Shown here: piece after piece, positions 1 to 64,000 of the stretch | Layout of the letters: each line of letters begins with the position of its first letter | Numbering within the stretch: position 1 is the first letter of the stretch | Assembly: GCA_937944855.1 (NCBI GenBank) | Contig: CALFAY010000021.1 | Span: forward strand, 1 to 64,000 | DNA: 64,000 nt | From: an uncultured Planctomycetota bacterium | Lineage (GTDB): Bacteria; Planctomycetota; Planctomycetia; Gemmatales; HRBIN36 | Direction: 5' to 3' | Notes under the pieces: generated by a model | What the model saw: only the letters and a program-made list of their open reading frames with translations | What the model was told of the DNA's origin: nothing | Database searches by the model: none | Translations under genes and position numbers: made by a program

Positions 1-543
1 GCCGAAGAGGTTCTGGTCGATGCTGTACGGCGATTCTGCCTTCACTTCGACGGGAATGTTGTGCCGAGCGGCGTAGGCCAGGGCTTCAGGTCGGCTCATT
101 TTCCATTCCCGCACGGGAGCGATGATCTTCAGGTCCGGGGCGAGGGTCTGGAAGGTGACGTCAAAGCGGACCTGATCGTTGCCTTTGCCGGTGCAGCCAT
201 GGGCGACCGCCCTGGCGTTTCGTTCTCGTGCCAAGTCCACCATCAACTTGGCAATCAGCGGTCGGCCAAGAGCGGTGGCCAGAGGATACTTGCCCTCATA
301 CAGCGCCCCGGCCATTAGCGCCGGCCAGACGAAGCAATCCACGAACAGTTGGCGAGCATCCACGGCCACTGCATCCACCGCGCCGGTACGCAGAGCTTTC
401 TGGCGAATCTGTTCAATGTCTTCGCCCTGGCCAAGGTCACAGGTGAAGGTGATGACGTCCACACCGTACTTCTCCTTGATCCATGGCACCATCACCGAAG
501 TGTCCAAGCCGCCGCTGTAAGCCAGAATCACCGAATCTGCCAT
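1..543 (-). CDS. argG: Argininosuccinate synthase, N-terminal part (cut by window edge)
   Basis: Joins citrulline and aspartate with ATP to give argininosuccinate in cytosolic arginine synthesis. Reading leftward from the ATG at 543, the protein opens with the PP-loop ATP-binding motif AYSGGLDTS at about residues 8-16. This is followed by a stretch typical of the family (TCDLGQGED, GCTGKGNDQVRF, PVREW). The 181 codons visible are uninterrupted and run off the left end of the window, so the C-terminal half lies outside. The family is usually about 400 residues long. The gene is divergent from the JAMM peptidase gene to its right; no promoter was identified in the 108 bp between them. The identification is secure; only the missing end is unknown. 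Confidence 0.95.
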   Translation of the reverse strand, partial: MADSVILAYSGGLDTSVMVPWIKEKYGVDVITFTCDLGQGEDIEQIRQKALRTGAVDAVAVDARQLFVDCFVWPALMAGALYEGKYPLATALGRPLIAKLMVDLARERNARAVAHGCTGKGNDQVRFDVTFQTLAPDLKIIAPVREWKMSRPEALAYAARHNIPVEVKAESPYSIDQNLFG

Positions 544-651
544 GCTTGCCGATCTCGCTCCTTGTTGTCGTCGTGTCACGTTCCGCCCATCCGGCGCGCC
601 GTAAACTCATAATGTATGCCCGATGCGAGAGAGCGTACAAGGCTTCCAATC

Positions 652-1092
652 ATGCACTTTCGATTGCAGATTCCGTCCGCTATCTACGAGGCGATGATTG
701 TTCGCGCCCAGGCGGAATTGCCCAACGAATGCGTAGGTTTTCTCGCCGGAACATCCGAGGGTGTCGTCACCGAGCATCTGCCGCTCATCAATCGCCTGGC
801 GGATCCGAGGCGGTTCGAGTCTGAAGGAAGAAGTCAGTTGGCGGCGGAGAAAAGGTGCCGGGAGCTGGGCCTGAAAATCCTCGCGGTCTATCATTCGCAT
901 CCGACCTCCCCGCCGATCCCCAGCCGAACCGACACCGACCCGGACGAGAATCTCTGGGTAGGGCAGCCGGTCGTGAGCATTATCATCTCGCTTGCCACTC
1001 CTGAACCGGAAGTGCGGGCGTGGTGGTTGGAGCCGCATCGTTACACGCCCGCTGACTGGGTAGTGATGCCGGAGAAGGAACCGAGCGGTTAG
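652..1092 (+). CDS. JAMM/MPN-type zinc metallopeptidase (Mov34 family)
   Basis: A 146-residue single-domain protein with a complete JAMM zinc-protease signature. Glu26 lies in NECVGF, followed by His81-Ser-His83, then seven residues, Ser91, two residues and Asp94. Proteins of this fold cleave isopeptide or peptide bonds next to ubiquitin-like sulfur carriers; bacterial examples release CysO- or MoaD-like adducts. No ThiF/E1-like enzyme or ubiquitin-fold carrier lies beside it, so the substrate is unknown. The ATG at 652 is preferred over an upstream ATG at 616 because the domain begins right after it. No clear Shine-Dalgarno is seen. It is probably cytosolic. Confidence 0.85.
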   Translation: MHFRLQIPSAIYEAMIVRAQAELPNECVGFLAGTSEGVVTEHLPLINRLADPRRFESEGRSQLAAEKRCRELGLKILAVYHSHPTSPPIPSRTDTDPDENLWVGQPVVSIIISLATPEPEVRAWWLEPHRYTPADWVVMPEKEPSG

Positions 1093-1229
1093 CGGCAAAT
1101 TCCGCAAGGGGACGAATCAGAAGCGGCTTGAGGAACTTGTGGGAATCTTTGGGGTTCAAACAGTTGGCCCCTCGGTTTCCTCGATCCGCCGGCGGAACGA
1201 TTTTTTGAGATGGGAAGGTGGGTGCAGAT

Positions 1230-1979
1230 ATGGCGAAGTGGTCGTCGAGTACGATTCCGGCTTGGGTGGCAGTAGCAGGACTCGTGGCGATCTGCCTGCC
1301 GGCCACGCTTCAAGCCGTGGACAAGGCCGACGTACCTCGCCTCATCAAGCAGTTGGGAGATAAGGACGTCGTCTTGCGGCGTCAAGCAGCCGAGCTGCTT
1401 AGCCGATTGGGACCGGATGCCAAGCCGGCCACCGACGCCTTGATGAAGGCGCTCCGGGACAATGACGCCTTCGTGGTCCGATTCGCGGCCAAAGCGATTG
1501 GCGGCATCGGTCCGGACGCGAAGCAGGCCATTCCGACGCTGGCCACGTTGCTGCGACACGGAAGCACCGAGATCAGCGACGCCGCTGCCGAAGCGCTGGG
1601 ACAAATGGGACCGGACGCTGTTGAGCCGTTGATCGCTGCGTTGAAGGAGAATGACATCTACGTCAAACAGCAGGCCGTGCGAGCGTTAAGAAAGCTCGGC
1701 CCTGACGCTGCTCCTGCCGTCCCGGAGTTGATCGAAAGCTACAAGGGCCTGCCGATGCGTCCCGGATTAGTCCGGCGGAACGTCAACGCCGCGGAACTTC
1801 GCATCGCCATCGTGCAGACGTTTGGCGAAATCGGACCGGGCGCCAAGGCTGCCGTGCTGGTCCTGCGGGAGACGCTCAACGACCAGCAGGTCCGGGACCG
1901 CGGCCTTCGCAAGGCCATCGATCAAGCGATTCGCAAGATCGAACGGCCAGCTCGAGCCAAGCCCGGGAAGGTTGCCTGA
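1230..1979 (+). CDS. Exported HEAT-repeat protein
   Basis: A 249-residue protein with an N-terminal hydrophobic segment (about residues 8-30) that looks like a signal peptide or anchor. It is followed by HEAT repeats of about 37 residues. Each repeat carries a recurring RRQAAELLSRLGPDA-like consensus: paired amphipathic helices, then a Gly-Pro-Asp-Ala turn. At least five units are visible between residues 38 and 235. HEAT solenoids are protein-interaction scaffolds, so no catalytic function is expected. The start at 1230 puts the signal sequence at the N-terminus; an in-frame start at 1218 is also possible. The C-terminus is basic. The partner is unknown. Its 3' end converges on the AroDE-like gene. 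Confidence 0.8.
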   Translation: MAKWSSSTIPAWVAVAGLVAICLPATLQAVDKADVPRLIKQLGDKDVVLRRQAAELLSRLGPDAKPATDALMKALRDNDAFVVRFAAKAIGGIGPDAKQAIPTLATLLRHGSTEISDAAAEALGQMGPDAVEPLIAALKENDIYVKQQAVRALRKLGPDAAPAVPELIESYKGLPMRPGLVRRNVNAAELRIAIVQTFGEIGPGAKAAVLVLRETLNDQQVRDRGLRKAIDQAIRKIERPARAKPGKVA

Positions 1980-1997
1980 GTCATCCGATGGACAGGT

Positions 1998-3494
1998 TCA
2001 GGCCGGCTCCTCATCCGGGCCGACTATACTAACCAACAATTCCTTTAAGCGTTCCCGAGGAACGCTTTGTCCTGCCAACAGCTTGATCTGCATTTCCAAC
2101 TGATCGAGCAGAATGTCCCGCGGATAGACAACCGGACAGCCGCGAACCTCGGCCTCTCGGACGATCTGCGATTTTAGTCCAATGGAAGTCAAGTCCATGA
2201 CGGTAATGTTTGGCTTCAGATAGCCGACGTGCAATCCGCCGGAATCGGCCTGGCCTTTGCGTGCTGGCAGCTTCTCCTCGCTGCACACAATGAGCGTGTC
2301 GTGAACGGTGGCGTAGAGGGCTTCCCAGGGAATGTGGCGGCAGCCGACCGACTGAGCGATCTCCTGAGCGGCGTTGCGATCTCGTCCGGCGATGATAGGA
2401 ATGCCGCCGCGCCGGTGAACCGCATGGGCCATCATACGGGCGTTGGGATTCGTCCCGGCAACCATGACCATCCGACCGCTGAGGGGTTTGTCCTCTGGCG
2501 CGCCGCGGCTGCGGAGTGTGGACTCTAAGGCGTTCAGGGCCGCTCGTCCGACCGTGTTGTACGCTTCCCATTGTTCCTGCTTGCGAACAAGCAGATCGGC
2601 CGCTTGACACTGCTCGACGATTTTTTCCTTCTCGGTGGCGATTTCCAGAATGTCGTGCCGATGTTCGGGATCGACGACGACGCCGGCTAACCGGGTCGCT
2701 TCGATGACCTTGCGGAACAGCGGAATGTTGCCGATGGCCAGTGGGAGGCAACGAGCATTAATTTGGAGATCGGCGAAGGCCCCGTTCAGGACGCCGATCG
2801 TCGCGTATTCCAACTCCGTAAATCCCGTGACGCCAATAAACCGCGTGCTCTTGTCGATGGCGGGGTAATGATAGACATGATTAAGGTCATGCACTGTCGG
2901 CTGAGCAGGGTAGGTCTCCATGCCCCGCTCCAGAGCGGCGTAGGTCCACGGTGCGCCCAGTTTCTTGCCCAGGATGGTCAGCATCACCCCCGGCTTGCCG
3001 AGACCGACGATGACCGTCGGCACCGATGCCTTGCCGAGAACCTGCACCAAAGGCCATGCTTCCTCGGGGGTCCGTGCCAGGGTCGTGAGTTTGACCACGT
3101 CGGCGTTCTTGGAGCAGCATTCCTGGTAAATTTCCGGCAGGTTTTTGGGCGTCTCCTGAAGGTTGGTGTAGGAGATGACTCGTTTGGCCGGAGGGAAAGG
3201 TCGAATCTGGCCGGCGACATCCACTTCGATTTCGACGTAATCGGCCTTCGAGACGATGCACTGTCGCAGCAGAGCAAGCCGCTCCTCTTCGCTGCCGTCC
3301 CATTCGCCGCCATCCTTGGGCCGCCGGCAGCTCATGATGACGGGCCGGGTCTTGTGCTGGAGCAGTTCGCCGATGTCGGCATTCTTCTCGAAGCGGTCTA
3401 GACGCAGTTCGATCAGGTCGCATTGCTTGGCGGCGTTGAGCATGTCCACCAAAGCGAATCGCCTCGACTCCTGTGCAATGGAAATACAGATCAT
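1998..3494 (-). CDS. Fused type I 3-dehydroquinate dehydratase/shikimate dehydrogenase-like protein, active sites apparently degenerate
   Basis: A 498-residue protein with an AroD-like domain (about 1-210) followed by an AroE-like domain (about 217-476), as in plant and chlamydial AroDE. In the first half Glu29, Arg57, Lys135 (Schiff-base position) and Gln198 are kept. The position of the catalytic His (SNHDF in enterobacterial AroD) is Thr110 (SYTNL), and the Ser-Arg pair of the substrate site reads Leu-Thr (172-173). In the second half the SxS shikimate motif is absent, the NVTxPxK lysine is replaced (VVVDPEHRH, 272-280) and the NTD aspartate is Val315. A Rossmann-like stretch remains at 343-380. 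The ATG at 3494 gives the natural AroD N-terminus. It may be a pseudoenzyme or a repurposed enzyme; the alignment is by eye. Confidence 0.75.
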   Translation of the reverse strand: MICISIAQESRRFALVDMLNAAKQCDLIELRLDRFEKNADIGELLQHKTRPVIMSCRRPKDGGEWDGSEEERLALLRQCIVSKADYVEIEVDVAGQIRPFPPAKRVISYTNLQETPKNLPEIYQECCSKNADVVKLTTLARTPEEAWPLVQVLGKASVPTVIVGLGKPGVMLTILGKKLGAPWTYAALERGMETYPAQPTVHDLNHVYHYPAIDKSTRFIGVTGFTELEYATIGVLNGAFADLQINARCLPLAIGNIPLFRKVIEATRLAGVVVDPEHRHDILEIATEKEKIVEQCQAADLLVRKQEQWEAYNTVGRAALNALESTLRSRGAPEDKPLSGRMVMVAGTNPNARMMAHAVHRRGGIPIIAGRDRNAAQEIAQSVGCRHIPWEALYATVHDTLIVCSEEKLPARKGQADSGGLHVGYLKPNITVMDLTSIGLKSQIVREAEVRGCPVVYPRDILLDQLEMQIKLLAGQSVPRERLKELLVSIVGPDEEPA

Positions 3495-3620
3495 GACGGA
3501 TAGTCCTCGGGCAAAAACGGATGAAGCGATCATAACCTATCTCAGTCTGGCACAGCGTTGTTGCAATTGCAATCGGCGGACGATGAGGCGTGTGGGTCCG
3601 ACCCAGCCCATGTCGGTACA

Positions 3621-4892
3621 ATGCTCCGCATGACGTGGAAGACAATTCGGACATCGTCGGTTGACGGTTTTGGTCCTCTGCCCGTGGTTTGCCCTGCGGA
3701 CATCGTCGAGGTGCAGGAAATCGTCCGACAGGCGGCAGCGAAGAAGGAAGCGATCTATCCCGTGGGCGGCGGCACGCAGTTGGCCCTGGGCTGGCCGCCT
3801 ATCAAGCCGGGAGTCATCGTGGACCTGACGTCCCTCAATCAGATCGTGGACTACCCCGCCCGCGATATGACCATCACGGTGCAAGCCGGGATCAGTATCG
3901 AAAAACTGCAAGCGACGTTGGCAGCAGAAAGGCAACGGCTTCCAGTGGACGTCCCCTTCTCCCAGCGAAGTACGCTGGGCGGAGCGATGGCCGCCAACGT
4001 CAATGGGCCGCGTCGCTTCGGCTTCGGCACCTTCCGCGACTACGTCATCGGCATCAGCGTTGTCAACGACCGCGGCGAAGTCGTCAAGGCAGGAGGCCGC
4101 GTGGTCAAGAACGTTGCCGGATACGACCTGTGCAAGCTGTTCGTCGGCTCGCTCGGTACCCTGGGAATCATCGTCCAGGCGACGCTCAAAGTTCGTCCTG
4201 TGCCAGAAGCATCCTCGCTGATCGCGGCACCCGTTCCGGGGGCCAAGCTGGCCGCGGCCTTGGACCGGATTCACGCTTCCCGTACTCGACCCTGTGCTGT
4301 CGAAGTGCTTTCGCCAAGGTCAGCCCTGGGCTTGGGCTTCGTCGGCTCGGAATGGCTTTTGTGCGTAGGCTATGAAGACAACCGCGCTGCCGTCGCATGG
4401 CAAGAGCACCAGGTGCAGAAGGAATTGACCGAGGTTGATTTGACCACTGTTCGATGCTGGCGGAGTGGCGAAACAGACGCGGTCTGGACAGCCCTGAGCG
4501 ATTGGCCGTTGCGTGGAGAAAGCCCAATTGTCTTCCAGGCGTCAGTGTTGCCGAGCCGAACCGCGGCCTATTGTCAGTTGGCCGCTGAGTTGCTGCCCGA
4601 CGCCGAGATTCTGGCCCACGCTGGCAACGGAATCGTCCTGGGACGCATCCAGGATACCGAATCGGCTGCCGACGTCCTTAGTCGCCTACGAAGGGAAGCC
4701 CGACTAGTCGGTGGCAGCTTGGTCCTGATGCGCTGCCCCCCGGATCTCAAGGCCCGACTCAACGTCTGGGGAGACCCCCACGAAGCATGGATGCTGATGA
4801 GCGAGATCAAGGCGAAACTCGATCCCGCCGACCTGTTCAACCCCGGCCGATTCGTAGTCAGACCACAAAATTCATCGCCAGTGCCCAGATGA
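3621..4892 (+). CDS. FAD-binding oxidase, glycolate oxidase GlcE-like subunit
   Basis: A 423-residue FAD-linked oxidase of the PCMH/VAO family. The PP-loop region YPVGGGTQLALG lies at about 46-57. The FAD-binding stretch continues with STLGGAMAANVNGPRR and GRVVKNVAGYDLCKL. The C-terminus ends in the family signature DPADLFNPGRF. Length and motif order fit GlcE, the small flavin subunit of glycolate oxidase (GlcDEF), which oxidises glycolate to glyoxylate. GlcD and GlcF are not neighbours. Candidate starts are 3621 and 3630; 3621 is used here. The last 35 bases overlap the 3' end of the convergent membrane-protein gene. A related sugar-acid oxidase cannot be excluded. Confidence 0.82.
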   Translation: MLRMTWKTIRTSSVDGFGPLPVVCPADIVEVQEIVRQAAAKKEAIYPVGGGTQLALGWPPIKPGVIVDLTSLNQIVDYPARDMTITVQAGISIEKLQATLAAERQRLPVDVPFSQRSTLGGAMAANVNGPRRFGFGTFRDYVIGISVVNDRGEVVKAGGRVVKNVAGYDLCKLFVGSLGTLGIIVQATLKVRPVPEASSLIAAPVPGAKLAAALDRIHASRTRPCAVEVLSPRSALGLGFVGSEWLLCVGYEDNRAAVAWQEHQVQKELTEVDLTTVRCWRSGETDAVWTALSDWPLRGESPIVFQASVLPSRTAAYCQLAAELLPDAEILAHAGNGIVLGRIQDTESAADVLSRLRREARLVGGSLVLMRCPPDLKARLNVWGDPHEAWMLMSEIKAKLDPADLFNPGRFVVRPQNSSPVPR

Positions 4893-5562
4893 AGAAACTT
4901 GGCAGGGCGATCAACAAGGCATGAGGCCACTGGAACTGTAGAACCAGCCACAAAGTCAGAAACCACGCAGCGAACAAAACCAAATCGCCGAACAGGGTCA
5001 AGAAAAACTGCCCATACCCGCTGGTCGCTTCAATGCCCGTGAAAAACGCACTTTCAGGGATGCGCCGTCCCTCTGCATTCTGATAGAAAGCCGTTCCCTG
5101 GCTGCGGTCGATGTAGCCATCTTTGTCCCTTACCACTTCCCAACGAGTAGCTTCGCCCTCCTCGGGAACCGCGATGACGACTGGGGGTGTCTGGGGTATT
5201 GGCCGATTCTGCTCATCACGGAACTGCACGGTGCCGCCGACTACGGCCCGGCGGTAGCTGATTTCACGGCCCGTTTCCTCGTCGGGAACGCGAAGCTCGC
5301 GGAAAGTAACGGACGGCGTATCGGCAGCGCGGAGGAAGACAACGTCGTCGAAGTTGATTGGCCAGCGAGCGCCTCCAGCGAGATTGATTAGGCTAGGCCA
5401 TATCAGCCCGACCAACCAAACGATGGCGGCAGCGACCAAAGCCCGCCACCATAACCCCTTGGCGACGGTTTCGTAGAACGAGGCCTGAATGAACCGGCTG
5501 ATCCCGAAAAGCACAGCCGCCAAGGCCGGATAAACGAACAGGATCAAAACCAACTTTACCAT
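4858..5562 (-). CDS. Four-segment membrane protein of unknown function
   Basis: A 234-residue protein with two hydrophobic segments at the N-terminus (about 2-25 and 38-58), a soluble central region of about 110 residues, and two more hydrophobic segments at the C-terminus. This gives a hairpin-loop-hairpin topology. The central region is rich in charged residues and has no motif I recognise. The ATG at 5562 is chosen because it starts directly at the first membrane segment; a longer frame to 5643 adds only unlikely polar sequence. The gene is convergent with and overlaps the 3' end of the GlcE-like gene. Function unknown. Confidence 0.7.
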   Translation of the reverse strand: MVKLVLILFVYPALAAVLFGISRFIQASFYETVAKGLWWRALVAAAIVWLVGLIWPSLINLAGGARWPINFDDVVFLRAADTPSVTFRELRVPDEETGREISYRRAVVGGTVQFRDEQNRPIPQTPPVVIAVPEEGEATRWEVVRDKDGYIDRSQGTAFYQNAEGRRIPESAFFTGIEATSGYGQFFLTLFGDLVLFAAWFLTLWLVLQFQWPHALLIALPSFFIWALAMNFVV

Positions 5563-5808
5563 GCTGCCCGTCCAAGTTCTCTTCAGGGGAGAAGCTGAGT
5601 CTCGTCGGCAGGCATGATAAGGAATCGCTGTCCGGACCGCCACTCGACAGCTTGGATAGGCCTGGCAAACTGGGGCATTGTCATTCGCAGCAGGGAGAAA
5701 GTGCGGTTGTGGAGAATAGCGCCGCTGCTATAATGCCGCCCGCTTTGGCCGCGAACACGGAGGGCGCGTGGCCGCATTAGTCCTTTTCTCGAACCGGTCC
5801 CAGGTGCC

Positions 5809-7242
5809 ATGCTGACGACACTGATCCTGGTGGGCAGTCTGGCCGCAGCCACTCAGTCCGGCGAGCGTTCAGAATGGACTCTGACGCCGCGGCTGGTGCG
5901 TGGACAGGAACTCGTTTATCGTGGGACGGCTGCGGAGGTCAACCTTGGCCGCGGGGTCCACTTCAGCAAAAGCTATCGGGTAGATGTCCGCTCCCTCGTG
6001 CTCGATTCCAAGGCAGACGGTTTCGAGGTAGCCATTCAGACCCGCATTGCTCAGCAGCAGCCGACGGAAGCGGATCGGACCGAGGATGGCGGGCCGGGTT
6101 CTGTTCGGCTTGAGATCGTCGAAGTCGAAGGCACGGGACGTATCGTCTGGTCGGCAGCTTCGCCTGGTTGGTTCGATCCCACGGGGCCTTGCACCTTGGA
6201 AGCAGGTTTCTTCCTCCAAGTTCCCCGGGTCGCGGTGACCATCGGCCAGAGCTGGACCATCGAGCATCCCCATCAACCGCCCATTACGATCAAGGTCCTT
6301 GGTCCCGAATCCTTGGGCAATCTCAGTTGCGTGAAGCTCCTTCTGGAGCAGCAGTCGCCGGAATGGACCAACCCCCGAGCAGACAAATCGGCCTGGCGAA
6401 GGACTGAAACGATCTGGATGACACCCCGACTCGGCGTCGCTCAGCGGATCGTCCGCACCGTGGAACAGCGCGAGCCGGCCCATCGGGATCCGACCTATCG
6501 ATTGACGACGCAACTCGACCTCGAAAGCAGTCTTCGATATGAAGGCCAGTTCCTCGAAGACCGCCGCAAGGAAATCCTGGCGATTCGCCAGTTCGAGGAT
6601 GGTATCCGCAGCCTGCTTCCCCGTGCCGGACAGAACAGCGCCGCCTTGAAACAACTGGCTTCTCGCATCGAGCAATTCGCGGAAAAACACCCAGCGACTC
6701 CCTACCGAGAAGCCTTGGAGCGAGCCAAGCGCTTCGCCTTGGAAGCCAGCGAGAACCGACTTCCGCCTGTCGCCGTCCCTGCACAGCCGACAAGCCGATT
6801 CGCCATCGGCAAGGCGGCTCCCGAGTTCCTCGTGCATGACCTCAAGAGTCAGGAAGCGATCTCCTTGCGCAAGTGTCAGGGGCGTGCGGTCCTGCTGGTC
6901 TTCTTCATGCCCGGTGCGGAATCATGTCGGCTTTTTCTGCGGTTCATTCAGGATTTGGCTGACCGCCACGGAGACAAGGAACTCGTGGTCCTCGGTTTCG
7001 CCATGACCGACGACCCCTCGAAAATAGCGGAAACGGCGGAGCGGATGCAGGTCCGTTTCCCCATCTGCCCCGGCAAGTCGCTTAAGAACTCCTATGAAGT
7101 CGAGGCCACGCCACGCTTTGTCGTTGTCGATTGTGAAGGCGTCGTTCGAGCCGCCTTCACCGGATGGGGTCCGGAAATCCCGCCGGCTTTGTCGGAAATC
7201 CTCCGCAAGAGCCTGCCGACCGTTCGCGTCAGCGGCCCTTGA
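5809..7242 (+). CDS. Exported protein with C-terminal TlpA/AhpC-type thioredoxin fold lacking the nucleophilic Cys
   Basis: A 477-residue protein with a short N-terminal signal peptide and a long beta-rich N-terminal domain (about 20-250). A helical linker leads to a thioredoxin-fold domain from about residue 338 (GKAAPEFLVHDL). The fold includes the cis-Pro loop (VEATPRFVVVD) and a typical final strand. Where redox-active relatives carry WCxxC, this protein reads GAESC, so the first catalytic Cys appears replaced by Ala and only the second remains. It may bind a partner rather than exchange disulfides. Location is probably periplasm or outer envelope. The N-terminal domain is not recognised. 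It is divergent from the membrane-protein gene to its left. Confidence 0.72.
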   Translation: MLTTLILVGSLAAATQSGERSEWTLTPRLVRGQELVYRGTAAEVNLGRGVHFSKSYRVDVRSLVLDSKADGFEVAIQTRIAQQQPTEADRTEDGGPGSVRLEIVEVEGTGRIVWSAASPGWFDPTGPCTLEAGFFLQVPRVAVTIGQSWTIEHPHQPPITIKVLGPESLGNLSCVKLLLEQQSPEWTNPRADKSAWRRTETIWMTPRLGVAQRIVRTVEQREPAHRDPTYRLTTQLDLESSLRYEGQFLEDRRKEILAIRQFEDGIRSLLPRAGQNSAALKQLASRIEQFAEKHPATPYREALERAKRFALEASENRLPPVAVPAQPTSRFAIGKAAPEFLVHDLKSQEAISLRKCQGRAVLLVFFMPGAESCRLFLRFIQDLADRHGDKELVVLGFAMTDDPSKIAETAERMQVRFPICPGKSLKNSYEVEATPRFVVVDCEGVVRAAFTGWGPEIPPALSEILRKSLPTVRVSGP

Positions 7243-7398
7243 CCTGTCTTGCTACCTTTGTCAGGACTGCGGAACCGTTACGGTCGGCAGATTCGACACA
7301 ATGCTTTTGACAAGTCACAAGGCGGCAGCTTGAATCCCCTGTCCATTGCCGAATACTATCATGACGGACACGGCTGACTCGGCTCGCGGGATGCCCCG

Positions 7399-7884
7399 AT
7401 GATCGGATACCAGATTCAGAATAGCAGTCTCCGCTGTGCCCGCACCGGTCGGGATTTGAAGCCAGGCGAACGTTTCTACAGCGTGTTGTACGATCGGGAC
7501 GGCAAATGGGTCCGGGAAGACTTGAGCCAGGAAGCCTGGCAAGGTCCCCCTCCTGATGCCTTCAGCTTCTGGCTCAGCCGGGTGCCGCCGAGAGAGCAAT
7601 CCCGCCGACCCCTGGTGGATGACGAGGTGCTGTTCACTTGCTTCGAGCGCCTGGCCGACGATCTCGATCCTCAGAAAGTCTGCTTTCGCTACATCATTGC
7701 CCTTTTTCTGATGCGTCGCAAGCGGCTCAAGTTCGAAGATGCTGAGGTCGAGCACGGTCAGGAAATTCTGATCCTCCGTGATCCACGGTCTCGGACGTGT
7801 CACCGGCTCGTCAATCCGCAGCTCTCGGAAGCGGAGCTGCTGGACGTGGAGCACGAGGTGGAAAAGCTGCTCGGTATCCTGTGA
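7399..7884 (+). CDS. Conserved-looking hypothetical protein
   Basis: A 161-residue soluble protein. The N-terminus has a CARTGRDLKPGERFYSVL stretch, a turn-strand pattern often seen in small beta domains, with an isolated Cys. The middle is Trp/Phe/Arg-rich, and the C-terminus contains a helical LSEAELLDVEHEVEKLLGIL segment. No signal peptide, membrane segment or catalytic motif was seen. The frame is open and its codon use matches its neighbours. It lies 34 bp before the lipoprotein gene on the same strand, so the two probably share a transcript. Function unknown. Confidence 0.65.
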   Translation: MIGYQIQNSSLRCARTGRDLKPGERFYSVLYDRDGKWVREDLSQEAWQGPPPDAFSFWLSRVPPREQSRRPLVDDEVLFTCFERLADDLDPQKVCFRYIIALFLMRRKRLKFEDAEVEHGQEILILRDPRSRTCHRLVNPQLSEAELLDVEHEVEKLLGIL

Positions 7885-7918
7885 GGTCCCGAAACCGCTG
7901 GGAAAGAAGAGGCGATCT

Positions 7919-8800
7919 ATGGCTCGGAGAGGCTTGGCGGTGATGCTGGTGCTGACAGTCGGCCTCGGCTGCGCTTCGGGACCCTTCGCCCGCCCTGGCA
8001 ACGGCCGGATGCCTGCTCCAGCCGCCGTGCCTCGGGCCGAACAAGTCGTTGCTCATCTCAATCAACAGTGTCAGGGCATCCAGTCCCTGGAGTTCGACCG
8101 TGTCAGCATTCAGGCCAAGCAAGGAGTGCAGACCTTCGGCGTCAACGGCATGATGGCTTACCAGAAACCAAGAAACTTCCGGCTCATGGCTTCCGCGTTG
8201 AATACGACTTACGCCGACGTCGGTTCCAACGACCGCGAATTCTGGTTCTGGTTCAACGAGGGCGACAAGTTGCAATACTACTGTGCCCACGAGGAATTGC
8301 CCCAGGCCCGCGGTCTGGCCTTGCCCATTCACCCCGACTGGGTGGCGGAAGCCCTGTGCATTCAGGAGTTGGATCCCGCAGATCAATATCAAGTGCGAAT
8401 TGCCAACCAGCGACTGGAGTTGGTCAGCGAAACCACCGGCCCCCAAGGACAAAAGCTCCAGCGGATCACCACCGTGGCATTGTCCGGTCCCAACGGCGGG
8501 CGCATCATCGGCCACCAACTGCGAAGCATGGACGGTGCGGAAATCTGGTCGGCCGACGTGACGGAGTACCAGAACGCGGCCGGTTACACCATTCCCCGCA
8601 AGATCACGCTTCGTTGCCCGAGCCAGCGCCTGGAGATGCAATTCAAGCTCGATGGCGCACGGGTCAACAGCCTCGTGCCTACGCCGCAGACCTTTGCTCG
8701 ACCCAATAACTACCAGGCCGTGAATCTGGCTCGGGTTAATCCGCCATCTCCTCCTGCCGGCTCCCCGCAGTCCATCCAGCGGGTCCGCGGCGGCGACTAG
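7919..8800 (+). CDS. Lipoprotein, LolA-like beta-sheet protein
   Basis: A 293-residue protein starting at the ATG at 7919. It has a basic N-terminus, a hydrophobic stretch and a lipobox VGLGC (Cys18), so it should be lipid-anchored after signal peptidase II. The mature part is strand-rich, with a pattern resembling outer-membrane lipoprotein-sorting folds (LolA/LolB), including the segment covering about residues 75-120. The C-terminal 40 residues are Pro/Asn/Ser-rich and probably disordered. It follows the 161-residue hypothetical protein. The LolA-like assignment is inferred from overall pattern, not from a diagnostic motif; exact role unknown. Confidence 0.68.
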   Translation: MARRGLAVMLVLTVGLGCASGPFARPGNGRMPAPAAVPRAEQVVAHLNQQCQGIQSLEFDRVSIQAKQGVQTFGVNGMMAYQKPRNFRLMASALNTTYADVGSNDREFWFWFNEGDKLQYYCAHEELPQARGLALPIHPDWVAEALCIQELDPADQYQVRIANQRLELVSETTGPQGQKLQRITTVALSGPNGGRIIGHQLRSMDGAEIWSADVTEYQNAAGYTIPRKITLRCPSQRLEMQFKLDGARVNSLVPTPQTFARPNNYQAVNLARVNPPSPPAGSPQSIQRVRGGD

Positions 8801-8963
8801 TCCTTCCTTGATTTTCAGTTCGTAGCTGGCCCTTGCCGCGGGACATTTCAGGCCGTTCGCTCCGGATTTTACCATGTCTGCGCAATTCCGCTTCCGCAAG
8901 TGGAAAATGCGGTGTGCTGGTCTATAGATGCAGGCGATTCGACGAACTTATCTGTGCTTACCT

Positions 8964-8970
8964 GGGGAGG
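8964..8970 (+). promoter_or_regulatory. Shine-Dalgarno that decides a GTG start
   Basis: GGGGAGG lies nine bases before a GTG at 8980. This supports GTG as the start of the first carotenoid desaturase rather than an upstream TTG at 8833. The chosen start also gives a protein that opens right before its FAD-binding motif. Confidence 0.6.
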
Positions 8971-8979
8971 TCGTCCCTC

Positions 8980-10533
8980 GTGGCGAAGGATGTGATCATT
9001 ATCGGAGCGGGGCCCGGCGGCTTGGCCAGTGCGCTGCTGTTGGCCAGAGCCGGCCTTCGGGTGCGGATTCTGGAACGGCAGCCCTACGTTGGCGGCCGGA
9101 CCTCGACCTTCACCGCCAACGGATTCCAATTCGATCTTGGCCCGACGTTCTTCCTGTACCCTGAAGTACTGGAAGGAATCTTTCGCAGCGTCGGCCGTGA
9201 CCTTCGCAAGGAGGTGGAGCTGATCCGGCTCGACCCGCAATATCGGCTCGTCTTTGGGGCCGGGGGCGAATTGCAGGCGACGCCGGACGTGGACCGCATG
9301 GTACAGGAGATTGCCCGGCTCAACCCGCGTGACGCCGCCCACTTTCGCCGGTTCCTGGCGGACAATGCCGACAAACTCCAACGCTTTCGTCCATGCCTGG
9401 AATCGTCCTTCCTGAGTTGGAAAGATGTTTTTTCGTGGCGAATTCTCCGCCTTTTACCGCAATTGCGGCCCTGGCTCTCTCTCGATCAAGAACTGCAACG
9501 CTACTTCAGTGACGAACGCATCCGCCTCGCCTTCTCCTTCCAGTCGAAGTACCTGGGCATGTCGCCTTTCCAGTGTCCCAGCCTTTTCTCGATCCTCGCC
9601 TACCTGGAATATGGCCACGGAGTGTACCATCCGATCGGAGGGTGCGGAACGGTTTCTCGCGTGATGGCCGACGTGGCCGAGGACCTCGGCGTTCAGATTC
9701 ACTTATCCGAGGAGGTGCAGTCCCTGGAGTTTCGGGGACGGAAAGCAGTCGGCGTCCGCACGGCAAAGAGCTTCTACCGAACCGATGCTCTCGTCATCAA
9801 CGCCGACTTTGCACAGTCGATGCGGAACCTCGTCCCGAACCACCTGCGGAGGCGCTGGAGCAACGAGCGCCTCGAGCGCAAACGCTACTCCTGCTCGACA
9901 TTCATGCTCTACCTGGGGCTGGAAGGCAAGTGCGACAATCTGGCCCACCACACGATCTACCTTTCCGCCGATTACAAACAGAACTTGCGAGACATTGAGG
10001 TGGATCATCGGCTCAGCCTGGATCCGTCCTTTTATGTGCAAAACCCTTGCGTTACTGATCCGACGCTGGCACCTCGCGGGATGAGCGCGCTTTACGTTTT
10101 GGTGCCGGTGACACATCGCCATCCCAACGTGGACTGGTCCAAGCAGCGACAACCTTTCCGCAATCTGGTCCTGCGACAGCTTCGCAAAGTCGGGTTGGAG
10201 AATGTCGAAGAGCGCATCCGTTTCGAGCGAGTCGTCACGCCAGCCGATTGGGAACGCGATCATCACGTTTTTCGGGGAGCGACTTTCAACCTGGCTCATA
10301 CTCTGAGCCAGATGTTGCACCTGCGGCCAAGGAATCGGTTCGAGGATCTCGAAGGCGTCTATCTGGTCGGCGGAGGGACGCATCCCGGCTCGGGTCTGCC
10401 GGTCATCTTCGAGTCTGCCAAAATTTCCGCCCGACTTTTGCTTCAGGACCTGGGTCTGGCTGCGTCGGACGGTCCAGCAGCAGTCACAACTGCAACATCT
10501 ACCACCCCGGAGATCGCTTGGACAGGATGTTAG
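8980..10533 (+). CDS. CrtI/CrtN-type carotenoid desaturase or oxidase (first of two)
   Basis: A 517-residue FAD-dependent amine-oxidase-fold enzyme. The N-terminal dinucleotide motif GAGPGGLASALLLARAG and the following ERQPYVGGRTSTF are classical for phytoene/diapophytoene desaturases. The C-terminal flavin signature YLVGGGTHPGSGLPVIFESAK is also of that class. The enzyme introduces double bonds into, or oxidises, a C30 or C40 polyene at the membrane. It is the first of four genes that appear to be one operon: a second desaturase-like gene follows after 37 bp, then an acyltransferase and a glycosyltransferase. Which step it catalyses (CrtN, CrtI or CrtP type) cannot be told by eye. Confidence 0.88.
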   Translation: MAKDVIIIGAGPGGLASALLLARAGLRVRILERQPYVGGRTSTFTANGFQFDLGPTFFLYPEVLEGIFRSVGRDLRKEVELIRLDPQYRLVFGAGGELQATPDVDRMVQEIARLNPRDAAHFRRFLADNADKLQRFRPCLESSFLSWKDVFSWRILRLLPQLRPWLSLDQELQRYFSDERIRLAFSFQSKYLGMSPFQCPSLFSILAYLEYGHGVYHPIGGCGTVSRVMADVAEDLGVQIHLSEEVQSLEFRGRKAVGVRTAKSFYRTDALVINADFAQSMRNLVPNHLRRRWSNERLERKRYSCSTFMLYLGLEGKCDNLAHHTIYLSADYKQNLRDIEVDHRLSLDPSFYVQNPCVTDPTLAPRGMSALYVLVPVTHRHPNVDWSKQRQPFRNLVLRQLRKVGLENVEERIRFERVVTPADWERDHHVFRGATFNLAHTLSQMLHLRPRNRFEDLEGVYLVGGGTHPGSGLPVIFESAKISARLLLQDLGLAASDGPAAVTTATSTTPEIAWTGC

Positions 10534-10570
10534 CCCAGATGGTACGCTGGAAAGGCATAGGAAAACAAAG

Positions 10571-12115
10571 ATGACTAAACCGATTGGCATTATCGGCGGG
10601 GGGCTGGGAGGACTGGCCGCAGCTTGTGTTCTGGCGGGGCGGGGCCACCGGGTTGTGCTTTTTGAAAGCAATTCTTGGCTAGGAGGCAAGGCTGCCGTTC
10701 TGCGAGCCGACGGTTTCCGCTTTGACATGGGGCCGACAATCCTGACCTTGCCATCCGTTCTGGCTCGCATCTTTGCGGAAGCCGGCAAGGAGATGCATCG
10801 TGAACTGGATCTGATCTGCCTGGATCCACAATGGCGCTGTTTCTTTACCGACGGCTCGGTGCTGGATCTGGAAGCGGACGTGGATCGCATGGCCGCACGA
10901 TTGCGACAATACTCTCCGACCACCAGCAGCGATGTCGGCTATCGGCGGTTCCTTGAATGGTCCCGGCGTCTGCATGCCATTTCCGATCGCTATTTTTTCT
11001 GGAGACCAGTCGGTGGACTCGGTGACGTCTTTGACGCTCGGACGACGTTTCGATTAAGCACTCTCCGCGACGTACTCGACCTTCGCATGGGGCAAACAGT
11101 GGCGCAAAGCATCCGTCGCCATGTCGGGGATTCCCGGGTGGCCCAGATGCTCGACCACTTCACCCAGTACGTCGGGTCCAATCCTGAGCAATCTCCCGCC
11201 GTGCTTTGCGGTATCGCCCACATGCAGACCAGCGAGGGGGTCTGGTATCCACGGGGCGGCACCCGCGCGGTGCCTGATGCGTTGGAACGACTAGCCCGGC
11301 AGCTGGGGGTCGAGATCCGAACGGAAACGGGGATCAGTCGCATTCTCACGAACCCTGACAATCGGGTAACCGCTGTTCAGACTCACGACGGAGAACGCGT
11401 GGAAGTTGCCGCCGTGGTGTCCAACATGGATGCCGTTCGCACGCATCGGGAACTCCTTGGCGGTCAGGCAGATCTGGCTTTCGAGCGACAAAGGCGCTTT
11501 GAACCTGCTTGCTCCGGCGTGGTGCTGTTTCTAGGACTGCGGAAACGGTACGATCATCTGCTGCATCATAACTTCGTTTTTTCCCGCAGCCCGGAGGAAG
11601 AGTTCGACGCCATCTACCGCCAAGGCGAACCTGCCGAGGACCCGACCTGCTACGTTTGTGCTCCGGCAGGGACGGAGCCGGAAGTTGCTCCTCCCGGCGG
11701 GGAAGCTCTGTACGTCCTGGTCCATACGCCCTATCTGCGACCGCATCATGATTGGCGAGTCATGCTGCCGCGGTATCGTAAAACCATTATTGACAAACTG
11801 GCGACAACGGGCGGAATGGCCGATCTTGAAAGCCGGATTGTCTTCAAGAGTGTGCTGACACCGGAAGACATCCATCGGCGTTACCGCGTACTTCAAGGTG
11901 CCATCTACGGCTTGGCCAGTCATGGCAGATTCGTGGGGGCGTTCAAACCTGGCAATCGAAGTCCGCTCGTGAAGGGGCTGTACTTGGCGGGCGGGTCGGC
12001 CCATCCAGGTCCGGGCATGCCGATGGCCCTCATGTCCGGCTGGATAGCCGCTGACACGCTCGACCGCGACGGACTGGCGGAGCAGCACTACGATAGTGTG
12101 GCGCTGAACACGTAA
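10571..12115 (+). CDS. CrtI/CrtN-type carotenoid desaturase or oxidase (second of two)
   Basis: A 514-residue paralogue of the preceding gene. The FAD motif GIIGGGLGGLAAACVLAGRG is at residues 6-25, followed by ESNSWLGGKA. The C-terminal flavin signature reads LYLAGGSAHPGPGMPMALMSG, which differs from the upstream copy. Two such enzymes suggest consecutive steps, for example desaturation followed by terminal oxidation as with CrtN and CrtP of staphyloxanthin synthesis. The start is a clear ATG. The next gene follows after 13 bp. The exact substrate (phytoene, diapophytoene or squalene-derived) is not determined. Confidence 0.87.
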   Translation: MTKPIGIIGGGLGGLAAACVLAGRGHRVVLFESNSWLGGKAAVLRADGFRFDMGPTILTLPSVLARIFAEAGKEMHRELDLICLDPQWRCFFTDGSVLDLEADVDRMAARLRQYSPTTSSDVGYRRFLEWSRRLHAISDRYFFWRPVGGLGDVFDARTTFRLSTLRDVLDLRMGQTVAQSIRRHVGDSRVAQMLDHFTQYVGSNPEQSPAVLCGIAHMQTSEGVWYPRGGTRAVPDALERLARQLGVEIRTETGISRILTNPDNRVTAVQTHDGERVEVAAVVSNMDAVRTHRELLGGQADLAFERQRRFEPACSGVVLFLGLRKRYDHLLHHNFVFSRSPEEEFDAIYRQGEPAEDPTCYVCAPAGTEPEVAPPGGEALYVLVHTPYLRPHHDWRVMLPRYRKTIIDKLATTGGMADLESRIVFKSVLTPEDIHRRYRVLQGAIYGLASHGRFVGAFKPGNRSPLVKGLYLAGGSAHPGPGMPMALMSGWIAADTLDRDGLAEQHYDSVALNT

Positions 12116-12128
12116 CTGGTAAGAAGCC

Positions 12129-12971
12129 ATGTCCACGACCCGGCAGCGCTTGGCTGACCAATCGCGCTCTGACTTCCTGCCGCGCCGCTGGCCCTGGCTG
12201 ATTGCAGCCTTCCGGCGTTACGTTTACTGGTATCTCCCTCGGCATTTCTCGGCAGTCAGGCTGGCTCGGGATGGCTTCGTGCCGCCCGGCGTGTGGCCCA
12301 GCTCCTTCCACACGGCGGGTTTATGGTCGTTGCCTGAAAAGCCGGTGGTTGTCGTTTTGAACCATCCCTCGTGGTGGGATCCGCTCATCTGTCTCGTCCT
12401 CAGCGACCTGTTTCCGGGACGAAACCACTTCGCTCCGATCGACGCCGAAGCGCTCAAAAAGTATCGGTTCTTCGCCCAACTGGGCTTCTTCGGCATCCGT
12501 CCTCGCAGCGTCAGCGGCGGACGTGTCTTTCTGCGTACCGGAGAGGCGATCTTGAGCGATCCTCGCAACATGCTGTGGGTGACGGCTCAGGGGCGATTTG
12601 CGGATGTGCGGGAACGGCCCCTCGGTCTGGAAGCCGGCGTTGGTCATCTTTTGGCACGCTGTCCTCACGCAGTTGCACTTCCGCTGGCACTTGAATTGAC
12701 CTTCTGGAACGAACGTCTTCCCGAAGCCCTTGTTCGATTTGCGGAACCGATGCAATTTGACATCCCTCTGTCACCGAAGCAATGGACGAGGTATCTGGAA
12801 GCCGCTTTGGAGCATAATCTCGACGCCCTCGCAGAAGCTGCTCGCCGACGTGATTCCGAAGCATTCGTGACTCTCCTGCATGGTCGCCGAGGCGTTGCCT
12901 TCTTCTACGATCTGTGGCGAAAAATGCGGGAATTGGTGGCTGCGAAGTCATCCCAACGAGGGCAGTCATGA
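12129..12971 (+). CDS. PlsC-type acyltransferase of the carotenoid operon
   Basis: A 280-residue acyltransferase of the lysophosphatidate-acyltransferase fold. The catalytic H(X4)D motif is NHPSWWDPL with His79 and Asp84. The later block TAQGRFADVRERP takes the place of the usual EGTRS-type substrate motif. By position it probably esterifies a carotenoid glycoside with a fatty acid, the role CrtO plays in staphyloxanthin synthesis. Phospholipid synthesis is the alternative. It lies 13 bp after the second desaturase, and its stop overlaps the start of the glycosyltransferase (ATGA), implying translational coupling. Probably membrane-associated. Confidence 0.82.
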   Translation: MSTTRQRLADQSRSDFLPRRWPWLIAAFRRYVYWYLPRHFSAVRLARDGFVPPGVWPSSFHTAGLWSLPEKPVVVVLNHPSWWDPLICLVLSDLFPGRNHFAPIDAEALKKYRFFAQLGFFGIRPRSVSGGRVFLRTGEAILSDPRNMLWVTAQGRFADVRERPLGLEAGVGHLLARCPHAVALPLALELTFWNERLPEALVRFAEPMQFDIPLSPKQWTRYLEAALEHNLDALAEAARRRDSEAFVTLLHGRRGVAFFYDLWRKMRELVAAKSSQRGQS

Positions 12972-14134
12972 TCGGCCTCATCATGGCCACGTCTGCTCTG
13001 ATCCTGGCGGCACTGCCAGCCTGGATATTCCTGCGCAATTTGAGCCTGTACCTTCCTTGCCCCCGGCATGTCGGACTAGAGGATTGGAAGCCTGTCGGCA
13101 TCTCTGTTCTGATCCCGGCCCGCAACGAGGAGCGCGGCATCCGGGCCGCTCTGGAATCGGTTCTGGCCAGCCGCTACCCCGATTTTGAAGTCATCGTTCT
13201 GGACGACCATTCGGAAGACCGGACCGGAGAAATCGTGGCCGAAGTGGCTCGAGCTGACGAACGGGTAACGTTGATGCACGGGCCTCCCCTGCCGCCTGGC
13301 TGGTGCGGTAAGCAACACGCCTGCGCTGTCTTGGCCTCGGCGGCGACTCGACCGTTGTTGTTGTTTCTCGATGCTGACGTGCGTCTTCAACCCGATGCGT
13401 TGCTCCGTCTGGCCCGGCAGATGGACCAGTGCGGGGCGGACTTGCTCAGCGGCATCCCGCGTCAAGAGATTGGCACGTTTCTGGAAAAGCTCGTCATTCC
13501 GCTGATTCACTTCGTGCTCTTGGGCTTTCTGCCGATCCAGCGGATGCGTCAGAGCAACCATCCGGCCTACGCCGCGGGATGTGGCCAGCTGTTTTTGGCC
13601 AAACGGTCGGCATACGAAGCGATGGGAGGACACGCGACGATCCGAGAGACGTTGCACGACGGCATCCGCTTGCCCAGAGCGTTTCGTGAGGCTGGCTTTC
13701 GCACTGATCTCTGCGACGTGACAGACCTGGCCCTCTGCCGGATGTATCAAGGGGCCGCGGAACTGTGGCGTGGGCTGGCCAAAAACGCCACGGAGGGACT
13801 GGGGTCTCCACGTCTCATCGTTCCCGCTACACTCCTGCTCCTCGGTGGGCAGGTTCTGCCCTTCGTGCTGCTGGCGGTATCTCCGTGGATGGCACCGACG
13901 GCTACAGCCCTGGCCTGCTTGGCCGCTGTTCTGGCTTGGTTACCGCGTTGGCTGGCGTTGATCCGATTCGGCCAATCGGTCACGGGAACCATCCTGCATC
14001 CACTGGGCATACTCGTGCTTCTGGCCATTCAGTGGTATGCTTTGATCCGCCAGCTCCTGGGTGGAAAATCGGACTGGAAAGGCCGACGTTATCAGCCCAG
14101 TCAACTCGGCGCGGGTGTGGGAGTTGGGGCTTGA
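12968..14134 (+). CDS. Family 2 glycosyltransferase, CrtQ-like
   Basis: A 388-residue membrane-associated GT2 enzyme. An N-terminal membrane segment (about 2-22) precedes the GT-A domain: ISVLIPARNEERGI at 45-58, VLDDHSEDRTGEI around 77-89 and the metal-binding DAD at 135-137. Three or four hydrophobic segments occupy the C-terminus (about 285-370). The ATG at 12968 overlaps the acyltransferase stop by four bases. In this operon it most likely transfers a sugar onto an oxidised carotenoid, as CrtQ does; the substrate is inferred from context only. The next gene to the right, csrA, is on the opposite strand. Confidence 0.84.
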   Translation: MIGLIMATSALILAALPAWIFLRNLSLYLPCPRHVGLEDWKPVGISVLIPARNEERGIRAALESVLASRYPDFEVIVLDDHSEDRTGEIVAEVARADERVTLMHGPPLPPGWCGKQHACAVLASAATRPLLLFLDADVRLQPDALLRLARQMDQCGADLLSGIPRQEIGTFLEKLVIPLIHFVLLGFLPIQRMRQSNHPAYAAGCGQLFLAKRSAYEAMGGHATIRETLHDGIRLPRAFREAGFRTDLCDVTDLALCRMYQGAAELWRGLAKNATEGLGSPRLIVPATLLLLGGQVLPFVLLAVSPWMAPTATALACLAAVLAWLPRWLALIRFGQSVTGTILHPLGILVLLAIQWYALIRQLLGGKSDWKGRRYQPSQLGAGVGVGA

Positions 14135-14165
14135 GCCTTACCCGACACCAGCGGCGACACGACCG

Positions 14166-14372
14166 TCAATTGGTCGAGGCAGGATTCGCGGACTGCGGAC
14201 GATTTGGCGTTACGACTGGCGGGTCGAAGCAGATTTCTTCCCGCTGGATGCGAACGTTCTCCGGGGCCGTAAAGCCCAGCCGAACCTGACTTCCGCGAAT
14301 GTCCACCACGGTGACACGAATGTTGTCGGCGATGACAATGGTTTCGCCGATCTTGCGGGTGAGCACTAACAC
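14166..14372 (-). CDS. csrA: Carbon storage regulator CsrA
   Basis: A 68-residue RNA-binding regulator that blocks or stabilises mRNAs by binding GGA motifs. The sequence VLVLTRKIGETIVI is diagnostic. Leu4, Arg6 and Arg44 (in VRIQREEI), the known RNA-contacting positions, are all kept at their usual numbers. A 20-residue Pro/Asn-rich tail follows the core. The start is a GTG at 14372, set by a strong GGGAGGG six bases upstream; any longer frame would add unrelated sequence. No flagellar genes or fliW are nearby. It lies tail to tail with the carotenoid operon. Confidence 0.93.
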   Translation of the reverse strand: MLVLTRKIGETIVIADNIRVTVVDIRGSQVRLGFTAPENVRIQREEICFDPPVVTPNRPQSANPASTN

Positions 14373-14378
14373 CGGGGT

Positions 14379-14385
14379 CCCTCCC
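14379..14385 (-). promoter_or_regulatory. Shine-Dalgarno of csrA, fixing a GTG start
   Basis: On the minus strand GGGAGGG sits six bases before the GTG at 14372. It defines the csrA start. It also contains GGA, the core CsrA target, so autoregulation at this site is plausible. Confidence 0.6.
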
Positions 14386-14531
14386 AGGTTGGGGTCGTGT
14401 CTCCTCAGCAAACCGACGGTATTATATGAGCCACGGGCAAGGCCTGCCCAGACCAGATAAGATGCCTCGGACAATCGTCCAAACGGATTCGCTGCTCTAC
14501 CGCTTACGGCCGATGGGGAGGTGCGGACGCC

Positions 14532-16481
14532 ATGCGATTCACGATCCTTCTTCTCGTTATCGGATGCCAGCTGGCACCTGCCTCGTTCAGTTGGGCGCAG
14601 CCGACGCCCGGGGACGAGTTGTTCCACCATTACCTGTCGTTGCTCACAGCCCGGACGAACCAGCGGTTTCTGGACGGCGCAGCCAGTTGGGAAGAATGGC
14701 AGGCCCGCCGTCCCCGCTTGCACCAACAGTATCTCGACATGCTCGGCCTATGGCCGCTTCCGGAAAAGACACCCTTGCACGCCACCATCACCGGCCGGTT
14801 GGAACGCGAGGACTTTGTCGTAGAAAAGCTGCACTTTCAGAGCCGGCCCGGCCTGTACGTCACGGGCAATCTCTATCGGCCGCGGCACATCGAGGGCAAG
14901 CTGCCAGCGGTGCTCTACTTGTGTGGCCATTCCAACAAAGGTCGGGACGGCAACAAGACGGCCTATCAACACCACGGCATTTGGTTTGCGACGCACGGCT
15001 ACATGTGCCTGATCCTCGACACGCTCCAGCTGGGGGAGATTCCAGGCGTCCATCACGGAACCTACCGGGAGGGCCGATGGTGGTGGCAGGCGGTCGGCTA
15101 CACGCCGGCAGGGGTGGAATGTTGGAATGGCATTCGAGCCTTGGATTATCTGCAAAGCCGCCCCGAGGTGGACCCCGAGCGTATCGCTGTCACCGGCCGC
15201 AGCGGCGGTGGGGCCGCGACCGTGTGGATCGCCGCCGCCGATGAACGCGTCAAAGTCGCCGTCCCCGTCTCCGGCTTCAGCGACCTCGAATGCTACGTCG
15301 CCGACAAGGTCATCAACGGTCACTGCGACTGCATGTTCCTCGTCAACAAGTACGGTTGGGAATGGACCACCATTCTGGCCCTGATTGCTCCACGGCCAAT
15401 GCTGTTCCTCAATTCTGGCCACGACCCGATTTTTCCAATGGACGGCAATGACCGCATCCGAGCCAGACTAGAGCATCTGTATTCGCTGTACGACCGCGAC
15501 GTAGCCAAGCGTTTCGATGTTGGTGTCGTACCAGGCGGACATGTGGATGGCGTCGAACTTCGGTTGATGGCCTACCGCTGGATCAATCGCCACCTGAAGA
15601 ACGACACCAGCGAAGTACGGGAGCCTCAGCTGCCCGTCATTCCGGCCAAAGATCTCCGTGTTTTCCCGGAAGACACCGACCTGCCCGCCGACGCCCTCAA
15701 CGGCCGAATTGACGAACTCTTCGTGTCGTGCCGTCATCCCGATCTGCCCCAGTCGCCGGAAGACTTTCGGCAACTGCGGGAACACCTGCTCGACGTTCTC
15801 GAAGACAAGGTATTCAGCTGGCCCGAGGGCACCCGAGCTGCCCAAGTGCTTCGGACCTCTCCAGAAGGTCGGTTGCTTCTCACCACGGAACCGGGCATGG
15901 TGGTAACCGCTGTCCAGGTCGGAAACCCGCCGGCCAAGCCCCACCGCCGTTGGCTGTTGGTTCTCAATCCCGACGAATCCGACAAGGAACTGCCTGAATG
16001 GGCCAAACCATTGATCGGTCACGACGATGCAGTGCTCCTCCTCAATCCCCGCGGTGGCGGAGAGCTGCGTTGGACGCCGAAATCATCGCCGAACTATGTA
16101 GAGCGGGCCCATGCCCTCGTCGGAACTACCGTGGATGCCGGGCGTGTTTGGGATGTCCGAGCCGTGGCCCGCTGGCTGCACGAGAGTGACGAAAACTCCA
16201 TGCGGGTGCATGTAACCGGGAAAGGTCGTGCGGGCGTTATCGCTGCCTATGCTGCCCTGTTTGAACCGGCCATTGAAGCGATAACCGTGGTCGAACCAAC
16301 CACTTCGCATCGGGAAGGTCCGATCTTTCTGCACGTGTTGCGACACCTTGATGTGCCAGACGCTTTCGGTCTGTTGGCCCCGATGCCGCTGGAGATCATC
16401 TCCCAGAACCGCGACGTCTGGAGCCGCACGGAGCGACTCTACCGTAGTGCTGGCGCATCAAACAAACTTCGCCTCCGTTAG
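14532..16481 (+). CDS. Exported alpha/beta hydrolase, acetylxylan-esterase-like
   Basis: A 649-residue protein with a signal peptide (about 1-22, WAQ end). The alpha/beta-hydrolase domain (about 100-370) has the oxyanion region YLCGHSNKGRDG, the nucleophile elbow GRSGGG with Ser224, the acid in GHDPIFP (Asp298) and His337 in PGGH. This is a complete triad in the order of the AXE1/dienelactone-hydrolase class. The second half (about 400-640) resembles a degenerate second hydrolase domain without an obvious triad. Such exported esterases commonly act on acetylated polysaccharides. A GGGGAGG lies about nine bases before the ATG. The substrate is unknown. Confidence 0.78.
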   Translation: MRFTILLLVIGCQLAPASFSWAQPTPGDELFHHYLSLLTARTNQRFLDGAASWEEWQARRPRLHQQYLDMLGLWPLPEKTPLHATITGRLEREDFVVEKLHFQSRPGLYVTGNLYRPRHIEGKLPAVLYLCGHSNKGRDGNKTAYQHHGIWFATHGYMCLILDTLQLGEIPGVHHGTYREGRWWWQAVGYTPAGVECWNGIRALDYLQSRPEVDPERIAVTGRSGGGAATVWIAAADERVKVAVPVSGFSDLECYVADKVINGHCDCMFLVNKYGWEWTTILALIAPRPMLFLNSGHDPIFPMDGNDRIRARLEHLYSLYDRDVAKRFDVGVVPGGHVDGVELRLMAYRWINRHLKNDTSEVREPQLPVIPAKDLRVFPEDTDLPADALNGRIDELFVSCRHPDLPQSPEDFRQLREHLLDVLEDKVFSWPEGTRAAQVLRTSPEGRLLLTTEPGMVVTAVQVGNPPAKPHRRWLLVLNPDESDKELPEWAKPLIGHDDAVLLLNPRGGGELRWTPKSSPNYVERAHALVGTTVDAGRVWDVRAVARWLHESDENSMRVHVTGKGRAGVIAAYAALFEPAIEAITVVEPTTSHREGPIFLHVLRHLDVPDAFGLLAPMPLEIISQNRDVWSRTERLYRSAGASNKLRLR

Positions 16482-16634
16482 CAGTCCGGTTGTGCGGAAT
16501 GTTCCGCGGTTCCCCTGAAGCCTCGGATCATTCTCAGGACCGATCACGCGCAGCCCATTCAGGCACGTCGCGGCACCGACCGATGTCACTTCCCGAAGTC
16601 CAAGTACTCGTGCTCGGGAAGGGATCGGCACCTC

Positions 16635-17504
16635 ATGGATGGGCGACTACCTCGGACCCCCTTGTGTCGTTTCGGCACCGTCGGATGGCTGACTTTCCTG
16701 TTCTTTGGCATGGGATGCCTGAGCAGCTTTCATCCAGTGCGTCCCCCTCACGATTGGGCCGAAGCGCCGCCGCCCATGCCGCCGCGTGCCTGCCAAGACC
16801 ATGTGTATGTCTTTTTCGTCCACGGCCTGGATCCGCTCGACTACGCCAACCTCAACGGCTTGCGGAAGTTCGTCCACGACCTGGGCTACACGCGGACCTA
16901 TTTCGGCCAAGTCTATCATGGCCCGCATTTCGAAAAGGAGATCCGACAAATCCACGGTAACGATGAGCAAGCTCGCTTCGTGCTCATTGGCTTCAGTGCC
17001 GGGGCCAATGTTGTTCGCAACATCGCCAACGACGTTGCCGATGACGGCGTGTACATCGACCTGCTGGTGTACCTGGGAGGCAACACGCTGGAAGACGAAG
17101 ACCGCAATCGCCCCGCCAACGTCGGCAAGGTGCTGCACGTTTTGTGCAGCGGCTACATTTGGAAGGGTTACGATATCACTGGCGTGGAAAACATTCGCTA
17201 CCCGGACAAGTGGCATTTCGATTCCCCGACCCACCCGGAGACGCTTCGGCGTCTGGCCGAGGAACTCCTGGAGGTCTGTGGCCGAGTCACGGTCACAGTC
17301 CCCGTCGAATCGGAGCAGCCCGAAATCGCTCCCATGCCTCGGCCTGTCAGCCAGGCTCGAAAGGCCTCCGTGGTCCCGCCCGACTGGGACCTGCTCAAGC
17401 CGCGGGCCGCATTGGATCCGCCCATCAGCCGCTGGCCGCTGCGGAAAACCGCAGACCTGACCAAGACGTTAACCAACCCCAAGCAGCCGGTGGCGACCAA
17501 ATGA
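16635..17504 (+). CDS. Lipoprotein alpha/beta hydrolase
   Basis: A 289-residue protein with a lipobox FGMGC (Cys28) after an N-terminal hydrophobic stretch, so it is probably anchored in the envelope. The hydrolase core has YVFFVHGLDPL (oxyanion strand) and the elbow GFSAGAN (nucleophilic Ser in about residues 118-120). A histidine near KWHFDSPTH is a candidate for the triad. The C-terminal 70 residues are Pro/Lys-rich and probably unstructured. It lies 153 bp after the acetylxylan-esterase-like gene on the same strand. The substrate is unknown; lipase or esterase activity is inferred from the fold. Confidence 0.72.
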   Translation: MDGRLPRTPLCRFGTVGWLTFLFFGMGCLSSFHPVRPPHDWAEAPPPMPPRACQDHVYVFFVHGLDPLDYANLNGLRKFVHDLGYTRTYFGQVYHGPHFEKEIRQIHGNDEQARFVLIGFSAGANVVRNIANDVADDGVYIDLLVYLGGNTLEDEDRNRPANVGKVLHVLCSGYIWKGYDITGVENIRYPDKWHFDSPTHPETLRRLAEELLEVCGRVTVTVPVESEQPEIAPMPRPVSQARKASVVPPDWDLLKPRAALDPPISRWPLRKTADLTKTLTNPKQPVATK

Positions 17505-17944
17505 ACGACCCGCGCAAGAAGTGTCTCATGGCCCGAATCAGCGAAGTGGGATTCACCCGCCCCACCTTTTTCACACGCGGACGAGTCTGCCGGGATTTCC
17601 CCACCCGCATGCCCATCAATTTTGAACAGGCGATGGGGTATGTATGGCAAAACGGTGTACCGGCTTCTTGCCTTGCGTTCGGAAGCAGGTAGAATAAGAA
17701 GCGATCGGGGGGAAGCTTGGATCTCGAAGCTGACTGGGCGACGGTTTCGGGATAGGCTCCCTCCGATCCCTTTTTTTGCCGTTTTCTTCAACCACTGGCC
17801 TGATCACGCTAGTCAGTTCCCTACGCCTTCTGTTACAATTCCTTAGCAACCCTGTTGCAAGAATCGGCTTTAGACGCTTAAGTGTAAATGTAGCCCTTCG
17901 TTCCGAAGGCATTCCCGTTTCCTGTTGGCTTGGGGTGAAACCTC
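17505..17944. other. Intergenic region before exbB
   Basis: A 440-bp stretch with no convincing gene on either strand. It holds a T-run around 17770 without a strong stem before it, and a short hairpin close to the exbB start. Most likely it is the promoter and leader of the ExbB-ExbD operon. No promoter with good spacing was identified. Confidence 0.5.
17895..17909 (+). repeat. Small hairpin in the exbB leader
   Basis: CCTTCG, a three-base loop and CGAAGG form a perfect six-base stem ending 35 bases before the exbB ATG. It could affect translation of the operon or be chance. Confidence 0.35.
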
Positions 17945-18667
17945 ATGGAAGCCTTTATCCACTTCGTAACGCACCACTGGTTCTTCGCCATCCCGATGTT
18001 CGGCATGATGCTCGCAGCTGGCGTCATGGTGATCTGGCGTATCTTGCTCAATCACAACGCGAAGACCGATTTGAACCTCTTCCTCCCGCGCTTCCAGGAG
18101 GTCTTGCAGAAGGAGGGCATTGAGGGGGCCTTGAAGTTCTGCAAGGCTCAGCCAGAGTCCGAAGTCATCCCTCGCAAGCTCTTCGTCGCCGGTCTGGAGA
18201 ACTGGAAGAACGGCATGGCCGCTTCCAAGCGGGCGATGGCCTCGGTCATGGAGTTGGAGATCATACCTGACTTCAGCTTCCTCCTCGCTCCGATTCTGGG
18301 AATTGCCAAGATCTCCACGATGGTCGGTCTGTTGGGAACAGTCATCTCGATGATCGGAACGTTCCAGGAACTGGGCAAAGCCGAAGGTGGAGCAGCCCAG
18401 GGCAAGGCGAGCCAGGAAATCGGTCTGGCTTTGTTCGCTACTGCTCTGGGAATCTTGACCGCGATTCCGCTGGTGTTCATGCACGTCATGTTCAAGGCCT
18501 GGATTCACAAGTACGAGATCAAGATGAAGAGCGCGGGCCAGAAGCTGATTCTGTTGCTTCAGAATCTGAAGGACCGTCCCGCTCAGCCGGCGGCAGCTGC
18601 TGCACAACCAGCCACGGCCGCTCGAGCGGTCGGCGCACCGACGGCTCCAGGCGTACCCGGCCGTTGA
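17945..18667 (+). CDS. exbB: ExbB/TolQ/MotA-family proton-channel protein
   Basis: A 240-residue inner-membrane protein. There is one N-terminal membrane segment (about 12-32), a cytoplasmic stretch, then two more segments containing the family hallmark MVGLLGTVISMIGTFQ and GLALFATALGILTAIP. ExbB forms a pentamer around an ExbD dimer and lets protons drive energy transfer to outer-membrane or envelope proteins. The C-terminus is an Ala/Pro-rich tail. Two ExbD genes follow directly. No TonB is adjacent. A GGGGTGA upstream may serve as ribosome-binding site. Confidence 0.9.
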   Translation: MEAFIHFVTHHWFFAIPMFGMMLAAGVMVIWRILLNHNAKTDLNLFLPRFQEVLQKEGIEGALKFCKAQPESEVIPRKLFVAGLENWKNGMAASKRAMASVMELEIIPDFSFLLAPILGIAKISTMVGLLGTVISMIGTFQELGKAEGGAAQGKASQEIGLALFATALGILTAIPLVFMHVMFKAWIHKYEIKMKSAGQKLILLLQNLKDRPAQPAAAAAQPATAARAVGAPTAPGVPGR

Positions 18668-18733
18668 TGCGGCGATTGCAGTTGCCAGAGATTCGGAGTT
18701 CATTCAAAGAGTTTGCGAAAAAGTCCTCGAACC

Positions 18734-18740
18734 AAAAGGA
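18734..18740 (+). promoter_or_regulatory. Shine-Dalgarno for the first exbD (GTG start)
   Basis: AAAAGGA ends eight bases before the GTG at 18749. It favours that GTG over an earlier in-frame codon at 18713. Confidence 0.45.
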
Positions 18741-18748
18741 TTCCGAAC

Positions 18749-19459
18749 GTGTCTGCCACGACCGATCAGGCGACCTTTTTCGATGTCTGGATTACCGACC
18801 GGAACCTTGTGTATCGCAAGGTGCCGTACACTGTGGTCGGCAACTGGGTCACGGAAGGCCGCCTGCTGGAGGGTGATCGAGTTCGGCTCTCGGGTACGAC
18901 GACCTGGCAGCGCCTGGCCGAGAATCCTTTGCTGGCCGCCTACCTGCCCAAACCCGAACCTGTCCGCATCGAGGACAAGGCCGAAGCCCTCAAGGACATT
19001 GAACTTGACTTCGAGCCGAAAAAGGCCGAGGCCGAAGACGACGACGTGGACATGATTCCGCTCATCGACATCAGCATGGTGTTGCTGGTGTTCTTCATGA
19101 TGACGGCCCAAAACCTGCTTACCTTAACCCCAATCGACAGCCCCAAGGCGGCCAACACATTGGCGATCGACAGCTATGGCGTCATCCACGTCGGCATCAA
19201 AGATGCTGGGGGAGGCAAACTCGAGTACTACTTCGGCGAGAAATACGATGAACCGTACTCCGAGCAGCAGTTCTACCGTATTCTCCAGGAGGAAATCCCC
19301 CGAGCCAGACCCTCTCCAAGCCGGGCAATTATCACCGCCGGGGCCAAGGTTCCTTACGAGAAAGTGCAGGAAGTCACCATCGAGTTGCAGAAGTTCGGCA
19401 TCGTCAGTCAGGGCAAGGTGCAAGCCAAGACACGTGGCGGCTCTGCTCCCTCAGAGTGA
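18749..19459 (+). CDS. exbD: ExbD-family protein with N-terminal GYF_2-like domain (first copy)
   Basis: A 236-residue protein. Residues about 8-70 form a GYF_2-like module: aromatic start, GNWVTEGRLLEGDRVR, and Trp in TTTWQRL. Then comes an acidic linker, then the ExbD part: DMIPLIDISMVLLVFFMMTAQ with the essential membrane Asp at 107, and a periplasmic domain to the C-terminus. In ordinary ExbD the cytoplasmic N-terminus is only about 20 residues, so the extra domain faces the cytoplasm and probably binds proline-rich partners or the second copy. The start is GTG with a good ribosome-binding site. It lies between exbB and a second exbD. Confidence 0.85.
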   Translation: MSATTDQATFFDVWITDRNLVYRKVPYTVVGNWVTEGRLLEGDRVRLSGTTTWQRLAENPLLAAYLPKPEPVRIEDKAEALKDIELDFEPKKAEAEDDDVDMIPLIDISMVLLVFFMMTAQNLLTLTPIDSPKAANTLAIDSYGVIHVGIKDAGGGKLEYYFGEKYDEPYSEQQFYRILQEEIPRARPSPSRAIITAGAKVPYEKVQEVTIELQKFGIVSQGKVQAKTRGGSAPSE

Positions 19460-19471
19460 AGCGGATTGCTT

Positions 19472-20122
19472 ATGAGCTGGAAGTTGCGTCATGCCGGATC
19501 GCCCCAATTCATCAGCGGCCTGAGTATGGCCCAGATCGTCGAGGGTCTGGCCGACGACAAATTCGACACCTCGGACGAGGTCTTCGGACCCGGGGACACC
19601 CGCTGGACGCCGATCGAAAGCCACCCCAAGTTCCAGGAAATCGTCGCCGAGATGGAGGAAGCCCGCAACCGTGTCATTGAGGAAGAAGACGCGGATGAAC
19701 AACGCATCGACATGAACCCGCTGATCGATGTCTGCCTGGTTTTGTTGGTCTTCTTCATCCTTGCCACGACCATGAGCATTCTCGAAAAAGTGCTCGACAT
19801 TCCCCAGAGCAAGGCGGAGCGCGTCGGCAACGTCCGCAAGGTCAAGATGGAGGACATCATCAGCTCGACCATCATGGTCAAAGCCTTCAAGGAAGGCGGA
19901 AAGACCGTGGTCAAGCTGGAAGACAAGCCCGTGCCCATCGAAGACTTGCAAAACCATCTGGACAGCCACGTCCGCGACACCCGCAAGCTCGAACTGCTGA
20001 TCGACGCTCACGGAGTCGAGTGGGAAACGGTCGTGGCCATCATTGACGCCGCCGCCGGGGTCGGCATCAAGAAGGTGCAGTTTCTCAAACGCACCGACGG
20101 CTCTCCGCCGACCGGCAGCTAG
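19472..20122 (+). CDS. exbD: ExbD-family protein with N-terminal GYF_2-like domain (second copy)
   Basis: A 216-residue paralogue of the preceding gene. The N-terminal module (about 1-58) reads SWKLRHAGSPQFISGLS, then a DEVFGPGDTRW core, close to GYF_2. After an acidic linker comes MNPLIDVCLVLLVFFILATT with the conserved Asp86, then a periplasmic domain. Two different ExbD proteins probably form the heterodimer inside the ExbB pentamer. It follows the first copy after 12 bp and precedes the CitG-like gene by two bases, so transcription may continue into the latter. Confidence 0.85.
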   Translation: MSWKLRHAGSPQFISGLSMAQIVEGLADDKFDTSDEVFGPGDTRWTPIESHPKFQEIVAEMEEARNRVIEEEDADEQRIDMNPLIDVCLVLLVFFILATTMSILEKVLDIPQSKAERVGNVRKVKMEDIISSTIMVKAFKEGGKTVVKLEDKPVPIEDLQNHLDSHVRDTRKLELLIDAHGVEWETVVAIIDAAAGVGIKKVQFLKRTDGSPPTGS

Positions 20123-20124
20123 CC

Positions 20125-21039
20125 ATGTCTGGGCTTTTCCTGGAAGTGTTGCCCCCCGGTGGCGTTGACCGTACGCCGTCCGCCTGTGGTCAGCTGGCTT
20201 GCATTCTCGAAGTGCTGGCGCGTAAGCCAGGCAATGTGCATCGTCGCCAGGACTTTTCCGATACCTCGTTGGCCGACTTCCTCCTTAGTGCTGCTGTGGC
20301 CTGCCCGGTTTTCGATCACACGCCCGAACGCGGGGTGGGGGTCACGATTCTGGAAGCGACCCGCCGCTCCCGCGCGGTCGTGAGAACGAATACACATCTG
20401 GGCACGTTCCTGTTGTTGGCTCCTCTTGCGGCTGTGCCGAGCGGGCTGTCATTGCAAGAGGGTATTAAGCAAGTCCTCGACGCCCTGACGCTGGCAGATT
20501 CGGAAGCAGTCTTCGAGGCGATCCGCTTAGCTCAACCCGGCGGCCTGGGCCGAGTCAGTCGCGAGGACGTTACCTCGACTCCCACGCTCCCCCTGCGGGA
20601 AATCATGATCTTGGCCAAAGACCGCGACATGATCGCCAGGCAATATGCCGACGGGTTCGCACAGGTGTTCGACCTTGGGGTTCCAGCATTCCTCGATGGA
20701 CTGGCAGTCGAGCAGCCCCTGGAGGAGGCCATTGTCGGTTGTTTCCTGCGCATCCTGGCTGAACATCCCGACACGCTGATCGCCCGCAAACGCGGCATCG
20801 AGGTGGCAAACGCAGCTTCACGAAAGGCTCGGGAAATCCTGCAACTAGGGTGGCCGGCTAGTGAAGCTGCTCAGCAAGCCCTGGTGGAGTTCGACCATTG
20901 GTTGCGAGCCGAGGGCAACGCCCGAAATCCGGGAACTACGGCTGATCTGGTCGCCGCTTGCTTGTACGTCGTTCTCCGGGAGGGTACGATGCAGCTTCCG
21001 CACAAGCCAAGCTTTGTTTCGCATCGCATTCAGCTTTAA
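20125..21039 (+). CDS. Triphosphoribosyl-dephospho-CoA synthase family (CitG-like) protein
   Basis: A 304-residue soluble enzyme of the CitG/MdcB family. It has the family patterns LARKPGNVHRRQDF near residue 32 and NARNPGTTADLVAACLYV near the C-terminus. Classical members make the prosthetic-group precursor of citrate lyase or malonate decarboxylase, but neither enzyme is here. CitG-like proteins also occur beside methanopterin-linked C1 genes in methylotrophs and planctomycetes. The pterin gene and the HisA-related gene next door favour that setting. It starts two bases after the second exbD. Confidence 0.8.
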   Translation: MSGLFLEVLPPGGVDRTPSACGQLACILEVLARKPGNVHRRQDFSDTSLADFLLSAAVACPVFDHTPERGVGVTILEATRRSRAVVRTNTHLGTFLLLAPLAAVPSGLSLQEGIKQVLDALTLADSEAVFEAIRLAQPGGLGRVSREDVTSTPTLPLREIMILAKDRDMIARQYADGFAQVFDLGVPAFLDGLAVEQPLEEAIVGCFLRILAEHPDTLIARKRGIEVANAASRKAREILQLGWPASEAAQQALVEFDHWLRAEGNARNPGTTADLVAACLYVVLREGTMQLPHKPSFVSHRIQL

Positions 21040-21058
21040 TCGCTCGGGAATCGAACCC

Positions 21059-21571
21059 ATGTCGGAACGCTTCACCGTCCGCCTCCTCAAGGAACAGCTG
21101 GTTTTCTGCTCAGGCCATTTCATCAGTTACGAAGGCGACAAATGCGAACGTCTGCATGGCCATAATTACCGCGTTGGCGTTGAGGTTTCCGGACCTCTGG
21201 ACGAAAACAGCTATGTGTTCGACTTTGTCGCTTTGAAGCGGCTTATGCGGGCCATCGTCGAGGAGCTGGATCATCGCATGTTGCTCCCTCTCCGCAATCC
21301 GTTGATTCGCGTCGAGAGCACGGAAAAGGAGGTGCAGGCTTGCTACCGTGAGCGCCGCTGGTTGTTTCCTCGGGACGACTGCATACTGTTGCCGATCGCC
21401 AATACGACGACTGAGGAACTGGCTCGCTACATAGCTGGCCGGCTCCACCGTGCCTTGGCAGTACAGTACGGTTTTCAACCCGACTCCGTCCGCGTGGAAG
21501 TCGAAGAAGCCCCGGGCCAGTCGGCGATGTACGAGTGGCAACCTGCTGCAACAGAGTCAAAGCCACTGTGA
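21059..21571 (+). CDS. 6-pyruvoyl-tetrahydropterin synthase/QueD-family protein
   Basis: A 170-residue protein with the family's zinc ligands His20 (CSGHF) and His33/His35 (in LHGHNY), and the catalytic Cys29 in the CxxxHGH motif (CERLHGH). The fold converts dihydroneopterin triphosphate to a pyruvoyl- or carboxy-tetrahydropterin. Products feed pterin cofactors, queuosine or, by bypass, folate. The C-terminal glutamate motif is present as VEVEEAPG. The start is an ATG at 21059; a longer frame would extend into the CitG-like gene. The last 15 bases overlap the convergent HisA-related gene. QueD in queuosine synthesis is the main alternative. Confidence 0.84.
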   Translation: MSERFTVRLLKEQLVFCSGHFISYEGDKCERLHGHNYRVGVEVSGPLDENSYVFDFVALKRLMRAIVEELDHRMLLPLRNPLIRVESTEKEVQACYRERRWLFPRDDCILLPIANTTTEELARYIAGRLHRALAVQYGFQPDSVRVEVEEAPGQSAMYEWQPAATESKPL

Positions 21572-22294
21572 AACCGCCTCGACATCCGCTTTAGTCAAAC
21601 GTCCATCGTGCAGGGCCGAAGCGACCAGCACGGCACTTGCTCCGCAATCCGCCGCTCGCTTCAGATCGTCAGGACCGCGAATCCCCCCGCCCAACACGAC
21701 ACTCAATTCCGGCCAACGCCGCTTCGCTTCCGCGCACAAAGCTTCAGTGCCCAATCCGGCTCCCGTGCCTACCCGGGTAAGGTCAAGAAGGATGACCGTA
21801 GGAACCCCCGATGCGTTCACGACCGAGAGGATTTCGAGAGGATCGTCTTGCCGCCAATCCGCGGAACACACGGGTTTCCCGGCGTGGAGGTCAAGCGAAA
21901 AAACCAGCCGTGCAGGCCCCAGATAGTGGCTCAAAACAGCTAGAACATCCGGCCCTCGGAGCGTTTCCATCCCGAGCACGATTCTGGCCAGGGGCAGTTC
22001 GGCCAGGGCCTTGCCATCATCCTCTGAGCGCACCCCGGCATCCAGCCAAAGTCCGCAGCCGACAGCAGCCAATGCCTCGTAGAGCCTGGTTTGCCGCTGG
22101 CCGCGGCAGATGGCGTCGAGATCGGCAACGTAGAGGTCCGAGCAATTCAGTAAAGAGCGGAAGGCTCGGGCCACTTCAATCGGATCGGTGGAATGCGTCA
22201 ATCGGGAACTGAGCGGACGGTATTCATGTCGCCGACCAGCGACGGCATGTACGACGCCACCACCCTGGATATCCAGTACGGGAATAACGCGCAT
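21557..22294 (-). CDS. HisA-related (beta/alpha)8-barrel protein, COG1411-like
   Basis: A 245-residue TIM-barrel protein resembling phosphoribosylformimino-AICAR isomerase. It begins MRVIPVLDIQGGGVVHAVAGRR, and has the two phosphate-binding loops LGGGIRGPDDL and GASAVLVASALHDG. The catalytic Asp of strand 1 is kept (LDIQGG). In place of histidine-pathway context it sits beside CitG-like and PTPS genes, which matches the HisA-related proteins found with tetrahydromethanopterin-linked C1 genes. True HisA remains possible since hisF/hisH are not visible here. Its function in that set is not established. Confidence 0.78.
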   Translation of the reverse strand: MRVIPVLDIQGGGVVHAVAGRRHEYRPLSSRLTHSTDPIEVARAFRSLLNCSDLYVADLDAICRGQRQTRLYEALAAVGCGLWLDAGVRSEDDGKALAELPLARIVLGMETLRGPDVLAVLSHYLGPARLVFSLDLHAGKPVCSADWRQDDPLEILSVVNASGVPTVILLDLTRVGTGAGLGTEALCAEAKRRWPELSVVLGGGIRGPDDLKRAADCGASAVLVASALHDGRLTKADVEAVSQWL

Positions 22295-22360
22295 GAAGGT
22301 TGGCCTTGATCTTGACGCGGTTCCGATGCATGACCTTCTGCCCTGACCACGATCCTAGAG

Positions 22361-23269
22361 ATGCAAGGGACGGAGGAAATGGCCCACCGAGCCTTGCCAG
22401 AACCGGCCTACCAAACGGCGCTGGGTCGCGCCTACGTCGGAGATTCTCTGGATTTTCTGGCCCGCTTGCCGGACCGGTCGGTGTCGCTGGTTCTGACTTC
22501 CCCGCCGTTCGCTTTACGCCGCAAGAAGGCTTACGGCAATGTGTCAGCGTCAGAGTATCTTGACTGGTTCTGGCCGTTCGCTGCACAGATTCATCGCGTC
22601 CTGCGGGAAGACGGCAGTTTTGTTCTCGAACTTGGCGGTGCCTGGAACCCTGGGTCTCCGACGCGATCCACGCTTCCGTACCAGTTGCTGTTGCGCCTGA
22701 CGACACTCTTTCACTTCGCCCAGGACTTCTATTGGTTCAACCCCTCCAAGCTACCGACGCCCGCTGAGTGGGTAACCGTGCGTCGCTGCCGCGTCAAGGA
22801 TGCCGTGAGCCACATCTGGTGGCTCTGCCGAACCGAACACCCTGAGGCGGACAACCGCCGTGTGCTGCGACCTTACAGTCCCTCCATGTGCCGCCTTCTC
22901 GAACACGGATACACACCGAAGAAACGACCCTCAGAACACGCCATTTCCAAGCGATTCCGCAAGGATAATGGAGGGGCTATTCCGCCTAATGTGTTGATTG
23001 TGCCCAACACCCGCTCGCGGGATGACTACTTCTTTCGCTGTCGCCAGGCCGGTTTGCCGATTCACCCAGCCCGCTTCCCCCGGGAGGTCCCGGAATTCTT
23101 TATCCGCTTCCTGACGAAGCCGGGGCAACTGGTCGTCGATCCATTCGCGGGCAGCAACATGACCGGTTGGGTGGCCGAGTCGCTAGGCCGTCGCTGGCTC
23201 AGCATCGACATCAACCCGGACTACGTCGTCGGCTCCCGCTTCCGTTTCGTATCTCCGAAAGCGGCCTGA
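22361..23269 (+). CDS. Solitary N4-cytosine-type DNA methyltransferase (beta class)
   Basis: A 302-residue S-adenosylmethionine-dependent enzyme. The catalytic motif TSPPF (SPPF at 47-50) marks the N4-cytosine group. The cofactor motif DPFAGSNMTGW lies at 260-270, so motif IV precedes motif I as in beta-class enzymes. No restriction endonuclease or specificity subunit is adjacent. An orphan regulatory or protective methyltransferase is likely. The start is uncertain between 22361 and 22379; the latter is closely preceded by GGAGG. It is divergent from the HisA-related gene. Confidence 0.85.
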   Translation: MQGTEEMAHRALPEPAYQTALGRAYVGDSLDFLARLPDRSVSLVLTSPPFALRRKKAYGNVSASEYLDWFWPFAAQIHRVLREDGSFVLELGGAWNPGSPTRSTLPYQLLLRLTTLFHFAQDFYWFNPSKLPTPAEWVTVRRCRVKDAVSHIWWLCRTEHPEADNRRVLRPYSPSMCRLLEHGYTPKKRPSEHAISKRFRKDNGGAIPPNVLIVPNTRSRDDYFFRCRQAGLPIHPARFPREVPEFFIRFLTKPGQLVVDPFAGSNMTGWVAESLGRRWLSIDINPDYVVGSRFRFVSPKAA

Positions 23270-23422
23270 ACTGGTCCCATTCACCTTCTGGCACTATGTG
23301 AGGGCGAGAGTCAAAACAAAGCACCGAAACCGGCTTCCCAGGCAAAGGCGAAACTGGATTTGCAGGAAAGCATCGATTTCGGTGCAACGAGGACGCCCGT
23401 TTTCGGTCCGCGAAATTGGCTT

Positions 23423-24106
23423 TTACTTGGCACGGGAGCGCAACAGCATCAAATGCCGCTCGAAGCGCTCCTGCAGGTACTCGTGACAGTTCCGCAACGT
23501 TTCCATGTCGCTGCGGCTGATCTCTCGATGGCCGATGAGAATTGGGCCTTTGGCCGCAGCCCGCTCACCGTGCGAAAGCACGCTTTCAACTTTGTTGAGT
23601 TGGGCATCAAGGGCTTCGGCGGAGAGGTTGTCGGTGATGGACCAGAAGCGGCAGGCATCGGCGAAGCTCAGTTCGTATGCCTTACCCTCTTCCATCTTCT
23701 TCCGGGCGGACGAGTCGAGCAGGCTGAGCAGCACCTTCTCTTGCTCGCGGGGCAGCCGTTGCACGTTGGCCGGTTCAACAGCCTCCTCATCGTCCTCGCT
23801 GTCGCCTTCCAATAATCGTTTGACCACACGCTGCCCTTCGGGCGAGAGGGTGTAGAGTTTCTGGCCCATCTTGGCCAGCCACCCTTTCCGTGCCAGGCCG
23901 CGCTCTCCCATGATACTCGCAAGCACACGATTGGAGTCGGGATACTGTTCGGCGTACCCCTTCAGGCCGAAGGCCTTGGGATTCTCGCGCCAGGACGCCA
24001 CGATCAGGTCCTCGGCGCTGAAGGGCGATTGACCCTGGTCCTGGAGCTTCTTGGCGGCCAGGAGGATCAATTCGGAAAGCGTGTACTCGGCGATTGCGCT
24101 AACCAC
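23423..24106 (-). CDS. Hypothetical protein with winged-helix-like N-terminal half
   Basis: A 227-residue soluble protein. The N-terminal half (about 10-105) has a helix-rich pattern with GLARKGWLAKMGQKLYTLSPEGQRVVKRLL, resembling a winged helix. An acidic linker (EGDSEDDEEAVEP) separates it from a helical C-terminal half ending in ERFERHLMLLRSRAK. The start is GTG at 24106, with GGGGGAG a few bases upstream. It lies 40 bp after the MerR-family gene on the same strand and is probably co-transcribed with it. Function unknown; a DNA-binding partner of the MerR protein is a guess. Confidence 0.65.
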   Translation of the reverse strand: MVSAIAEYTLSELILLAAKKLQDQGQSPFSAEDLIVASWRENPKAFGLKGYAEQYPDSNRVLASIMGERGLARKGWLAKMGQKLYTLSPEGQRVVKRLLEGDSEDDEEAVEPANVQRLPREQEKVLLSLLDSSARKKMEEGKAYELSFADACRFWSITDNLSAEALDAQLNKVESVLSHGERAAAKGPILIGHREISRSDMETLRNCHEYLQERFERHLMLLRSRAK

Positions 24107-24146
24107 AGTTCTCCCCCATCACTGGATCGAGAAACCATCCATCCTG

Positions 24147-24677
24147 CTACCCCGCTCGGACGCCCTTCCGAGCGGAACGAATCCGACGTTGCGAAGACCG
24201 GGACGGCAGGGGAGCCGTTCCGGCGCTTTCGGCGGCGGCCTCCGGGGCAACGCGGGCGATCTCCCGCCGGGCCTCGCAGGCGATCCTGCCGATCGGAACC
24301 ATGAACAACAGCTGACCGCCGGCCAGCGTGTCGATGATCTTGCGGTCCTGGACAGCGCGACCGGGATCATCGCTGATCAAGAATACCGTCGAGCCGTCGG
24401 TCACCAGATTGAGCGAAGCCAAGGGCTGCTCTACATCCGGGCGATGCTCCCGGAGAAACTTCAGGCAGCGTTTGACCTTGCCCAGACTGATGCCCTCCCG
24501 GCGCAGAGTGACGGCCGTCTTGATGGCCAGCACGTCCAGGAACGAGTAGAGCCGCCGCGATCCTTTGCCCGCAGCCTGAGCCACTGAGGGCTGCACCAAC
24601 CCGGTGCGGTCCCAGTGGATCAACTGCTTGATCGTGGCTCCCGTCACTCGCGATACCGCGTCGATCATGTAGGCCAT
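24147..24677 (-). CDS. MerR-family transcriptional regulator
   Basis: A 176-residue protein with an N-terminal MerR-type winged helix: IDAVSRVTGATIKQLIHWDRTGLVQPS, then SRRLYSFLDVLAIKTAVTLRREGISLGKVKRCLKFLRE. This covers about residues 4-80. The C-terminal part is not a metal- or drug-binding domain I recognise and lacks an evident Cys cluster. A perfect 18-bp palindrome lies 26 bp upstream of the start, as expected of an autoregulatory operator. The next gene (227 residues) is probably its operon partner. The signal sensed is unknown. Confidence 0.82.
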   Translation of the reverse strand: MAYMIDAVSRVTGATIKQLIHWDRTGLVQPSVAQAAGKGSRRLYSFLDVLAIKTAVTLRREGISLGKVKRCLKFLREHRPDVEQPLASLNLVTDGSTVFLISDDPGRAVQDRKIIDTLAGGQLLFMVPIGRIACEARREIARVAPEAAAESAGTAPLPSRSSQRRIRSARKGVRAG

Positions 24678-24702
24678 AGTCGAAACCCATCAGTGTCGTT
24701 CA

Positions 24703-24720
24703 AATGCCATCGATGGCATT
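24703..24720. promoter_or_regulatory. Perfect 18-bp palindrome before the MerR-family gene
   Basis: AATGCCATCGATGGCATT reads the same on both strands, centred at 24711/24712 and 26 bp upstream of the MerR start. It is a good operator candidate. No clean -35/-10 pair flanking it was found. Confidence 0.55.
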
Positions 24721-25396
24721 CTAAAGACCCCTATCGCTTTCGACAAGCCTTAACTCAGCTGAGCAGTGTACCTATCGTTGCGTCGGTGTCCAGAAGGTAC
24801 TTGGCTACTCCGTGGATGGGATGGAATTACCGCCAGTCGCTGTGCCGAGCAGGTCCCGAGCGAACCTTGGATTTGTTGGGTTGCCTTCCCGTCAGAACGA
24901 ACACAGCCGGTGAAGAGGCTTCAGCTCGAAAGCCGAATCTTCGAGGCCGGGTCGCTGATCCGAGGCGAGCTACCGAAGAGTATTCAGCTGTCAGCAGGCG
25001 GGCAGACGAGTCGCCGGGAAGGTTTTTTGGGGAGCAGAGCAAGGTTCCGCGTCGAGAGGCTGGTCGGGAGACGCACCTCGAAGGAAATCGGCCAAGCGGT
25101 GGCACTGGGTTCCTGTTCTGGTACTGGCGTCGGCAGCTCGACCGGGACTCCGAGCATGGCGAAGAATGCTTCAGCCTATCAAACAGATTCCTCGCAGATC
25201 GAATGTTCCTCCACGGCTCCGTGGTAAAAGCAGGATTCTCCAAAGCCGACAGGTTCTCCAGCTTGCCCTGACGGTAGTCCCTGCGACTGGTGTTTTCGCG
25301 GCCACTTGGCCTTGTCCTGAATGCCGGATGTTGCCTATACTTCGGCCGCTTTTTGGGGATCGATATCGTTAGGCCGGCCGCCACGGAGGGTAGTCA
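24721..25396. other. Gene-poor 0.7-kb gap
   Basis: Open frames of 150-220 codons exist here on both strands, but their products are Ser/Arg-rich and show no domain-like pattern, so they look like GC-driven artefacts. I tested by eye for RNase P, tmRNA and SRP RNA signatures and saw none. A decayed gene or an unrecognised RNA is possible. The end of the gap holds the GGAGGG of the following glycosyltransferase gene. Confidence 0.5.
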
Positions 25397-26509
25397 ATGG
25401 CCGTGCTTCGGACCTCTCCATCTTTTTCTGCGACCCAATGCCAGCCGGCCGCGGTCGGTTCCCCCTTGCTTTCCGTCATCATCGTCAACTATTGCCGGTG
25501 GCAAGAAACCGCTGACCTGATTGAACAGCTCACGGCCACGGATGCCTTCTTCCGCGACTGTATCGAAATCATCGTCGTGGACAATGCTTCGCCTCCGCAT
25601 CCCCTGGAAGAACAAATCCGCAACCACAAGGCTGTCATCTACCAACGTCTGCCTGCCAACCGCGGCTTCTCGGCCGGGGTCAACGCGGGATTTACCCGAA
25701 GCCACGGCGATTGGATATTGGTCCTCAATCCCGACCTCATCGTCTGTCCAGGGTTCATTGATTTGACCTGCGCCGCGGCGATTGAGTTGGAAGACGAACC
25801 TATCGAAAACCAGCTGGTCGGTGTGGTTGGCTTTCAGTTGCGGAATCGGGACGGTTCGCGACAGTTCTCTACGGGCCTCTTTCCCGACCTGGCCCGAATG
25901 GTGCTTGGGCTGATGCGAAGCCGAAGCCTCCGCAAATACGAACTGGTAGAAACCTCCGACCGCCGACCTGTTGCCTGGGTGACAGGAAGTTGTCTCTTGG
26001 TGCGTCGGCGATGCCTGCAACAGCTCCGGGGCTTCGACGAAGAGTTTTTCCTCTACTACGAGGACGTGGATCTCTGTCGGCGCGCCCGAGAGAGTGGCTG
26101 GGCTGTCTGTTACGAACCTGCAGTGCAGGCAGTTCATCTCGATCCCTTGCAGAATCGTCCCCTGACGGCTCCGCTCCGGGCAATCACCCGTCATGCTTCG
26201 CTGACTTACTTTCGGAAGCATCTTCCCCGGTGGCAGTTCCGTGCCTTGGCCTGGCTGATTGAAGCAGAAGCCCGGATCCTTGAGCTTGCGGCTCGATGCG
26301 CAGGCATACGCAACGAAGCAACGATAGCCCGACAGATCCGGGGTATGTGCCACGACTTGCTCCAAGGGTTGTCTTGCCGTGCCCGGCGACGCCTGGAAGC
26401 GGTGCTGCGATTGTCCGGGATGCAATCTCGAAGGAGAAAAGCCGGCTCCGCATCCGGTGCCTTCCCATGTCGAACGAAGGGGGTGAGATTCACAAAGACA
26501 AGACCGTAA
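25397..26509 (+). CDS. Family 2 glycosyltransferase, rhamnosyltransferase-like
   Basis: A 370-residue GT-A fold enzyme. It has LSVIIVNYCRWQETADLI at about 25-42, VVDNAS at about 60, NRGFSAGVNAGF, the metal-site region LVLNPDLIV, and later WVTGSCLLVRRRC and the acceptor-side motif GFDEEFFLYYEDVDLCRRARESGW. These are typical of dTDP-rhamnosyl and related cell-surface glycan transferases. The C-terminal 120 residues are basic and helical, perhaps membrane-associating. GGAGGG lies seven bases before the ATG. The last 20 bases overlap the convergent M48 peptidase gene. The sugar donor is unknown. Confidence 0.86.
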   Translation: MAVLRTSPSFSATQCQPAAVGSPLLSVIIVNYCRWQETADLIEQLTATDAFFRDCIEIIVVDNASPPHPLEEQIRNHKAVIYQRLPANRGFSAGVNAGFTRSHGDWILVLNPDLIVCPGFIDLTCAAAIELEDEPIENQLVGVVGFQLRNRDGSRQFSTGLFPDLARMVLGLMRSRSLRKYELVETSDRRPVAWVTGSCLLVRRRCLQQLRGFDEEFFLYYEDVDLCRRARESGWAVCYEPAVQAVHLDPLQNRPLTAPLRAITRHASLTYFRKHLPRWQFRALAWLIEAEARILELAARCAGIRNEATIARQIRGMCHDLLQGLSCRARRRLEAVLRLSGMQSRRRKAGSASGAFPCRTKGVRFTKTRP

Positions 26510-27950
26510 GCACGGCCACGGCCAGACCCAAGACCGACACCAGTCCGACCTTGGCGAGAAACAAACGGCGTTGAAAGCGCGGCTCCAGAGACGGCTGAAG
26601 CAGAAGGCCCTCCAGAAAGGCGACTCGACGGGCAATGCTGGAGTGCCGCCAGCTTGGCTTGTCCCGCTGGATGCCGTTGAGGTCGGCGACCCGTTCGAGG
26701 GCGTGGATGAAGATGCGGATGCCCGTTGGGCAGAGGCGAAGCGATTCGTTCTCGACGGCGAAGGCGTGTCCTTCGTGACCACTGCAATCCGGTCTGCCGC
26801 ACGATACGGTTTTGCATCCATAAATGTCCGCTTGTCGTTCGCAGCGGCGGGAGAGCAGACCAAAGACCAGCCATATGTATCCGCCCAGAAACAACAGACC
26901 GCCCGCCGACGCCAACCAGATTTCTCCGCTTCGTGACCAGTTGCCCAGGAGGGCGAAGTAGTCGGCTTCTTCGTCCGGCAAGGGAGGCAAGATCAGGTTC
27001 GCCGCCAACGAGATCACGATCAGGCTCAAGAACATGAATCCCAGATAGAGGGCCATGTGATGATGCTTGACGTGTCCGACTTCGTGGCCGAAAACGGCCT
27101 CGATTTCCTCCGGCTGCAATCCCTCGATCAAAGCGTCGCTCAAAAGAACGTAGCGTGGAAACCGGAATACGCCGGTGACCATCGCATTGGCCACCCCGCC
27201 GCGGGTGTTCCAAAGAAGGATGTCCGTGTAAGCGAAATGGAGACGGCGAGCCGCTTGTTCGAGCCGATCCCGCAACGGTCCCGGCGGCAGCGGCCGGGCA
27301 TTCCACAGGACTTTTAGCAGCCACGGCGTCAGAATCAGAATGACGAACAGCAGAAGTCCCGCCGAAGCGAGGATGAACCACGGTTGACCGCTAGCCTCCG
27401 GCATCAGAGTTAGCATCGCCTCATGGATGCCGGTGAAGATTAGAATCGGTGCCAGGATCAGGCCGAGATAAAAGCGGACGTGGTAGCCCAGGTAAGCGGC
27501 TCGGCTCCAGAACACTTGGCCGCTGTAGCGTGCGCTGGTTTCAAACAATGCTTTTTCCGTGGCGTAGAACCCTAGCCATTCCAGGCAGATGGCGACCACG
27601 AATGGAGCCAGGATCAGCAGTTCGTCGATCAGGATGGCATCGCCCAGTCCCCAACTCTCCCGGACGACTGCCCCCCAACCGAGGACGAACAAGCACACGA
27701 CGAACCAACCGACACAGCCAAACGTGTGAAATAACCGGATTCGGCTATACCATCGCAACAGGAGCGATCGCGCTTCCGGCCGCCCACGGATCTGGCGCAC
27801 GAAGTGGCCGGACCACAGGAAGGCGGAAAAAGTCAGCAACAGAACTCCGGCCCAGGTCGCCACGGGGGTCCAAAGCGGATGGAAGAGCGGAGTATCTGGC
27901 GTGACAGGCAGAAATGCCAGGCAGATAATGAGCATCAGCAGAAACTGCAT
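26490..27950 (-). CDS. Membrane-embedded M48-family zinc metallopeptidase
   Basis: A 486-residue inner-membrane protein with about six hydrophobic segments. The zinc site HEVGH is at 289-293, and the third ligand region ERQAD is at 371-375. The order and spacing match HtpX/CAAX-protease-like M48 enzymes, which degrade or process membrane proteins. A Cys-rich insert (CKTVSCGRPDCSGHEGH) follows the ERQAD motif, which is unusual and could bind an extra metal. The C-terminus ends in a final membrane helix. The gene overlaps the glycosyltransferase by 20 bases at its 3' end. Confidence 0.85.
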   Translation of the reverse strand: MQFLLMLIICLAFLPVTPDTPLFHPLWTPVATWAGVLLLTFSAFLWSGHFVRQIRGRPEARSLLLRWYSRIRLFHTFGCVGWFVVCLFVLGWGAVVRESWGLGDAILIDELLILAPFVVAICLEWLGFYATEKALFETSARYSGQVFWSRAAYLGYHVRFYLGLILAPILIFTGIHEAMLTLMPEASGQPWFILASAGLLLFVILILTPWLLKVLWNARPLPPGPLRDRLEQAARRLHFAYTDILLWNTRGGVANAMVTGVFRFPRYVLLSDALIEGLQPEEIEAVFGHEVGHVKHHHMALYLGFMFLSLIVISLAANLILPPLPDEEADYFALLGNWSRSGEIWLASAGGLLFLGGYIWLVFGLLSRRCERQADIYGCKTVSCGRPDCSGHEGHAFAVENESLRLCPTGIRIFIHALERVADLNGIQRDKPSWRHSSIARRVAFLEGLLLQPSLEPRFQRRLFLAKVGLVSVLGLAVAVLTVLSL

Positions 27951-28246
27951 CGGCAGGCCGACCTCGCAACCCGAAGCGGTCCCACAATCTTCCCCATTCT
28001 AGCCCGCGGAATCAGAGCCGAAAAGTTGACCCGTGCCTGCGATGTCCGCGGGCGACAACCATCCTGAGCAAAGCGCTCCGTGTTGACTGGCAGCTGGTGT
28101 TCTTAGCTTGGGGCAGAAACATGCCGAACACCCCTCCGTCAGAACCAAAGCCGCCTCTCAATCGGCATGCGAAGGTTGCTGCGCAAGACGAGCGGCGATC
28201 AGCGTTTGAGAGAAAAGTGGTGTGGCAAAGAAATTAGGGGTATCAG

Positions 28247-28321
28247 GGTGAGAGAGGGGACTCGAACCCCCAACCCTCAGATCCACAGTCTGATGCTCTA
28301 ACCAATTGAGCTACTCTCACC
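28247..28321 (-). tRNA. tRNA-His (GTG)
   Basis: Read on the minus strand, the sequence folds into a full cloverleaf. The acceptor stem is GTGAGAG/CTCTCAC, the D-arm contains AGCTCAATTGGTTAGAGC, the anticodon stem-loop is TCAGA-CTGTGGA-TCTGA (anticodon GTG) and the T-loop is TTCGAGT. The extra G(-1) at 28321 and discriminator C73 at 28247 are specific to tRNA-His. CCA is not encoded. The flanking 296 bp to the left hold nothing I could identify. Confidence 0.95.
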
Positions 28322-28447
28322 ATCGGTCTTCGAGACTATCCTACCCCGCCAAGGGATTCAGACAAGTACGGGCAAGTGGGCGGCTTGCGGATGGCATCGG
28401 CTATACGGATAATGCGGCTTGAGTCAATTCTTTCGAGGAAACCACCC

Positions 28448-29374
28448 ATGCAGCGTGGCTCGTTCGTTCTGGCCCTCCTAGTTTCGGCAACTTGGGCAAT
28501 GGCAGCCTGGGGGCAGCCCCTGGTGACGCCTCCGGGTCTGTCTCGCGGCGGTCAACTGCCGCCCGGACAAGTCTGCATGCCAGCCCAACCGCTTCCCGGC
28601 AGCGGCCTCCCCCGATATGGTGCGTGGTATGACCTCGACCCGGACTGCCCTCCGCCCAGGTTTCGCTGCTGTGGTCCAGTCTTCTGGCAGCCGTACTTCA
28701 TTCCGCCCGTGGTCTATCAGTCCTTCAGCATTCAGGTGATGCCCGCGCCCGTGGTCGGGGTCCCCAACGATCTTCTGGTCAATCTCCTCGCTCGTCAGGC
28801 CGCTCAGCAAGCCCAGGGGCAGGCCCCAGCTGAAGCCGGGGCTAACGACCTTCAGGTTGTCAAACCGATCCGCCCGGCCAAGGCCCGTGACGCCCTCGAC
28901 ATGCGGGCGGAGATGCAGAAACTTCTTCGCAAAGGCAATGACGCCTTTGCCGCTGGGGATTACAAACAGGCTTTGAACCTGTACCAACAGGCCGTGGCTG
29001 CCGCCCCGCTGGAACCGACGCCCTACTTCCATCTTGCTCAGGCCCATTTCGCCTTGGGCCGCTTCATCGAAGCGGGTGTGGCCATCGAACGGGGCATGCG
29101 GCTGCATCCGCAGTGGCCCAGCGCTCCATTCCAACCGCGGGCCATGTACCGGGATCATGCCGGGGACTTCGAACGGCATCTCGGGGCCTTGGCCGAGGAG
29201 GTCGGCAGGAACATCAACGACGAGTCGCTGCTGTTCCTGCTGGCTTACCAGCTGTGGTTCGACGGACGCCGCGAAGACGCCGTCGCCCTTTTTCGGCGAG
29301 CCGCGGCCTTGGCCCATGACACCACACTCATTGATCGCTTCCTGAAAGCGGCTCCACTGCCCGCGGCGGAGTAG
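28448..29374 (+). CDS. Exported TPR-repeat protein
   Basis: A 308-residue protein with an N-terminal signal peptide (about 1-23, ending AAWGQ). A Pro/Gly/Cys-rich region follows (about 24-100), with CPPPRFRCCGP and many aromatic residues. The C-terminal half (about 155-300) carries tetratricopeptide-like helices, for example NDAFAAGDYKQALNLYQQAVAAAP and HFALGRFIEAGVAIERGM. It is probably a periplasmic or surface scaffold. The ATG at 28448 is preferred over an upstream start at 28376 because it puts the signal sequence first; GAGGAAA lies just before it. No enzyme motif seen. Confidence 0.75.
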   Translation: MQRGSFVLALLVSATWAMAAWGQPLVTPPGLSRGGQLPPGQVCMPAQPLPGSGLPRYGAWYDLDPDCPPPRFRCCGPVFWQPYFIPPVVYQSFSIQVMPAPVVGVPNDLLVNLLARQAAQQAQGQAPAEAGANDLQVVKPIRPAKARDALDMRAEMQKLLRKGNDAFAAGDYKQALNLYQQAVAAAPLEPTPYFHLAQAHFALGRFIEAGVAIERGMRLHPQWPSAPFQPRAMYRDHAGDFERHLGALAEEVGRNINDESLLFLLAYQLWFDGRREDAVALFRRAAALAHDTTLIDRFLKAAPLPAAE

Positions 29375-29510
29375 GATGCTGCCACACCTCATCGAAACCG
29401 GCCGGCTTACACTAGCCGCTCGCCGCGTGAGATAGCTTAAACCGAGCCGCTACCGCCGGGGGCGGATCTCTTCCATTGCCGAGGGCGAAGCGCCTGCGTA
29501 GCCTTGCTCC

Positions 29511-30278
29511 ATGCGGATTCTGCTCACCAACGACGACGGCATCTACGCTCCCGGCCTGCGGGCCTTGCGACAGGAGTTGCTCAAGATGGGCGAAGTCGTG
29601 GTCGTCGCTCCGGCCACGGAACAGAGCGCCGTTGGGCACTCGATCACCCTGCTGACCCCGATCCTGGTCCAGGAAGTTTTCGACGGTCAGGACCAGCGGA
29701 TCGGCTGGGCCGTCGAAGGCCGACCGGCTGATTGCGTCAAGCTCGCCCTCACCGAGTTGCTCGCCGAAGAACCCGATTTGGTCGTCAGCGGCATCAATGC
29801 AGGCTCGAATGCGGGTATCAACGTCATCTACTCGGGCACCGTGGCGGCGGCCATTGAAGGAGCATTCTTCGAGATCACCAGCATCGCCGTTTCGTTGGAG
29901 TACCGCAAGCCGGTCAACCTCAACTTTCCCCTCGCCGCCGACATCGCCCGACGCATCATCGAGCAAATCCTGGAGCAGAAGCCCCGTAAAGGCTCCCTGT
30001 TCAATGTCAACATTCCAAACCTCGACGAAGGTCCGCCGGTTGGAGTGCGGGCCGTGCCCCAGGGGCTTCTTCGCTATCGGGAAGCCTATGACCGCCGGTC
30101 CGATCCGCGCGGCCGAGTGTACTTCTGGAGTATGCCGGAACTCGTCTGTCCGCTCCACGAACAGGATACCGACGTGACTGCCCTGGCCGAACGCTGCGTC
30201 ACCGTGACCCCGCTCAAGTTCGACCTCACGGACACGGCGACACTGCGGGACATGCGGCAATGGCCTTGGCGGTTGTGA
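29511..30278 (+). CDS. surE: 5'-nucleotidase SurE
   Basis: A 255-residue cytosolic phosphatase that removes the 5'-phosphate (and sometimes 3'-phosphate) from nucleoside monophosphates, and may act on short polyphosphate. The family start MRILLTNDDGIYAPGL includes the metal-binding Asp8-Asp9. TEQSAVGHSIT carries the conserved Ser, and SGINAGSNAG the second metal-site Asn, all in the normal order. Length is typical. It is convergent with the fumarase gene, with 10 bp between the stops. Confidence 0.95.
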   Translation: MRILLTNDDGIYAPGLRALRQELLKMGEVVVVAPATEQSAVGHSITLLTPILVQEVFDGQDQRIGWAVEGRPADCVKLALTELLAEEPDLVVSGINAGSNAGINVIYSGTVAAAIEGAFFEITSIAVSLEYRKPVNLNFPLAADIARRIIEQILEQKPRKGSLFNVNIPNLDEGPPVGVRAVPQGLLRYREAYDRRSDPRGRVYFWSMPELVCPLHEQDTDVTALAERCVTVTPLKFDLTDTATLRDMRQWPWRL

Positions 30279-30288
30279 CAGACCGATG

Positions 30289-31833
30289 TCACAGCACCGC
30301 TGCCAGCAGCTCCTTGGAATGCTGGCCGACCTCGGCATGCAGCGACCGCCCATGAGCGTCCATGGTCACGACCGCGGGAAAGTCCTTGACCGTCATCTCC
30401 CACACGGCCTCCGGACTGCCGAATTTGTCCAGCAGATAGACGCCGTGAACTTCCTGGACGCACTGGGCGTACACCTGGGCCGCCCCGCCGATGGCGTGCA
30501 GATAGACGCAGCCGTACTCTTTGCAGGCTTCGAGCGTCTTCGGTCCCATGCCGCCTTTGCCGATGACAGCCCGAATGCCGTAGCGGCGAATCATCTCGGC
30601 CTGGTACGGCTCCTCGCGGCTGGAGGTGGTGGGACCCGCGGCAAGCACACGGTATTTGCCGTTCTCCTGCAAAACCACGGGTCCGCAGTGATAGATGGTC
30701 CCGTTGCGGATCGCTTCCAGTTCGCCGCCTTTGAAGATGAACTTGTGAAACTCGTCGCGGCCGGTGAAGAGTTTGCCGGAAAGAAGCACGAAGTCCCCAG
30801 CCCGGAGCTTGCGCACGGTTTCCTCGGACAACGGCGATTCGATGTGGATTGCCTGTCGAGTGCCGTTGCCTGACAGACCGCCGAGCGTGAGCAATTCCGT
30901 CGGCGGCGGCACCGGATCGCCGCCCTTGAACTCGCCCGGCGGCTGATAAAGCCACTCCACGACCTCACCCTGGGGGTCGAGGACGACGCCGCGTCGCCGA
31001 TAGGCCCAGCACATGTAGGCGATGGTGACGAAGAATGAGGCCGGCAGCCGGTTTCGTGTTCCGATCTTGCACGCTCCGATGGTCAGTTTGCCGCCAAAGC
31101 CCATCGGGCCGATGTCGAGCCGGTTGGCTTCGTCCACGATGCGGGCCTCCAGTACGGCCAACTCCGGAACGGGATTCACGTCGTCCACCTCGCGGAGAAG
31201 CTGCTGCTTGGCATATTCGTAGCCTAAGGCCCGGTCGCCGCCGATGCACACGCCCAGAAAGCCCGGACTGCATCCCTTCCCCTGAGCCTGATAGACGCAG
31301 TCGAGGATGCAGGCGTGAACGCCCTCGAGATCACGGTCGAAGCGTTTGCCGTTGAGCGTGATCGGCAGCGAGTATTGCGCGCTGACGTTTTCGCAGCCGC
31401 CGCCCTTGAGGATCAGCCGCACGTCCACCACGCCCTTGCGATGCTGGTGCCAGTGGAAGACGGGGCTGCCCGGGCCGAGGTTGTTCCCAGTGTTGCGTCC
31501 GGTCAGGCTGTCCACCGAGTTCTGACGCAGATAGCCCTTGCGGGTCGCTTCCACGACGGCATCACAGACGATGTCCTGAAGCTCCAGTTGATCGAAGCCA
31601 ACTGGCGTGGTGATCCAGAAATTAATTGTGCCGGTGTCCTGGCAGATCGGCTGGCTGTAGCGTTTGGCTAAACCGATGTTCTGAAGCACCAACTGCAACG
31701 CCAGGTCGGCCTTCGAGCCTTTGGCTTCCTGAATCTGATGTGCTTCGAGAACGGCGGTCACGTCGGCGGGAAGAAATGCCGACGTCCGTCGGATCAGTTC
31801 AAGCATGTGGGCAAGAAATCGGTCGCGGTTCAT
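30289..31833 (-). CDS. Class I (iron-sulfur) fumarate hydratase
   Basis: A 514-residue single-chain enzyme interconverting fumarate and malate with a [4Fe-4S] cluster in the TCA cycle. Cluster ligands fit Cys64 (CQDTGT), Cys188 (KGCSPGFLG) and Cys275 (MCWAYRRR). The C-terminal beta-type domain (about 325-510) is fused to the alpha-type domain, as in FumA and unlike the two-subunit archaeal type. GKGGMGPKTLEACKEYG and the lysine-rich FKGGELEAIRNGTIYHCGP are characteristic. L-tartrate dehydratase is the main alternative in this family. It lies upstream of, and on the same strand as, nothing obviously related. Confidence 0.9.
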   Translation of the reverse strand: MNRDRFLAHMLELIRRTSAFLPADVTAVLEAHQIQEAKGSKADLALQLVLQNIGLAKRYSQPICQDTGTINFWITTPVGFDQLELQDIVCDAVVEATRKGYLRQNSVDSLTGRNTGNNLGPGSPVFHWHQHRKGVVDVRLILKGGGCENVSAQYSLPITLNGKRFDRDLEGVHACILDCVYQAQGKGCSPGFLGVCIGGDRALGYEYAKQQLLREVDDVNPVPELAVLEARIVDEANRLDIGPMGFGGKLTIGACKIGTRNRLPASFFVTIAYMCWAYRRRGVVLDPQGEVVEWLYQPPGEFKGGDPVPPPTELLTLGGLSGNGTRQAIHIESPLSEETVRKLRAGDFVLLSGKLFTGRDEFHKFIFKGGELEAIRNGTIYHCGPVVLQENGKYRVLAAGPTTSSREEPYQAEMIRRYGIRAVIGKGGMGPKTLEACKEYGCVYLHAIGGAAQVYAQCVQEVHGVYLLDKFGSPEAVWEMTVKDFPAVVTMDAHGRSLHAEVGQHSKELLAAVL

Positions 31834-31886
31834 GGCTCCCTGCTTTCTGTACGCCGCTGACGCCGAATCGGGCCGCGACGCGGCGA

Positions 31887-34800
31887 TTATTTTTCGATCA
31901 GGATCATGTCCGCCACGTCCACCGTGAGTTTGAAATCGACGACGATGCCGCGGCGGATGCTGCCCAGGGGTCCTTTCTGGATGCTGGTCACTTTGCTGAA
32001 CTGATTAGGAACGTACTGTACGGTAAGTGTCAGATCCTGCGGCTTCGGAGTCCAGTTGATGACGGCAACGGCGACGCCGTTGGGTCCGTCCATGACCACG
32101 GTTTCCACGAGAGGGTTGTTGGTCACGACATCGTAGCGGCAACTGCCCCAGCCAGCCGGAGCGGTGACGAGATCAACCAGTTCGCCGTCGTACTCGGTCG
32201 GCAGAAAGTGATTGAACCCTTCCGGCACCGTGCTGCGATCTACGGGCCGCAGCGGAATCGCCTGGCGGATGTAGGCACTGCACACGAAGCTGCCGAACAG
32301 CATGGCCACGCCTTCGCCGTATTCCTTCCGCAACACCGCGGGGCTGCCGTCGCGGTATTTGCCCTCGACGATCGCGTCCTTGACCGTGAAGGTCTGCTTG
32401 AAGGCGATGGCGTCGCACTCCCGCCGCACGCCCTGGATCTCGGTGGTGATCCGGTCCAGCGGCTTGAGCCGGGGCAGTTCGTGCTTGGTCATGATGACCT
32501 TGGCGTGGCGTTCGACTTTTTGGCCGCTGATTCCATACACCTCGTTGAGAATGTCCATCGGCTGATTGTGCTCGTCGAAAAAGCCGCCGCCAGCATAGCC
32601 GCCCAGCGCTCCGCCCCCTTTGACCCACTCCTTGATGGCGTTGGCCGTCGCTCGCTCCAGGTGGTTGCCGACGATGAACAGCGACCGAATCCGCCGCCGC
32701 TTCAACTCGCCTTTCTGGATGTCCTCTTCGGTGATGAAGTCCACCGTGTACCCGCTTTGCCGCAAGGCCAGGTAGAGGCATTTACGCTCGTGGTTGTAAG
32801 CTGGATCGGTATCCCAGAGGTCCTGGGCGAATGAGATCAGGATGGCACAATCTCCGCGGCGGGTTTTGGCATCGAAGGCGACGTGTTCAAACTGGCCGGT
32901 TTCCTGAACTACGTCGTAGATCGCCTTCCACATCTCTTTCGCCTCGCTGACGACGTAGTTTTCCGTGTAGGCGACCGACAGCGGGGTAGCGCAGAAGAAG
33001 TTGATTTGTTTGGCTCCGTGGCCGATGGCCGTGTAGTAGGACCGACGGAAGTTGTCCGGTGTCGTGCCCGGGTGATGCGGCATGACGTACCAGTGAATAG
33101 GCAGGTCGTGGTCAGCCGCTCCGCAGCGAAACGCGCTGAGGAGATAGCCGATGATCTGCGGACTCGCTTCCGGCACCTGCCAGACGTAGTCTTCACCCCA
33201 CGGCAGCGTCATGGCCCTCCGCTTGAAGGCCCGGACCCACTGGCCCTCCTTCGGCCAGTAGTACGGATGCGGCGAGTAATTCGCTCCGACGGTGATGTGC
33301 TTGCCCAAGACCTCTTCAAGAATCTGCGTCCGCTCCTTGTACTCGTCGAGGGCCTTCTCGAAGCTGAACATATGCGACCAGTAGTACAGCCGGGATGACT
33401 TGTCCTGGAGTTCGATGCGGGCCTCATCGAGCGATTTCAGGCCCAGATCGGCGGGATTCAGATTGCGGCCTTTGAGAAACTTGCGGAACGCCGGATCGTC
33501 ATCCGGCGACTTGGCCGCGCCACCGATGTGGATCTCGTCGCCGAGCGAGACGACTTTCAGCCGCTCGGCTTTGCCCTCAGCTTTAAGTTTCTCGCAATAA
33601 GACCGCAGGTCTCTGGTCGCCACGTGGCGGACGTCGATGTAGCCATTCTTGTCGGGTAGCTGGATGAACGGCAGTGTGTTCGAGCCGAGGGCGAGTTCAA
33701 GACTTTGCACCAACTCGGCGGTGCGTGAGCCTGGCGTCACCCCGGCGCTGGCTCCCATGATCCCGTAGATCAGATACCTTTCCGGCCGCTTGCCTTTGGG
33801 GGGAAACGCGGTGACGGTCTTGAGCAGGGCTTCCAGGTCCTCATCCACGGTTCGGATACGGCGGGTGCGACGAAGGTCGCCGTCGAGGAAGAAAACCACC
33901 TGGCCCGCGGGATCGGTGGTAAAGACATCTTCCCGCATCGGCTTCTGTTGGGCATCGTAGAATCCGATGCGCACCTTGCGATTGGGCAGCGGTTTGCCAT
34001 CCGCGCTGACGACGCTGACCCGCCACTGGAAGGCGTTGAGCGTGTCGCAGAACTGCCCCACTTCCACCAGCGGTGAGGTTTCACCTGGTTGCAAATACTC
34101 TTCAGCTTTCAGGCTCGCGGCAGAGGTCTTGCCGATCCATAGTTGACCTGGCCAATCGCGGACGTGGACCCAGTACGGCGAATGCTCCGTACAGGGACCG
34201 ACGCGGACGCCGATGGCTCCGCTGCCTTCTGCGTTGGTGACGCGGAAAAACACGTCCCCCGCCTGGGTCAGCCAACCATCCAGGGGCAGATAGGAGGCTT
34301 GCTTGATTTGCTTTTCAATGCCGTCGAAGTCGTCGGTCAGGACGATCACATCGACGTTGCGGCGGGCTGACTGCGGGTCCTTCTGCGGGCCTTTCGTCAG
34401 CGTGAAACGGGCTTTGCCGGGCTTGAGTTCGACCTTGGCCCCGCGGCCCTCCCAGACGATGTTGTCGCTCGGTCCCCAGTCCCAGAGCACCTGCGGCTTG
34501 AAGCCCTGACGGAAGGGCCAGAGCTTGGGGTTGTCCTTGCGGCCGTAGCCGCGTTGGAAGACGACCTTACCCTCCTGCTCAATGGTGATGTCGAACTCGA
34601 CTGCATAATCGTAGGGCTGCTCGTAGCGTGCCCAGACTTCAAACGTCCCGGCTCGGGGGATGTCCACTTCCCGCACGGCCCGGGAAACCTCGCCCTGTTC
34701 CGGAGCACCGAGATAGCGACCACGCGACAGAAAGCTGATGGCAAGTGTGGAAGCATAGTAGTTGCTGCCAAAGTCCTTGACTTGCCAGTCCCCCTCAACC

Positions 34801-34958
34801 GGCTGGAACTCTTCCGCCTCCAGGAACAGGCGAAGCGGTTTCGCGGTGGCCTGGCCCACAACCGCTGGTTGGCTCCTCAGCTCGAGCAAGGCAATCAACC
34901 CAACGATCAGGGTGATTCCCGCTGCCATGACAATTTGGCGATTGACCAAGGATCTCAT
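31887..34958 (-). CDS. Large anchored protein with glycoside-hydrolase-like core
   Basis: A 1023-residue protein with an N-terminal signal anchor (about 9-27). Residues about 40-220 look like carbohydrate-binding beta-sandwich modules. A TIM-barrel-like core contains SLGDEIHIGG (around 470) and a QVPEASPQIIGYLLSAFRCG stretch (around 605-625). A Rossmann-like domain at about 700-800 resembles the trimerisation domain of GH42 beta-galactosidases (RSLFIVGNHLERATANAIKEW, then a glycine-rich loop). A C-terminal beta domain follows. I infer a polysaccharide-acting enzyme of a planctomycete-type family, but no catalytic Glu pair can be assigned securely. It reads away from the ClpS gene. Confidence 0.6.
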   Translation of the reverse strand: MRSLVNRQIVMAAGITLIVGLIALLELRSQPAVVGQATAKPLRLFLEAEEFQPVEGDWQVKDFGSNYYASTLAISFLSRGRYLGAPEQGEVSRAVREVDIPRAGTFEVWARYEQPYDYAVEFDITIEQEGKVVFQRGYGRKDNPKLWPFRQGFKPQVLWDWGPSDNIVWEGRGAKVELKPGKARFTLTKGPQKDPQSARRNVDVIVLTDDFDGIEKQIKQASYLPLDGWLTQAGDVFFRVTNAEGSGAIGVRVGPCTEHSPYWVHVRDWPGQLWIGKTSAASLKAEEYLQPGETSPLVEVGQFCDTLNAFQWRVSVVSADGKPLPNRKVRIGFYDAQQKPMREDVFTTDPAGQVVFFLDGDLRRTRRIRTVDEDLEALLKTVTAFPPKGKRPERYLIYGIMGASAGVTPGSRTAELVQSLELALGSNTLPFIQLPDKNGYIDVRHVATRDLRSYCEKLKAEGKAERLKVVSLGDEIHIGGAAKSPDDDPAFRKFLKGRNLNPADLGLKSLDEARIELQDKSSRLYYWSHMFSFEKALDEYKERTQILEEVLGKHITVGANYSPHPYYWPKEGQWVRAFKRRAMTLPWGEDYVWQVPEASPQIIGYLLSAFRCGAADHDLPIHWYVMPHHPGTTPDNFRRSYYTAIGHGAKQINFFCATPLSVAYTENYVVSEAKEMWKAIYDVVQETGQFEHVAFDAKTRRGDCAILISFAQDLWDTDPAYNHERKCLYLALRQSGYTVDFITEEDIQKGELKRRRIRSLFIVGNHLERATANAIKEWVKGGGALGGYAGGGFFDEHNQPMDILNEVYGISGQKVERHAKVIMTKHELPRLKPLDRITTEIQGVRRECDAIAFKQTFTVKDAIVEGKYRDGSPAVLRKEYGEGVAMLFGSFVCSAYIRQAIPLRPVDRSTVPEGFNHFLPTEYDGELVDLVTAPAGWGSCRYDVVTNNPLVETVVMDGPNGVAVAVINWTPKPQDLTLTVQYVPNQFSKVTSIQKGPLGSIRRGIVVDFKLTVDVADMILIEK

Positions 34959-35399
34959 GGTGTTTCCTCGCGGTTGCGGCCAGTCCGTGTATCAGGTCGG
35001 CAGTGTAAAGTCCGGTTAACGGTAGGAGGAAGTTGATGATCAAGGCCTCTTACCACGATGATACGCTCCAGGTCGGCTGAAAGCGTACCAACGGCCCGGT
35101 GATGTCGTATAGGCATGGATTTTGCACGCATTGAAGTCCAGCCGGGCAATGGGTACTGGGAAACCCACGGCTGTACCGCCTGGGCTAAGTGTGCCGGTCG
35201 GGCAAAGCCATCCGCTCGGCCATTCTAGGATGCCGAAGGAAAGGTCGCAAGGATTGCCGATCGCTCTAACGGATCGGAGCGCAAGTTCAGGCTTTCTTGC
35301 CGATTTGCTCTCAAAGCGCCTTGACTCGACAGGTATCTTTTATACCGGGTCCAGGCTAGCTGCGATGCCGACAGACTTGAGCACCTGGGGAGGCGTGCC
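34959..35399. other. Intergenic region between the glycosidase-like gene and clpS
   Basis: A 441-bp divergent spacer that should contain both promoters. A TTGACT around 35322 precedes TATACC, but the spacing is only 14 bases, so I do not call it a promoter. No gene or repeat was seen. Confidence 0.5.
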
Positions 35400-35726
35400 A
35401 TGAGCGACGAAACCCGCGATCAACCCGTCCACGAACCGGAAGAACCACGTACCAAACGTCCCACTTCGACTCGGTCTCAGCCCCGCACGCGCTCGTTGCC
35501 GCCTTACAAAGTGCTTCTCCATAACGATCACGTCAACGAGTTCAGCTATGTCGTCCGCACCGTCATTGAACTGACCCGGATGAATCGGGTCGAAGCCCAG
35601 CAACGGACCTTGGAAGCTCACTGCACCGGACTGTCGTTGTTGCTCGTGACCCACAAAGAGCGGGCTGAGCTGTTCGTCGAGCAGTTTGCCAGTAAGGGGA
35701 TCACGGTGACGATCGAGCCGGTTTAG
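35400..35726 (+). CDS. clpS: ATP-dependent Clp protease adaptor ClpS
   Basis: A 108-residue adaptor that hands N-degron substrates to ClpAP or ClpCP. The core (about 34-108) follows the family: PPYKVLLHNDHVNEF (normally NDDxTPMEFV), then EAHCTGLSLLLVTHKERAELF and the terminal strand GITVTIEPV. The first 33 residues are a Pro/Arg/Thr-rich disordered extension. GGGGAGG lies about six bases before the ATG. No clpA gene is adjacent. The substitution in the substrate-facing NDD motif (NDH) is worth noting but the fold is clear. Confidence 0.92.
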   Translation: MSDETRDQPVHEPEEPRTKRPTSTRSQPRTRSLPPYKVLLHNDHVNEFSYVVRTVIELTRMNRVEAQQRTLEAHCTGLSLLLVTHKERAELFVEQFASKGITVTIEPV

Positions 35727-35814
35727 GCCGCCCAGCCAGGAGTTGCAGCATTTTCCCCACAGATCCGCAAGGGATGCAGGGCTATTCGCATTGCGTAAGG
35801 AAGCAGGTGTCTGT

Positions 35815-36497
35815 TCAGCGGCGGCGGTTCCAGGAGTCGTTGGAATACCTTTGTCGGGCCAGTTGTTCAATTCGAGCCAGTTCGTCGGCAGTCCACGGAG
35901 CCGGTTCGGCCTGCCAGCCCAAGGCTTCGGCTATTTCCCCGGGCAGCGTGTCCGCCCAGTCCCGCAGCTTGGCGTGTTGCATGGAACCGTGCTGCATCAA
36001 GGCCCCGTGCCGGATTCGCTGGGCCCCGCCGATGATTTTCACCCTTCCAAGCACGACATCGCCCGGCTGCGGAACAGCAAAGCAAAGGTAGCCTAACTGC
36101 TCGGGCCGTGGTCGCGGTCCTTCAGTGACGTGAGCAGGCACGTTTCTTTTTCGCAGGATTTCCGCAAGGACGTGATGGATCCGGTCGTGCCAGCACGCCG
36201 GGGCCAGTCCGCGTAGCCAAGTCGCCGGCAAGGCGATGGCATAGGTCAGGTCCCCGTCGTGGATGATTGCTCCGCCGCCGGTCGCACGTCGCACCCACGG
36301 GTATCGAGCTAATCTCGGCTCACTGAGCCGTTCTTCGCACTGTTGGAAGTAGCCGAGGCTGACCGTGGGAGGATCCCATGTGTAAACCCGGATGGATGCC
36401 ACACCCCGCACCGCCGATTCGAGAAGCACTTCGTCCGCGGCCATGTTGTGCGGGCCGTCCGCCGAGGAGAACGGCAACCAGCGGATAAGAGGTCGGG

Positions 36498-36501
<4 letters not shown>
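35815..36501 (-). CDS. Lipoate ligase/octanoyltransferase family protein (LipM-like)
   Basis: A 228-residue cofactor transferase of the BPL/LplA/LipB fold. The signature RRATGGGAIIHDGDLTY is at 71-87. Cys140 (YLCFAV) sits where LipM-type octanoyltransferases carry their catalytic Cys. Lys155 in RVKIIGGAQR matches the conserved lysine, and ALMQHGSM the following motif. It probably moves an octanoyl or lipoyl group to GcvH and related lipoyl domains. Its ATG overlaps the stop of the glycine decarboxylase subunit gene (ATGA), which fits a role in lipoylating the glycine cleavage system. LplA-type activity cannot be excluded. Confidence 0.87.
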
Positions 36502-37976
<1,475 letters not shown>

Positions 37977-37980
37977 GTTC

Positions 37981-38499
37981 TCACGGTTCCAAGATGCCGA
38001 TGTAGGGCAATTGCCTGTATTCATCATCGTAGTCAAGGCCGTAGCCGACCACGAACACGTCTGGAATCTCGAAGCCAATGTAGTCCGGTTCGCAAGGCAC
38101 TTCCTGGCGGCCGCGTTTGCGAAGCAGAACGGCGACTCGGATGGAACGAGGCCGCAGACTGCGTACATGATCGAGCACTTGGGCCAGTGTCCGTCCGGTG
38201 TCGAGAATATCGTCCACAAGAAGAACGTGCCGATCGCGCACGTCGGGCAGCAACGTGCGGACGATTTCGAGCTTGTCCGGACGGGTCGTCGCGCCCCGGT
38301 AGCTCGACGCCTGAAGGAAGCCGATGCGTGTGCGCAAAGGCAGTTGGCGAACGAGATCGGCCACCAGCATCAAGGAGCCGGTCAGGATGCCCAGCAGCGT
38401 CACCGGCAAACCGTCGTAGTCGCGGGTGATCTGCGCGGCTAATTCCCGGAGACGCTGTTGGATCTGCTCTTCGGAAATCAGCACACGCACGGAAGACAC
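37981..38499 (-). CDS. hpt: Hypoxanthine phosphoribosyltransferase
   Basis: A 172-residue purine-salvage enzyme converting hypoxanthine or guanine with PRPP to IMP or GMP. The PRPP-binding loop VLLVDDILDTGRTLAQV is at 92-108. The early ILTGSLMLVADLVRQL and late PDVFVVGYGLDYDDEYRQLPYIG segments are typical of HPRT. The start is GTG at 38499, in phase with the family N-terminus. It is the first gene of a tight operon, with gcvPB starting four bases after its stop. It is divergent from the esterase gene, leaving a 62-bp shared control region. Confidence 0.94.
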   Translation of the reverse strand: MSSVRVLISEEQIQQRLRELAAQITRDYDGLPVTLLGILTGSLMLVADLVRQLPLRTRIGFLQASSYRGATTRPDKLEIVRTLLPDVRDRHVLLVDDILDTGRTLAQVLDHVRSLRPRSIRVAVLLRKRGRQEVPCEPDYIGFEIPDVFVVGYGLDYDDEYRQLPYIGILEP

Positions 38500-38561
38500 G
38501 GTCTTCGCCTCGGAGATTTGCGGAACATACTATGGAATCCAGATGACACGGAGGAGGCACG

Positions 38562-39320
38562 ATGTGGACGACCGCCGAGGTCGCAGGACATCCGGTTGAA
38601 ATCTACGAGCCGTCCGGAACCGGCGGATCGGGTGGGCCGTCTGGTCAACAGGCCCTCATCTACTTGCATCCGGCCCGTCCCGAGTTGCTCCGTGGTCGGG
38701 AAGCCTTTACGGGGATCTTTGACGAGTTGGGGCTGGTCTGTGCATGCCCGCACGGTGGGTCGTCCTGGTGGGCAGATCGGATATATCCCAGTTTCGATAA
38801 CCGCTTCAGTGCAGAACGCTGGGTCGTTGAACACGTCGCTCCCTGGCTTCAAGACCGATTGCGTGGGGACGGCCTGAACCGTCCGGTGCCACTGGGTTTG
38901 CTCGGAGTCAGTGTCGGCGGCCAGGCCGCCCTGCGGATGGCTCTCAAGTATCCGCGGGTCTTTCCCGCCGTCGCAGCCCTGGCCCCGGCTCTTGAACTGC
39001 ACCAGTTCTACGGCAGGGGCACTGTGCTGGATTTGCTCTACGACAGCAAGGAACAGTGCCGCCAGGATACAGCCGCGATGCACGTCCGCCCGGACGAGTA
39101 CCCGTCGCACATCTTCTTCGCTGTCGATCCCGAAGATGCGGCGTGGTATCGTGGCGGTGATCGGTTGCATGAAAAACTGACCGCCCTCGGCATCGCCCAT
39201 GTCTGCGATCTGAGCACCAGTGCAGGTGGACACAGCTGGGAGTATTTCGAGCACATGGCTGACCGGGCGATCCGGTTTCTAGCCGAGGGGTTGACAAAAG
39301 CGAAGCACCGGCTGTTATGA
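38562..39320 (+). CDS. Alpha/beta hydrolase, putative esterase
   Basis: A 252-residue soluble hydrolase of the esterase D/polyhydroxybutyrate-depolymerase-like group. The oxyanion strand is ALIYLHPARPE, the nucleophile elbow LGVSVGGQA (Ser117), and a GGHSWEYF motif near the C-terminus supplies the catalytic His. No signal peptide is seen. A GGAGGAGG ribosome-binding site precedes the ATG. It lies 22 bp before the LutA-like gene and may share its transcript. The natural ester substrate is unknown. Confidence 0.82.
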   Translation: MWTTAEVAGHPVEIYEPSGTGGSGGPSGQQALIYLHPARPELLRGREAFTGIFDELGLVCACPHGGSSWWADRIYPSFDNRFSAERWVVEHVAPWLQDRLRGDGLNRPVPLGLLGVSVGGQAALRMALKYPRVFPAVAALAPALELHQFYGRGTVLDLLYDSKEQCRQDTAAMHVRPDEYPSHIFFAVDPEDAAWYRGGDRLHEKLTALGIAHVCDLSTSAGGHSWEYFEHMADRAIRFLAEGLTKAKHRLL

Positions 39321-39331
39321 GTTGGAGCCGC

Positions 39332-39338
39332 GGAGGTG
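39332..39338 (+). promoter_or_regulatory. Strong Shine-Dalgarno setting a GTG start
   Basis: GGAGGTG is followed four bases later by the GTG at 39343. It fixes the start of the LutA-like gene, which would otherwise have to begin at a later ATG. Confidence 0.65.
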
Positions 39339-39342
39339 AGCC

Positions 39343-40062
39343 GTGCATGTTTCCTTGATGATTACCTGTCTGGCCGACCAGTTTTTCCCTGAGATCGGAC
39401 TGGCCACATTGCGGCTGCTCCGTCGTCTGGGTGTCGAAGTGGACTTTCCCTACGACCAAACCTGTTGCGGTCAGCCGCATTTCAACAGCGGCTATCACGC
39501 CGACGCTCGAGAGATCGCCCGTCATGCTCTCCGTGTCTTCGTCGGCGATCAACCTGTCGTGACCCCGTCCGGCTCCTGCGCAGCCATGGTCAAGCTCGAA
39601 TACCCTCGACTCTTTGAGGATGACCCGACTTGGTCGCATCTGGCCCAGGCATTGGCCGAGCGAACCTATGAACTTTCCGATTTCCTAGTCAACGTCCTGG
39701 GGGTGGAAGACGTGGGGGCCAAATGTCCGGGCAAGGCGACGTATCACATGGCCTGTCACCTCCGCCCCCTGAACCGCATGACCGAAGCCGAGCGGCTGCT
39801 CAGCAAAGTCCGCGATTTGGAACTGATTCCTCTGGAACGCTACGACGAATGCTGCGGTTTCGGAGGCTCGTTTTCCGTGCGGTATCCGGAGATCAGCGGT
39901 GCGATGGTCAACGACAAGGCGGCTTGCATCGAACGGACTGGAGCGGATTACGTCGTTTCCACCGATGCCGGTTGCCTCATGAACATCGCCGGCTGTCTGC
40001 GTCGCCGGGGCAGCCGCGTCCAAGCCCGGCACCTGGCCGAAATCCTGGCCAACGAGGGATGA
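39343..40062 (+). CDS. LutA-like iron-sulfur oxidoreductase subunit (CCG-domain protein)
   Basis: A 239-residue protein with two cysteine-rich CCG domains. The first contains DQTCCGQPHFNSGYHADA (near residue 41), the second DECCGFGGSFSVRYPEI (near 168). Such proteins (LutA/YkgE; also the C-terminal part of GlcF) bind iron-sulfur cofactors and take part in L-lactate or glycolate oxidation. No LutB or LutC is adjacent. The start is GTG at 39343. It sits between an esterase gene and a LOG-family gene, so its partner subunits must be elsewhere in the genome. Confidence 0.87.
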   Translation: MHVSLMITCLADQFFPEIGLATLRLLRRLGVEVDFPYDQTCCGQPHFNSGYHADAREIARHALRVFVGDQPVVTPSGSCAAMVKLEYPRLFEDDPTWSHLAQALAERTYELSDFLVNVLGVEDVGAKCPGKATYHMACHLRPLNRMTEAERLLSKVRDLELIPLERYDECCGFGGSFSVRYPEISGAMVNDKAACIERTGADYVVSTDAGCLMNIAGCLRRRGSRVQARHLAEILANEG

Positions 40063-40065
40063 TTC

Positions 40066-40896
40066 ATGTCTGATAAACGCCCCAAGAAGCGGACCAAATC
40101 CCCCGCGCCAGACCGAGCCGATGCCGTGGTCAATCCATCTCTCAGCCGCGTGGCCCGTCTCGGCCAGCCCACCGAGGACGAACTCCTGCTGCATCGTCCC
40201 CGATTGCGGAAACCGGAGCCGCGTGATCCGCAACAAGCCGCCTTCACTAAAGAAGAACCGTGGCGAGTCCTGCGTATCCAGAGCGAGTTCGTCCACGCCA
40301 TCAACGCGCTGGCGGACGTCGGAGCGGCGATCACGTTTTTTGGCTCGGCTCGGCTTCCCGAAAGCCATCCGATGTACGCTGCTGCTCGGGAACTGGCGCG
40401 TCGCCTGGCGGAAGCCGGTTTCGCCATCGTCACCGGGGGCGGCCCTGGCATCATGGAAGCAGCCAACCGCGGGGCCAAAGACGCCGACGGCTTGTCCATC
40501 GGCTGCAACATCGAACTGCCGTATGAGCAGAAACTCAATCCCTACGTCACCGTGGCCGTCAATTTCCGTTATTTCTTCGTCCGCAAGACGATGCTCGTGA
40601 AGTATTCGGAAGGTTTCGTCCTCTTCCCCGGCGGGTTCGGCACCCTGGACGAGATGTTCGAAGCCCTCACTCTGGTCCAGACCGAGAAGCTTGGGCTGTT
40701 CCCCATCGTGCTTTTTGGCAGCAGCTACTGGAAGGGACTTACCGATTGGCTTCGGGACACGGTGCTGACCGCGGGGGCCATCGACCCGGATGATCTAAAC
40801 CTTTTTTTCGTTACCGACTCGATCGACCAGACGTTTTCCTACCTGCTTGACGCTTATCACGAAGAGCGATGGACGCGCACACGGTCGGAAATCTGA
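40066..40896 (+). CDS. LOG-family Rossmann-fold nucleotide-binding protein
   Basis: A 276-residue protein. The phosphoribohydrolase hallmark VTGGGPGIMEAANRGA is near residues 124-139, and PGGFGTLDEMFEAL at about 189-202 is the second. LOG-family enzymes release the free base from nucleoside 5'-monophosphates (cytokinin riboside phosphates in plants; AMP-type nucleotides in bacteria). The first 60 residues are a basic and polar extension, longer than in most members. It begins three bases after the LutA-like stop, so the two are probably co-transcribed. The substrate is not certain. Confidence 0.88.
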   Translation: MSDKRPKKRTKSPAPDRADAVVNPSLSRVARLGQPTEDELLLHRPRLRKPEPRDPQQAAFTKEEPWRVLRIQSEFVHAINALADVGAAITFFGSARLPESHPMYAAARELARRLAEAGFAIVTGGGPGIMEAANRGAKDADGLSIGCNIELPYEQKLNPYVTVAVNFRYFFVRKTMLVKYSEGFVLFPGGFGTLDEMFEALTLVQTEKLGLFPIVLFGSSYWKGLTDWLRDTVLTAGAIDPDDLNLFFVTDSIDQTFSYLLDAYHEERWTRTRSEI

Positions 40897-40944
40897 CAGA
40901 CGCTATGTGCTGAGGCCGCAGAGACACTGCCGCAAGACGGGAAG

Positions 40945-41028
40945 TGCCGAAGAGAGGACTCGAACCTCCACGGGGTTGCCCCCACCAGGTCCTGAACCTG
41001 GCGCGTCTGCCAATTCCGCCACTTCGGC
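40945..41028 (-). tRNA. tRNA-Leu (CAG)
   Basis: On the minus strand the sequence gives a class II tRNA: acceptor GCCGAAG/CTTCGGC, D-arm, anticodon stem CCAGG/CCTGG with loop TTCAGGA (anticodon CAG), a long variable arm (GGGGGCAACCCC-type hairpin) and T-loop TTCGAGT. The discriminator is A. CCA is not encoded. Confidence 0.95.
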
Positions 41029-41184
41029 ATGGTTAGGCAAGGTTACTGCCCAACCGAAAATCTACGGCGATGCTTCTGGCTCGTCAAGCCGACGCTTTGT
41101 CCGCTCCAGGGCTGTTTCGTCTTGACATCGTACAAGGAATCGAGCGTACTTTTGGCCCGGAGATTCGCCGATCAGGAACCGGAC

Positions 41185-41922
41185 ATGGATGCCAAGATCG
41201 CTGCCATGATCGCAGCTCTGAAAGAGGCGATGCTCAGCCCGGAACCGCTTCCGCTCTTCCGCACGGGCAAAGGACCGGGGCTGTTTTCTTCCCGGAGCGG
41301 ATCGTCCGGCGAAGCGGCCGAGGAGGCAGTGCGGTTGGGTCTGTTGGAGGTGGTGCGGCAGGAGTCGCGGGGAAAACAGGAGCAATCGTGGGTTCGCATC
41401 ACGCCTCGGGGCGTCGAGTTCGTCTATGAGCATGAATCGCCTCACCAAGTCCTCCAAGAACTTCGCGATCTGCTCAAGGCCCATACCTCCGGCGTGCCCC
41501 GCTGGGCCGAGGAGATCCGAGCCGGTCTGCAAGCCCTCATCAACCGCTACCACGATCTGTTGGACCGCCAACAGATGTTCCTCACCCACTTGCGGCACCG
41601 CGTCGAAGCGGCTCTCGAGCGACTGGAAAAGTCGGACCCGCTTAAGCCGCTCGACACTTGGCAGCTAGACGCCTTGGCCTATCTGGACCGCCGATCCACT
41701 GTAACCGGTCCCGCCCCGTGTCCTCTGCGGGAATTATTCCACGCTTTGCGGGAACGCCATCCCCATCTCGAACTGTCCGCCTTCCACGCCGGCCTGAGCG
41801 AGTTGCAGGAGCGGGAAAGCCTCCGGCTTATTCCTCTGGCGAGCAGCCTGGACAACCTGCCGGAGCCGGAGTTTGCCCTTCTCGAAGGAACCGAGGTATA
41901 CCATGCCGTGCAGCGTCGGTGA
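41185..41922 (+). CDS. Hypothetical protein with winged-helix-like N-terminal domain
   Basis: A 245-residue soluble protein. Residues about 30-90 show a winged-helix-like pattern with SGEAAEEAVRLGLLEVVRQE and SWVRITPRGVEFVYEHESP. A long helical middle part (about 95-160) looks coiled. A C-terminal domain (about 165-245) contains LRELFHALRERHPHLELSAFHAGLSELQE, also a winged-helix-like pattern. The ATG at 41185 is chosen; a longer frame starts inside the region just after tRNA-Leu and is unlikely. No catalytic motif seen. Regulatory DNA binding is plausible but not shown. Confidence 0.62.
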   Translation: MDAKIAAMIAALKEAMLSPEPLPLFRTGKGPGLFSSRSGSSGEAAEEAVRLGLLEVVRQESRGKQEQSWVRITPRGVEFVYEHESPHQVLQELRDLLKAHTSGVPRWAEEIRAGLQALINRYHDLLDRQQMFLTHLRHRVEAALERLEKSDPLKPLDTWQLDALAYLDRRSTVTGPAPCPLRELFHALRERHPHLELSAFHAGLSELQERESLRLIPLASSLDNLPEPEFALLEGTEVYHAVQRR

Positions 41923-42013
41923 CGGAACGGATGCCTGGTCGCCGGCCCCGGGCTGACAAGGCGTCCACCGCAGCCCGCCCGGTTACTGGCCCCGCCCCGT
42001 GAAGTCGGCCCTC

Positions 42014-43033
42014 TCACCGTTGAAAGATGGGCAGATAGTGCGTTGGAACGGAAAGAATGATAACGCCGACGGAGGTTTGGTACACCGGACCTGGCGTGTT
42101 GTAGTCGAGATCGCGGGTAGACCAGCTGCCGTCCGGGCTTTGTCGGGCCAGAAGCAAGGCGCGAATTTTGGCGTACCACTCCTTCCACTCCTGCCCGCCA
42201 ACCTGGTGCATGGCATGGGCGGCGTAGTAATGGCCGTACCAAAAATGCTGCCGGGTATTGAATTGGCTCTTCATGAACTGGACCGCTCGGGGAATCTGCT
42301 CAGCGTCGTATTTGCCGGAAAGCTGAAGGACACAGATGCCGGCAGCGGTGCGGGCAAACCCCGGGCCCCGACTGCCGGGCTGATAGGTGAATCCTCCGCT
42401 GCGGGGATCGTAGCAGCGCTGGATGTACGCCAGGGCGTCCTTGAGCGTCTGATCGGGTACATGCAGGCCGCTGTTCTTGGCGGCGCGCAGGGCCATCACC
42501 TGCATGATGGTGACGGAAATGTCCGCCTGATTCTGATTCGGCTCGTAGCGCCAGCCGCCCTGGTCGCTCTGGCTGCCCACGATGAGGCTGACCGCGCGTT
42601 CCAACACTGGCTTGATCTGATCGTCGCCAGTCATGCCCCACAGTTCGGCCAAGGCCAGCGTGGCCATGGCGTGGCAGTACATGTTGCCGCCGCGCGAGCC
42701 GATCAGGTAGCCGTCCTTCTCTCTTGCCGAAGACAGCAAGAACCGCATGCCCTTGGCGACCTCGGGGCCGTACAAGCCCTGGTTCGGCAAGTGGCCTTGA
42801 GACATGAACGCGAGCAAAGCGAAAGAAGTAATCGCGGTGTTATGGGGATAGGAGGTCTCGCCCCAGGAGCCGTCGTCCTTGTTCTGCTTGGAGGCCAGCC
42901 ATTCCAAGGCCCGGTCGCAAGCCCGCTTTGCGGCATCGTCGAGCGTGACCTCGGTTGGCGTGGTCGGCGGTTGCGGCAGCGCCGAACCGATGGTCAGCCC
43001 GCACAAGACGCCGAAGACAACCGGCAGCTTCAT
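42014..43033 (-). CDS. Exported terpene-cyclase-repeat (alpha/alpha toroid) protein
   Basis: A 339-residue protein with a signal peptide (about 1-20). Repeated units with QW-like motifs follow: GSWGETSY, QGGWRYEPNQNQADISVT, SGGFTYQPGS and DGSWSTRDL. This is the prenyltransferase/squalene-cyclase-like alpha/alpha toroid, but no DXDD or DCTAE-type acid motif is seen, so it is probably a scaffold or binding protein. Planctomycete genomes often place such proteins with DUF4175-like and MoxR-operon genes. Here it is the last of a three-gene minus-strand series, starting after the coiled-coil gene. The ATG at 43033 places the signal peptide first. Confidence 0.75.
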   Translation of the reverse strand: MKLPVVFGVLCGLTIGSALPQPPTTPTEVTLDDAAKRACDRALEWLASKQNKDDGSWGETSYPHNTAITSFALLAFMSQGHLPNQGLYGPEVAKGMRFLLSSAREKDGYLIGSRGGNMYCHAMATLALAELWGMTGDDQIKPVLERAVSLIVGSQSDQGGWRYEPNQNQADISVTIMQVMALRAAKNSGLHVPDQTLKDALAYIQRCYDPRSGGFTYQPGSRGPGFARTAAGICVLQLSGKYDAEQIPRAVQFMKSQFNTRQHFWYGHYYAAHAMHQVGGQEWKEWYAKIRALLLARQSPDGSWSTRDLDYNTPGPVYQTSVGVIILSVPTHYLPIFQR

Positions 43034-43070
43034 CAGCCTTGTGGCTCCAAGGATCGGTCGGTTTATCGAG

Positions 43071-46000
43071 TCATTTCTTTTCCGAGGGAGCATCGGCCGG
43101 CTTGCCCCGGGCGATGTTGATGTAATACTGCTGTATCAGCGAAGCATACTCGGGGGGAAACTTGTCCCCGAGGGCCTGTCGGATCAAGTCGCGTTGCCGA
43201 GGCGGAAGGTAGATGAACATGCCGTCGCCCTGGGCATCTTTGAGCCGGGAATCGGCATTGTTCAGGCTGCCGTCCGGGACGCGGTTGCCTTCGCTTTGAT
43301 TGTTCGGCTGTTCCTGCCGTCCCCGGTTCGCCTGCTGCTGACCCGGTTGCTGTCCTGGTTGCTGGTTCGCTTGTTGGCCGTTGGGCTGTTGGGCGGAAGC
43401 GGTGGCCCGCGGCTGCTGACCGGGCTGCCCAGGAGCCTGGCCCATCTGAGCCAGCGCCTGATTCAGGGTGTCCAGGGCCTGCCGCAACTGGCTGGCTGCC
43501 TGTTGCTGGGCCTGATTCGCCTGACCGGGACGGCCCTGCTCAAGCTGCTGTCCGGCTTGCTGGAGATTTTGCCGTGCATTGCTCAGCGGCGTGCGGACGC
43601 CTTCGGGAGACTGGGCCTGAGCTTGTCCCAGAGCGGCTTCGGCCCCGGCGTTGGCTTCCTGAGAACGGGCCAACTGCTCCGTGGCTTCGAGCAATTGTTG
43701 TTGAGCCTGGGCCAATTGGGCGGCGGGGGAAGCGTTGGGACTGGGATTCTCGGCCCCCCGATTCTGACTGCGAGCCGCTTCCTGCAACTGGGCCAGGGCA
43801 TTCCGCTGATTCTGAATTGCCTGGCGAAGATCGCCGGCTTCCAGGTCACGGGCGGCCCGGTCCGCGGGACGCCCGGCTTCGTTGAGATTGGCCTGACGGG
43901 CTTGCCGGGCCAAGTCATGCTGCAACTCGGCCAGACTCGGAGGCTGTTGCTCGGCGCGGTTCTGATTCGCCTGCTGAGCTGGTCGGGCCGCTTGCTCGGA
44001 GCTTTGGACGGCGTCCTGAGTCTGCTCCAGGGCCTTTGCCACTTGTCGGGCGGCGTTGGCCAATTGCACCTCTCGCGGCAGCGTAGCGGCCTGATCGGCG
44101 ATTTCGCGGGCCTGGCGTTCCTGAAGGGCCTTGGCAACCTCCTTTCGGGCCTGATTCAGCTTGTCCGCGGCTTCGTCCGCCTCGCGGGAGGCTTCAGGAA
44201 AGCGCGGCTGCTGCAACTCTTCCCGGGCCTTTTGCATGTTGTCTCCGGCCTTGGCCAACTGCTCGGCAGCCTGAGGCACGAGTTGTTGCAAATCTTGACC
44301 GAGTTGACGGGACTGATTCCGCACATCTTCTTGCTTCCGCGCCAGGTCCTGGCCCTCCTGTCGAGTGACAGGATCAACCTGTCCGGGACGCTCTTCGGGC
44401 TTGGCTTTGTCCTGTCCGGTCTGAACGGCTAATTCGGCAGCATCCCCGGCGATGTTTCGCTCTTGCCGGGCCAGTTCCTCCAGCTTCTTCGCCGCGTCTT
44501 CCAGCTTGGCTATCTCCTCTCGTCGCTGCTGCATCTCGGCAGCCTGACGGTTGAGTTCATCCATCGCTTGTTCCAAGGCTTTGATCGCCCGATCCTGCTG
44601 GGCGACCGCTTCGCCGCCGCGGCGGTTTTCCAAAGCCTCGGCTGCTTTCTCCATCGCTTCCTGTGAACGCTGCAAAGCGTCGCGGGTCTGGTCCGCCGAT
44701 GGTATCGGTTGCTCTTTCAGCGCCTGGGTTCGTTCAGCAAGATCGTGTTGCTTCTGAGCCAGACGGGGAAGCGACTCGCGGGCCTTGCCAGCTTCGGCAG
44801 CCACCGTTTTTTGTCGGGTTTCCTTCTGCTCGGCGAGCAGCCGTTCGAGATTGTCCCTGGCCCGTTCGAGGGCGGCCAGGGGATCGCGTTGCTGCTTCTC
44901 CTCCTGGGCAAGCAGTTCATCCAGTTGACGGCGGGCTTCTTCAAGCCGGTTCAGTGCCTGTTCCTGCGGCCGGACCGCTGTGTCAGGATCATTCCGCTGC
45001 ATGGCCTGACGGGCTTCCCGCATGAGGTCGCCGGCCTCGTTCACTTTGTCCGCCAACGCCTTTTCATGGGGCCGTAAAAGGTTGCGAGCATCTCGGGCCG
45101 TCATCTCGTTGCGGGCCTGTTCGAGGGCTGAAGCGAGGGCCTCCTTGTCTCGGTTCTGGGGCGCAACTTGGGGATCGGCCTGACGCCGCTGCTGTTCCGT
45201 GACCTCCAGGAGCCGTTCCTGCTTCTCGATGGCCTGCTCGACCTGATGCCGAGCCTCCCGCAAAGCACTGAGGCGATCGCGCTGCGGTCGGAGCGTCCGA
45301 GCCAATTCGTGCAGGTCCCCAGCGGCCTTGACCTGCTTTTTGGCGGCCTCCTGGGGTTCCCGCCGACGCAAATGCTCGGCTGCTTCCTTCATGCCGTCCA
45401 TGATCCGCTGTTCGTAGATGAGCGACTCTGCTTTCCGCAAGCGTTCCTGGTGATCGGGCGGCAACTGGGAACGCAGGTCATCCAATTGACGGAACACGTT
45501 GGACACGTCGCGCTGGAGGTCGTTTTGCTTGTCGGCCTGATCCTGGAGCGGATGGCGAGGGAAGCGGCGAGACGGATCGCGACTCTCCAGGGGAGTCCGC
45601 GTGGCTTCGAGGCTCTTGGCGTGCAATTGCAGCTGGGCTTCGGCTGTCTTTTCCAGCCGTTCGGCGGCCTGTTCCAGACTCCGGACCGCATCGAAACGGG
45701 CCAACAGGCTGCGTAGTTTTTCCAGCACTTCATGATGCTTGCGGTGGGCCTGTCCCAATTCCTTCTCGGCGGCGGCATCGTCCGTCGCCTCCGCCGCTGC
45801 CTGTAACCTCTGGATAATCTCCGCCATCTCCTCGCGGCTCAGCCCGTGCAAAGTCTGGCTGACTTCTTCCAGGACACGTTTTTCGGATTCGGCATCGAGC
45901 CGGTGATAGACGAGAACCCGCAGCAGAGTATTGAGCCGACGCACCGTCCGCTCGGTCTCTTCCCGGACCTGTTTTTGCCGTTCCTGTTGTTGCGACAAAT

Positions 46001-46121
46001 CCCGTGCTCGGAGGGGGGAATCGTCACCGAGGCCGACTCGTTGGGTCAGTCCGCCCAGCAACAACGCCGCGCCACACGTCACGGCGGCCCATGCACCGCA
46101 CTGACTTCGCATCAAGAACAT
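43071..46121 (-). CDS. Very long Gln/Ala/Glu-rich coiled-coil protein
   Basis: A 1016-residue exported protein. A signal-like N-terminus (about 1-28) is followed by roughly 850 residues of almost continuous heptad-like helix rich in Gln, Ala, Glu, Arg and Leu, with little aromatic content. A Gln/Asn/Pro/Gly-rich low-complexity stretch covers about 880-950. The C-terminus carries a distinct conserved-looking motif around FIYLPPRQRDLIRQALGDKF and PEYASLIQQYYINIARG. It is probably a periplasmic spacer or fibre. It is the middle gene between the DUF4175-like protein and the toroid protein. GGGGGGAA precedes the ATG at 46121. Mechanism unknown. Confidence 0.72.
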   Translation of the reverse strand: MFLMRSQCGAWAAVTCGAALLLGGLTQRVGLGDDSPLRARDLSQQQERQKQVREETERTVRRLNTLLRVLVYHRLDAESEKRVLEEVSQTLHGLSREEMAEIIQRLQAAAEATDDAAAEKELGQAHRKHHEVLEKLRSLLARFDAVRSLEQAAERLEKTAEAQLQLHAKSLEATRTPLESRDPSRRFPRHPLQDQADKQNDLQRDVSNVFRQLDDLRSQLPPDHQERLRKAESLIYEQRIMDGMKEAAEHLRRREPQEAAKKQVKAAGDLHELARTLRPQRDRLSALREARHQVEQAIEKQERLLEVTEQQRRQADPQVAPQNRDKEALASALEQARNEMTARDARNLLRPHEKALADKVNEAGDLMREARQAMQRNDPDTAVRPQEQALNRLEEARRQLDELLAQEEKQQRDPLAALERARDNLERLLAEQKETRQKTVAAEAGKARESLPRLAQKQHDLAERTQALKEQPIPSADQTRDALQRSQEAMEKAAEALENRRGGEAVAQQDRAIKALEQAMDELNRQAAEMQQRREEIAKLEDAAKKLEELARQERNIAGDAAELAVQTGQDKAKPEERPGQVDPVTRQEGQDLARKQEDVRNQSRQLGQDLQQLVPQAAEQLAKAGDNMQKAREELQQPRFPEASREADEAADKLNQARKEVAKALQERQAREIADQAATLPREVQLANAARQVAKALEQTQDAVQSSEQAARPAQQANQNRAEQQPPSLAELQHDLARQARQANLNEAGRPADRAARDLEAGDLRQAIQNQRNALAQLQEAARSQNRGAENPSPNASPAAQLAQAQQQLLEATEQLARSQEANAGAEAALGQAQAQSPEGVRTPLSNARQNLQQAGQQLEQGRPGQANQAQQQAASQLRQALDTLNQALAQMGQAPGQPGQQPRATASAQQPNGQQANQQPGQQPGQQQANRGRQEQPNNQSEGNRVPDGSLNNADSRLKDAQGDGMFIYLPPRQRDLIRQALGDKFPPEYASLIQQYYINIARGKPADAPSEKK

Positions 46122-46254
46122 CCCATTCCCCCCTTTCCTGGCGGCAAGGGACTCAAAACGATGCCCTGCACTCAACTCAGTGTAACTGCGGAAAGTCCGC
46201 CTTGCATCCGCAAAATGGGGGCAAAACTTCCGTCACCGTCGGCGGCCGTGAGTT

Positions 46255-48267
46255 TCATGAATCGTCCGTTCCGGTAGGCACGGCCCGCTGACGCCGTTCC
46301 AGGTCCCGCAGCCGCCGTTCATGCTCCGCCTTGTTCAAAAGCCACTGCGTGAGTTCGAAGGGCGTGACAATCTGCTTGCGGCGGACTTCGGAGCGGCCCA
46401 GGCGGCGTTCTGGATCGAGATTGAAGTCCTCGACCTCGACGTAGAACTCAATGACGTCTCCGACGCGCAGCCCCAAGGCACCGACCTGGAAATCGAATCG
46501 TCCGCCGCCGTCCTGCCGTCCGGGCATGGCATTCGGATCGCGGGACGGCTCGGCGTAAAACTCGATCTGATCGTCCAGCCCGGAATTGACGAAGGCTCCT
46601 TGATTGCGATCGAATGGCCCGACACCATCTTCGACCTGCACGTCATCCAGGGGCAGGCGGAACCAGGCCGTGGGATTGTCCGGATCGTCTTTGCGAACGA
46701 TGCGGTAACGCAGCCTTGCCCGGCTCAGCCCGTAAGGATCGTGAGCGCGATAAGCGATGCGAACCTTGGCACCGCCGGGCGTCAATGGAATCGGCTTGCC
46801 CTCAACCTCGGTCTCGGCCGAGAGCGGCTCCCCCACAGCGGATACGAAATGCTCGGGCAGCAATTCGACGAAAGGCGGCTCATCGTGCCGCAGCGTCAGC
46901 CCGCGCCGCGGCGGATCGGCGTTGCGAAACCCGTAATGGTCTCGGACCACGATCCGATAGCCGGTTTCGCTTGGCCGCAGATCGAAGGTCGCTTCCCCCT
47001 CCAACTCTCCAGACAGGCGGACGGGGATGCGTCGGCGAACCCATTCCGGACCAAGTTCGTTCTGCGCCTCGGTGGTCAGAGTGCTTATGTTTGCCGATAG
47101 ATCAAGAGCCATCAGCCGAGGGTACAGGTCCCAGACGTTTCCCAGAGCGGTTGCAGGCGAAAGCAGACTGTGCATCGGCATCCACGCCAGCACTTCCGGG
47201 AGCGGATGGCCCAGTAGTTCGACGGTGGCTTCAGCGATCGGTTTCTGCGTCTCGAAGCGGATGCGGGCCGACGAACCGAAAAGCCCGGCGATCTCCCCGC
47301 GCGGCTGAGGCTGTTCGTAAGGGGAGCCGTCGGGACGAGTACCGACATAGCTGGGCAATTGCACCCAGGCTTCCTGGTTGCGTACCACGGGCCGCGGCTC
47401 GAAGCGAACACGGCCGGGCGTATTCGTTCGGCCGTCGCCCAGCCAGGCCCGATAATGGAAGTCGGTAGTCGTGGCGGGCACCGTGGCTTCGAAAACGGCT
47501 TCCCGATCCGAAGCCAGGTGAGCCGGGCGGAGGAGGATTTCCTCCGTTTCCCTGTCGTCGAAATAGAGTCGGACCCTGCCGCGGGATGGCCAGCCCCACG
47601 GCGTCGGTTCGCGCTGCACCTGAAAGCGAAGGGTCACGGTTTCTCCGCTGGGCCAGACCTCCGGCGTGACCGACGCCAGACGGATCGAACGCGGAATGGA
47701 AATGTCGGCCAGGAACTGTCGGCGAGCCAGCACAGCCAGCGTCTCCGGGCCGGTCATCAAGAGGGCTACACCGATCACGGCCAACACGCCGAGAGCGAGT
47801 CGGCCGCTCCAACGCAGTCGGCTGGTGTCGGCCAGGTCGGCCAGGTTCAGGGGACGAATCTGCGCTTCGGTTTCTTGAGTTGTGACGGCGATCAAGGCAG
47901 GCGACATGCCGCTGACATCGGCATTTCTGCGATGGAATTGCACCGTCGAGATCAGCCGATGGGTCAGGTCGGGAATACGCTCCTCCACCCACAACGCCAA
48001 TCGCTCGTTGCTCAAATCCCTCAGCAGAGGCATGAACACAAAAACCACGAGAAGCCCGCCCCACAAAACCGCCTGACCGATCAGAAGAGCGAGGCGCAGA
48101 CCGAACGGAGTTTCCTGAAAGCGGTCAGCCGACCAGTCGATGCTGCACGCCAGAAAGAATACCACCACGGCCAAGGCCACAAACTGGGTCAGCCCCCAGA
48201 GCAGGGCCAGAAATCTCTCTCGGCGTCGCAAGGCGGCCAATTGACGACGAATAACCGGCGGGATCAT
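46255..48267 (-). CDS. DUF4175-like membrane-anchored protein
   Basis: A 670-residue protein. The N-terminus is basic and then has two closely spaced membrane segments (about 20-45 and 60-80), a short loop and a third segment near 153-172. The rest (about 190-620) is a large extracytoplasmic region of beta-rich modules with many conserved Pro/Arg/Tyr turns. It ends in a basic helical tail (QWLLNKAEHERRLRDLERR). It matches the architecture of planctomycete DUF4175-like proteins. It is the first gene of a minus-strand trio; 133 bp separate it from the coiled-coil gene. Function unknown; an envelope role is inferred. Confidence 0.68.
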   Translation of the reverse strand: MIPPVIRRQLAALRRRERFLALLWGLTQFVALAVVVFFLACSIDWSADRFQETPFGLRLALLIGQAVLWGGLLVVFVFMPLLRDLSNERLALWVEERIPDLTHRLISTVQFHRRNADVSGMSPALIAVTTQETEAQIRPLNLADLADTSRLRWSGRLALGVLAVIGVALLMTGPETLAVLARRQFLADISIPRSIRLASVTPEVWPSGETVTLRFQVQREPTPWGWPSRGRVRLYFDDRETEEILLRPAHLASDREAVFEATVPATTTDFHYRAWLGDGRTNTPGRVRFEPRPVVRNQEAWVQLPSYVGTRPDGSPYEQPQPRGEIAGLFGSSARIRFETQKPIAEATVELLGHPLPEVLAWMPMHSLLSPATALGNVWDLYPRLMALDLSANISTLTTEAQNELGPEWVRRRIPVRLSGELEGEATFDLRPSETGYRIVVRDHYGFRNADPPRRGLTLRHDEPPFVELLPEHFVSAVGEPLSAETEVEGKPIPLTPGGAKVRIAYRAHDPYGLSRARLRYRIVRKDDPDNPTAWFRLPLDDVQVEDGVGPFDRNQGAFVNSGLDDQIEFYAEPSRDPNAMPGRQDGGGRFDFQVGALGLRVGDVIEFYVEVEDFNLDPERRLGRSEVRRKQIVTPFELTQWLLNKAEHERRLRDLERRQRAVPTGTDDS

Positions 48268-48312
48268 CGCAGGGCCACGTCCTCACAAGGTCGATACCCG
48301 AGCAGATTCGTT

Positions 48313-48318
48313 TATAAT
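48313..48318 (+). promoter_or_regulatory. Consensus -10 element before the gamma-glutamyltransferase gene
   Basis: A perfect TATAAT lies 18 bases before the ATG at 48337. No good -35 hexamer is present at 16-18 bases spacing, so the promoter assignment is tentative. Confidence 0.3.
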
Positions 48319-48336
48319 ACCGGATCTTGATTCGTG

Positions 48337-50169
48337 ATGGGAAACGCTGCCATGCTTTCGCGTGCCGCTGCCTTCATTCCGTTAGGCTTGCTCAGCATCA
48401 TGATTCCGTTTTCCGAAGCCCTGCCGCACCCGATGAGCGAATTCAACCAGCCCCCGGAACCGGGGCAGATCCCCGTCTATCAGCCCAAGGCGGTGGTGAC
48501 GCGCAACGGCATGGTCAGTGCGGCTCACCCGCTGGCGGCGCGGATCGGGGTCGCAATCCTGCGGCAAGGCGGCAATGCCGTCGATGCGATGGTAGCCGTG
48601 CAGATGGCCCTCAACGTCGTCGAGCCGCAGTCGTCGGGCATCGGCGGCGGCTGTTTCATTCTCTTCTACGACGCCGCTCAGCGTCGCGTCTATTGTCTGG
48701 ATGGGCGAGAGGAAGTCCCTGCCGGGGCGCGACGGAGCGACTTCCTCAATGCTCAAGGCCGGGTCGTCGAAGACGATCTGACCGGCGGAGCAGCGGTGGG
48801 CGTGCCGGGCACTCCCGCAGCCATGTGGGAAGCCCATCGCCGCTGGGGCAAGCTGTCGTGGCAGACGGTGCTGGAACCGGCCATCCGCCTGGCCGAGGAC
48901 GGCATCGGCATCACGCCCCGCCTCCGCCAGAGCATCGGCCTCAATCGCAGCCGGTTCCTTCGCTTTCCCACCTCCCGCCGCATCTTCCTCAAACCCGACG
49001 GAAGCGTACCGGAAATCGGCGAAGTGCTTCGACAGCATGATCTCGCCCGCACCTTGCGGCTTCTGTCCCAGCATGGACCGGCTGTGTTCTACGAGGGCGA
49101 AATCGCTCGGGACATCGTTCGCACCGTGCAAAATGCTCCGTACCGTCCGGGCAAATTGAGCCTCGACGATCTGAAACGCTACCGGGTCGTGGAGCGGGAG
49201 CCGATCCGATTCAGCTATCGGGGCCAGGAGATCGTCAGCGTCCCTCCGCCGTCGTCGGGGGGCCTTACCCTCGGATTGATGCTCGGCATCCTGGAGCAAA
49301 GCCCCATCGCTTCGTGCCGCCCGGGAAGCGTGGAAGAAGCAGACTTGCTGGCTCGAGCCGGAGCAGCCTCCTTCGCAGATCGCAATGCTTATCTCGGCGA
49401 TCAGGACTGGAACCCGGACATTCCGATGCGTCGCCTGCTCGATCCCGACTACGTTCAAGAACGCGCCAAGATCGCCCTGAGCCACAAGCCCGGTAAGCCC
49501 TTTGAACCGGGTCTATTGATCGAAGGTCGTTTCCAGGCGAGCGAGAATCCGCGCGAAGGGCAACACACCACCCACTTCAGCATCGTGGACGCTCAGCGAA
49601 ACGTCATCGCCTGCACGACCACCATCGAACACGGCATGGGTTGCGCCGTGGTGGTCGAAAACCGCGGCTTCCTGCTCAACAACGAACTGACTGATTTCGA
49701 CCTCGACCGGGAAAGCGGACCCAATGCTCTCGATCCAACCCCGCGTCCCCGACGGACCGCGCTGGACGCTCCGGAATCGGTCGGGGGCAAGCGTCCTCGC
49801 AGCAGCATGACGCCGGTGATCGTGTTCAAAAACGGAGAGCCGTACATCACTGTCGGTTCTCCCGGGGGAGTGCAAATCATCGGCATCGTCGGCCAAGTAC
49901 TTGTCAACTTGCTCGATCACAAAATGGATATGCAGCAGGCGATCAACGCACCCCGTTTGAGCAGCCGCAACGGTCCCGCTGGTTTGGAGGTGCTGTATCC
50001 CCAGCGGCGTCAGCTAGTCCGGGAATTAGAACAACGCGGCTGGCAGATCGAACCGCTTCAGCCGCTTTTCGATACCTGGGGCAGCGCTCACGGCATCCGG
50101 ATACGCAGCGACGGCACCCTCGAGGGCGGGGCCGATCCCCGCCGCGAAGGTGCCGTCCGCGGTTGGTAG
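48337..50169 (+). CDS. ggt: Gamma-glutamyltranspeptidase
   Basis: A 610-residue exported N-terminal-nucleophile hydrolase that cleaves gamma-glutamyl bonds of glutathione and related peptides. A signal peptide (about 1-30) is followed by the large subunit. The self-cleavage site is before Thr411 in QHTTHFSIVD, the catalytic nucleophile. Gly-rich SSGIGGGCFILF near 99-110 and SVGGKRPRSSMTPVIV and GSPGGVQIIG in the small subunit are typical. All expected motifs are in order. Start choices are GTG 48334, ATG 48337 and ATG 48352; 48337 is used. Glutathione breakdown or transfer in the periplasm is the likely role. Confidence 0.92.
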   Translation: MGNAAMLSRAAAFIPLGLLSIMIPFSEALPHPMSEFNQPPEPGQIPVYQPKAVVTRNGMVSAAHPLAARIGVAILRQGGNAVDAMVAVQMALNVVEPQSSGIGGGCFILFYDAAQRRVYCLDGREEVPAGARRSDFLNAQGRVVEDDLTGGAAVGVPGTPAAMWEAHRRWGKLSWQTVLEPAIRLAEDGIGITPRLRQSIGLNRSRFLRFPTSRRIFLKPDGSVPEIGEVLRQHDLARTLRLLSQHGPAVFYEGEIARDIVRTVQNAPYRPGKLSLDDLKRYRVVEREPIRFSYRGQEIVSVPPPSSGGLTLGLMLGILEQSPIASCRPGSVEEADLLARAGAASFADRNAYLGDQDWNPDIPMRRLLDPDYVQERAKIALSHKPGKPFEPGLLIEGRFQASENPREGQHTTHFSIVDAQRNVIACTTTIEHGMGCAVVVENRGFLLNNELTDFDLDRESGPNALDPTPRPRRTALDAPESVGGKRPRSSMTPVIVFKNGEPYITVGSPGGVQIIGIVGQVLVNLLDHKMDMQQAINAPRLSSRNGPAGLEVLYPQRRQLVRELEQRGWQIEPLQPLFDTWGSAHGIRIRSDGTLEGGADPRREGAVRGW

Positions 50170-50175
50170 ATCGAA

Positions 50176-52119
50176 TTACTTCTTGACCTCGAACTCGGCG
50201 TCGATCACGTCATCCTTGCCTTTGTCCTGGGCGGAACCGTCGCCGGTCGTTCCCGCCCCCGCACCGGCAGCCTTGTAGAGATGCTGCGCCATGGCGTGGG
50301 TGGCCTGTTCGACATCGGCAATGGCCTGCTTGATCGCCGCAGTGTCCTCGCCCTTGGCCTTCTCCCGCAAGCGTTCCAAGGCCCGATTGATCGAATCCCG
50401 GTCGCTGGAACTGAGCTTGGAGCCATGCTCCTTGAGCATCTTTTCGACCTGGTATTCCAGGTTGTTCGCCTGGTTGCGGGCTTCGGCCAGTTCGCGGCGG
50501 CGCCGGTCCTCGGCCGCGTGAGCCTCGGCCTCCTTGCGCATCCGGTCGATCTCGGCTTGCGTCAGGCCGCTGGAGCTTTCAATGCGGATCTTCTGCTCCT
50601 TGCCGGTACCCAAATCCCGGGCCGACACGTTCAGGATTCCGTTCTTGTCGATGTCGAAAGTCACCTCGATTTGCGGCACGCCTCGCGGTGCCGGCGGGAT
50701 GCCGTCGAGGTTGAACATGCCAAGCAGGCGGTTGTCGGCGGCCATCTCCCGCTCGCCCTGGTAAACCTTGATCGTGACCGACGGCTGATTGTCCTCGGCC
50801 GTCGAGAAGATCTGCTTCTTGGTCGTCGGGATGGTGGTGTTGCGTTCGATGAGCCGGGTCATGACACCGCCCAGCGTCTCGATGCCCAGCGAGAGCGGCG
50901 TCACATCCAGGAGCAGCACTTCCGCCTTGCTGCCCAAAAGCAGTTGAGCGCCTTGGATGGCGGCACCGACCGCGACCACTTCATCCGGATTGACACCCTT
51001 GTGCCCTTCCTTGCCGAAGATCTCCCGGACCAGCGCCTGGATCCGCGGCACCCGTGTCATGCCGCCCACCAGCACCACTTCGTCAATGTCCCGCGGACTG
51101 AGCTTGGCGTCCCGCAGGGCCTGCTCGACTGGCTTGCGGCAACGTTCGACCAGATGCTCCGTCAGTTGCTCGAACTTCGAGCGGGTGATGGTCATCTGGA
51201 GATGCTTGGCTCCCGTGGCGTCAGCGGTGATGAAGGGCAAGTTGATGTCGGTCTGCTGCTGTTGGGACAGGTCCTTCTTGGCCCGCTCGGCGGCCTCCTT
51301 GAGCCGTTGCATCGCCATCGGGTCGCGACGCAGATCTATGCCGTGCTCCTTGCGGAACTCGTCGGCAATGTAGTTGATGAGCACTTCGTCCCAGTCGTCG
51401 CCGCCCAGGTGGGTGTCGCCGTTGACGGCCTTGACCATGAAGGTGCCGTCGGCCACCTCCAGGATCGAAATGTCGAAGGTGCCGCCGCCCAGGTCGAAGA
51501 CGGCAATCTTCTCGTTCTTCTTCTTCTCCAGACCGTAGGCCAGTGCGGCAGCGGTCGGCTCGTTGATGATGCGCATACGCTGTCGGACCCGCTTGCCAGT
51601 GGCCGGGTCTTCCAGCTCCCACTCCGGATCGAAGCCGGCGATCTCGGCGGCGTCGATGGTCGCCTGTCGCTGCGCGTCGTTGAAGTAGGCCGGGACGGTG
51701 ATGACCGCCTTGCGAACCTTATGTCCCAGGTAATTCTCGGCGGCTTCCTTGAGCTTGCGGAGGATCATCGCCGAGATCTCCGGCGGGGTATATTCCTTGT
51801 CGCCGACCTTGACTTTGACCAGCTCGGTCGGACCGCCGACGACGGTGTAAGGAACCAGCTTCTCCTCGGCCTCGACTTCGTTATGCCGACGACCCATGAA
51901 GCGCTTGATGGAATAGATCGTCCGCTTCGGGTTGGTGATCGCCTGGCGCTTGGCTGGGTCGCCGACCAGGATCTCGCCTTTGTCGGTGAAGGCGACCACG
52001 CTAGGCGTCAGGCGGTTGCCTTCCTGATTAGGGATGACTTTGACTTCATTACCTTCCATGACGGCAACGACGGAGTTCGTTGTACCAAGGTCGATGCCGA
52101 TGATTTTCTCTTCAGCCAT
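50176..52119 (-). CDS. dnaK: Molecular chaperone DnaK (Hsp70)
   Basis: A 647-residue ATP-dependent chaperone. The nucleotide-binding domain starts [18 protein letters not shown] and includes [17 protein letters not shown] and [17 protein letters not shown]. The substrate domain has [18 protein letters not shown]. The lid ends in the acidic-to-basic tail [11 protein letters not shown], of DnaK type rather than HscA. AAGGAGAA lies before the ATG at 52119; an upstream frame would add only seven residues. No grpE or dnaJ is adjacent, and no CIRCE element is seen upstream. It may be one of several Hsp70 paralogues. Confidence 0.96.
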
Positions 52120-52614
52120 AGTGACGTTCTCCTTAAGCAACGGACGCGATCAGGCGGGACTGAAGTTTTGCAGAGCACATTCTACTCAGAAAACGGTCTG
52201 CTAACTCGATCTGGGAGATGCAGAGCTTGCCCCCGCGGGGCATTTCACTTATCTGCCTCGTCCCAGACAACGAAATTCCCCATGACCGGGCTTACTTTGG
52301 AGCAATCTTTATGCCACTAAGTGTCTAGGGCAATATCACGAATACAAGACGTTGATTGGTAACACCTTATGTCCATATTCCGGTGCTCCAACCTGGGCCG
52401 CGAAGGCCACAAAACGCCAAAGTGACAGGAACGCCTCGCCGGACCATCCTGACTTGTTGTCATAATGGCAGTTTCCGGTGTGAGCTGACACTCCGAACCG
52501 CGCTTGGGAACATGTCTTAAGTAGCGGAAGCTCAAGCTGTTTGATTGACGCGGCTTTTCGCGGTGAGTAAAGTACAAGCAATTCCAAGGTCTGCCCCGCA
52601 AGCGAGATATATCC
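52120..52614. other. Divergent control region of dnaK and pheA
   Basis: A 495-bp spacer with no gene on either strand. It contains the putative pheA promoter near its right end. On the dnaK side no CIRCE element or sigma-32-like site was found. Confidence 0.5.
52545..52573 (+). promoter_or_regulatory. Putative promoter of pheA
   Basis: TTGACG at 52545-52550, a 17-base spacer and TAAAGT at 52568-52573 form a sigma-70-like pair about 40 bases before the pheA ATG. Confidence 0.4.
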
Positions 52615-53739
<1,125 letters not shown>

Positions 53740-53846
53740 CCGCGACGGCAGTAGCGGGTGGTCTCCCCGTGTCGTCAGGCGACGGCAGCCAGCCCCAGGG
53801 TGCCTGCCCCAGGCTGGATTCAACGGAAACATGACGGGTTTTCTCC

Positions 53847-54863
53847 ATGATCATCGTACTCAAACCGGGTGCCGGACAGACGGAAATCGACCACATTCTT
53901 CAACGCATCGCCGAGTTGGGGCTGAAGGCCCACCTGAGCCGGGGCGAACAGCGGACCATCATCGGCGTCATCGGCGACGAGAGCAAGTTGCAGGCCCAAC
54001 CGCTCCAGGCCATCCCCGGCGTCGAACAGGTGTTGCCGATCCTCAAACCGTTCAAGCTGGCCAGTCGGGAGTTGAAGCGGGAAGACACGGTCGTCCAAGT
54101 GGGCCGGGTCCGCATCGGCGGCGGCTCGCTGGCCATGATCGCTGGTCCGTGCGCCGTCGAGAGCTATGAGATCCTCGACCAGATCGCCTCTCGGGTCAAA
54201 GCTGCCGGGGCGAACCTCCTCCGCGGCGGAGCGTTCAAGCCCAGGACCAGCCCGTACAGCTTCCAGGGCTTGGGGGAGGAAGGTCTGAGGATCCTCCGCG
54301 ACGTCGGCCGCAAGTACGACATGCCGGTCGTGACCGAAGTCATGGATCCACGCCAGGTCGAGCTGGTGGACAGCTACGCCGACATGTTCCAGATCGGCGC
54401 CCGCAACATGCAGAACTTCGACCTGCTCAAGGAAGTCGGGCACACCCGAAAGCCCGTGTTGCTCAAGCGCGGCATGAGTGCCAGCGTCAAGGATCTGCTC
54501 ATGTCGGCGGAGTACATCCTTTCCGAAGGCAACCCGGCGGTGGTGCTGTGCGAACGGGGCGTGCGGTCGTTCGAGGAATCGACGCGCAACATGTTGGACC
54601 TCAGCGCCGTGCCCAATGTGAAAGGCCAGAGTCATCTGCCAATCCTCGTCGATCCCAGCCACGCCACGGGACGACCGGACCTGATCCCGGCCATGGCCCG
54701 GGCCGCGGTGGCGGCGGGGGCGGACGGCGTGCATATCGAAGTGCATTCCTGTCCCGAAAAGGCCCTCTCGGACGGCCCGCAAGCCCTGTTGCCCGACCAG
54801 TATGCCGCCTTGATGCGGGACCTGCGTCGCCTGGCCGAGGTCGTGGGGAAAACGCTAGCCTAG
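53847..54863 (+). CDS. 3-deoxy-7-phosphoheptulonate synthase (type I beta, with N-terminal regulatory domain)
   Basis: A 338-residue enzyme condensing phosphoenolpyruvate and erythrose 4-phosphate, the entry to the shikimate pathway. An N-terminal ferredoxin-like domain (about 1-70) precedes the TIM barrel, as in the Thermotoga-type AroF. The barrel carries [45 protein letters not shown] and [13 protein letters not shown]. The Cys/His/Glu/Asp metal-site residues expected of the family are present. It follows pheA. The symbol is left open between aroF and aroG because families differ in usage. Confidence 0.94.
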
Positions 54864-55372
54864 CGAACCCGAAACTTCGCCTGTAGCATGGCCGCGCAAC
54901 CTTTTTCACCGCGCACCTGGGATTTGCTTGTCCGTTTCGCTGACGTGTTGCAACCCCTTTTGACAAAACGAGATAACACGTTTCTCAGTGCTGGCGCAAC
55001 AATGCGCGCGCAACATAATTCCGCGCAACATTTCACGCCTTGCGACAGCGACCGATGGTGCTGAAAGGCCAACCCCGTTCCCTGGTACCAGCCCGGCGTT
55101 GTTGCGCAACATTTTTAGAGAGGGACCGTGATACCCAACGTCTTCGACCTGACTTCGCTCGGCGCGCACCATCAGCGCTCTGGCACTGGGGCCATCACTG
55201 AGCTTAGCCCGTAATCGTTCGACGTGTCAGCGTCAGTAGTTCACCCGGCGGCATGGTTGGAGAGTCCGCTTTTCTCTGCCCGGCCAGAATTCCGAACCGC
55301 TCTGGGACGGGCTGACAGGCTCCGCGGGAGTCGGTAAACTGATACGGCACAGCCATCCGAAGGAAGACATCC
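54864..55372. other. Intergenic region with GCGCAAC repeats before tpiA
   Basis: A 509-bp stretch with no convincing gene. It is marked by five copies of GCGCAAC, one within a perfect GTTGCGCAAC palindrome. It probably contains the tpiA promoter, but I could not place it. Confidence 0.5.
54894..55110 (+). repeat. Five GCGCAAC repeats, last one palindromic
   Basis: GCGCAAC occurs at 54894, 54994, 55008, 55023 and 55104. Three copies lie 14-15 bases apart. The last is part of the 10-base palindrome GTTGCGCAAC (55101-55110). Several copies continue as CAACA or CAACAT. It could be a cluster of protein-binding sites or a decayed repeat. Confidence 0.55.
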
Positions 55373-56137
55373 ATGCGTAAACCATTCGTTGCCGGCAATT
55401 GGAAGATGAACACCACGGCGGCGTCGGCGGAATGCCTGGCCGAGGCATTGGTGCAAAAGATCGGCCATCAGGACCGCGTCGAAGTCGCCGTCTGTCCGCC
55501 GTTTCCGTACCTGTTCCGCGTCGCTGCCAAATTGGCCGGGAGCCGGATCGCTCTGGGAGCGCAGAACTGTCATCCAGACAACCGCGGAGCATTCACCGGG
55601 GAAGTCAGCCCGATGATGCTGGTGGACGCGGGCTGTAAATGGGTGATCGTCGGCCACAGCGAACGGCGGCATCTGCTCGGCGAGAAGGACGACTTTATCC
55701 ATCGGAAGTTGGTCGGGGCCTTGCTAGCCAACCTGCACGTCATCCTCTGCGTCGGCGAAACCCTGGATCAGCGACGTTCCAACCAGACGGAAACCATCGT
55801 GGAGACCCAGTTAGCGGGCAGCTTGGAATCCATTTCATCCGATCAGCTGGCTCGGGTGGTCATTGCTTATGAGCCGGTGTGGGCGATCGGCACGGGCCAG
55901 AACGCCACACCCGATCAGGCCGAGAAAGTCCATCAGTTCATCCGTGGCTGGTTGGACGGCCAATTCGGCGAAACAGCGGCAGCCTGCACTCGGATCGTGT
56001 ACGGCGGCAGTGTCAATTCCGGCAACGCTGCGGGCCTGCTTCAGCAGCCCAACGTGGACGGAGCCTTGGTCGGCGGGGCGAGCTTGAATGCCGACGAATT
56101 CGCCGCCATCGTCAACACCGCCGGCGCGGTCAAGTAA
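55373..56137 (+). CDS. tpiA: Triosephosphate isomerase
   Basis: A 254-residue TIM-barrel enzyme interconverting dihydroxyacetone phosphate and glyceraldehyde 3-phosphate in glycolysis. Active-site residues Lys11 (AGNWKMN), His95 (VGHSERR) and Glu167 (AYEPVWAIGTG) are all present, with the phosphate-binding GGSVNSGNA and VGGASLNAD loops. Length is standard. It follows a repeat-bearing intergenic region and precedes the exported globin gene by 68 bp. Confidence 0.97.
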   Translation: MRKPFVAGNWKMNTTAASAECLAEALVQKIGHQDRVEVAVCPPFPYLFRVAAKLAGSRIALGAQNCHPDNRGAFTGEVSPMMLVDAGCKWVIVGHSERRHLLGEKDDFIHRKLVGALLANLHVILCVGETLDQRRSNQTETIVETQLAGSLESISSDQLARVVIAYEPVWAIGTGQNATPDQAEKVHQFIRGWLDGQFGETAAACTRIVYGGSVNSGNAAGLLQQPNVDGALVGGASLNADEFAAIVNTAGAVK

Positions 56138-56205
56138 CTGACCAATTGCCTTTCCGCTCGGGAGGGGCTGGGGCGAGGGAAATTCACCGTCACAAGGAAA
56201 GGGCC

Positions 56206-57417
56206 ATGAAAAGACGCCTGATCTGGGCATTCGTGACGCTGGTCTTTTCGGTACCGGGCCTGCCGAGTTTCGCTCAGGACGCCCGCTCCGCCCAACCCGA
56301 AGCCGAAAAAAACCGCCAAGTCGAGGACGCCCTGCATCGGGATCTCGATGCCCGCATCAACAAGCAGCTCTACTTCGCCACTCTGGCCGGTGTACAGGCG
56401 TTCAATCAGCCGCGCAACGATCCAGCCACCTGTGCCGGTATCTATCTGGGCGCGCTCATCATGGCCGAGGGGCTGCTCGAGCATCGGCCCGAACTGAAAG
56501 CGAAGATCGAGCGGGAACGCAAGCAGGCCGAAACCCTGCTCAACCCCGTCGAGCGGGCCAAGGCCCTGAGACGCCTCATCGACGACACACGGGAAGAACT
56601 GGAGAAGGGACAGCGGGCTTTGCCCAATGTGCTGTGGAACCGCCTCGGCGGCGAACGGGGCGTGGCCGAGATCGTCCATGAATTCGTTGAAGCGGCGCTC
56701 AAGGATCCGGCCGTGGATCTGACCCGTGGCGGCAAGTTCCCGCTCAACGGCGAAAAGCGGATCCAGTTGGAAAAGTCGCTGGTGGATTTCATCAGTTCGC
56801 TGACGGGCGGACCCTTCCAGTACAAAGGGAAGGACATGAAGTCCGCCCACGAAGGGATGGAGATCACGGAGGAACAATTCAACGCCCTGGCCCGGCACTT
56901 TGTGGCCGTGCTTCGCAAGCACCGGGTCGTCCCGGCGGACATCGAGTTTCTTGGCACCGCCTTCGCCCTGACGAAGAAGGACATCGTCGCTGCTGAGCCG
57001 AAACCGAAAGAACAACCCAGGCCAGCGGCGGGTCTTGCCGCATCCGCGCTCCTGAAGGAGTTCGGTGGAGCGGCGGCGCTCCGGCCTGTGATGCGGGATT
57101 TCGTCGCCGCGGCCTTGCATGATCCGAAGGTCGATTTCTCTCGCGGCGGAAAGTTCGACTTCGACGCCGAAGCCCGCAAACGCCTGGAGGACAGCTTGGC
57201 TGACTACTTCGCTTCCGCTCTCGGAAACACGGATGCCTACCGTGGTCGGGACATGAAAGCGGCTCACGAGGGTATGCAGATCACCGCTGCTCAGTTCGAC
57301 GCCCTGCTCGGCCATCTCCGCGATGCCCTCAAAAAGCACAGTGTCCCACAGCCCCTGGCGGCGGAGATCGTCAAGGCATTCGAGGCCACGCGCGAGCACA
57401 TCGTCGAAAAGCCGTGA
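56206..57417 (+). CDS. Exported protein with two truncated-haemoglobin-like domains
   Basis: A 403-residue protein. A signal peptide (about 1-23, PSFAQ) and a helical N-terminal region (about 30-138) precede two homologous group I truncated-globin-like domains at about 142-262 and 278-400. Each shows the pattern LGGERGVAEIV, a GGP-type turn with Y-x-G, and DM-x-AHEGM-x-IT. The proximal haem ligands would be His215 and His354. In both domains the residue matching Tyr B10 is Val (EFVEAAL, DFVAAAL), so the distal pocket may be apolar. ATG 56206 follows AAGGAAAGGG. Oxygen, NO or haem binding in the periplasm is an inference. Confidence 0.78.
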   Translation: MKRRLIWAFVTLVFSVPGLPSFAQDARSAQPEAEKNRQVEDALHRDLDARINKQLYFATLAGVQAFNQPRNDPATCAGIYLGALIMAEGLLEHRPELKAKIERERKQAETLLNPVERAKALRRLIDDTREELEKGQRALPNVLWNRLGGERGVAEIVHEFVEAALKDPAVDLTRGGKFPLNGEKRIQLEKSLVDFISSLTGGPFQYKGKDMKSAHEGMEITEEQFNALARHFVAVLRKHRVVPADIEFLGTAFALTKKDIVAAEPKPKEQPRPAAGLAASALLKEFGGAAALRPVMRDFVAAALHDPKVDFSRGGKFDFDAEARKRLEDSLADYFASALGNTDAYRGRDMKAAHEGMQITAAQFDALLGHLRDALKKHSVPQPLAAEIVKAFEATREHIVEKP

Positions 57418-57420
57418 AAA

Positions 57421-59853
57421 CTAGCTCAGGTCGGACCATTTGCGGCCGATCCATTCCGCCGTTGCCAGGCCGATCAACAGAAGCAGCATGAGCGGGTTCC
57501 AGGGCGGGACGTCCTGGCGCTGAACATAGGGCGTCTGCCGCGGCGTGACGGCGTCGGGCAGGGTCAGGAGGTCTTCTTCCCGATAAAAGCGTCCGTGGCT
57601 GAGCGTGGCGGCGCGTCGGAGGGCGTCTTCCGCCATGCCGGCGATTTCGAGTTCGTGTCGCGGCGGATAGGTGACGCGGAACTCCAGCGAAGCCGGTTCA
57701 GGGCCTTCCAGTCGGACGGCGAAGCGGCCCACAGCCTCGTGGGGCAATAATGCCCGATACTCGCCCGGCTGTCCGGGAACCGGCTCGAAGGTCAAAGGAG
57801 TGTCGCTACGCCCGTCGGAGTCAGGCTCCAGCCGGACGAGACGACCCGGCAATGCGTCGCCGGTGACGGGAGTGAAGTTGGCATCCAGGACGCGGGCATA
57901 GACGTATCCGGGACGCCCCAGGACCGGTTCCGCACGGTCCAGACTCAGTTGCACCCGCTTCGGCCCGCCGAGCAGATGGCCTAAGCCGAGCTGGTAGATG
58001 ACCTGTCCCCAGAAGCGGCCGAAGTAGCGATCCCGTGCGTTGTACCGCCACCGCCAGGTCTCATCGGAGCCGACGAAAAGCACGGTGCCTTTGCCGTAGT
58101 TTTGCAGTGCCAGAATCGGCATCGGCTGATTGTCGCTGGTCTGGGCGGTCGGATGGACCAAGAGGGGAACCGCTCCGGGTCGCAGCCGGGTCACCGGATA
58201 CGCCCAGTGAAAACCGGGAAGTTCCCGCCAGACGCGCAGATTGCCTTCGGGATCTTCGGCCAGATTCATCACCTCATTGCGTTCGCCGAAACGGGTCAGG
58301 AGCGGCACGAACGGCTCGGTACGCCGATCGGGCGGATCGGCCGGTCGGTTCAGTTCAAACTCCACCGGCAGCAGCTCGGCCAGGGGTGTGTGAGCGAAGG
58401 AGGCGGGAGCATGTTGCCGACCGGCAATGACCACCAGCCCGCCGCCCTCGGCCACGAAATCACGGACCCACTGGGCGCGTTCGGCATCGAGTCCGTGGGG
58501 CAGTTTCGGATCGCTGATCGGAATGTCCCCCAGAATCAGAAGGTCGTAGGCGAACAACTCCTGCCGCGTCGGAGGAAATTGCGGGACGTAGGGCGGACCG
58601 GAGTTCAACGCCCCGGTATGGCCTTGGAGCAAAAGAAAGCGGGCCTCGACGCGGCGATCCCGAAGCAGGCCGGTCATCAGAAACTTGTACTCCCAGCGCG
58701 GTGTATTCTCGACGTAAATCACTTTGATCTTGCGATCCACCAGGCGGACGGGCTTGCGGATGACATTGTCATCAGCGAGCGTTTCCGGTCCGGCGAATTC
58801 GATCGCCGCGATCAGGTCCAGACGTTCTTCGTCCCGGTTTCGCTTCGTCGGCGTGAGCGTCAGCACATCGCGGAAGTCCTCGCCCTCGTTCAGCTCGATT
58901 TCCTTGCGGGCCTCCAGATCGCCAAGGCGCACTGAGAGGACCGCCTTTTTTCCGCTTAAGCCGCGGACCCGCCACCGGATCGGGACAGGCAAGGTGTCGT
59001 CGAAGAAGATGGTTTCGGGAACGGCCACGTCCTTGAGCTGGATATTTCCGACCTCGGAGCATCCGACGCCGTAGATGTGCAGCGGCACGTCGGCCTGGGC
59101 GCAAGCGGCAGCGGCTTCGTCGAGGCGGAAGCGGCTGGCGTTGTCGCGGCCGTCGGTAAACACGACGATGGCGGTGGGCGGTTCGTCACCGCTCCGTTCG
59201 AGGATTTCGCGGACGGCATCGGCCAGGGCGGTCTGTCCTTCATCCGCCAAGTACCGGCCAAGCAGATCTTCCCCGGTGCTGTGCAGACGCTGGCCGAACA
59301 GGAATGTCCTTACCGGCCCGGCTTTTTCGAGTCGCTCCAGCAGTCTGAGCCGATCGTTGGTCAGCACCGCTCGCACCAAAGCGGCACGGGACGGATGGGC
59401 TGGAATCTCGCCAGGCACGTCGGCCATCGAGGGATCGTCGCTGAGCGGCCGATCCGGCGGCACAAGGCCGAAGGCGATGGCCGAACGCAGCCGATCCGCC
59501 GGGGTAATCCGCTGGTCTTCCTGTTTCATGCTCGAACTGTTGTCCAGAAGCAGTACGACCGGCCTCGGCCGCTTGCCCCGGAAGTGGACTGTGAAGACCG
59601 GATGCAGCAGAAGCAGAACCAACAAGCCGACCAGGGCGATACGCAGACCGGCCAGCACAAAGCGTCGCAATTTGCTGAGGCCGGCGCGCTCGCTCCGGTA
59701 CAACCACACGATTCCGAAGATGGCGATTGTCAGCAGGGCCAGCATTAGGAGGACGTAGGCGGAGGAAAACGCGCCCCGAAACGCCACGTCGATCCCGACC
59801 GGAGTTGCGTAGGGAGGAGCATCCACGCCCAAAAGCCATCGCCATAAATTCAT
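57421..59853 (-). CDS. Membrane-anchored VWA-domain protein of the MoxR operon
   Basis: An 810-residue protein. N-terminal membrane segments (about 35-55 and 70-90) are followed by a von Willebrand A domain with the metal-binding DNSSSM motif near 107. A long middle region with beta-rich modules follows. The stretch around 440-490 (LLILGDIPISDPKL, VAEGGGLVVIAG) resembles a glutamine-amidotransferase-like fold. A last membrane helix near the C-terminus (LMLLLLIGLATAEWIG) ends the protein. It follows the BatA-like gene by 40 bp and is the last member of the operon. MoxR-linked VWA proteins assemble or activate envelope complexes; the client is unknown. Confidence 0.78.
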   Translation of the reverse strand: MNLWRWLLGVDAPPYATPVGIDVAFRGAFSSAYVLLMLALLTIAIFGIVWLYRSERAGLSKLRRFVLAGLRIALVGLLVLLLLHPVFTVHFRGKRPRPVVLLLDNSSSMKQEDQRITPADRLRSAIAFGLVPPDRPLSDDPSMADVPGEIPAHPSRAALVRAVLTNDRLRLLERLEKAGPVRTFLFGQRLHSTGEDLLGRYLADEGQTALADAVREILERSGDEPPTAIVVFTDGRDNASRFRLDEAAAACAQADVPLHIYGVGCSEVGNIQLKDVAVPETIFFDDTLPVPIRWRVRGLSGKKAVLSVRLGDLEARKEIELNEGEDFRDVLTLTPTKRNRDEERLDLIAAIEFAGPETLADDNVIRKPVRLVDRKIKVIYVENTPRWEYKFLMTGLLRDRRVEARFLLLQGHTGALNSGPPYVPQFPPTRQELFAYDLLILGDIPISDPKLPHGLDAERAQWVRDFVAEGGGLVVIAGRQHAPASFAHTPLAELLPVEFELNRPADPPDRRTEPFVPLLTRFGERNEVMNLAEDPEGNLRVWRELPGFHWAYPVTRLRPGAVPLLVHPTAQTSDNQPMPILALQNYGKGTVLFVGSDETWRWRYNARDRYFGRFWGQVIYQLGLGHLLGGPKRVQLSLDRAEPVLGRPGYVYARVLDANFTPVTGDALPGRLVRLEPDSDGRSDTPLTFEPVPGQPGEYRALLPHEAVGRFAVRLEGPEPASLEFRVTYPPRHELEIAGMAEDALRRAATLSHGRFYREEDLLTLPDAVTPRQTPYVQRQDVPPWNPLMLLLLIGLATAEWIGRKWSDLS

Positions 59854-59893
59854 CTGCGTTCCTCGCAGGGTACCATTGCCGCCAGACGCGAAA

Positions 59894-62179
59894 CTACGAG
59901 CCGGTGGCCCGGCCCGACAGCCAGGCCACGACGGCTTCCGCCAGGGCCACCAGCAGCACCACGGCAAGCAGCCAGCGTGTCCATTCCCAGTTCAGTCGTT
60001 GCCCGCCGCTGAACATGCTCAGGTCGTCGCCAGCGGTTAGATGGGTCGGAGAGAAACCGAGCCGTGCGTCCAGTTCGCCGTCGCTGAGGCTTTCCAGATT
60101 TTCGCTTTCCCGCAAGTCGGGCACAACGGCGAAGGGGACGGCTTGCGGGACGAGACCGGAGAGTTTCGGCGGCCCACTCGCCGGGCCCTGTTGCTGCCCG
60201 TTCGCCGGTGTTGCCGGTTGTCCGCTCGCAGCGGCCGATGGCTGTCCGCTTCCCACGTCTTCCTCCGCGGTGGGCAGCAGCTGGTACAGCCCAGCGTAAA
60301 GGGTCTCTTGAACCGTCACGACGGGCCGACCCGCCACGACTTCAGCGTTCACCACCGTTCGGTTGCCGTCCGGTCCGATCAGCGTGAACGCACTGCCGGC
60401 CTGACGAGCCAGTGGATACCAGCGGATGATTTCGCCGGCCACGAAGTTGTGGGCCTGTGTCTGCTCTTGGAGGAGATGGCCGAGCGTGACGTGGACAAAG
60501 GGCAAGAACGTGGGCAGGATCGGCCAGACCGTCCACGACGTATCCGCGCTGGTGGTGACGAGAACCACGGCTCCCTGGCCGAAACGATGTCGGACCACGG
60601 CCGGTTGTCCGTCGCTGTAGCGAAGCAGGATCGCTGCCGTGTCCGCCAGCTGTTCCAGCCGCACATACTGATCTACTTCCACCTGGCCGATGCGATTCAA
60701 GGGTTCTTCCCGAAACCCGGCCAGATAGCCTTGCGGATCGCAGGTGCTGGGATCGAGCCGCACGGGCTTGTCGTTCGGAAGCCGAACCACGTCGCCGAGC
60801 CGACTGGGCAGCAGAGCGTGTTTTTGCACCAGGCTTTGGTTGTAGATCATTGGGTTGACCTGATCGCCGAGGAAGATCAGCAGGCCCTTGCCGGATCGGA
60901 CAAAGTCGGCCAAGCGGTCCACGAACTCTGGTCCGAGCACTTCGCCCTCGGCCGTCGAGGAGCCGAGGCGGACGTTGTTGAGGATGCACACGTCCTTGTC
61001 AGCCAGCAGGGCCGGGGCGGCTTGACGCGGCGTCACCACGCGGGGCTGGATCGGATACTTGCCCCAGGCGATTTCCGGCACGGGCCGCAAACTATGCAAC
61101 AGGAAGAAGCTGCTCGATTTGTCCGGTTGCCGCTCATTAGGTCGTCCGTCCACCACCAGAACGCGAACCTGATCCCGGACCAGCAGCACCTGGTCGAAGG
61201 CGTTGTCCGGAGAGAGGTCATCACTTCCCAGACGAGCACGGATCCGATGCAAGCCGGGCTTGTCGAAGCGGGCCGTCAGGCTGACAGCTCGCGTCTCGCC
61301 GGGACCCAGGACCGGCAAGACCTGGGTATCGCTCTGTCCGGCGGCTTCCAGCGTGACGGAAACGTTGGCCAGCGGTTCGCGCGTGGTATTGCGAACCAGG
61401 ATCGCCAGGCCGATCCGTTCCCCAGCGTGCGGAATGCCTGATTGCGGCTGAATGCCAGCCACGGTGGCATTGCGAAGCGGACGATTACCGCAGCGGACCA
61501 GATAGACCGAGGCCAGTCGGCTCAGCGAACGCAGCTTCTCACCCACGGCCGACTGTTGCCTTTCAAAGCCGAGGGCCTGCATGTCGCTGAAGAGGTACAG
61601 TTCCTTGTTGGCCGCCTGGCCCAGGCGCAGCGCCTCTTCGGCTTCCAGAAGTCCCGGCAGATGGTCGGTACTCAGACTGGTGGCGCGGAGGTCGTTGACG
61701 ATCTGACGCGCTTGGCCCAGCTGAGAAGGCGACTTCGGCCCCAGGAGCGTTGCCCTATCTGCGGATTGAATGATTTGCACGGTCGAATCGCGGGGAAGGT
61801 GGTCGATGATCGTCGAAGCAGCTTGCTTGGCCCGTTCCAACCGGGTCATCGGACCGTCGGCGGCGTCCATGCTGTAGCTGGTGTCGAAGACGAAGACGGC
61901 ATCCACGGCGTCGCTGGCGGATGAACCGGCGTTGGCGGTCGAACGGCTCACCGGACGGGCAAAGGCCAGGGCCAGCAGAAGCAGGAGCATGATCCGAAGG
62001 GCCAACAGCAACCACTCCTGGAACTTCAAACGGCGGCGCGTCTGCTCGATGCTCTTGCGTAAAAACTCCATCGCAGCCCAGGGCACCCGGCGGAAGCGGC
62101 TGCGGTAGAGAAAATGGAGGATGATCGGGATGGCGACGGCCAGCGAACCCAGAAGCATCAAAGGTGCCAGGAACGTCAT
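59894..62179 (-). CDS. BatA-like membrane protein with VWA domain
   Basis: A 761-residue protein. Its N-terminus is the aerotolerance-regulator type: TFLAPLMLLGSLAVAIPIILHFLYR, then a second membrane helix near 60-77. The VWA domain begins VDAVFVFDTSYSM at about 92-104, with the MIDAS DxSxS motif. A DUF-like amidotransferase-fold region lies near 350-470. The final membrane helix is WLLAVVLLVALAEAVVAWLSG. It is the third gene in the MoxR-DUF58-BatA-VWA order, about 100 bp after the DUF58 gene. The family is linked to envelope stress or complex maturation, but no client is known here. Confidence 0.82.
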   Translation of the reverse strand: MTFLAPLMLLGSLAVAIPIILHFLYRSRFRRVPWAAMEFLRKSIEQTRRRLKFQEWLLLALRIMLLLLLALAFARPVSRSTANAGSSASDAVDAVFVFDTSYSMDAADGPMTRLERAKQAASTIIDHLPRDSTVQIIQSADRATLLGPKSPSQLGQARQIVNDLRATSLSTDHLPGLLEAEEALRLGQAANKELYLFSDMQALGFERQQSAVGEKLRSLSRLASVYLVRCGNRPLRNATVAGIQPQSGIPHAGERIGLAILVRNTTREPLANVSVTLEAAGQSDTQVLPVLGPGETRAVSLTARFDKPGLHRIRARLGSDDLSPDNAFDQVLLVRDQVRVLVVDGRPNERQPDKSSSFFLLHSLRPVPEIAWGKYPIQPRVVTPRQAAPALLADKDVCILNNVRLGSSTAEGEVLGPEFVDRLADFVRSGKGLLIFLGDQVNPMIYNQSLVQKHALLPSRLGDVVRLPNDKPVRLDPSTCDPQGYLAGFREEPLNRIGQVEVDQYVRLEQLADTAAILLRYSDGQPAVVRHRFGQGAVVLVTTSADTSWTVWPILPTFLPFVHVTLGHLLQEQTQAHNFVAGEIIRWYPLARQAGSAFTLIGPDGNRTVVNAEVVAGRPVVTVQETLYAGLYQLLPTAEEDVGSGQPSAAASGQPATPANGQQQGPASGPPKLSGLVPQAVPFAVVPDLRESENLESLSDGELDARLGFSPTHLTAGDDLSMFSGGQRLNWEWTRWLLAVVLLVALAEAVVAWLSGRATGS

Positions 62180-62280
62180 GTGAAGTTACTCTAGAAACCG
62201 GGCAGCTTAGGATGCCCATTGGCCAGCTCGAAAAAGCCGTCCGCTCCCCTTAACCACCATGCTGCCCAAGTGGCCGAAAC

Positions 62281-63171
62281 TTACAGCCGTTTCACCCGCA
62301 GCCGACGAGCCAAGTATTCTCCCAAGGCATCGCTGAGCGGTCGGCTGGTGTCCATCAGAACGTAGTCGCACTGGTCCGCCTCGCAGCCGGTCTGAAGTTC
62401 CTTGAGGAAAGCTTGCAACGCCCGCAGGTAAGCCGGTCGAATCAACGGCGGTCGGGTCAGGTACTTGTCCAGATCTTCCAGGCCCTCGAATCGAACCATG
62501 CCTTCGAACGGGAAATCCAGTTCGTCGTGGTGGAGGATGTGGAAGACCGTGACTTCGTGCCCCTGGAACCGCAGATGCCGCAGGCCGTGCAGCAGCGCCG
62601 GCACATCGTCGAAGCAGTCGGAGATCAGGAACACCAACCCCCGGCGGCGGATTTTGTCGGCGACTTCGTGGAGCAACGGCCCGATGCTGGTTTTGTCCCG
62701 CGGCACGGCGCCTTCCAAGGCCCGCAGCATGGCGGTAACGTGCCCCGGTTGGCTGCTCGGCGGCAGGATCGTTCGCCACTTGTCGTCGAAGATGGCGAGG
62801 CTGGCACTGTCGCGCTGATGCACGATCAGGTAGCCGAGCACGGCAGCCAGGAGCTTGGCGTAGGCAAGTTTGTTGCTATCTCCCTCGCCGTACAGCATCG
62901 AGCGGCTGGCATCGAGCAGAACGTGCCCGATGAAGTTGGTTTCCTGTTCGTACTGCTTGATCGTGTAGCGTTCCGAGCGGCCGTACACCTTCCAGTCGAT
63001 GTGGCGGATGTCGTCGCCGGGGACGTATTCGCGGTGCTGCACAAACTCGACCGAGAAGCCGCGATACGGGCTGCGGTGCTCTCCGACGCGCAGTCCTTCG
63101 ACGATGGTTCGGGCCTTGATGCCCAGCACTTCGGCTCGGGCCAGGAGATCGGATTCCAGCGAGGTCAGCAT
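62281..63171 (-). CDS. DUF58-family protein
   Basis: A 296-residue soluble protein of the DUF58 family, usually encoded with MoxR ATPases. The conserved core reads FSVEFVQHREYVPGDDIRHIDWKVYGRSERYTIKQYEQE at about 40-80, split here into a first half SVEFVQHREYVPGDDIRHI and the following DWKVYGR. A VWA-like stretch follows (LLDASRSMLYGEG). ATG 63171 is chosen since a TTG further up would add an unlikely polar extension overlapping the MoxR stop. It sits between MoxR and the BatA-like gene. Confidence 0.87.
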   Translation of the reverse strand: MLTSLESDLLARAEVLGIKARTIVEGLRVGEHRSPYRGFSVEFVQHREYVPGDDIRHIDWKVYGRSERYTIKQYEQETNFIGHVLLDASRSMLYGEGDSNKLAYAKLLAAVLGYLIVHQRDSASLAIFDDKWRTILPPSSQPGHVTAMLRALEGAVPRDKTSIGPLLHEVADKIRRRGLVFLISDCFDDVPALLHGLRHLRFQGHEVTVFHILHHDELDFPFEGMVRFEGLEDLDKYLTRPPLIRPAYLRALQAFLKELQTGCEADQCDYVLMDTSRPLSDALGEYLARRLRVKRL

Positions 63172-63254
63172 GGTTCGGCCTGCTCTTCCGGTTGGCGAGC
63201 GGACAGCCGGAGCGGTCTGGTCAAGCTCCGCAGTACGCCCCGGCTGCCCGGCGT

Positions 63255-64000
<746 letters not shown>

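Follow-up and report, generated by a model that had tools for sequence, protein, structure and literature searches.

What would a planctomycete do with two truncated haemoglobins (trHbs) apparently carried out of the cytoplasm on a single chain? The window, by which we mean the whole 64,000-nucleotide stretch of DNA analysed here, contains a gene that raises this question. It opens behind the purine-rich leader AAGGAAAGG and encodes a protein that comprises, from N to C terminus, a Sec signal peptide, a four-helix N-terminal domain (NTD) and two group I trHb (trHb1) domains (Table 1). The signal peptide was read by eye from an MKRR start, a hydrophobic core and a PSFA/QD junction. Against the copy of the gene in a congener (G001), dN/dS is 0.04 for the NTD, 0.08 for globin 1 and 0.06 for globin 2. 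These low values argue that the gene is real and constrained, and no other part of the protein is under purifying selection as strong as that on the NTD.

Table 1. Features of the globin gene and its neighbours, in window coordinates
Feature	Position	Strand	Residues	Remarks
Triosephosphate isomerase-like gene (tpiA)	55373..56137	+		Upstream neighbour; ORF translation recognised by reading
Globin gene (ORF)	56206..57417	+	403 in all	ATG at 56206; TGA stop at 57415-57417
Sec-type signal peptide	56206..56274	+	1-23	Predicted cut after SFA; by sequence inspection
NTD four-helix module	56335..56613	+	about 44-136	Cys76; HRP motif at 93-95
trHb1 domain 1	56626..56991	+	141-262	PF01152, GlbN residue mapping, Foldseek to trHb1
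Pro/Lys-rich inter-globin linker	56992..57039	+	263-278	Model confidence low at 265-271; fast-evolving
trHb1 domain 2	57040..57411	+	279-402	PF01152, residue mapping
Two long ORFs	57421..62179	-		By reading, resemble VWA-domain/BatA-type membrane proteins; converge on the globin gene

The surroundings of the gene gave little guidance. tpiA ends 68 bp before the globin ATG and the two are possibly co-transcribed; in G001, an upstream out-of-frame reading looks like the end of the same tpiA gene. A divergent gene for an HtrA-type trypsin-like protease adjoins the NTD-globin gene in eight relatives (L071, L072, L074-L079). No operon partner for NO or CO metabolism is conserved in the flanks examined, and genes for redox proteins, sensors or haem transport do not regularly neighbour the globin gene. 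We rejected the neighbourhood as a clue to function, since it holds no conserved partner and the HtrA-like protease and tpiA are uninformative. A gene that flanks the globin gene at L066 resembles one of the window's two VWA/BatA-like ORFs.

Two globin domains and their haem pockets

The original prediction, made from the window alone, was of two group I truncated-globin domains in one secreted chain, and it had proposed a search with the Pfam Bac_globin model (PF01152) as a check. Searched as separate pieces, both domains exceeded the 21-bit cut-off (domain 1, 40.2 bits, E 4.6e-10; domain 2, 46.9 bits, E 3.7e-12), and the genome has no other PF01152 match. A phmmer search of the PDB with the protein returns group I trHbs, and the top Foldseek matches to an AlphaFold (AF2) model are all trHb1, with TM scores, normalised to the target, of up to 0.89 (best 0.88-0.89). 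The modelled domains have the 2-on-2 globin fold of group I trHbs; the model as a whole has a mean pLDDT of 86 and a pTM of 0.45, low enough to make the modelled arrangement of the domains relative to one another untrustworthy. An AB Gly-Gly motif and AspB16 are present in both domains, and the EF motif reads GG in domain 1 and GN in domain 2. Two group I globin domains in one chain are confirmed by these results, and the Sec-type N-terminus, as inspected, supports secretion. The further claim that such a pairing is unusual holds only in part: the tandem is real, but its rarity is tempered by the order, where PF01152 is found in 61 of 102 genomes and 12 of those 61 have at least two globin domains in one reading frame.

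We mapped the pocket residues by alignment on the sequence of M. tuberculosis GlbN. On this alignment, domain 1 has V161 at B10, L188 at E7, L192 at E11 and the proximal HisF8 at H215; the equivalents in domain 2 are V300, L327, L331 and H354, and position 46 (CD1) is uncertain owing to a CD-loop insertion. It had been foreseen that both globins would keep the proximal His and carry Val at the Tyr B10 position, as they do. The accompanying expectation of altered oxygen stabilisation gains support, with Leu also at E7 and E11 and, through the loss of the E11 Gln, an entirely apolar distal site; neither domain has a hydrogen-bond donor at B10, E7 or E11. PheB9 is retained in both domains, but the PheB9-TyrB10 pair, which is common though not absolute in group I trHbs (PMC4720485), is incomplete because B10 is Val. 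Ser stands at E10 in both domains, in place of the basic residue to which a supporting part in trHb haem binding is ascribed (PMC4720485); a basic E10 is a supporting trait of this family, not a defining one. Judged by its residues, the protein stands as an atypical group I member in which B10 is not Tyr. Among the best PDB matches is GlbN TyrB10Phe/GlnE11Val (2gl3), an engineered analogue of the apolar pocket.

The N-terminal module

A helical N-terminal region had also been predicted, and it proved to be a confidently modelled four-helix domain (AF2 pLDDT 96.1) as well as a phylum-wide module. Neither Pfam nor NCBIfam has a match to residues 44-136, and comparison with the PDB gave nothing significant, either by sequence (best E 0.18) or by fold (the best Foldseek hit, a designed-binder complex, has E 0.53). 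We rejected a TPR or other known helical repeat, for which there was no Pfam, PDB sequence or fold match, and a c-type or b562-like cytochrome, for which there was no CxxCH and no significant structural match. The core of the four-helix domain conserves the pattern G...N...C..Y...A..LR...D, which the window copy carries. In an alignment of NTD copies (A5), G24, N29, Y42 and R84 are invariant, and Cys76 is present in at least 90% of the copies, not in all.

The NTD is not specific to globins, as its occurrence with other exported domains refutes that idea. With a profile built from the order's own copies, 73 of 102 genomes in that order gave a match; a wider profile matched 42 of 199 planctomycete genomes across the phylum. 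Profile searches place copies beside fasciclin (FAS1) domains in other planctomycete families, and Pfam identified fasciclin and CIA30 in the NTD proteins of L131 and L132, fasciclin in L139 and L157, and fasciclin and SOUL in L136 (the same place as L226). The 25 NTD loci that we examined were the window itself and 24 others, all with FAS1 and/or CIA30, and 7 of the 25 have a SOUL-like domain, these three domains being assigned by small local profiles. Fusions in the order FAS1, NTD, SOUL-like domain are found in several planctomycete families (L226, L231, L234, L235, L236, L239, L242). Within the order, the NTD is followed by carboxypeptidase-regulatory-like β-sandwiches at L097-L099, L144-L146 and L150, and it stands in tandem at L140, L141 and L143. 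The last three loci, like L154 and L155, have two tandem modules and a third, degenerate-looking copy upstream, and no partner domain was recognised in them.

Among 249 genomes from the phylum of G493 (a Contendobacter record), none contained the NTD in a search run without a positive control, and a search of viral contigs and plasmids returned nothing. We found no paper in an open library on exported planctomycete trHbs or on the NTD, an absence that such a search leaves unproven. The NTD is apparently an undescribed exported planctomycete domain.

Duplication, export and loss of the proximal histidine

The window protein is not isolated but belongs to a family that spans the order (Gemmata and relatives); of 61 near relatives searched, 44 had matches. 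A signal peptide followed by the NTD and one to three globins occurs in records titled Gemmata, Gemmataceae, Limnoglobus (L073 is the homologue in Limnoglobus roseus) and Fimbriiglobus, and in related MAGs, one of which has three globins (L063, the same place as L005 of G015); a Sec-like N-terminus is present in nearly all NTD-globin relatives. In a tree of the individual domains, with several of the relevant forks only moderately supported (SH-aLRT 83-100), tandem partners cluster with each other in the window genus, in L024, L166, L070, L109, L067 and L015, and partly in L005; outside the NTD family they also do so in L034 and L041. This pattern suggests that the tandem globins were duplicated repeatedly and independently, in about eight lineages. 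Homogenisation of an older duplication would give the same clustering of partners. At L081 (9584-10432), a globin of the NTD-family type lies behind a Gly/Cys-rich region and the NTD is absent.

The window globins fall in a large, largely exported trHb1 clade in which B10 is not Tyr (SH-aLRT 95, 85 rows). The same clade takes in lipoprotein trHbs and exported ones whose records bear the titles of proteobacteria, Rokubacteriota and other planctomycetes. In a sample that was drawn by similarity, with signal peptides called by a simple hydropathy rule, the exported domains comprise 80 with a non-Tyr B10 and 3 with Tyr, compared with 13 and 25 among domains without a signal peptide, and an all-apolar pocket like the Val/Leu/Leu of both window domains is found in 72 of the 83 exported domains. 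A convergent link from export to loss of TyrB10 is unproven, as parsimony gives about three B10 changes and an independent-pairs test is powerless. Because of the similarity-drawn sample, the simple signal rule and the few changes, we read the skew as shared ancestry and not as demonstrated convergence. The exported trHbs at L040, L043 and L047 are exceptions to the apolar trend, with a polar Tyr/Gln/Gln pocket, and in front of their globins stands a short VCPISGKPADP stretch that, as read, resembles a YHS-type domain. At L093 (7746-8411), an exported protein has a weak cytochrome c match, with CxxCH present, and then a trHb domain.

HisF8 is kept in 50 of the 58 NTD-linked globin domains analysed. 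Eight NTD-globin proteins, which lie on three branches of the tree, have Leu, Phe, Met or Ala in its place. The first branch (L025, L026, L027, L029, L112) has Trp at B10 and at position 119, the second (L082, L083) has Trp at aligned position 46, and the third (L031) has Trp at aligned position 57. These bulky pocket residues resemble the filling of a vacant haem cavity, which would indirectly support the presence of haem in the members that keep the His. Over a list of pocket positions that we drew up ourselves from trHb structures, the excess of changes in the His-less lineages was not significant (Mann-Whitney p 0.08 and 0.11) and is at most suggestive. Since eight relatives have lost HisF8, the NTD-globin family appears to tolerate haem loss, and a haem-free role is possible in some members.

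Function and relation to known systems

Published work on trHbs indicates how an apolar pocket is likely to behave. Apolar replacement of B10 or E11 speeds O2 association (k_on), highly hydrophobic pockets have a predicted O2 k_off of up to 10^4 per s, and the binding of CO and NO is almost independent of the pocket (PMC4720485). The apolar pocket, taken with these kinetics, speaks against tight storage of O2 and also against NO dioxygenation of the GlbN kind. The original prediction had listed NO or oxygen sensing, haem transport and electron transfer as possible tasks, and these stand as conjecture. We favour over four alternatives, with a probability of roughly 0.45, an exported haem b protein that prefers NO or CO to O2 and is borne on a modular envelope domain. 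The soluble protein would be exported to the planctomycete envelope with cleavage of its signal peptide, and the four-helix NTD may serve as an anchoring or interaction module. Each trHb1 domain would bind one haem b via HisF8, as the conserved His and the fold suggest. Because Val B10, Leu E7 and Leu E11 offer O2 no hydrogen bond, weak binding and rapid release of O2 are expected, whereas NO and CO would still bind. The likeliest role would be to bind or buffer NO and CO in the periplasm, on the principle of cytochromes c', with the number of globin domains adjusting the capacity. A haem b function is favoured by the frequent retention of HisF8, the low dN/dS in the three domains and the NTD-SOUL fusions elsewhere; it is weakened by the Ser at E10, the loss of HisF8 in eight relatives and the lack of an operon partner.

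Those losses could also reflect a structural or adhesive role that needs no haem, in which the globin folds are repeated helical modules on an envelope scaffold and HisF8 is a relic in some proteins. The eight relatives without HisF8 retain the fold and the NTD, a basic E10 is missing from the window globins, the NTD carries FAS1, CIA30 and β-sandwich domains that require no haem, and the number of globins ranges from 1 to 3. We nevertheless consider a haem-free role unlikely, as most NTD-linked domains and both window domains have HisF8, under purifying selection, and bulky pocket substitutions occur in the His-less members. Capture, storage or delivery of haem in the periplasm, with the NTD docking onto a partner, would suit a module that occurs near SOUL haem-binding domains (7 of 25 loci, with a Pfam check on one) as well as trHbs, and tandem globins would raise the capacity for it. 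However, haem uptake and haem lyase genes were not recognised in the flanks, most NTD partners are FAS1 or CIA30 rather than haem proteins, and SOUL is here a presumed haem binder, which leaves haem handling quite unlikely.

A redox or electron-transfer role in the periplasm, as a peroxidase, a nitrite reductase or in terminal O2 reduction, has a precedent in the periplasmic pentaheme cytochromes of cable bacteria, which have one or two trHb domains (PMC11976967), and the cytochrome c-trHb fusion at L093 is in keeping with it. Neither the chain nor its vicinity contains a c-type haem motif or a reductase, however, and peroxidase chemistry is poorly served by a pocket that lacks polar and aromatic residues (PMC4720485), making this role very unlikely. 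We give almost no credence to an O2-dependent NO dioxygenase like mycobacterial GlbN: the fold and group are the same, but that reaction requires strong O2 stabilisation (PMC4720485), and Tyr B10 and Gln E11 are replaced in both domains.

Beyond the window protein, we put forward, as a tentative and somewhat doubtful idea, that envelope proteins (trHb, SOUL, FAS1, CIA30) are docked or assembled by the NTD, a new planctomycetal module that is exported. In the Gemmata order the NTD would have recruited a gas-selective, O2-rejecting trHb that was repeatedly duplicated and, in some lineages, became haem-less and was repurposed. The protein unites an apparently undescribed exported domain with a mostly exported trHb subclass whose pocket is naturally apolar, a natural counterpart of engineered GlbN pocket mutants. 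Such a subclass would offer a test of whether, outside the cytoplasm, haemoglobins have evolved away from O2 and towards NO or CO. Additionally, recurrent tandem duplication and apparent haem loss in one family would allow functional change in globins to be compared within it.

Several known systems share part of this design. Group I trHbs such as M. tuberculosis GlbN (1idr), Shewanella benthica trHbN (8ugz) and Paramecium Hb (1dlw) have the same fold (TM 0.79-0.89), Pfam family, PheB9, HisF8, AB Gly-Gly and AspB16, whereas the window protein has two domains per chain, a signal peptide, the NTD, a CD-loop insertion, a Val/Leu/Leu pocket in place of Tyr/Leu/Gln and a non-basic E10. The exported or lipoprotein trHbs at L086-L091 and L160-L161 belong to the same clade and have the same apolar type at B10, E7 and E11, but they are mostly single-domain proteins without the NTD, lipid-anchored or free. 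To judge by the title of Hade et al. (2017, IUBMB Life 69:479; cited in PMC7082302), multidomain trHbs with tandem globin units are a reported class, and the window protein resembles it in having tandem trHb units in one chain. The cable-bacterial lPHCtX (PMC11976967) is likewise periplasmic, a location that is predicted for the window protein, and carries one or two trHb domains as part of a larger protein; its partner is a multihaem cytochrome, unlike the helical module without CxxCH found here. Cytochromes c', exported haem proteins described as putative NO binders (PMC10318465), are an analogy only, having unrelated folds and covalent haem c. Tandem and periplasmic trHbs have already been reported, and the newest element of the window protein is its NTD.
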